Assembly: GCF_004138495.1 (NCBI RefSeq)
Contig: NZ_ML142849.1
Location: forward strand, 82,139-102,640
Direction: 5' to 3'
DNA from: Phytoactinopolyspora endophytica
Lineage (GTDB): Bacteria; Actinomycetota; Actinomycetes; Jiangellales; Jiangellaceae
DNA: 20,502 bases
The position numbers and the translations under genes are program-made. Position 1 is the first letter of the stretch. Each line of letters begins with the position of its first letter. Below the pieces are notes generated by a model. It was not told the DNA's origin. It saw nothing but the letters and a program-made list of their open reading frames with translations, and did not search any database. Below, piece after piece: positions 1 to 20,502 of this stretch.

Positions 1-681
1 ATGCGAAAGCATCGATCCGTGGCCCGCTGTGCCGTCCACGGTCAGCCGCATCCAGGCGATCCCCTTCTGCGCCGTCTCGATCAAGTAGAGCCGCAGGTCG
101 TCCCGGACGGTGAGGCTGAACCCGCCGACTTCGCCGATTGCCTCTGTCACGCCGTCGAACAGCTCCGCGTGGTGGTCCACGGCCCAGTGCGCACCGAGCT
201 TGCCGCCGGCCTCCTCGTCGGCCAGGAACGCGAGTACGACGGGCCGGCCCGGGAGCCGTCCCGCGCGTACCCGGTCGCGGATCACCGACAGGACCATCGC
301 GTCCATGTCCTTCATATCGACCGCGCCCCGGCCCCATACACAGCCATCGGCGATCTCGCCGGAGAACGGATCATGCGTCCAGTCGGCGGCGTTGGCCGGG
401 ACCACATCCAGGTGTCCGTGGATCAGCAGCGCGTCGGTCCGGGACGGATCCGCTCCGTCGATCCGTGTCACCACCGAAGTCCTACCGGGCTCGGACTCGA
501 AGACCGTGGTGTCCAGCCCGATCTCGTCCAGCTGCTCCGCCACGTATTCCGCGGCGCTCCGTTCGCCCGGGCCGCTACCGTCGCCGAAGTTGCTGGTGTC
601 GATCCGGATCAGGTCACGGCAGAGATCGACGACCTCGGCATCGGGTCGAGCGTGCGTAGCGGCGGTGGTCGAAGGCGTCAT
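1..681 (-). CDS. M20-family metallopeptidase, N-terminal part (cut by window edge)
   Basis: The minus strand is open from an ATG at 681-679 to the window edge: 227 codons without a stop, so the C-terminal part is missing. The family consists of zinc-dependent amidohydrolases that cleave dipeptides or N-acyl amino acids (dipeptidase, ArgE/DapE, carboxypeptidase G2 types). Visible family motifs are HGHLDVVPA (residues 88-96, metal ligand H90 and D92), GRGAVDMK (metal ligand D122) and DEEAGG (catalytic E156, metal ligand E157). H221 in GTAGHGS begins the dimerisation/lid domain. No signal peptide is seen, so it is probably cytoplasmic. There is no good Shine-Dalgarno; a TAAGCT box ends 7 nt before the ATG, which suggests a leaderless transcript. 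The substrate cannot be read from this fragment. Family call is secure, specificity unknown. Confidence 0.93.
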   Translation of the reverse strand, partial: MTPSTTAATHARPDAEVVDLCRDLIRIDTSNFGDGSGPGERSAAEYVAEQLDEIGLDTTVFESEPGRTSVVTRIDGADPSRTDALLIHGHLDVVPANAADWTHDPFSGEIADGCVWGRGAVDMKDMDAMVLSVIRDRVRAGRLPGRPVVLAFLADEEAGGKLGAHWAVDHHAELFDGVTEAIGEVGGFSLTVRDDLRLYLIETAQKGIAWMRLTVDGTAGHGSMLSH

Positions 682-688
682 GGACAAT

Positions 689-694
689 AGCTTA
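689..694 (-). promoter_or_regulatory. Candidate -10 box for a leaderless M20 peptidase mRNA
   Basis: On the minus strand TAAGCT fits TANNNT and is followed by exactly 7 nt and then the ATG. This is the geometry of actinobacterial leaderless transcripts, where the start codon is the first transcribed base or close to it. No convincing -35 hexamer lies 17-18 nt upstream. Confidence 0.5.
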
Positions 695-831
695 GGACCA
701 TGTGGCTTCCTCGCTCTGGACGCCCGGCAGGATCGCTGTATTATCTATGCCACTACGCTATTTATGACGCTGTTTGTGACGTTACGTACCCAAAGCCGTG
801 ACCGACGCCGACGTAAGCCATTCGCTGAGAA

Positions 832-881
832 TTCTCAAGCCCACTCTAGACACTCGTTCTTAAGCCCACACTAGACACTTG
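832..881 (+). repeat. 25-bp tandem direct repeat, two copies, before the GntR gene
   Basis: Units at 832-856 and 857-881 match at 22 of 25 positions. Each contains AAGCCCAC, one variable base, then CTAGACACT. The CTAGAC core resembles half of the GTCTAGAC-type operators known for HutC/DasR-class GntR regulators. The array ends just upstream of the putative promoter of the GntR gene, so an autoregulatory operator is a reasonable inference. The rest of the 682-1005 gene-free stretch holds an AT-richer patch at about 731-790 and no gene that I can support. Confidence 0.75.
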
Positions 882-887
882 ACCTGC

Positions 888-916
888 TTGTTTAGCGAAT
901 CCCGTTCGGCTATGCT
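888..916 (+). promoter_or_regulatory. Candidate promoter of the small GntR gene
   Basis: TTGTTT (888-893) and TATGCT (911-916) are separated by 17 nt, a normal primary-sigma arrangement. It would give a 5' UTR of roughly 80 nt before the GTG at 1006. The 25-bp tandem repeat abuts it upstream. A TTGACC at 879-884 is a better -35 hexamer but lies 26 nt from the -10, too far to pair with it. Confidence 0.45.
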
Positions 917-1005
917 CGGCGCTATGCCGCGGCACGGACATTCACCATCTTCCAACTCCGGAATCGAAACTGAACACTAAGGAACTCGTAGAAGGAATTG
1001 AAACC

Positions 1006-1278
1006 GTGACAATTCAAGACTTCGATCCCGACGTCCGCGGATCCCAGTACGTGTACCAGAGGCTCGCCGACCACATCGAGGCGCGTGTGCGGGCTCGCCA
1101 GATCGAGTCCGGCTCCCGGCTACCTGCCGAGCGCGAGCTCGCCCATGAGTATCGCGTCTCGGTCGGCACCGCCCGCCGGGCCACGAAGGAGTTGCGCGAG
1201 CGCCGGCTCGTGATCACCGTCCCGGCGAAAGGCAACTTCGTGACCAGCTCGATCCCCGAGCCGCGCCAAGGGGAATGA
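1006..1278 (+). CDS. Small GntR-type winged-helix regulator, DNA-binding domain only
   Basis: This encodes 90 aa. The whole chain is a GntR winged helix: YQRLADHIEARVRARQI (helix 1), the signature GSRLPAERELAHEYRVSVGT (residues 37-56), a recognition helix ARRATKELRERRLV and the wing VPAKGNFVTS. Normal GntR regulators of 230-250 aa carry a C-terminal effector domain (FCD, UTRA or others); here only a few residues follow the wing. The start is GTG at 1006, with GAAGGA at 991-996 as ribosome-binding site. It may act as a constitutive repressor or respond through a partner protein. Upstream are a tandem repeat and a promoter, consistent with self-regulation. The downstream neighbour chdC is convergent, with a large hairpin between them. 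Targets beyond its own promoter cannot be inferred. Confidence 0.85.
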   Translation: MTIQDFDPDVRGSQYVYQRLADHIEARVRARQIESGSRLPAERELAHEYRVSVGTARRATKELRERRLVITVPAKGNFVTSSIPEPRQGE

Positions 1279-1324
1279 GGGCCGAGGCACGCCGTGGCGT
1301 CTCAGCCTGCCGTGTCCCTCTCGT

Positions 1325-1374
1325 GGGGCGGTTCGCATGTCACACACCTATGTGTTGATGCGGTGAACCGCCTC
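1325..1374. terminator. Long interrupted hairpin between convergent gntR-like and chdC genes
   Basis: GGCGGTTC (1327-1334) pairs with GAACCGCC (1365-1372), and G-U and G-C pairs can extend it outward. Inside, GCAT (1335-1338) pairs with ATGC (1358-1361), and ACACA (1342-1346) pairs with TGTGT (1351-1355) around a CCTA loop. GGT is bulged on the right arm, and a small GTC/TG internal loop lies lower down. There is no T-run on either side, so it would be a U-tract-less bidirectional terminator. It reaches into the chdC stop codon (1373-1375). Confidence 0.6.
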
Positions 1375-2077
1375 ACGGGAGCGCGGCGACCAGCTCTTCG
1401 ACGGGCACACGGCGGCCGGTGTAGAACGGCACCTCTTCACGCACATGCCGCCGCGTCGCCGACCCGCGCAGGTGCCGCATAAGGTCGACGATGCGATGCA
1501 GCTCGTCAGCTTCGAAGGCCAGCATCCATTCGTAGTCACCGAGCGCGAACGAGGAGACGGTGTTGGCTCGCACGTCCGGATAGTCCCGGGCCATCTGGCC
1601 GTGTTCGGCCAGCATCGCACGCCGCTCTTCGTCGGGCAGCAGATACCACTCGTAGGAGCGGACGAACGGATAAACGCACACGTACGCCCTCGCCTCCTCC
1701 TCGGCCAGGAACGCAGGCACGTGGCTCTTGTTGAACTCCGCCGGCCGGTGCAGCGCGGCCTGCGACCAGACCGGTTCCAGCTGTGCGCCCAGACCGGTCC
1801 GCCGCAGGCGGTGGTAAGCCGTCTGGAGTTCGTCCATCGAGGGTCCGTGCCACCAGATCATGAAGTCCGCGTCGGCGCGCAGCCCGCCGACGTCATACAT
1901 GCCCCTGACCACGACATCCTTGCCGGCCAGCTCGTCGAAGAGACTGGTGACTCCGGCCGTCATCGGGGCGCGGTCGGCGTCACCCAGCGGCCCCCGCATC
2001 CGGAACACCGACCACATGGTGTATCGGATGACATTGTTCAGATCACGGGCCTTGGGACGGGAAGACTGCTCGCTCAT
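1373..2077 (-). CDS. chdC: Coproheme decarboxylase (HemQ), last step of coproporphyrin-dependent haem synthesis
   Basis: The product (234 aa) performs H2O2-dependent oxidative decarboxylation of two propionates of coproheme III to give haem b in the cytoplasm. The sequence has the chlorite-dismutase-fold landmarks: [13 protein letters not shown] with the radical-forming Tyr at 136, and [10 protein letters not shown] with the proximal haem ligand His159. SHVPAF carries His119, the distal His typical of actinobacterial ChdC. These positions are one residue off those I recall for the Corynebacterium diphtheriae enzyme (118/135/158). The start ATG (2077-2075) overlaps the cgoX stop as ATGA, so the two are translationally coupled. 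Longer in-frame reading upstream lies inside cgoX and is not used. Together with hemE and cgoX it shows that this organism uses the Gram-positive coproporphyrin route. Confidence 0.96.
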
Positions 2078-3555
2078 GGCTCGATCCTGGCATGCCCACC
2101 GGCCGGGTCCGCAGGCGCCTGTGCCGTGGTGATCCGGACTGCGGCCTGCCGGGCTGCCGCGACGCATGCAGCGATGCCGACGCCGTCGTAGATCGCCCCG
2201 CACACTGCCAGACCGGGTAGCCGCGAGACGGCGTCCCGGACGCGTGCCATGCGGCCGAGGTGCCCGACTGCGAACTGCGGCAGACCTCCGCCCCATCGGG
2301 TGACCCTCGCGTCGATCGGCCGGCCCGTCATGCCGACCGCCGTGCCCAGGTCGCCCAGGACAGCGTCTACGAGCTCGTCGTCGGACCGTTGCAGCTGCTC
2401 GGCGTCCCGGTGCCTGCCGATGGAGGCTCTCAGCAGCACAAGATCACCGGCGCTTTCTCCCAGCCACGGCCATTTCACCGACGAGTACGTCACGGCCTTG
2501 ATCGTCCGGCCGTCAATCGGCGGCACGAGGAAACCCGACGACGACGCCGGCTCCGGGAAAGACTCCGCGGGCATGGCAAGCGTCACGACGGCCATGCTCG
2601 CTGTCTCGATCGCAGCGAGCTCCATCGCCGCCGCATCACAGACGTCACCCAGCAGCCGTGCCGCCGACGACGACGGTACCGCCAGGATCACCGCATCCGC
2701 CTCGATGACCTCGGGCGCCGGAACGGGACCGGTGACCAGCCGCCAGATTCCCCCGGAACGCTCCAGCTCGCGCACGACGACGCCGGTCCGGATCTTGGCG
2801 CCTGAGGCCTGTGCCACCGCGGCCGGTAGCCGCCCGATGCCCCCGGCGAGACCGGCGAACGCCGGAGCGGACGGTCCGGTCGGCGCTTGCTGAAGCGAGC
2901 GCACAGCGGCCGTCAACGTCGGGTGCTCACGCGCCGCGGAACCCAGCGCGGGCACGGTCGCGTCCAGGGACAACTCGTCGGCGTGACCGGCGTACACGCC
3001 GCCCAGCAGCGGCTCCACCAGCCGGTCCACGACGGCGCGTCCGAGCCGGCCGGCCACCAGGTGGCCGATCGAGACATCGTCGTGCAGCGGCATCGGCGTC
3101 GAGCCGTCCGCACCGCTCCGATCGCGATCAGCGGCCGCGCGCACCTCGTCCTCGGCGAGTAGACCCGCCAGCGACGACGGGTCGGAGGGCACCCCCATGA
3201 CCGTCCCCGTAGGCATCGGATGGATGGCGTCCCTGCTCCACACTCCCGCGCTGACCGGCGCCGGATGCACGATGTCTTCGCCGAGCCCGACGGCGCGGGC
3301 CAGCTCCACCGCCTCCGGACGCCTCGCCAGCAAGGACTCGGCCCCTTCATCGACCGGCAGGCCGGCGACTTCGGACACGCGAAGGTGCCCGCCGACCTCG
3401 TCCCGTTGTTCGAACACCGTGATCTCGGCGTCGTCGCCCAGCGCGTCCCGCAGGAACCAGGCCGCGGCCAGGCCGCTGATACCTCCACCGACCACCGCGA
3501 TGTGCGGGCGGCCCGGCCCCGCCGTACGGCCCGACCAGACGGACTCGGCCGCCAT
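2074..3555 (-). CDS. cgoX: Coproporphyrinogen III oxidase, FAD-dependent (HemY/HemG type)
   Basis: The product (493 aa) oxidises coproporphyrinogen III to coproporphyrin III, removing six electrons with O2 as acceptor. The N-terminus has the FAD Rossmann motif [13 protein letters not shown] (GxGxxG at residues 23-28) and the acidic end of strand 2 at Glu49 ([11 protein letters not shown]). The C-terminal FAD-contacting segment [20 protein letters not shown] is also typical. I chose ATG at 3555 because GGAGG sits 5 nt before it. A GTG 27 nt upstream (3582-3580) is in frame and would add 9 residues, but its nearest purine-rich run lies too close. The gene overlaps chdC by 4 bp. Unlike the layout I remember from mycobacteria, hemE is not adjacent: a lipoprotein gene on the opposite strand separates them. 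No transmembrane segment is seen, fitting the soluble Gram-positive form. Confidence 0.94.
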
Positions 3556-3638
3556 CGGTTCCTCCGAAACCACGATCGTCACCAGCTTTCCACTGTCTTG
3601 TGGCTTAAGTGTGACCGCCGGAGCGCAACCGTTCCTGT

Positions 3639-3676
3639 CCGGGCCCGCGTCCGATCATCGAACGGATCGGGCCCGG
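3639..3676. other. Perfect 9-bp inverted repeat with inner stem between cgoX and the lipoprotein gene
   Basis: CCGGGCCCG (3639-3647) pairs with CGGGCCCGG (3668-3676). Inside, TCCG (3650-3653) pairs with CGGA (3663-3666) around a 9-nt loop. It lies 62 nt before the lipoprotein ATG and 83 nt before the divergent cgoX start. It could be a 5' UTR stem of the lipoprotein mRNA or a protein-binding palindrome shared by the divergent promoters. No clear -10 box was found on either side. Confidence 0.5.
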
Positions 3677-3738
3677 TTCGCAGGACAGCACGCGCACGGC
3701 GACAACGTCACCACCGTGCCGACCATGGAAGGACAGCC

Positions 3739-4689
3739 ATGAAACGACGGACTGTAGTAGCTTACGCGGCCGTGGCAACGCTCCTCACGCTCACGGCTTG
3801 CGGAGGTTCGGACAACGACAGCGGCGAAAGCGCAGCCGCAGACGCCCCCGCACAGAACCGTGCCGAGGAGGACTCCGGCGGCGAAGAGTCCCGCGACGAG
3901 GCGTCCGGCGAAGCCGGTGACTCAGACGAGTCGGCGGACTCCTCGGGGGGCGTGATCACCCAGATCCAGGACGAGGCGCTGAACCGGAACATCATCTACA
4001 CCATCGACTTACAGATCGGCGTCGCCGACGCCGCGCAGGCATCCGGTGAGGCCGCGTCTCTCGCCCGCACCGCCGGCGGCTTCGTCGCGCGGGAGAACAC
4101 CACCGAGCGCACGTCCACGCTCACCTTGCGTATCCCCACCGACGAGTACGCCGACGCGGTCGAGGACCTGCAGGAGCTCGGCGAGGTCGTCCACCGTGAC
4201 ACCGAGACGGAGGATGTCACCCAGGACGTCGTCGACACCGAGTCACGGATCAGCTCGCAGCGGCAGAGCATCGCACGCATCCGGGAACTGCTCGGCGAAG
4301 CGACTGACCTCAGCGATGTCATCGACATCGAATCCGAGCTGGCCCGCCGGGAGGCGGACCTGGACGCGCTGCTGAGCCGCCAGGAACGGCTGTCGGATCT
4401 GACGTCGCTGGCGACGGTCAACGTCACGTTCTCCGAGAATGACGACGAAGAGGAAGAGGAGGACGAAGAAGCGTTCGGCTTCATTCGCGGCTTAAGTGGG
4501 GGCTGGGATGCATTCACCACCACGCTGTCGGTAGGCGCAGGCGTGATAGCCGCGACGCTGCCCTTCCTCGTTCTGCTCGCCCTCATCGCAGTGCCCACGT
4601 GGATCTGGTTCCGGCGCCGTCGCCCGCAATCGCCGGCCGCTCGCACGGCTACGCCCACGGGTACGCCCGACGTCCCCCCGTCGGCATAA
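3739..4689 (+). CDS. DUF4349 lipoprotein with C-terminal membrane anchor
   Basis: The product has 316 aa. It starts with a lipoprotein signal peptide MKRRTVVAYAAVATLLTLTA and a lipobox LTAC with the lipid-modified Cys at 21. A low-complexity acidic Ser/Gly/Glu/Asp linker follows (about 22-72). The DUF4349 region spans about 80-292: a beta-rich part with TLTLRIPTDEY, a predicted coiled coil (about 160-222), an acidic run (235-244) just before the membrane, and one hydrophobic segment (264-291) followed by RRRR. That gives an extracytoplasmic domain tethered at both ends with a short cytoplasmic tail. Function of the family is unknown. The start ATG has GGAAGGA 5 nt upstream. It lies between hemE and cgoX on the opposite strand. 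My recollection is that DUF4349 genes also sit beside cgoX in Streptomyces, which would hint at a real link with haem synthesis. Confidence 0.9.
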   Translation: MKRRTVVAYAAVATLLTLTACGGSDNDSGESAAADAPAQNRAEEDSGGEESRDEASGEAGDSDESADSSGGVITQIQDEALNRNIIYTIDLQIGVADAAQASGEAASLARTAGGFVARENTTERTSTLTLRIPTDEYADAVEDLQELGEVVHRDTETEDVTQDVVDTESRISSQRQSIARIRELLGEATDLSDVIDIESELARREADLDALLSRQERLSDLTSLATVNVTFSENDDEEEEEDEEAFGFIRGLSGGWDAFTTTLSVGAGVIAATLPFLVLLALIAVPTWIWFRRRRPQSPAARTATPTGTPDVPPSA

Positions 4690-4734
4690 TTCGCGCGCAT
4701 GGAGTCGATCGCAGGCCCGCCCTGCACAGAAGGA

Positions 4735-4850
4735 GGCGGGGATGGAGAAATTCTGCGATCGATCTTCGGACGGCGGCAGATCAACGCAACCAGCTGGCTC
4801 AAGCCCCCCGCCGGCCGCGTGAGAGTGAGCAGAAATTCTCCCTCCCCACC
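4735..4850 (+). repeat. Dispersed long-hairpin element, copy A
   Basis: Arms 4735-4756 and 4829-4850 pair at 19 of 22 positions and enclose a 72-nt loop. The loop contains a second stem, CGGCGG (4771-4776) with CCGCCG (4808-4813). A closely related element lies at 10294-10408 in the same orientation. Shared blocks are TTCTGCGA, CGATCTTC, CGGCGGCAGA, CAACGCAACCA, CCGCCGGCCGCGTGAGAG and GAGCAGAAAT. It fills most of the 212-bp gap between the convergent lipoprotein gene and hemE, so a termination role is possible. A small non-autonomous mobile element or a structured RNA are alternatives. Confidence 0.8.
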
Positions 4851-4901
4851 GGCCTTTCAGCTTGGGGCGCTCTGGATGCGCTGGGAGGACGCGCCCGGCG
4901 T

Positions 4902-5915
4902 TCAGGAGGCGACGCGTTGAACGCGCTCGACGACGCGGGCCAGGACGTCCGGATCGGTGGAGGGCAGCACGCCGTGACCGAGGTTGAATACGTGCCCCGG
5001 GGCGGCGCGCCCTTCCCCCACGATCCGGTCCACGTCCGCCTCGATGACGGTCCAGTCCGCAAGCAGCAGCGCCGGATCGAGGTTGCCCTGCAGCGACGCC
5101 CCCGGCACCCGGCGTGCCGCCTCGTCGAGCGGGAGCCGCCAGTCGACCCCGACGACCTCTGCGCCGGCCTCGGCTATCAAAGGCAGGAACTCCGATGTCC
5201 CCACCCCGAAGTGGATCCGTGGCACATCGGTGACCTCGGCCAGCACGGCAGCACTGTGCGGCAGGACGTAGCGTTCATACTCGGACCTGGACAGCGCTCC
5301 GGCCCACGAGTCGAACAGCTGGACCACATCGGCCCCGGCGTCGATCTGGACCCGCAGGAACGTGGCGGTGATCTGGGCGACGCGGGCGAGCAGCTCGTTC
5401 CAGGTGTCGGGCTCACTGTGCATCAGCGCCTTGGTCCGCTCATAGTGCCGTGAAGGCCCGCCTTCCACGAGGTAGGACGCGAGCGTGAACGGCGCTCCGG
5501 CGAAGCCGATCAGCGGCGTGCCCCCGAGTTCACCGACCAGTCCCTGCACCGACTCGGTCACGAAGGCGACGTCGTCCGGTGTGAGCGGAGGCAACCGGTC
5601 CAGGTCGGACCGGCCACGCACCGGCTCCGCGACGACAGGTCCCACCCCGGGCTTGATCTCGACGTCCACGCCCGCGGCACGCAGCGGGACGACGATGTCG
5701 GAGAAGAAGATGGCCGCGTCGACGCCGTAGCGGCGCACCGGTTGCATCGTGATCTCTACCACCATGTCCGGCCGGCGGCACGACTCGAGCATCGGCACGC
5801 CTTCTCGGACCTTCCGGTACTCGGGCAGCGACCTGCCTGCTTGACGCATGAACCACACGGGTGGACGCTCAGTTCGCTCCCCGCGGCACGCGCGGACCAG
5901 AAGGCTATCGTTCAC
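4902..5915 (-). CDS. hemE: Uroporphyrinogen decarboxylase
   Basis: The product (337 aa, full family length) converts uroporphyrinogen III to coproporphyrinogen III by four decarboxylations, without a cofactor, in the cytoplasm. Both family signatures are present: [19 protein letters not shown] near residue 19 (Ser where many family members have Tyr) and [17 protein letters not shown] in mid-chain. The catalytic Asp is D73 in FFSDIVVPL, and H314 lies in NLGHGVLP. The start is GTG at 5915-5913: an in-frame TGA lies two codons upstream, so nothing longer is possible. No convincing Shine-Dalgarno or -10 box was found, and the 67-bp gap to the divergent DUF3000 gene must hold both promoters. It feeds substrate to CgoX, whose gene is 1.3 kb away on the same strand. 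Confidence 0.96.
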
Positions 5916-5946
5916 ATCTCAATCGTGGCATGCCGGGCGCGCCTCG

Positions 5947-5975
5947 CTGACAGCGGGCGCATTCGGGCCTAACCT
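5947..5975 (+). promoter_or_regulatory. Promoter giving a leaderless DUF3000 / RNase D mRNA
   Basis: CTGACA (5947-5952), a 17-nt spacer and TAACCT (5970-5975) form a good primary-sigma promoter. The -10 box ends 7 nt before the GTG at 5983, so transcription should begin at or next to the start codon. No Shine-Dalgarno is present, in agreement. Confidence 0.7.
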
Positions 5976-5982
5976 GCGATAT

Positions 5983-6633
5983 GTGGCGAGCAGCAGTGAG
6001 CGGCTCCAACCGGAGACACCGGCCGCCTTCCTCAGGGCGGTCGAGACGTTGCGCTCTGCCCAGTTCCGCGCCGAGGTGCAGCTGGAAGAGCCCCCCGCGC
6101 CGAAACGGCTGGCGACGTACACGTTCGCGCTCAGCGCGGATGTCATCGTCGACGACGAGCACGACCCAGACCCCGATCCAGTAGCCACAGGACGGCTCGT
6201 CCTCCTCCACGAGCCCGATGGCCACGAGGCATGGCACGGAGACTTCCGGCTGGTGACCTACATCCGGGCCAGTCTCGAACCGGAGATGGGCGCGGACCCC
6301 CTGTTGCTCGCGGTCGCCTGGACGTGGCTGACCGATGCTCTCGAGGCTCGCTCCGCGCCCTACACCGCTGCCAGCGGAACCGTGACCCGGGTCAACTCCG
6401 AGGGGTTCGGCGGCATGGCCGACGAGCCGCCGACCTGCGAGGTCGAGATCCGTGCGTCGTGGACTCCGCAGGTCTCCGAGACCAGCTCGGGGCGCGCCGT
6501 CGTCCAGGAGCCCGATCTCGAACCGCACGCCCTCGCCTGGGGAGACGGCCTCACTATGGCAGCCGGTCTGCTGCCTCTGCCCGCGGGTGTTGTGGCCATG
6601 CCGGCACTACGACCGAAGCAACGGCGCCGGTGA
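5983..6633 (+). CDS. DUF3000 family protein
   Basis: The product has 216 aa, with no signal peptide and no membrane span. It matches the actinobacterial family of unknown function that sits beside the RNase D/HRDC gene (Rv2680-like, from memory). Recognisable stretches are TPAAFLRAVETLRSA near the N-terminus, the central segment EPEMGADPLLLAVAWTWL, SAPYTAASGTVTRVNSEGFG and EVEIRASWTP. The start is taken as GTG at 5983 because a promoter with its -10 box 7 nt upstream predicts a leaderless mRNA. The open frame extends further upstream, but that part overlaps the hemE start region and is unlikely to be translated. The stop overlaps the next gene (GTGA), so the two form an operon. Function unknown. 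Confidence 0.85.
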   Translation: MASSSERLQPETPAAFLRAVETLRSAQFRAEVQLEEPPAPKRLATYTFALSADVIVDDEHDPDPDPVATGRLVLLHEPDGHEAWHGDFRLVTYIRASLEPEMGADPLLLAVAWTWLTDALEARSAPYTAASGTVTRVNSEGFGGMADEPPTCEVEIRASWTPQVSETSSGRAVVQEPDLEPHALAWGDGLTMAAGLLPLPAGVVAMPALRPKQRRR

Positions 6634-7835
6634 CCGAAGAGACCCCCGTCCTTCTCACTGAGCCACGGGACGGGCTGCCAGACGTCATCGAGGACGACGA
6701 TGCGCTACAGACCGCGCTGGAGGCGGTCGCCGCCGGTCATGGCCCGGTCGCGATCGACGCGGAACGAGCCTCGGGCTACCGCTACGGCCACCGGGCTTAC
6801 CTGGTGCAGTTGCGACGAGCCGGGGCGGGCACGTTCCTGATCGATCCACTGGGTGTGCCGGACCTCACCGCCCTGGGTGAGGCGATCGGCGATGCCGAAT
6901 GGGTGCTGCACGCCGCCAGCCAGGACCTCCCGTGCCTCAGCGACATCGGTATGTGGCCGGCGGCGCTCTTCGACACCGAGCTGGCTGGACGTCTGCTCGG
7001 CCTGCCGCGCGTCGGGCTGGGACCATTGGTCGAGAGTGTCCTCGGGTTCCACCTGGAGAAGGGACACTCGGCGGCGGACTGGTCGACCCGGCCGTTACCC
7101 GAGGCGTGGTTGCGATACGCGGCACTCGATGTCGAGCTGCTGATCGAGCTGAGGGACGCGCTCGAGGCGCAGCTGCGCGACAGCGGCAAGCTGGAGTGGG
7201 CTCAGGAGGATTTCGCCGCGATCGTGGCCGCGCCGCCGCCCGAACCCCGCGCCGACCCGTGGCGTCGCACGTCGGGCGTGCACCGGGTACGGGACCGCCG
7301 CGGTCTCGCTGTGGTTCGCCAGCTCTGGCTCGAGCGGGACGACCTCGCCCGGATCCGAGACATCTCCCCCGGCCGGATACTTCCCGACGCGGCCATCGTC
7401 GATGCGGCGCTGTCCCAGCCGGCCACCGCGGCCGACCTGGCCAAGCTGCCGGTCTTCAAGGGGCGTGCCCAGCGGCGTGAGCTCAACAGGTGGTTCGGCG
7501 CGATCGCTGCCGCGCGGGCGCTCGAGAAGGAGGACCTGCCGCCCCAGACAGCCCGCTACGACGGACCGCCGCCCGCGCGCAGCTGGGCCTCACGGGAACC
7601 GGAGGCCGCCGCGCGCCTCGCCGCGGCTCGGAACGCGCTGAGCGAGATCGCCGAACAGCACAGTCTGCCCGTCGAGAACCTGCTCACGCCCGATACCCTC
7701 CGCCGGGTGGTCTGGAACCCGCCGGAGCCGCCCACAGTGGAGACCGTCGCCGCGGCCTTCCGGGAGCGAGGAGCACGCGAGTGGCAGATCAGGCTGACCG
7801 CCCGGGCTGTCGCGGAAGCCCTGACCGCACCCTGA
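6630..7835 (+). CDS. Ribonuclease D-like 3'-5' exonuclease with HRDC domain
   Basis: The product (401 aa) has an N-terminal DEDDy exonuclease domain (about 20-195) with the metal ligands visible: AIDAERASGY (D43, E45), HAASQDLPCL (D99) and YAALDVELL (Y163, D167). An HRDC domain follows (about 220-295, RDRRGLAVVRQLWLERDDLA), then a C-terminal extension typical of the actinobacterial proteins, possibly a second HRDC-like unit. Family members trim the 3' ends of stable RNAs. The GTG start overlaps the DUF3000 stop, so it is translationally coupled and shares that promoter. Downstream it meets the convergent FAD-oxidase gene with only 36 bp between stops. All catalytic residues are intact, so it should be active. 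The RNA substrate cannot be deduced. Confidence 0.93.
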   Translation: MTEETPVLLTEPRDGLPDVIEDDDALQTALEAVAAGHGPVAIDAERASGYRYGHRAYLVQLRRAGAGTFLIDPLGVPDLTALGEAIGDAEWVLHAASQDLPCLSDIGMWPAALFDTELAGRLLGLPRVGLGPLVESVLGFHLEKGHSAADWSTRPLPEAWLRYAALDVELLIELRDALEAQLRDSGKLEWAQEDFAAIVAAPPPEPRADPWRRTSGVHRVRDRRGLAVVRQLWLERDDLARIRDISPGRILPDAAIVDAALSQPATAADLAKLPVFKGRAQRRELNRWFGAIAAARALEKEDLPPQTARYDGPPPARSWASREPEAAARLAAARNALSEIAEQHSLPVENLLTPDTLRRVVWNPPEPPTVETVAAAFRERGAREWQIRLTARAVAEALTAP

Positions 7836-7867
7836 TCTCCAGCAGCGCGGTTCTCCAGCAGCGTGGC
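7836..7867. repeat. 16-bp tandem repeat between convergent stop codons
   Basis: TCTCCAGCAGCGCGGT (7836-7851) is followed directly by TCTCCAGCAGCGTGGC (7852-7867), matching at 14 of 16 positions. The pair fills almost the whole 36-bp gap between the RNase D and FAD-oxidase stops. It probably arose by slippage; no hairpin or T-run is evident here. Confidence 0.6.
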
Positions 7868-7871
7868 GCGA

Positions 7872-9275
7872 TCAATGCCCGCCGTCGGTCCGGGAGAAAC
7901 GTTCCCGTGCCACCGTCCAGGCGTACCGGTCGAAGCGCCCGTCGTCGCGAATCGCCTCGACGGCGTCGTAGGCCATCAACAATGCCTGGTGAACGTTGTC
8001 GAAGACGAACAGGCCCTGCCGGCCCAGCGTGACGATCCGTCGGATCATCCTCGCCCACGCGTCGACCTCCGCCAGGTCCTCCTCGTAGCCGAGCCGGTAG
8101 ATGGGGTACACCTGTCCGAGCCGGCGGGTCTCCACGTGGACACGGTTCACGCTGGGCAGACCGGTCAGGCCCAATGTCTCGTCCACCAGGTCCGCCAGCG
8201 ACTCGTCGTCCAGGCCCCACACTTCATCGGTCATAGAGCACGGAATCTCGGCACAGAGCACCGAGTGGTCGTCCGGGTCGCCGGGGTTGTCGCGGTAGTT
8301 CGTCGGCTCGGATATCCGCAGCACCGGGGTCCGCGGGTCCGGAATGTCGTGTGAGTCGTACCGGCTCCACTGGCCACCCTCGTGCACGATGTAGACCAGC
8401 AACATGGCACGGTAGCGCAGCCGCGCGGCCGACTCGATGGAGGTCAGCGATGGCGCCGGCCGCGAGATGCGGGCCAGAACCGGCAGCGGCAGGGTGGAGA
8501 AGACCAGCCCGCCGGTGACCACGTCACCATCCTGGGTGCCGACCTCGACCTCGTCCTCGTAGACGCGGACCCGGTCGACCTCCGCCTCGAGCTTGATGTC
8601 GACGCCCGCGTCGGCCGCAGCATTCGCCAGGGCTTCGACCAGCTCGCCGAACCCGTTCCGGGGGTAGTAGTAGCCGCTCGCCGTCTGCTGTTGCTTCCGC
8701 CGCAACCTGCCCACCGCACGACCGGCGACCTTCCACGCGCTCAGCCGTGCCGACTGCCGGTACGCCTGCTCGGCGCTGATGCCGTCGCCCGGCATGCCCC
8801 ACTGCTTCTCCGCCAACGGCCCATAGACGGTCTCATAGAGTGCGGGGCCGACACGGCTCTGAACCACGCTGGCGTAGCTCTCCTCGCTCCCGCGCCGGAA
8901 CGACATCGTGGCGGAGTCTTTGGCGATGCGGGCCAGCAGCGACGGCGGTAGCCGCCGGGTCACCTCGTCGGCGCGCAACGGCAACGACAGCCACTGGTCA
9001 CCCACCCGGATACGGCTGGACCGGCTTCGCAGCTGAAGATCTTCGCCCAACAGCGACTGCAGGTCGCCGAGCAGTGCCGGCGGAGTCGACCGGTCGAGCC
9101 GGTGCGAGCCCTGGTCACACCGGATCCCCGCCACCTCCACCGTGGCGGCCATACCGCCGACATGGTCCGCACGCTCGAGCAGGGTGACCTTGAAACCACG
9201 CTGCGCAGCGCGCCACGCGGCGACCAGGCCCGCCGGGCCGGCGCCGATGACGATGAGGTCGTGAGAAGTACCCAT
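7872..9275 (-). CDS. FAD-dependent amine-oxidase-fold oxidoreductase (protoporphyrinogen-oxidase/phytoene-desaturase-like)
   Basis: The product has 467 aa. The N-terminus is a classic FAD-binding unit: DLIVIGAGPAGLVAAWRAAQ (GxGxxG at 11-16), Glu34 at the end of strand 2, and DHVGGMAATVEVAGI with the GG doublet. QGSHRLD, YYYPRNGFGELVEAL and the C-terminal FVFDNVHQALLMAYDAVEA complete the amine-oxidase fold. The family covers protoporphyrinogen, carotenoid, sterol and polyamine oxidoreductases; this protein is related to but clearly different from the CgoX encoded 4 kb away. The start ATG (9275) gives the usual short lead before the FAD motif, although its ribosome-binding site is weak. Longer in-frame sequence upstream looks non-coding. 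It is a single gene, convergent with RNase D and divergent from the AlkD-like gene. Substrate unknown. Confidence 0.85.
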   Translation of the reverse strand: MGTSHDLIVIGAGPAGLVAAWRAAQRGFKVTLLERADHVGGMAATVEVAGIRCDQGSHRLDRSTPPALLGDLQSLLGEDLQLRSRSSRIRVGDQWLSLPLRADEVTRRLPPSLLARIAKDSATMSFRRGSEESYASVVQSRVGPALYETVYGPLAEKQWGMPGDGISAEQAYRQSARLSAWKVAGRAVGRLRRKQQQTASGYYYPRNGFGELVEALANAAADAGVDIKLEAEVDRVRVYEDEVEVGTQDGDVVTGGLVFSTLPLPVLARISRPAPSLTSIESAARLRYRAMLLVYIVHEGGQWSRYDSHDIPDPRTPVLRISEPTNYRDNPGDPDDHSVLCAEIPCSMTDEVWGLDDESLADLVDETLGLTGLPSVNRVHVETRRLGQVYPIYRLGYEEDLAEVDAWARMIRRIVTLGRQGLFVFDNVHQALLMAYDAVEAIRDDGRFDRYAWTVARERFSRTDGGH

Positions 9276-9357
9276 GGGGACCGCCAGCCTATCTCTCCAT
9301 ATCCCTTTCACGGCAGGGACACGCGGTCCTCTTGCGGCACGTGAAGAACCGTACGCG

Positions 9358-9416
9358 GCGAACGGCTCCAATATCCGGTTCCAGCATCGCAGGGCGAACG
9401 GTTCCAACATCGCAGG
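9358..9416. repeat. Three imperfect direct repeats in a divergent promoter region
   Basis: Units containing CGGCTCCAATATC (9363-9375), CGGTTCCAGCATCGCAGG (9376-9393) and CGGTTCCAACATCGCAGG (9399-9416) follow one another. The last two match at 17 of 18 positions. GCGAA precedes the first and third. They lie in the 235-bp gap between the FAD-oxidase and AlkD-like genes, so they may be regulator-binding repeats. The rest of the gap shows nothing else apart from the TAATGT box near its end. Confidence 0.6.
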
Positions 9417-9497
9417 TAGTAGCCGCCCGACCGTCCAATTGTCACGATCATGGCGCTGATCAGGCTGACCCGGGCGCGAGGAATGTCGCGGAGGATC

Positions 9498-9503
9498 TAA
9501 TGT
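9498..9503 (+). promoter_or_regulatory. Candidate -10 box for a leaderless AlkD-like mRNA
   Basis: TAATGT fits TANNNT and ends exactly 7 nt before the GTG at 9511. No -35 hexamer is evident at 17-18 nt upstream. A competing reading exists: GGAGG at 9490-9494 would suit an ATG at 9500, opening a four-codon ORF that ends across the GTG. Confidence 0.4.
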
Positions 9504-9510
9504 TGTCGCC

Positions 9511-10233
9511 GTGAGCCGTGAGGACGGACGTTTGGTGATCGAGATCCGCGACGCGCTGCACGCTGCGGCGGACCCGGTTAAGGCTGAGCCCATGCGGGCG
9601 TATATGAAGTCCGAGATGCCGTTCCTTGGCGTCCAGAAGCCGGCCCGGGCTAGAGTTCTGCGCGCGGTTCTACGTACTCGTGCGCTGCCCGATCGAGACG
9701 CGTGGGAGTCGACGGTCAGGGCTCTGTGGGACGAGGCGACGTTCCGCGAGGAGCGCTACGCGGCCACCGATGTGGCTCAGGCACGTCCGTATGCCGAGTG
9801 GGCGCATGACCCGGCGGCGCTTCCGCTGTACGACCACCTCATCGTCACGGGCGCGTGGTGGGACCACGTCGACGACGTCGCGATCCGGCTGGTCGGCCGT
9901 GTGCTGCGGACCGACCCGGCAGCCGCGGCACCACTGGTACGGACCTGGTCGCGCGATCCGGACCGGTGGCGCCGGCGCACCTCGGTCATCTGCCAGGTCG
10001 GGGCCGGAGAAGAGACCGATGTCGAGCTCCTCCGCGAATGTGTGCTCGCCAATATCTACGACCCGGACTTCTTCCTGCGCAAGGGAATCGGCTGGGCGCT
10101 TCGTCAGTACGCCAAGCACGACCCGGCGTGGGTCCGCACCTTCGTGTCCATCCATTACGAGCAGCTCTCCCCTCTCTCCCGCCGGGAGGCTCTGCGCAAC
10201 ATCCTGGCCAACACCCCCATCACCACCAGCTGA
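9511..10233 (+). CDS. AlkD-like DNA alkylation repair protein (HEAT-repeat glycosylase)
   Basis: The product (240 aa) is all-helical with no signal peptide. It matches the AlkC/AlkD superfamily of HEAT-like-repeat DNA glycosylases, which remove N3- and N7-alkylated purines without flipping the base into a pocket. Conserved features are MRAYMKSEMPFLGVQKPAR (29-47), the acidic/aromatic cluster GAWWDHVDDVA (W116, W117, D118, D121), placed like the catalytic Trp/Asp pair of AlkD, and FLRKGIGWALRQYAKHDP near the C-terminus. The start is GTG at 9511, with either a leaderless -10 or coupling to a tiny upstream ORF. It stands alone: the FAD-oxidase gene is divergent, and the next gene is 262 bp downstream behind a long-hairpin element and an operator-like palindrome. 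Activity is likely, but some family members act only on branched DNA. Confidence 0.88.
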   Translation: MSREDGRLVIEIRDALHAAADPVKAEPMRAYMKSEMPFLGVQKPARARVLRAVLRTRALPDRDAWESTVRALWDEATFREERYAATDVAQARPYAEWAHDPAALPLYDHLIVTGAWWDHVDDVAIRLVGRVLRTDPAAAAPLVRTWSRDPDRWRRRTSVICQVGAGEETDVELLRECVLANIYDPDFFLRKGIGWALRQYAKHDPAWVRTFVSIHYEQLSPLSRREALRNILANTPITTS

Positions 10234-10293
10234 CTCCGCTCATGCCAGCGGCGAGAACGAACACTCGCCATGACACGGAAGCAGATCAACCCA

Positions 10294-10408
10294 GCGGGGA
10301 CGAGGGATCTTCTGCGACCGATCTTCTTCCCGGCGGCAGACCAACGCAACCACCACACCAAACGGCCCGCCGGCCGCGTGAGAGCGAGCAGAAATCCCTC
10401 CTCCCCGC
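10294..10408 (+). repeat. Dispersed long-hairpin element, copy B
   Basis: Arms 10294-10315 and 10388-10408 form 20 Watson-Crick pairs with one C-C mismatch and one bulged C, around a 72-nt loop. The loop has an inner stem CCGGCGG (10330-10336) with CCGCCGG (10367-10373). It is the partner of the element at 4735-4850. CAACCCA directly abuts the left end (10287-10293) and recurs at 10416-10422, a possible insertion footprint. It lies between the AlkD-like stop and the operator of the thiolase gene. Confidence 0.8.
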
Positions 10409-10427
10409 GGGACCCCAACCCACCATG

Positions 10428-10450
10428 GCGAGTATTGTTACTCGCGAGTA
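10428..10450. promoter_or_regulatory. Overlapping palindromes, likely operator of the fadA-fadB operon
   Basis: Three GAGTA/TACTC half-sites alternate. GCGAGTA (10428-10434), TTGT and TACTCGC (10439-10445) form one inverted repeat, and TACTCGCGAGTA (10439-10450) is a perfect 12-bp palindrome sharing the middle half-site. This layout is typical of TetR-family operators, which often control beta-oxidation genes. TATTGT (10433-10438) and TAGCAT (10449-10454) are TANNNT boxes inside or at the edge of the site, so binding would block transcription. No TetR gene lies in the window. Confidence 0.6.
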
Positions 10451-10495
10451 GCATGGCCCCAATACCACCGCCGTCTGCCCCACGCAGGAGGTTCC

Positions 10496-11746
10496 GTGTC
10501 CCCGTCCACCAGACACCTTCGTGACGCCGCGTTCATCGACGGCGTCCGCACCCCGTTCGGCAAAGCGGGCGGCATGTACGCCGAGACCCGGGCCGATGAC
10601 CTCATCGTCAACTGCATCCGCGAACTCCTGCGCCGCCACCCGTCACTACCGCCCGAACGCATCGGCGACGTCGCCATCGCGGCCACGAACCAGATGGGCG
10701 ACCAGGGCCTCACCATCGGGCGTTCCGCGGCGCTGCTGGCGGGTCTCCCCCGATCCGTTCCGGGGTACGCGATCGACCGCATGTGCGCAGGCGCGATGAC
10801 CGCGGTCACCACCGCCGCCAGCGGCATCGCCTTCGGCGCCTACGACGCCGTGATCGCCGGCGGGGTGGAGCACATGGGCCGGCACCCCATGGGTGAGGGC
10901 ATCGACCCGAACCCGCGCTTCCTCTCCGAGAAGCTGGTCGATCCATCCGCACTCGTCATGGGGAACACGGCGGAGAACCTGCATGACCGGTTCCCGCACC
11001 TCACCAAGGAACGGGCCGACGCCTTCGCCGCCGCCAGCCAGGCGAAGCTGGCCAAGGCCTACGCCGACGGCAAGGTCCAGCCCGATCTGGTGCCGGTGGC
11101 CACCCGTAGCCAGGAAGAGGGCTGGGGACTTGCCACCGTCGACGAGCCGCCCCGCCCGGACACCACGGTCGAAGGGCTGGCCGGGCTACGCACGCCTTTC
11201 CGTCCGCATGGACGGGTCACGGCGGGTAACGCCGCCGGACTCAACGACGGCGCGACAGCAGCGCTGTTGACCGACACCGGCACCGCCGCTGAGCTTGGCC
11301 TCGCGCCGAGGATGCTGCTCGTCTCCTACGCTTTCACCGGCGTGGAGCCCGAGGTGATGGGCGTCGGCCCCATCCCGGCTACTGAGCGCGCGCTGCGGCA
11401 GGCGGGCCTCACTATCGACGACATCGGCCTGATCGAGATCAACGAGGCGTTCGCGGTCCAGGTGCTCGCGTTCCTCGACCACTTCGGCCTTCCCGACGAC
11501 GACCCGCGGGTCAACTCCTATGGCGGGGCCATTGCCGTGGGTCATCCCCTGGCGTCGTCCGGTGTCCGGCTGATGACACAGCTGGCCCGCCAGTTCGAGG
11601 AGCGTCCCGACGTCCGATACGGGATCAGCACGCTCTGCGTCGGCCTCGGCATGGGCGGCACCGTCGTCTGGGAGAACCCGCACCATACCGCCACTCGCAC
11701 CGGTGACCAGAACATCGCAGACCAGCACGAGGAGGACGCTGCCTGA
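10496..11746 (+). CDS. fadA: Thiolase (acetyl-CoA acyltransferase), beta-oxidation complex beta subunit
   Basis: The product (416 aa) has the thiolase fold and catalyses CoA-dependent cleavage of 3-ketoacyl-CoA. Catalytic residues are all present: nucleophilic Cys97 in DRMCAGAMTA, NEAFAVQ (317-322 region), His350 in GGAIAVGHPLASSG and Cys381 in TLCVGLGMGG. The start is GTG at 10496, with AGGAGG at 10486-10491. Its stop shares one base with the fadB start (TGATG), so the two are cotranslated and probably form the trifunctional complex seen with fadA/fadB pairs. An operator-like palindrome lies 46 bp upstream. The partner protein argues for a degradative thiolase rather than a biosynthetic acetyl-CoA acetyltransferase. 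Confidence 0.93.
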   Translation: MSPSTRHLRDAAFIDGVRTPFGKAGGMYAETRADDLIVNCIRELLRRHPSLPPERIGDVAIAATNQMGDQGLTIGRSAALLAGLPRSVPGYAIDRMCAGAMTAVTTAASGIAFGAYDAVIAGGVEHMGRHPMGEGIDPNPRFLSEKLVDPSALVMGNTAENLHDRFPHLTKERADAFAAASQAKLAKAYADGKVQPDLVPVATRSQEEGWGLATVDEPPRPDTTVEGLAGLRTPFRPHGRVTAGNAAGLNDGATAALLTDTGTAAELGLAPRMLLVSYAFTGVEPEVMGVGPIPATERALRQAGLTIDDIGLIEINEAFAVQVLAFLDHFGLPDDDPRVNSYGGAIAVGHPLASSGVRLMTQLARQFEERPDVRYGISTLCVGLGMGGTVVWENPHHTATRTGDQNIADQHEEDAA

Positions 11747-13863
11747 TGACCACCACAGAGACCGGGCCTGGGCTCGCCTTTCCGGACGAGGTCGTCAGCC
11801 ACGCTCACCTGCGCTTCGTCGAACTTCCCCTGAATGCCGGGAAGGCCGCGCTGATCACGCTCGACAACGGGCTGGACCACAAGAAGCCGAACACCCTGGG
11901 CCCGACGACGTTGCGGGGCCTCGAGCGGGCCATCGACGCCGCCTACGCGGAGCCAGGCGTCGTCGCTGTCGCCGTCACCGGCAAGCCGTTCATCCTCGCC
12001 GCGGGCGCCGACCTCAAGGGCATGGCGCTGCTTACCCACCGCGAACAGGCCATCGACGTGGCCAGGCTCGGCCACCGAGTGCTCGGGAAGCTGGGCGACG
12101 GCCCGGTTCCTACGTTCGGGCTGATCAACGGCATGGCGCTGGGCGGCGGCCTAGAGGTCGCGTTGAACTGCACCTACCGGACGGTGAGCAGAGCGGCCGC
12201 CGGACTGGCGCTGCCTGAGGTCTTCCTCGGCCTGATTCCCGGCTGGGGCGGCGCTTGGCTGCTGCCCAACACCGCCGGCCCCGAGACCGCGGTGAAGGTC
12301 ATCATCGAGAACCCGCTGAACCAGAACCGGATGCTCTCCGGCCCTCAGCTGGAGAGCCTCGGCATCGCGGACGCGACGCTTGACGCCGCGGACTTCATCG
12401 AGCAGTCGTTGACCTGGGTGGCCAAGCTCATCCGTGGCGACGTCACCGTCGAGCGCGCGTCGATCGACCGCACCGAGGAGGCGTGGGAGGCAGCTGTCGC
12501 ACGCGGGCGGGCCATCGCCGACGGCAAGGTGCACGGCGCCGCACCGGCGCCGTACCGTGCCCTCGAGTTGCTCTCCGCCGCGCGGACCTCCAGCAAGGCC
12601 GAGGGCTTCGCAGCCGAAGACGAAGCGCTCGCGGACCTGGTGATGTCCGAGGAGCTTCGGGCGGGCCTCTATGCCTTCGACCTCACACAGCGCCGCGCCA
12701 AGCGCCCGGCCGGGGCACCGGACAGGGAGCTGGCCCGGCCGGTCACAAAGGTCGGCGTCGTCGGCGCCGGGCTGATGGCCAGCCAGCTGGCGTTGCTCTT
12801 CCTGCGCAGGCTCGAAGTTCCGGTGGTCATGACTGACCTCGACCAGGAACGGGTGAACCGCGGCGTCGGCTACGTGCACGGCGAGGTGGACAAGCTGCTC
12901 GGTAAGGGCCGTCTCTCCGCTGACCATGCCAACCGTCTCAAGGGGCTGGTCAGCGGTTCGACTGACCAAGCCGTCTTCGCCGACGCCGACTTCGTCATCG
13001 AGGCGGTCTTCGAGGAGATGGACGTCAAGAAGCAGGTCCTGGGCCAGCTGGAGTCGGTCGTGTCCGCGGAGTGCGTCCTGGCGACCAACACGTCATCGCT
13101 CTCGGTCTCCGAGATGGCCTCGGCGCTGAAGGCTCCGGGGCGGGTCGTCGGATTCCACTTCTTCAACCCCGTCGCCGTACTCCCGCTTCTCGAGGTGGTC
13201 CGCGCGGAGCAGACCGACGACGCGACGCTGGCCACCGCGTTCGCCACCGCCAAAGAGCTGAAGAAGTCCGCGGTGCTGGTCAAAGACGCGCCCGCGTTCG
13301 TCGTCAACCGGATCCTGCTCCGCGTCACGGCCGAGGTCTTCAGGGCGGCCGACCGGGGAACCCCCCTTCAACTCGTCGACAACGCGCTGCTGAAGCTGGG
13401 TCTGCCGATGTCGCCGTTCGCCTTGCTGCAGCTGGTGGGTCCGGCCGTCGCGCTACACGTGCTGGAGTCACTGCATGCCGCGTTCCCTGACCGCTACCCG
13501 GTGTCGCAGAATCTGCGCCGCCTCGTCGAAGCCGGCAAGCCTGGCCTGTGGTCGTGGGACGAGCAGGGCAGGCCCTATCTCGATGACGACACCGCCGCGC
13601 TGATCGAGCAGGGTGACACCCAGCTGAGCGAGGATGAAGTGGTCGAGGCGGTTCTCTCCGCTACGGCCGAGGAGATCCGGTTCATGCTCGACGAGGGCGT
13701 GGTCGCGGAGCCACAGGACATCGACCTGTGCATGATCCTCGGCGCCGGCTGGCCGTTCCATATGGGTGGCGCCACACCGTATCTGGACCGTACGGGGATC
13801 GCCGAGAAGGTCACCGGCCGGCGTTTCCTGCCCAGAGGCGTCGCGAGCCTGCCCGCCTCGTAG
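11746..13863 (+). CDS. fadB: Multifunctional enoyl-CoA hydratase / 3-hydroxyacyl-CoA dehydrogenase, alpha subunit
   Basis: The product (705 aa) carries out hydration of enoyl-CoA and NAD-dependent oxidation of 3-hydroxyacyl-CoA. The N-terminal crotonase domain (about 20-310) has the oxyanion-hole motif LAAGADLKGM (84-93), GMALGGGLE with Glu137, and LALPEVFLGLIPGWGG with Glu158, the two catalytic acids. The dehydrogenase domain starts at KVGVVGAGLMA (NAD loop 337-345) and has GFHFFNPVAVLPLLEVV with catalytic His471, then KDAPAFVVNRIL and C-terminal helical domains. The length fits FadB. It overlaps the thiolase stop by one base. The gap downstream (13864-14031) holds a large structured element, and the catabolic block begins after it. 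From memory, dxs is a frequent neighbour in related genomes but is not seen here. Confidence 0.95.
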   Translation: MTTTETGPGLAFPDEVVSHAHLRFVELPLNAGKAALITLDNGLDHKKPNTLGPTTLRGLERAIDAAYAEPGVVAVAVTGKPFILAAGADLKGMALLTHREQAIDVARLGHRVLGKLGDGPVPTFGLINGMALGGGLEVALNCTYRTVSRAAAGLALPEVFLGLIPGWGGAWLLPNTAGPETAVKVIIENPLNQNRMLSGPQLESLGIADATLDAADFIEQSLTWVAKLIRGDVTVERASIDRTEEAWEAAVARGRAIADGKVHGAAPAPYRALELLSAARTSSKAEGFAAEDEALADLVMSEELRAGLYAFDLTQRRAKRPAGAPDRELARPVTKVGVVGAGLMASQLALLFLRRLEVPVVMTDLDQERVNRGVGYVHGEVDKLLGKGRLSADHANRLKGLVSGSTDQAVFADADFVIEAVFEEMDVKKQVLGQLESVVSAECVLATNTSSLSVSEMASALKAPGRVVGFHFFNPVAVLPLLEVVRAEQTDDATLATAFATAKELKKSAVLVKDAPAFVVNRILLRVTAEVFRAADRGTPLQLVDNALLKLGLPMSPFALLQLVGPAVALHVLESLHAAFPDRYPVSQNLRRLVEAGKPGLWSWDEQGRPYLDDDTAALIEQGDTQLSEDEVVEAVLSATAEEIRFMLDEGVVAEPQDIDLCMILGAGWPFHMGGATPYLDRTGIAEKVTGRRFLPRGVASLPAS

Positions 13864-13920
13864 GACGTTCGCGTATATCGCTCACACCCATGAGGTCATC
13901 GGTCTTCCGAGAGGCAGAAA

Positions 13921-14010
13921 CAGCCCGCGATACGTGCAGCACGCATGCTTACGCTGCGTAGAACATGCGTCTGCTCGATGAAGAGCAGACGCATGTGAAA
14001 ACGCGGGCTG
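13921..14010 (+). other. Structured element predicted as a three-way junction, upstream of the aldehyde dehydrogenase gene
   Basis: Read by eye, CAGCCCGCG (13921-13929) pairs perfectly with CGCGGGCTG (14002-14010) and encloses two hairpins. The first pairs TAC and GCAGC (13931-13933, 13936-13940) with GCTGC and GTA (13953-13957, 13958-13960), leaving GT bulged. The second is a perfect 14-bp stem, 13963-13976 with 13983-13996, capped by GATGAA. Junction linkers are A, GA and GAAAA. The ribosome-binding site GGGAGA of the next gene starts 10 nt after the closing stem. It could be a 5' UTR regulatory RNA, a small RNA or a U-tract-less terminator of fadA-fadB. I recognise no known RNA family. Confidence 0.7.
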
Positions 14011-14031
14011 CACACTCTCCGGGAGATCCTC

Positions 14032-15480
14032 ATGGCAACCAATGGTCAGCTCTTCATCGGCGGCACATGGACCGCTGGAGCTGAAGGAACCACGTTCGAC
14101 ACGGTCGATCCCGCTACCGGCGAGATCCTCGGCACCGCGGTAGAGGCCACCGAAGCCGATGTCGATGCGGCCGTTGAGGCGGCTGACCGCGCGTTCTCCG
14201 ACCCCACGTGGCGCGGGATGACTCCCGCGGCGCGCGGGCGGCTCCTGTGGCGCATCGCCGACCTGGTCGAGGAACACGCCGCGGAGCTGGGCGAACTTGA
14301 GAGCAAGGACCAGGGACAGGCGTTCGGGTTCGCCCAGGGCAGCATGTCCGGCGCTGCTGAGATGCTGCGCTACTACGCCGGCTGGTGCACCAAGATCACC
14401 GGCACCGTCTCACCCGTGTCGGTGCCCGGGATGCTGCACTACACGCGCCGCGAGCCCGTGGGCGTGTGCGCCCTGATCACCCCCTGGAACTTTCCTTTGG
14501 CGATCGCCGTATGGAAGCTGGCGCCTGCGCTGGCAACCGGCAACACTGTCATCCTCAAGCCGGCCGAGCAGACACCCCTGACCACGACTCGGCTGGTCGA
14601 GCTCTGTGCCGAGGCCGGCGTGCCCGACGGCGTGGTCAACCTGCTGACCGGTGGTCCCGACGTCGGTCGCCGGCTTGTCCAGCACGAGGGCGTCGACAAG
14701 GTGTCGTTCACGGGGTCGACCGAGGTGGGACGCGAGATCGTGCGGGACTCCGCCGGCAATCTCAAGCGCGTCAGCCTCGAGCTCGGCGGCAAGGCGCCCA
14801 GCATCGTCATGAAAGACGCCGACATCGATGCCGCTGTCACCGGCAACCTACTCGGCGGACTCGTCAACAGCGGGCAGGCGTGTGCCGCATACAGCCGGTT
14901 CTATGTGGACTCCAGCCGGGTCGAGGAGTTCACCGAGAAACTGGCGGGCGCCATGTCAGGGATGACGGTGGGCCCGGGTATGTCCCCGGACACGCAGCTC
15001 GGTCCGCTGGTGTCGTCCGAGCATCTTCAGAAGGTCGAGAGCTATGTCGAGCGGGGCATCGAGCAGGGTGCGCAGATCGTGGTCGGAGGTAGCCGGCCGG
15101 GTGGCGACCTCGCGTCCGGGTTCTTCTTCGAGCCGACCCTGTTCCGTGGCGTCGACCACTCGATGCAGATCGCCCGAGAGGAGATCTTCGGCCCGGTCTT
15201 GCCGATCATCGCCTATGACGACCCCTCCGACCTCGTCAGCCGCGCCAACGACACGCCATACGGCTTGGTCGCCTGCGTGTGGACGTCGGACGTCGCTCAG
15301 GGGCATCGGCTAGCCGCGGACATCCGCGCCGGCGAGGTCTTCGTCAACACCCTGCCGGCGCTCGATCCCGCGGCGCCATGGGGCGGGTTCAAGGCGAGCG
15401 GCTGGGGACGCGAGATGGCGGCCGACGCGTTGGATGCCTACACCGAGACGAAGGGTGTCTGGATCAACGTCGGAACGTAG
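14032..15480 (+). CDS. NAD(P)-dependent aldehyde dehydrogenase
   Basis: The product (482 aa, normal length) oxidises an aldehyde to its carboxylic acid. Motifs in order: TPWNFPLAIAVWKLAPALATGN (Asn153, cofactor and oxyanion site), FTGSTEVGREI (cofactor loop), LELGGKAPSIV with general base Glu250, GQACAAYSRF with nucleophile Cys284, and EEIFGPVLPI. The overall type is that of betaine/phenylacetaldehyde dehydrogenases, but specificity cannot be set by eye. The start ATG has GGGAGA at 14020-14025. It is the first gene after a structured element and precedes, by 178 bp, the MaoC operon on the same strand. With the thiamine-diphosphate enzyme and acyl-CoA ligase downstream, it could process an aldehyde released by C-C cleavage. 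Confidence 0.93.
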   Translation: MATNGQLFIGGTWTAGAEGTTFDTVDPATGEILGTAVEATEADVDAAVEAADRAFSDPTWRGMTPAARGRLLWRIADLVEEHAAELGELESKDQGQAFGFAQGSMSGAAEMLRYYAGWCTKITGTVSPVSVPGMLHYTRREPVGVCALITPWNFPLAIAVWKLAPALATGNTVILKPAEQTPLTTTRLVELCAEAGVPDGVVNLLTGGPDVGRRLVQHEGVDKVSFTGSTEVGREIVRDSAGNLKRVSLELGGKAPSIVMKDADIDAAVTGNLLGGLVNSGQACAAYSRFYVDSSRVEEFTEKLAGAMSGMTVGPGMSPDTQLGPLVSSEHLQKVESYVERGIEQGAQIVVGGSRPGGDLASGFFFEPTLFRGVDHSMQIAREEIFGPVLPIIAYDDPSDLVSRANDTPYGLVACVWTSDVAQGHRLAADIRAGEVFVNTLPALDPAAPWGGFKASGWGREMAADALDAYTETKGVWINVGT

Positions 15481-15559
15481 TGACGGCGGGCCACCGCTCT
15501 GAGGTTTTCCCGGCACACCCGTTTCTGCCATCGGCTCTTCCGCATATCGGGAAGGTGCC

Positions 15560-15601
15560 TTGCTGGCGGGTTGCTTTCTGGCCAGAGTGCAGTTGCTGGC
15601 G
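15560..15601. promoter_or_regulatory. Palindrome flanked by direct repeats, possible operator of the MaoC operon
   Basis: TCTGGCCAGA (15577-15586) is a perfect 10-bp palindrome. It is flanked by two identical 9-mers, TTGCTGGCG at 15560-15568 and 15593-15601, 33 bp apart, about three helical turns. The group lies 58-99 bp before the MaoC start. No clear -10 box was found in this 178-bp gap, so the promoter itself remains unplaced. Confidence 0.35.
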
Positions 15602-15658
15602 ATGCGTGGAAGCTCGCCCGGGCCCTTGCCTTCGGCCGCACCAACAGATCGGGAGCAC

Positions 15659-16123
15659 ATGTCTGACTCCGCTGTCCTGTCCGCACCCGTGGACCAGATC
15701 CGAACCCTTGAAGGGGCCACCTTCGGCCCGTCCTCCTGGCGAGAGATCGGCCAGAACGACATCGACGTCTTCGCACGCCTCACCGGCGACGACAACCCGA
15801 TCCACGTCGATGCCGACGTCGCCGCGAAGTCTCCGTACGGCACGCGCATAGCCCACGGTCTGCTGACGCTCAGTGCGGTCGTGCCGATGTTGCGCGAGGT
15901 GTTCTCGGTGACGGGTGTGTCGATGGGCCTCAACTACGGCCTGAACCGGGTGCGTTTCCCCGCTGCCGTTCCGGCAGGTGCGCGGGTCCGCATCCACGGC
16001 CACGTCACCGAGGTGACCGAGGTCTCCGGCGGCTGGCAGGCCGTGCTCTCTGTGACGTACGAAGTCGAGGGCAACGAGAAGCCGGCGTGCGTGGCTGAGT
16101 TCGTCCTGAGGTTCTACGTATGA
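15659..16123 (+). CDS. MaoC-like hotdog-fold enoyl-CoA hydratase
   Basis: The product (154 aa) is a single hotdog domain that hydrates trans-2-enoyl-CoA to the (R)-3-hydroxyacyl-CoA. The hydratase motif LTGDDNPIHVD (41-51) supplies catalytic Asp44 and His49, and the following AAKSPYGTRIAHGLLT is the usual substrate-tunnel segment. The start ATG at 15659 gives the normal short N-terminus; GGGAG lies just upstream (15651-15655). Earlier in-frame starts would add residues unlike the family. It is the first gene of a tightly coupled run: its TGA overlaps the next ATG (ATGA). R-specific hydration contrasts with the S-specific route expected of FadB, so this operon probably handles a different substrate class. 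Confidence 0.92.
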   Translation: MSDSAVLSAPVDQIRTLEGATFGPSSWREIGQNDIDVFARLTGDDNPIHVDADVAAKSPYGTRIAHGLLTLSAVVPMLREVFSVTGVSMGLNYGLNRVRFPAAVPAGARVRIHGHVTEVTEVSGGWQAVLSVTYEVEGNEKPACVAEFVLRFYV

Positions 16124-17079
16124 GGAGCGGAGCGCGACCAGACAACATGAGCGGCGACATCAGCTTGGCGGGCCGGGTCGCTATCGTCACCGGCGCCGGC
16201 CGGAGCCTCGGAAAGGCGTACGCGAAGGTTCTCGCCGGCTCTGGGGCAGCCGTCGTCGTCAACGACATCGACGCCGACGCCGCGCAGGACGTGGTCGCTC
16301 AGATCACCTCGGCAGGCGGCCGGGCCACCGCCGTCGTCGCCCCTGTCGGTCCCGCCGCGACCGCGGACGCCCTGGTGGAGGCCGCGCGCTCGACCTTCGG
16401 CCGGCTCGATGTCCTGGTGGCGAACGCGGGCGTCCTCCGTGACCGTGTGCTGTGGAAGATGTCCGACGAGGACTTCGACCTCGTGGTCGACACCCACTTG
16501 AAGGGCACCTTCACCTGCGGGCGTGCCGCCGCCGTCGCCATGCGCGAGCAGGGAGAGGGCGGGCGCATCATCGTCATCGGCTCCCCCGCAGGGCAGTTCG
16601 GCAGCCTCGGGCAGACGAACTACTCGGCGGTCAAAGCCGGCCTGGTCGCCATGGCACGGACGTGGTCGCTGGAGCTCGCGCGGTTCGGCATCACCGCGAA
16701 CGCGGTCGTGCCGACGGCGCTGTCCCCGATGACGGCGACCATCCCGGCGTACGCCCAGCTCTATGAGGACTATCTCGCGGGAGCGCCGATCCCGCCGAAG
16801 TACCGCAAGGAGAACGCCCTCGGGACACCGGAGGACGTCGCGCCCCTGATCGTGTGGCTCGCCTCCGAACGTTCCGCCGACGTCACCGGGCAGGCTCTCG
16901 GCATCGGGGGTGACCGCCTCACCCTGTACGGCCATCCGCAGGTGCTGCGGACCGTCGACCACGACGACGGCTGGGCAGCGGATCAGATCGACCAGGCCTG
17001 GCGTGAGACGCTCGGAGAGCACGCTCAGCCGTCCGGACCGCCGCGCAAGGACGACGGGCACAAGGAAACCGCGCGATGA
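16120..17079 (+). CDS. Short-chain dehydrogenase/reductase, probably (R)-3-hydroxyacyl-CoA type
   Basis: The product (319 aa) has the classical SDR landmarks: VTGAGRSLG (24-31 cofactor loop), ND at the end of strand 2 (Asp49, suggesting NAD(H)), NAG (102-104), Ser155 in IVIGSPAGQFG, and Tyr168/Lys172 in NYSAVKAG. It has about 60 more residues than a 250-aa SDR, mostly at the C-terminus, like the peroxisomal multifunctional-type dehydrogenases that act on (R)-3-hydroxyacyl-CoA. That would fit the product of the adjacent MaoC. The ATG at 16120 overlaps the MaoC stop. A second in-frame ATG at 16147 (MSGDISLAG) would give a more typical N-terminus but lacks a well-spaced ribosome-binding site. 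The ATGA overlap with the next gene marks a common operon. The exact substrate is inferred from context. Confidence 0.88.
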   Translation: MRSGARPDNMSGDISLAGRVAIVTGAGRSLGKAYAKVLAGSGAAVVVNDIDADAAQDVVAQITSAGGRATAVVAPVGPAATADALVEAARSTFGRLDVLVANAGVLRDRVLWKMSDEDFDLVVDTHLKGTFTCGRAAAVAMREQGEGGRIIVIGSPAGQFGSLGQTNYSAVKAGLVAMARTWSLELARFGITANAVVPTALSPMTATIPAYAQLYEDYLAGAPIPPKYRKENALGTPEDVAPLIVWLASERSADVTGQALGIGGDRLTLYGHPQVLRTVDHDDGWAADQIDQAWRETLGEHAQPSGPPRKDDGHKETAR

Positions 17080-18704
17080 GACTCGGAAGGTATACCGACG
17101 TCTGGCAGGGAATCGCCCAGGCTTGCCCGGACCGGCTCGCGGTCGTCAGCCGGGACCGACGGCTGACCTATCGCGAGTTCACCGAGGAGGCCGCCGCCGT
17201 AGCCAGGTATCTCGAGCGCTGCGGGGTCCGCCCGGGTGACTCGGTCGCCGTCTACTGCTACAACCGGCCGGAGTTCCTGGTCGTGCTGCACGCGTGCCTG
17301 GCGACGGGTGTGGCGCCGGTTCCGGTCAACTTCCGGTACCGGGCGAGGGAGCTCCGTGGCCTCCTCCTCGACGCCGAGGCGCGTGTACTCGTCCACCCGG
17401 CTTCGCTCAGGGTCGTCGCGGCCGAGGCCGCCGCGGGACTCGACCGACCGCCGGCGTTGCTGCGGCTCGACGACGGGGAGGACCTCGTCCCACACACGGA
17501 ACCAGCGCCCGCAGCGGTCGCGTACCGTGACGTCGTCGCTGAGCCGGGGACGCTTCCGCCGACCCCGCCGCCCGGCGGTGAGCTGCGGCTCTACACCGGT
17601 GGGACCACCGGGCTGCCGAAGGCCGTCGTCTGGGACGCCGACCACCTTCTGGACGGGAAGATCTTCTCGACCTACACCCTGGTCGGGCTCGACGCCCCGC
17701 GGTCGGTTGCCGAGGCCGTCACGATCGCCGCCGACCCGGCGACTCCCCGCGTGGCTGCCCTTCCGCTGGCCCCCTTCATGCACGGCACAGCGCTGTTCAC
17801 CGCGCTCAACGCGCTCGTGCTCGGCGGCACCGTCATCATCCACGCCTCGCCGCGCCTGGACTCCGAAGAGGTGTTGCGGCTGATCCACGACGAAGGAGCC
17901 ACGCGCCTCGTGCTGGCCGGTGAGGCCGTCGCGCTTCCGCTCGTGACGGCCGCCGAGCGGGCGGCCACCGGACTCGGACAGGTGCGGTCGGTGCTCAGCT
18001 CCGGCATGCGGCTCAGCGATGAGACGAAGCGCCGGTTACATGCGCTCACCGACCTGACCATCGTCGACCTGCTGGCCGCCACCGAGGGCGGGCCGTTCGC
18101 CACTGCCATCACCAGCGGTATCGACGACCTGCCCAGCCGGTTCCGGCTCATGCCCGAGGCAGCGGTCCTCGACGACGACGGCGTCGAGGTGCAGCACCGC
18201 GTCGGCGCGCTCGGGCGTCTCGCCTACCGGGGCGCGCTCCCGAAGGGCTACTTCCGGGACGAGGCGAAGACCCGCGCCGCCTTCCCCGAGATCGGCGGGC
18301 GGCGCTATGTGGTGCCGGGCGACTGGGCCCGCGTCCTCGACGCCGACGGGCACATCGAGCTCCTCGGGCGCGGCAGCGCGGTGGTGAACACCGGCGGGGA
18401 GAAGGTCTACCCGGCCGAGGTCGAACAAGCGCTGCTGGAGCACGCGGACGTCGACGACGTCGTGGTGTTCGGCGTTGCGGACCCCAGGTTCGGTGAGGCC
18501 GTCACAGCCGTCATCGTTCCCGCGGCCGGTGCGTCCATCGACCTGCAGGACCTCGCGGATTACCTCGACCAGCGCCTCGCCGGCTACAAGAAGCCCCGGC
18601 ACGTCCTGCTGAGGGACTCGCTCGAACGCAGCCCGCACGGCAAGGTCGACCTCACCCGCCTCAAACAGGACGCGGCGGCGGAACTCGTGCAGGCGCGGAC
18701 ATGA
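17076..18704 (+). CDS. AMP-forming acyl-CoA synthetase (FadD-like)
   Basis: The product (542 aa) activates a carboxylic acid to its CoA thioester through an acyl-adenylate. ANL-superfamily motifs are present: the P-loop LYTGGTTGLPKAVVW (YTGGTTGLPK at 173-182), AATEGG in place of YGxTE, PGDWARVLDADGHIELLGRGSAVVNTGGEKVYPAEVE (ribose-binding Asp and hinge), and the C-terminal HGKVDLTRLK with the adenylation Lys523. The short P-loop and hinge resemble actinobacterial FadD proteins for bulky or branched acids, such as steroid-side-chain ligases, more than long-chain ligases; this is by eye only. ATG overlaps the SDR stop (ATGA), and its own stop overlaps the acyl-CoA dehydrogenase start the same way. 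It supplies the CoA ester for the rest of the operon. Confidence 0.92.
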   Translation: MRLGRYTDVWQGIAQACPDRLAVVSRDRRLTYREFTEEAAAVARYLERCGVRPGDSVAVYCYNRPEFLVVLHACLATGVAPVPVNFRYRARELRGLLLDAEARVLVHPASLRVVAAEAAAGLDRPPALLRLDDGEDLVPHTEPAPAAVAYRDVVAEPGTLPPTPPPGGELRLYTGGTTGLPKAVVWDADHLLDGKIFSTYTLVGLDAPRSVAEAVTIAADPATPRVAALPLAPFMHGTALFTALNALVLGGTVIIHASPRLDSEEVLRLIHDEGATRLVLAGEAVALPLVTAAERAATGLGQVRSVLSSGMRLSDETKRRLHALTDLTIVDLLAATEGGPFATAITSGIDDLPSRFRLMPEAAVLDDDGVEVQHRVGALGRLAYRGALPKGYFRDEAKTRAAFPEIGGRRYVVPGDWARVLDADGHIELLGRGSAVVNTGGEKVYPAEVEQALLEHADVDDVVVFGVADPRFGEAVTAVIVPAAGASIDLQDLADYLDQRLAGYKKPRHVLLRDSLERSPHGKVDLTRLKQDAAAELVQART

Positions 18705-19879
18705 CCGCGTTCACTGCCACCGACCTGTTCGGTTTCGCCACCGAGCTGAGTGAGGTCGAGCGCACGAAGCTGCATGCGCTCGAAGTTCTGCTCGACGAGC
18801 GCGTGCGTCCCCATCTCGCCGACTGGTGGGAGCGTGCCGAGTGTCCGGTGCATCTGCGCGCTGAGCTCGCCCGTTTGCGGCTCGAGGACGATCCTGACCT
18901 GCTCCGTGAAGACGGCATGCTCAACCCGCACTACGTGGGCTTCCGCCATTTCATGATGGCGAGGTGCGACCTGTCGGTCGCCACCCTCTACGGGGGCCAG
19001 GTGGGCATGTTCCGCACGGTGGTGCGTGAGGGCGGCTCCGCCGAGCAGCGGGCCAGGCTCGACCCGCTCATCGTCTCCTTCGACCTGACCGGATGCTTCG
19101 CGCTGACCGAGCCGGACCACGGCTCCGACGTGGCTCGCGGACTCGAGACCAGTGCGACGCGCAGCGGGGACACGTGGCGGCTCACCGGCCACAAACGCTG
19201 GATCGGGAACGCGGCCCTGTCCGACGTGATCGTCGTCGTCGCGAAGGACACCGCCGACGGCACGGCCAAGGCCTTTCTGGTGCCGCGCGAGGCACCCGGG
19301 GTCACCATCAGCGACGTGGGCAGCAAGCTCAGTCTCCGGATGGTGCGCAACGCCGACATCCGGCTCAGCGACGTGAAGATCGACGAGTCGCAGCGGCTGC
19401 AGGGGATCGACTCCTTCGCCGATATCGCCGCGATCCTCGCCAGCCTGCGCCCCGTCGTGGCCTGGAACGCGGCGGGCATGCAGGCCGGCGCCTACGAGGC
19501 CGCCCTGAGCTATGCCCGTGAACGGCACCAGTTCGGCCGGCCTATCGCCGGCTACCAGCTCATCCAGGAGAAGCTCGCCCGGATGCTCGGGAACGCGACC
19601 GCGTCACTGGCGATGGCCGCCCGGCTCACCGAGCTGCGGAGCCGGCACCAGGGAGGCGACGAGCACTCGGCGCTGACGAAAGCGTGGGTGAGTGATCGGC
19701 TCCGTGAGACCGTCGCGCTCGCGCGGGATGTCTGCGGCGGTGAGGGCATCCGCATCGCGAACGATGTGGCGCGGTACTTCGCCGACGCCGAAGCCGTCTA
19801 CACCTACGAAGGAACCCGAGAGATCAACAGTCTCATCGTCGGGCGTGCCGCGACCGGAATCAGTGCGTTCACCTGCTGA
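18701..19879 (+). CDS. Acyl-CoA dehydrogenase (glutaryl-CoA-dehydrogenase-like)
   Basis: The product (392 aa) is a flavoenzyme that oxidises acyl-CoA to enoyl-CoA. Visible are CFALTEPDHGSDVARGLETSA (FAD/substrate loop), HKRWIGNAALSDVIVV (the W-I-G-N pattern of the glutaryl-CoA branch), YARERHQFGRPIAGYQLIQEKLARML, and YTYEGTREINSLIVGRA with the catalytic base Glu370. The glutaryl-CoA-like branch also holds non-decarboxylating enzymes and some 2-methylbranched or aromatic acyl-CoA dehydrogenases, so glutaryl-CoA is not certain. The start overlaps the ligase stop. Ligase, dehydrogenase, MaoC hydratase and SDR together make a nearly complete beta-oxidation spiral lacking only a thiolase. No electron-transfer flavoprotein gene is present nearby. 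Confidence 0.92.
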   Translation: MTAFTATDLFGFATELSEVERTKLHALEVLLDERVRPHLADWWERAECPVHLRAELARLRLEDDPDLLREDGMLNPHYVGFRHFMMARCDLSVATLYGGQVGMFRTVVREGGSAEQRARLDPLIVSFDLTGCFALTEPDHGSDVARGLETSATRSGDTWRLTGHKRWIGNAALSDVIVVVAKDTADGTAKAFLVPREAPGVTISDVGSKLSLRMVRNADIRLSDVKIDESQRLQGIDSFADIAAILASLRPVVAWNAAGMQAGAYEAALSYARERHQFGRPIAGYQLIQEKLARMLGNATASLAMAARLTELRSRHQGGDEHSALTKAWVSDRLRETVALARDVCGGEGIRIANDVARYFADAEAVYTYEGTREINSLIVGRAATGISAFTC

Positions 19880-19902
19880 ACGGGGTCCCGGCTCCCGCTA
19901 CC

Positions 19903-19925
19903 CCGCCGCATTATCCTGGCGGCGG
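19903..19925. terminator. GC-rich hairpin after the acyl-CoA dehydrogenase gene
   Basis: CCGCCGC (19903-19909) pairs perfectly with GCGGCGG (19919-19925) around a 9-nt loop, 24 nt after the stop. No T-run follows, so it is at most a weak or U-tract-less terminator. The loop also contains TATCCT, which fits TANNNT, so this may instead be promoter sequence for the next gene. Confidence 0.35.
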
Positions 19926-19975
19926 TCACCCCGGCCACCACGACAGAGGAGTGGACCACGAGTGAGGAGCGGACA

Positions 19976-20502
19976 ATGACTGAACGGATCACGGTCGCCG
20001 AGGCTGTCGGCCGGACGATCGCCGCGCTGGGTGCGTCGCACATCTTCGGCGTCGTGGGCAGTGGCAACTTCCATGTGACGAACGCGTTGATCGATGCGGG
20101 TGTGCCGTTCACGGCTTCTCGCCACGAGATGGGCGCGGCGTGCATGGCTGATGCCTACAGCCGGGCCACCGGCGAGGTGTCGGTCATCAGCGTCCACCAG
20201 GGGTGCGGTCTGACGAACGCGCTCACGGGCATCGCCGAGGCCGCGAAGTGCCACACCCCGGTGCTCGTCCTCACCGGTGACACCGTCACCGGGAACGTGA
20301 CGGACAACTTCTACATCGACCAGGACGCGGCCGTCGCCGCCGTCGGGGCGAAGCCGGCGCGGATCCATTCGGCGGCCTCGGCAGTGACGGACGCCGCCCA
20401 TGCCTTCCACACCGCTCTGTCGGAACGGGCCACCGTGGTGCTGTCTATGCCGGTGGACATCCAGGACGAGCTAGTGGAGTTCGACGAGGCCGGCATCCCG
20501 CC
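19976..20502 (+). CDS. Thiamine-diphosphate-dependent enzyme, N-terminal part (cut by window edge)
   Basis: Open from ATG 19976 to the right edge, 175 complete codons without a stop. The visible part is the pyrimidine-binding domain of the acetolactate-synthase/benzoylformate-decarboxylase superfamily: ITVAEAVGRTIAALGASHIFGVVGSGN, then FTASRHEMGAACMADAYSRATG with Glu51, the conserved acid that activates the cofactor. HQGCGLTNALTGIAEAAKCHTPVLVLTGD replaces the usual GPG-T-N segment. GAGGAG at 19964-19969 is a strong ribosome-binding site, 6 nt before ATG. The gene follows the acyl-CoA dehydrogenase by 96 bp on the same strand. Decarboxylase, carboligase and 2-hydroxyacyl-CoA lyase remain possible; the C-terminal cofactor domain, which would discriminate, is not in the window. 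Confidence 0.88.
   Translation, partial: MTERITVAEAVGRTIAALGASHIFGVVGSGNFHVTNALIDAGVPFTASRHEMGAACMADAYSRATGEVSVISVHQGCGLTNALTGIAEAAKCHTPVLVLTGDTVTGNVTDNFYIDQDAAVAAVGAKPARIHSAASAVTDAAHAFHTALSERATVVLSMPVDIQDELVEFDEAGIP

Follow-up and report, generated by a model that had tools for sequence, protein, structure and literature searches.

Post-gene palindromic repeats with self-matching arms and alternating cores in Phytoactinopolyspora

Introduction

Base-pair changes that alter both partners are widely read as strong evidence of a functional RNA fold. A 20,502-nucleotide stretch of the Phytoactinopolyspora endophytica genome, hereafter the window, carries two copies of a long hairpin that differ by such changes, which raises the question of what keeps the arms complementary: selection on a fold, or a process that acts on the DNA itself.

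Results

Two related hairpins in the window

Copy A occupies positions 4735–4850 of the plus strand (116 nt), between the stops of two convergent genes, a DUF4349 gene and hemE; copy B, on the same strand at 10294–10408 (115 nt), lies after a DNA-alkylation-repair gene (stop at 10233) and before a thiolase gene (start at 10496). In copy A, two 22-nt arms (4735–4756 and 4829–4850) enclose a 72-nt loop; in copy B, a loop of the same size is enclosed by a left arm of 22 nt (10294–10315) and a right arm of 21 nt (10388–10408). From left to right, the loops of copies A and B hold a GATCTTC block (4761–4767 and 10320–10326), the CGGCGG strand of an inner stem (4771–4776 and 10331–10336), the apical-loop block CAACGCAACCA (4782–4792 and 10342–10352), the opposing CCGCCG strand (4808–4813 and 10367–10372), and the block GCGTGAGAG (4817–4825 and 10376–10384). 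The outer stem reads GGAGAA/TTCTCC in copy A and GAGGGA/TCCCTC in copy B; three pairs differ, and both partners have changed each time. Orientation, layout, coordinates, shared loop blocks and all three compensatory changes were reproduced as a sequence-only reading of the window had described them.

Searching the whole genome with copy A recovered copy B at an E-value of 1.6e-19; the likeness of the two is therefore not due to chance. Compared with shuffled sequences, the two copies fold with z-scores of -3.7 and -4.7 on the plus strand, and of -3.9 and -4.8 on the minus strand. In the predicted minus-strand fold of the window copies, an alternative helix appears that pairs GCTGGTTGCGT with ACGCGGCCGGC.

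A dispersed family with an invariant core

Both hairpins are members of a family, F1, of which a covariance model finds 35 strong full-length copies in the source genome (E ≤ 2.6e-15), 29 of them used to build the model; nine further copies are present in a congener, Phytoactinopolyspora halotolerans. GATCTTC and GCGTGAGA are invariant in all 29 aligned copies, as are letters 1–8 of the GCGTGAGAG block, and two tandem G.A pairs in the core, as read on the plus strand, are kept in 28–29 of the 29. The F1 arms fall into a few related types, and both tandem and inverted F1 pairs are present. Two-sided changes occur somewhere in 20 of 29 pairs, against 10.3 ± 1.6 in shuffles of the 29 copies, a value that 0 of 500 shuffles reached; further copies with covariation, the check that the earlier reading had proposed, thus exist. 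An alignment that held both-strand matches of the same copies was left out of these claims. Seven weak model matches in relatives (L061–L067), none of which carries both invariant blocks, were judged to be chance; by eye, two of them resemble ABC-transporter genes.

The earlier reading knew of no named family that fits the hairpins, and Rfam bears this out: there was no match above the gathering score in the window or in eight F2 loci (see below), and in nine F1 loci nothing at E ≤ 10 overlapped the elements. We found no description of F1, or of the sister families F2 and F3, in the open-licence PMC literature, which does not in itself prove that there is none. Viral carriage was considered and set aside, with 0 matches in viral contigs to an F1 pattern and one F2 core, both searched as exact patterns.

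Sister families have unrelated arms that match themselves

Two further families, F2 and F3, possess unrelated 43–61-nt cores set within arms of 14–35 nt; the arms differ from locus to locus, yet match their own partners. Among the F2 copies, an arm scored 19.3 with its own partner and 4.6 with swapped partners, and the own partner was best in 15 of 15 copies; this test left out five of 20 loci (L112, L119, L121, L125 and L128), and another F2 set omitted L112 (98-nt loop), the decayed L119 and L121, and duplicates. By eye, pairing has apparently been lost in L119 and L121. For F1, the corresponding scores were 11.8 and 5.5, with the own partner best in 23 of 44. Partner permutations did not reach the observed score of either family (0 of 5000). 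Together with the 0 of 500 shuffles above, this refutes the idea that the hairpins are decayed duplicates that pair by chance, a reading with nothing in its favour and virtually no probability left. The conserved terminal inverted repeats of a MITE were not found: F2 arms are unrelated between copies in the partner test, F3 arms likewise by eye, and the flanks of F1 subfamilies are, by eye, not inverted repeats.

Placement after genes and strand bias of wobble pairs

The elements are positioned after stop codons, as intrinsic terminators would be, and are never found between divergent genes (0 of 49 for F1; 0 of the 36 resolved, of 40, for F2). Between tandem genes, F1 is skewed 24:9 towards the orientation in which the minus strand is the sense of the genes. 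Neither window copy has a T run after its right arm, and hairpin-plus-T-tract scans, which covered loops of 3–8 only, found none. T-tracts are often missing in high-GC actinobacteria.

The pairs of the middle of the F1 arms (pairs 12–21) are Watson-Crick in 409 of 433 cases (94%), the remainder comprising 4 G.T, 8 A.C and 12 others; in F2, 909 of 948 pairs are Watson-Crick, with 6 G.T, 9 A.C and 24 others. Sense and antisense wobbles between tandem genes are balanced, at 4:5 in F2 and 4:4 in F1 pairs 12–21. Over F1 pairs 4–25, A.C (which is G.U on the minus strand) outnumbers G.T by 61 to 17, and 28 of 44 F1 copies score better as minus-strand RNA, against 3 of 44 as plus-strand RNA. Two fixed zones, pairs 9–10 and 22–25, hold 49 of the 61; pairs 11–21 hold 12 A.C and 8 G.T. 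The excess is present in (+,+) contexts too (11 versus 2), and hence the F1 wobble bias does not track transcription of the neighbouring gene. RNA of the minus strand could be the source of this excess. Fixed-column alignments contain many more G.U cells, which we ascribe to arm indels.

Inverted and differing cores at orthologous sites

At 2 of 15 orthologous sites, the F2 core is inverted; for F1, no inversion was observed, by strand, at five shared loci. The three closest orthologous F2 pairs differ by 8 two-sided and 5 one-sided changes. All 20 orthologous comparisons hold 224 two-sided and 28 one-sided differences, which is not a count of events, since in unrelated arms two-sidedness follows from pairing.

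The core itself differs at some sites. Four sites carry F1 in genome G000 and F2 in genome G002, one of them being the site that led to the discovery of F2, and one more site shows the same contrast between G000 and genome G010. At the site of copy B, three congeners possess three cores: F1 (copy B), F2 (P. halotolerans) and F3 (G001). At sites where F1 stands opposite F2 in relatives, F1 seems to be the newcomer, a direction of replacement that we infer. Similar shells enclose different cores at L014/L109 and at L006/L177, and at a site with F2 in G002, G003, G009 and G011 the arms are all different. At L010, G002 has a plain hairpin (14 bp, 7-nt loop) roughly at the F1 position; the gene's own short hairpin at this locus is distinct from F1. 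At L006, a hairpin is absent from G003. In the examined loci, 19 plain hairpins (14–36-nt arms, loops of at most 15 nt) were counted, wherever placed relative to genes.

Discussion

Taken together, a model emerges in which these are palindromic repeats behind genes, with arms homogenised at the DNA level and exchangeable cores, and F1 is one of at least three families in the Jiangellaceae; we give it a little under an even chance. An element would comprise a conserved core of 43–75 nt and self-complementary arms of about 14–35 nt. The arms would be kept complementary mainly by copying one onto the other through template switching within the palindrome, which would turn point changes into paired changes and occasionally flip the core; cores would also be swapped at a site, F1 replacing F2. 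Arm-to-arm template switching in DNA is reported to produce matched changes and to invert the spacer even when no selection acts on a fold (PMC8794818; PMC8604942), and inverted cores, as seen in F2, are what such switching predicts. Template switching may well be the cause of the arm matching; re-insertion at the same gene end may be an alternative source of the differences between sites.

That the elements are structured RNAs or transcription terminators at gene 3′ ends is the most serious competitor, though a rather unlikely one. Selection on the transcript would keep the pairing, and the core with its tandem G.A pairs would bind a protein or make a three-dimensional motif. The position after stops, the folding z-scores, the invariant blocks, the tandem skew and the minus-strand wobble excess of F1 all fit this explanation. 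It is weakened by the arms, wobbles and inversions: in F1 pairs 12–21 and in F2, sense wobble is about 1% and no different from antisense, the minus-strand excess persists where genes run the opposite way, and F2 cores are inverted at 2 of 15 orthologous sites. The earlier reading had concluded from the paired changes that the fold seems to be maintained, as RNA or as a recognised hairpin. The pairing is indeed preserved, but the conclusion is not secured, because mid-arm pairs are nearly all Watson-Crick without wobble bias, unrelated sister arms match themselves, and some F2 cores are inverted. Matched stem changes alone are no proof of a working RNA. The invariant F1 blocks may still be recognised by a protein. 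Conversely, the minus-strand excess, and a 224:28 count that mostly reflects unrelated but paired arms, led us to weigh template switching lower and the RNA explanation higher.

Could the arms instead be the split target of each locus, with mobile cores entering the apex of ready-made plain hairpins after genes? The plain hairpins, the one at about the F1 position of L010 and the similar shells with different cores are consistent with such insertion. However, no remnant of a target loop is left at the core–arm junctions, the inner stem sequence is conserved in part, the arms all differ at the F2 site common to four genomes, and the L006 site lacks a hairpin in G003; we consider it unlikely. 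Far less probable is that these are REP-like elements which a Y1 (HUH) transposase moves in single-stranded hairpin form. The elements are dispersed intergenic palindromes without terminal inverted repeats, and tandem and inverted pairs are seen, but Y1_Tnp (PF01797) had matches in 0 of 5 genus genomes, all drafts (the source genome is 93.95% complete), against 5 of 14 control genomes.

Alongside arm homogenisation, we offer a doubtful conjecture: these may be selfish elements whose transmissible unit is the 43–75-nt core only. Such a core would settle after genes, and its flanks would either be turned into a near-perfect hairpin or be selected as one, hence the locus-specific arms. The unrelated F1, F2 and F3 cores would compete for sites, with F1 displacing F2 in one lineage. 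Dispersed hairpins with orthologues in several genomes provide a bacterial natural test of how far template switching alone can produce a covariation signal. In addition, unrelated cores that swap at the same gene end point to a mode of spreading not yet described.

Several known systems bear resemblance to these repeats. Integron attC sites have variable but self-complementary arms and are located after genes; the likeness lies there, whereas the present elements possess near-perfect arms and long conserved cores. REP/BIME elements and REPtrons (PMC8266576) are likewise many-copy short intergenic palindromes; here there is no Y1 transposase (0 of 5 draft genomes), and 14–35-nt arms surround a conserved core of 43–75 nt. 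The SLS families of bacterial genomes (PMC2267715) are similarly repeated, mainly intergenic and of common secondary structure; what sets the present elements apart from the part of that description used here is that the core is kept while the arms change, and that cores alternate per orthologous site. Inverted repeats homogenised by template switching (PMC8794818; PMC8604942) share the paired multi-base changes, the homogenised arms and the spacer inversion; the elements described here are dispersed, with conserved cores, and their switching events are ones we infer rather than reconstruct.

A hairpin family behind genes

Copies A and B of the hairpin family F1 lie at window positions 4735–4850, in the gap that separates the stop codon of a DUF4349 gene from that of hemE, and 10294–10408, where a DNA-alkylation-repair gene precedes the element and a thiolase gene starts downstream of it; their description in the sequence-only reading was confirmed on the sequence. 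BLAST with copy A returned 29 matches in its own genome, A and B included (E ≤ 2.8e-10, at least 74 of 136 bases), and a covariance model built from these gave 43 matches there at E ≤ 1, 35 of them full-length (E ≤ 2.6e-15). Of the other eight, four are weaker copies that are partial, in tandem or broken by gaps, three are echoes from the opposite strand, and one is a weak match. Runs of N occur inside or beside hairpins at fetched loci L082:4552–4656, L082:5267–5370 and L087:2481–2533; if these are assembly gaps, the copy counts are lower bounds. One copy is partially duplicated head-to-tail (L015:1374–1614), pairs of copies in inverted orientation (L082:4324–4656, L094:2695–3073) are kept in both this genome and that of Phytoactinopolyspora halotolerans, and copies tend towards one strand on contigs C1, C8 and C12 of the source genome (on C8, six of seven strong copies).

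Strong model matches were found in two of 40 genomes, the source genome being counted among the 40; the second, which we take to be P. halotolerans, a member of the family Jiangellaceae, has nine copies. The other 38, including three congeners, gave no match or weak ones only, seven in total, which were read individually and taken as chance. An exact-pattern scan of a collection holding one genome per species (84,980 species), which may omit records very near the source genome, returned P. halotolerans alone, with eight matches.

The F1 hairpin begins outermost with a variable arm, usually followed by TTCTTC/GAAGAA. Inward lie GA/GA (28 of 29 copies), a covarying pair, mostly C-G or T-A, a second GA/GA (29 of 29), invariant TC/GA and TT/CGT, and then the GGNCGGCGG/CCGCCGNCC stem, with ACGCAACCAGC borne in the apical loop. 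One subfamily has common flanks, 5' CGAGACCA... and 3' ...CAACGCAACCAC, which by eye are not inverted repeats.

Placement was called by a home-made codon-usage gene finder. None of 49 F1 entries, a set that also counts partial copies and a single weak match, lies between divergent genes (24 in (−,−), 16 in convergent and nine in (+,+) context), and neither does any of the 36 resolved among 40 copies of F2, a sister family with another core. This placement ties the elements to the 3' ends of genes, where any role as terminators would be putative; consensus scans, which accept loops of 3–8 nt only, found no terminator at copies A and B.

Other hairpins occur nearby. At L010 a separate short hairpin adjoins the gene and is kept in P. 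halotolerans, which has a plain 14-bp hairpin at about the F1 position; a third genome, G003, has no hairpin at the L006 site. A perfect, core-less 14-bp hairpin with a 6-nt loop lies at window 13963–13996, ~100 nt behind a fadB-like gene, and another hairpin repeat, with common GTACCGGATGCTG, is present at L091:10566–10663, L091:11868–11956 and L021:1660–1762. Upstream of the thiolase gene at site B, the locus of copy B, four congeners preserve the block GGCGAGTATTGTTACTCGCGAGTA (window 10424–10455) with minor differences; from its appearance, we would guess at a candidate regulator operator.

Sister families and possible core exchange

At site B of P. halotolerans, a hairpin has outer arms similar to those of copy B and a different core; searching with it uncovered F2. 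Among 118 genomes, 12 carry F2, and every one of these belongs to the source organism's family. F2 consists of a 43–60-nt core and arms of 14–31 nt that differ between copies. In the 15 of 20 loci that were used, arm match averaged 19.3 for own partners and 4.6 for swapped ones, and every one of the 15 copies matched its own partner best. Across 40 copies, 909 of 948 pairs are Watson–Crick, six are G·T and nine A·C; L112 (98-nt loop) and L119 and L121, in which pairing has seemingly been lost, were left out. The third family, F3, is that of the site-B hairpin of genome G001, with six copies, cores of 60–61 nt and arms of 23–35 nt that are, by eye, mutually unlike save for an innermost GGCC common to four.

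Four sites carry F1 in the source genome and F2 in P. halotolerans (L005/L130, L006/L177, L014/L109, L022/L126), and another carries F1 in the source genome and F2 in genome G010 (L025/L140). Because L014/L109 led to the discovery of F2, the other three of the four sites compared with P. halotolerans count as independent; two of the four have shells whose likeness can be recognised by eye. With 38 F1 and 30 F2 entries set against several thousand gene ends, a rough estimate puts the expected number of chance coincidences below one. The wider range of F2 (three genera, against two species in which F1 was seen) would make replacement of F2 by F1 the simpler direction. At site A, the locus of copy A, P. 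halotolerans has a different hairpin, GAGCTTGGT...ACCAAGCTC, in place of F1 (L101, ortholog of window 4690–4901).

Paired changes, wobble and orthologous sites

Two-sided change affects 20 of 29 F1 pairs among the 29 copies, and 78 two-sided cells were observed against 26.1 in shuffles that do not preserve the relatedness of the copies, none of 500 reaching the observed value; sliding the partner by one column left only 32–34. The sequence-only reading had taken the paired changes in copies A and B to mean a fold maintained as RNA or as a protein-recognised hairpin. Its observation stands and is more general than stated, while the step to a maintained fold is insecure.

With each copy's own arms paired, pairs 12–21 of 44 F1 copies (35 own, nine from P. 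halotolerans) comprise 409 Watson–Crick, four G·T, eight A·C and 12 other pairs; fixed-column alignments contain more G·U. Between tandem genes, wobble at these pairs falls four times on the genes' strand and four times on the opposite one. Over pairs 4–25, A·C, equivalent to G·U on the minus strand, outnumbers G·T by 61 to 17, and strand scoring favours minus-strand RNA in 28 copies and plus-strand RNA in three, with 13 ties. RNA from the minus strand of F1 may be one source of this excess. Of the 61 A·C, 49 fall at pairs 9–10 (bulge) and 22–25 (outer base), and pairs 11–21 give 12 A·C to eight G·T. The excess is present whichever way the genes run, at 11 to 2 in (+,+) contexts and 31 to 11 in (−,−) contexts, a pattern more in keeping with inherited element sequence than with cotranscription.

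The surroundings of 167 element entries, some sites being entered twice, were compared by BLAST, with some genomes only partly covered (for instance 15 of the 23 F2 sites of genome G011). F1/F1 orthology was found at five loci common to the source genome and P. halotolerans, covering six of the latter's nine copies with orientation kept, and F2/F2 orthology at 15 independent sites, which gave 20 comparisons with a duplicate row removed, six of the comparisons stemming from one site. Pair differences over the F2/F2 comparisons were 224 two-sided and 28 one-sided, an excess that, where arms are unrelated, arises because those arms pair; the three closest pairs (L117/L169, L152/L167, L173/L194) gave eight two-sided to five one-sided. 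At two of the 15 sites the F2 core runs in opposite directions while the flanks stay collinear: L181 against L134, L136 and L144 (identity 0.75–0.84 inverted, 0.42–0.46 direct) and L178 against L157 (0.62 inverted, 0.47 direct, end motifs reversed by eye). For L175/L217, identities of 0.57 direct and 0.52 inverted leave the core orientation ambiguous.

Taken together, our best reading, which we hold tentatively, is that F1 and its sister families represent a dispersed palindromic repeat, whose arms would be homogenised at the DNA level and whose cores would be exchangeable. A search for Y1 transposases (PF01797) in five genomes of the genus found none. Template switching, a DNA-level rival to a maintained fold, has been proposed for paired changes in RNA stems (PMC8794818). 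PMC8604942 gives arm homogenisation and spacer inversion as outcomes of template switching between inverted repeats, and the self-matching arms of the F2 elements, with their inverted cores at two of 15 sites, would fit these outcomes.
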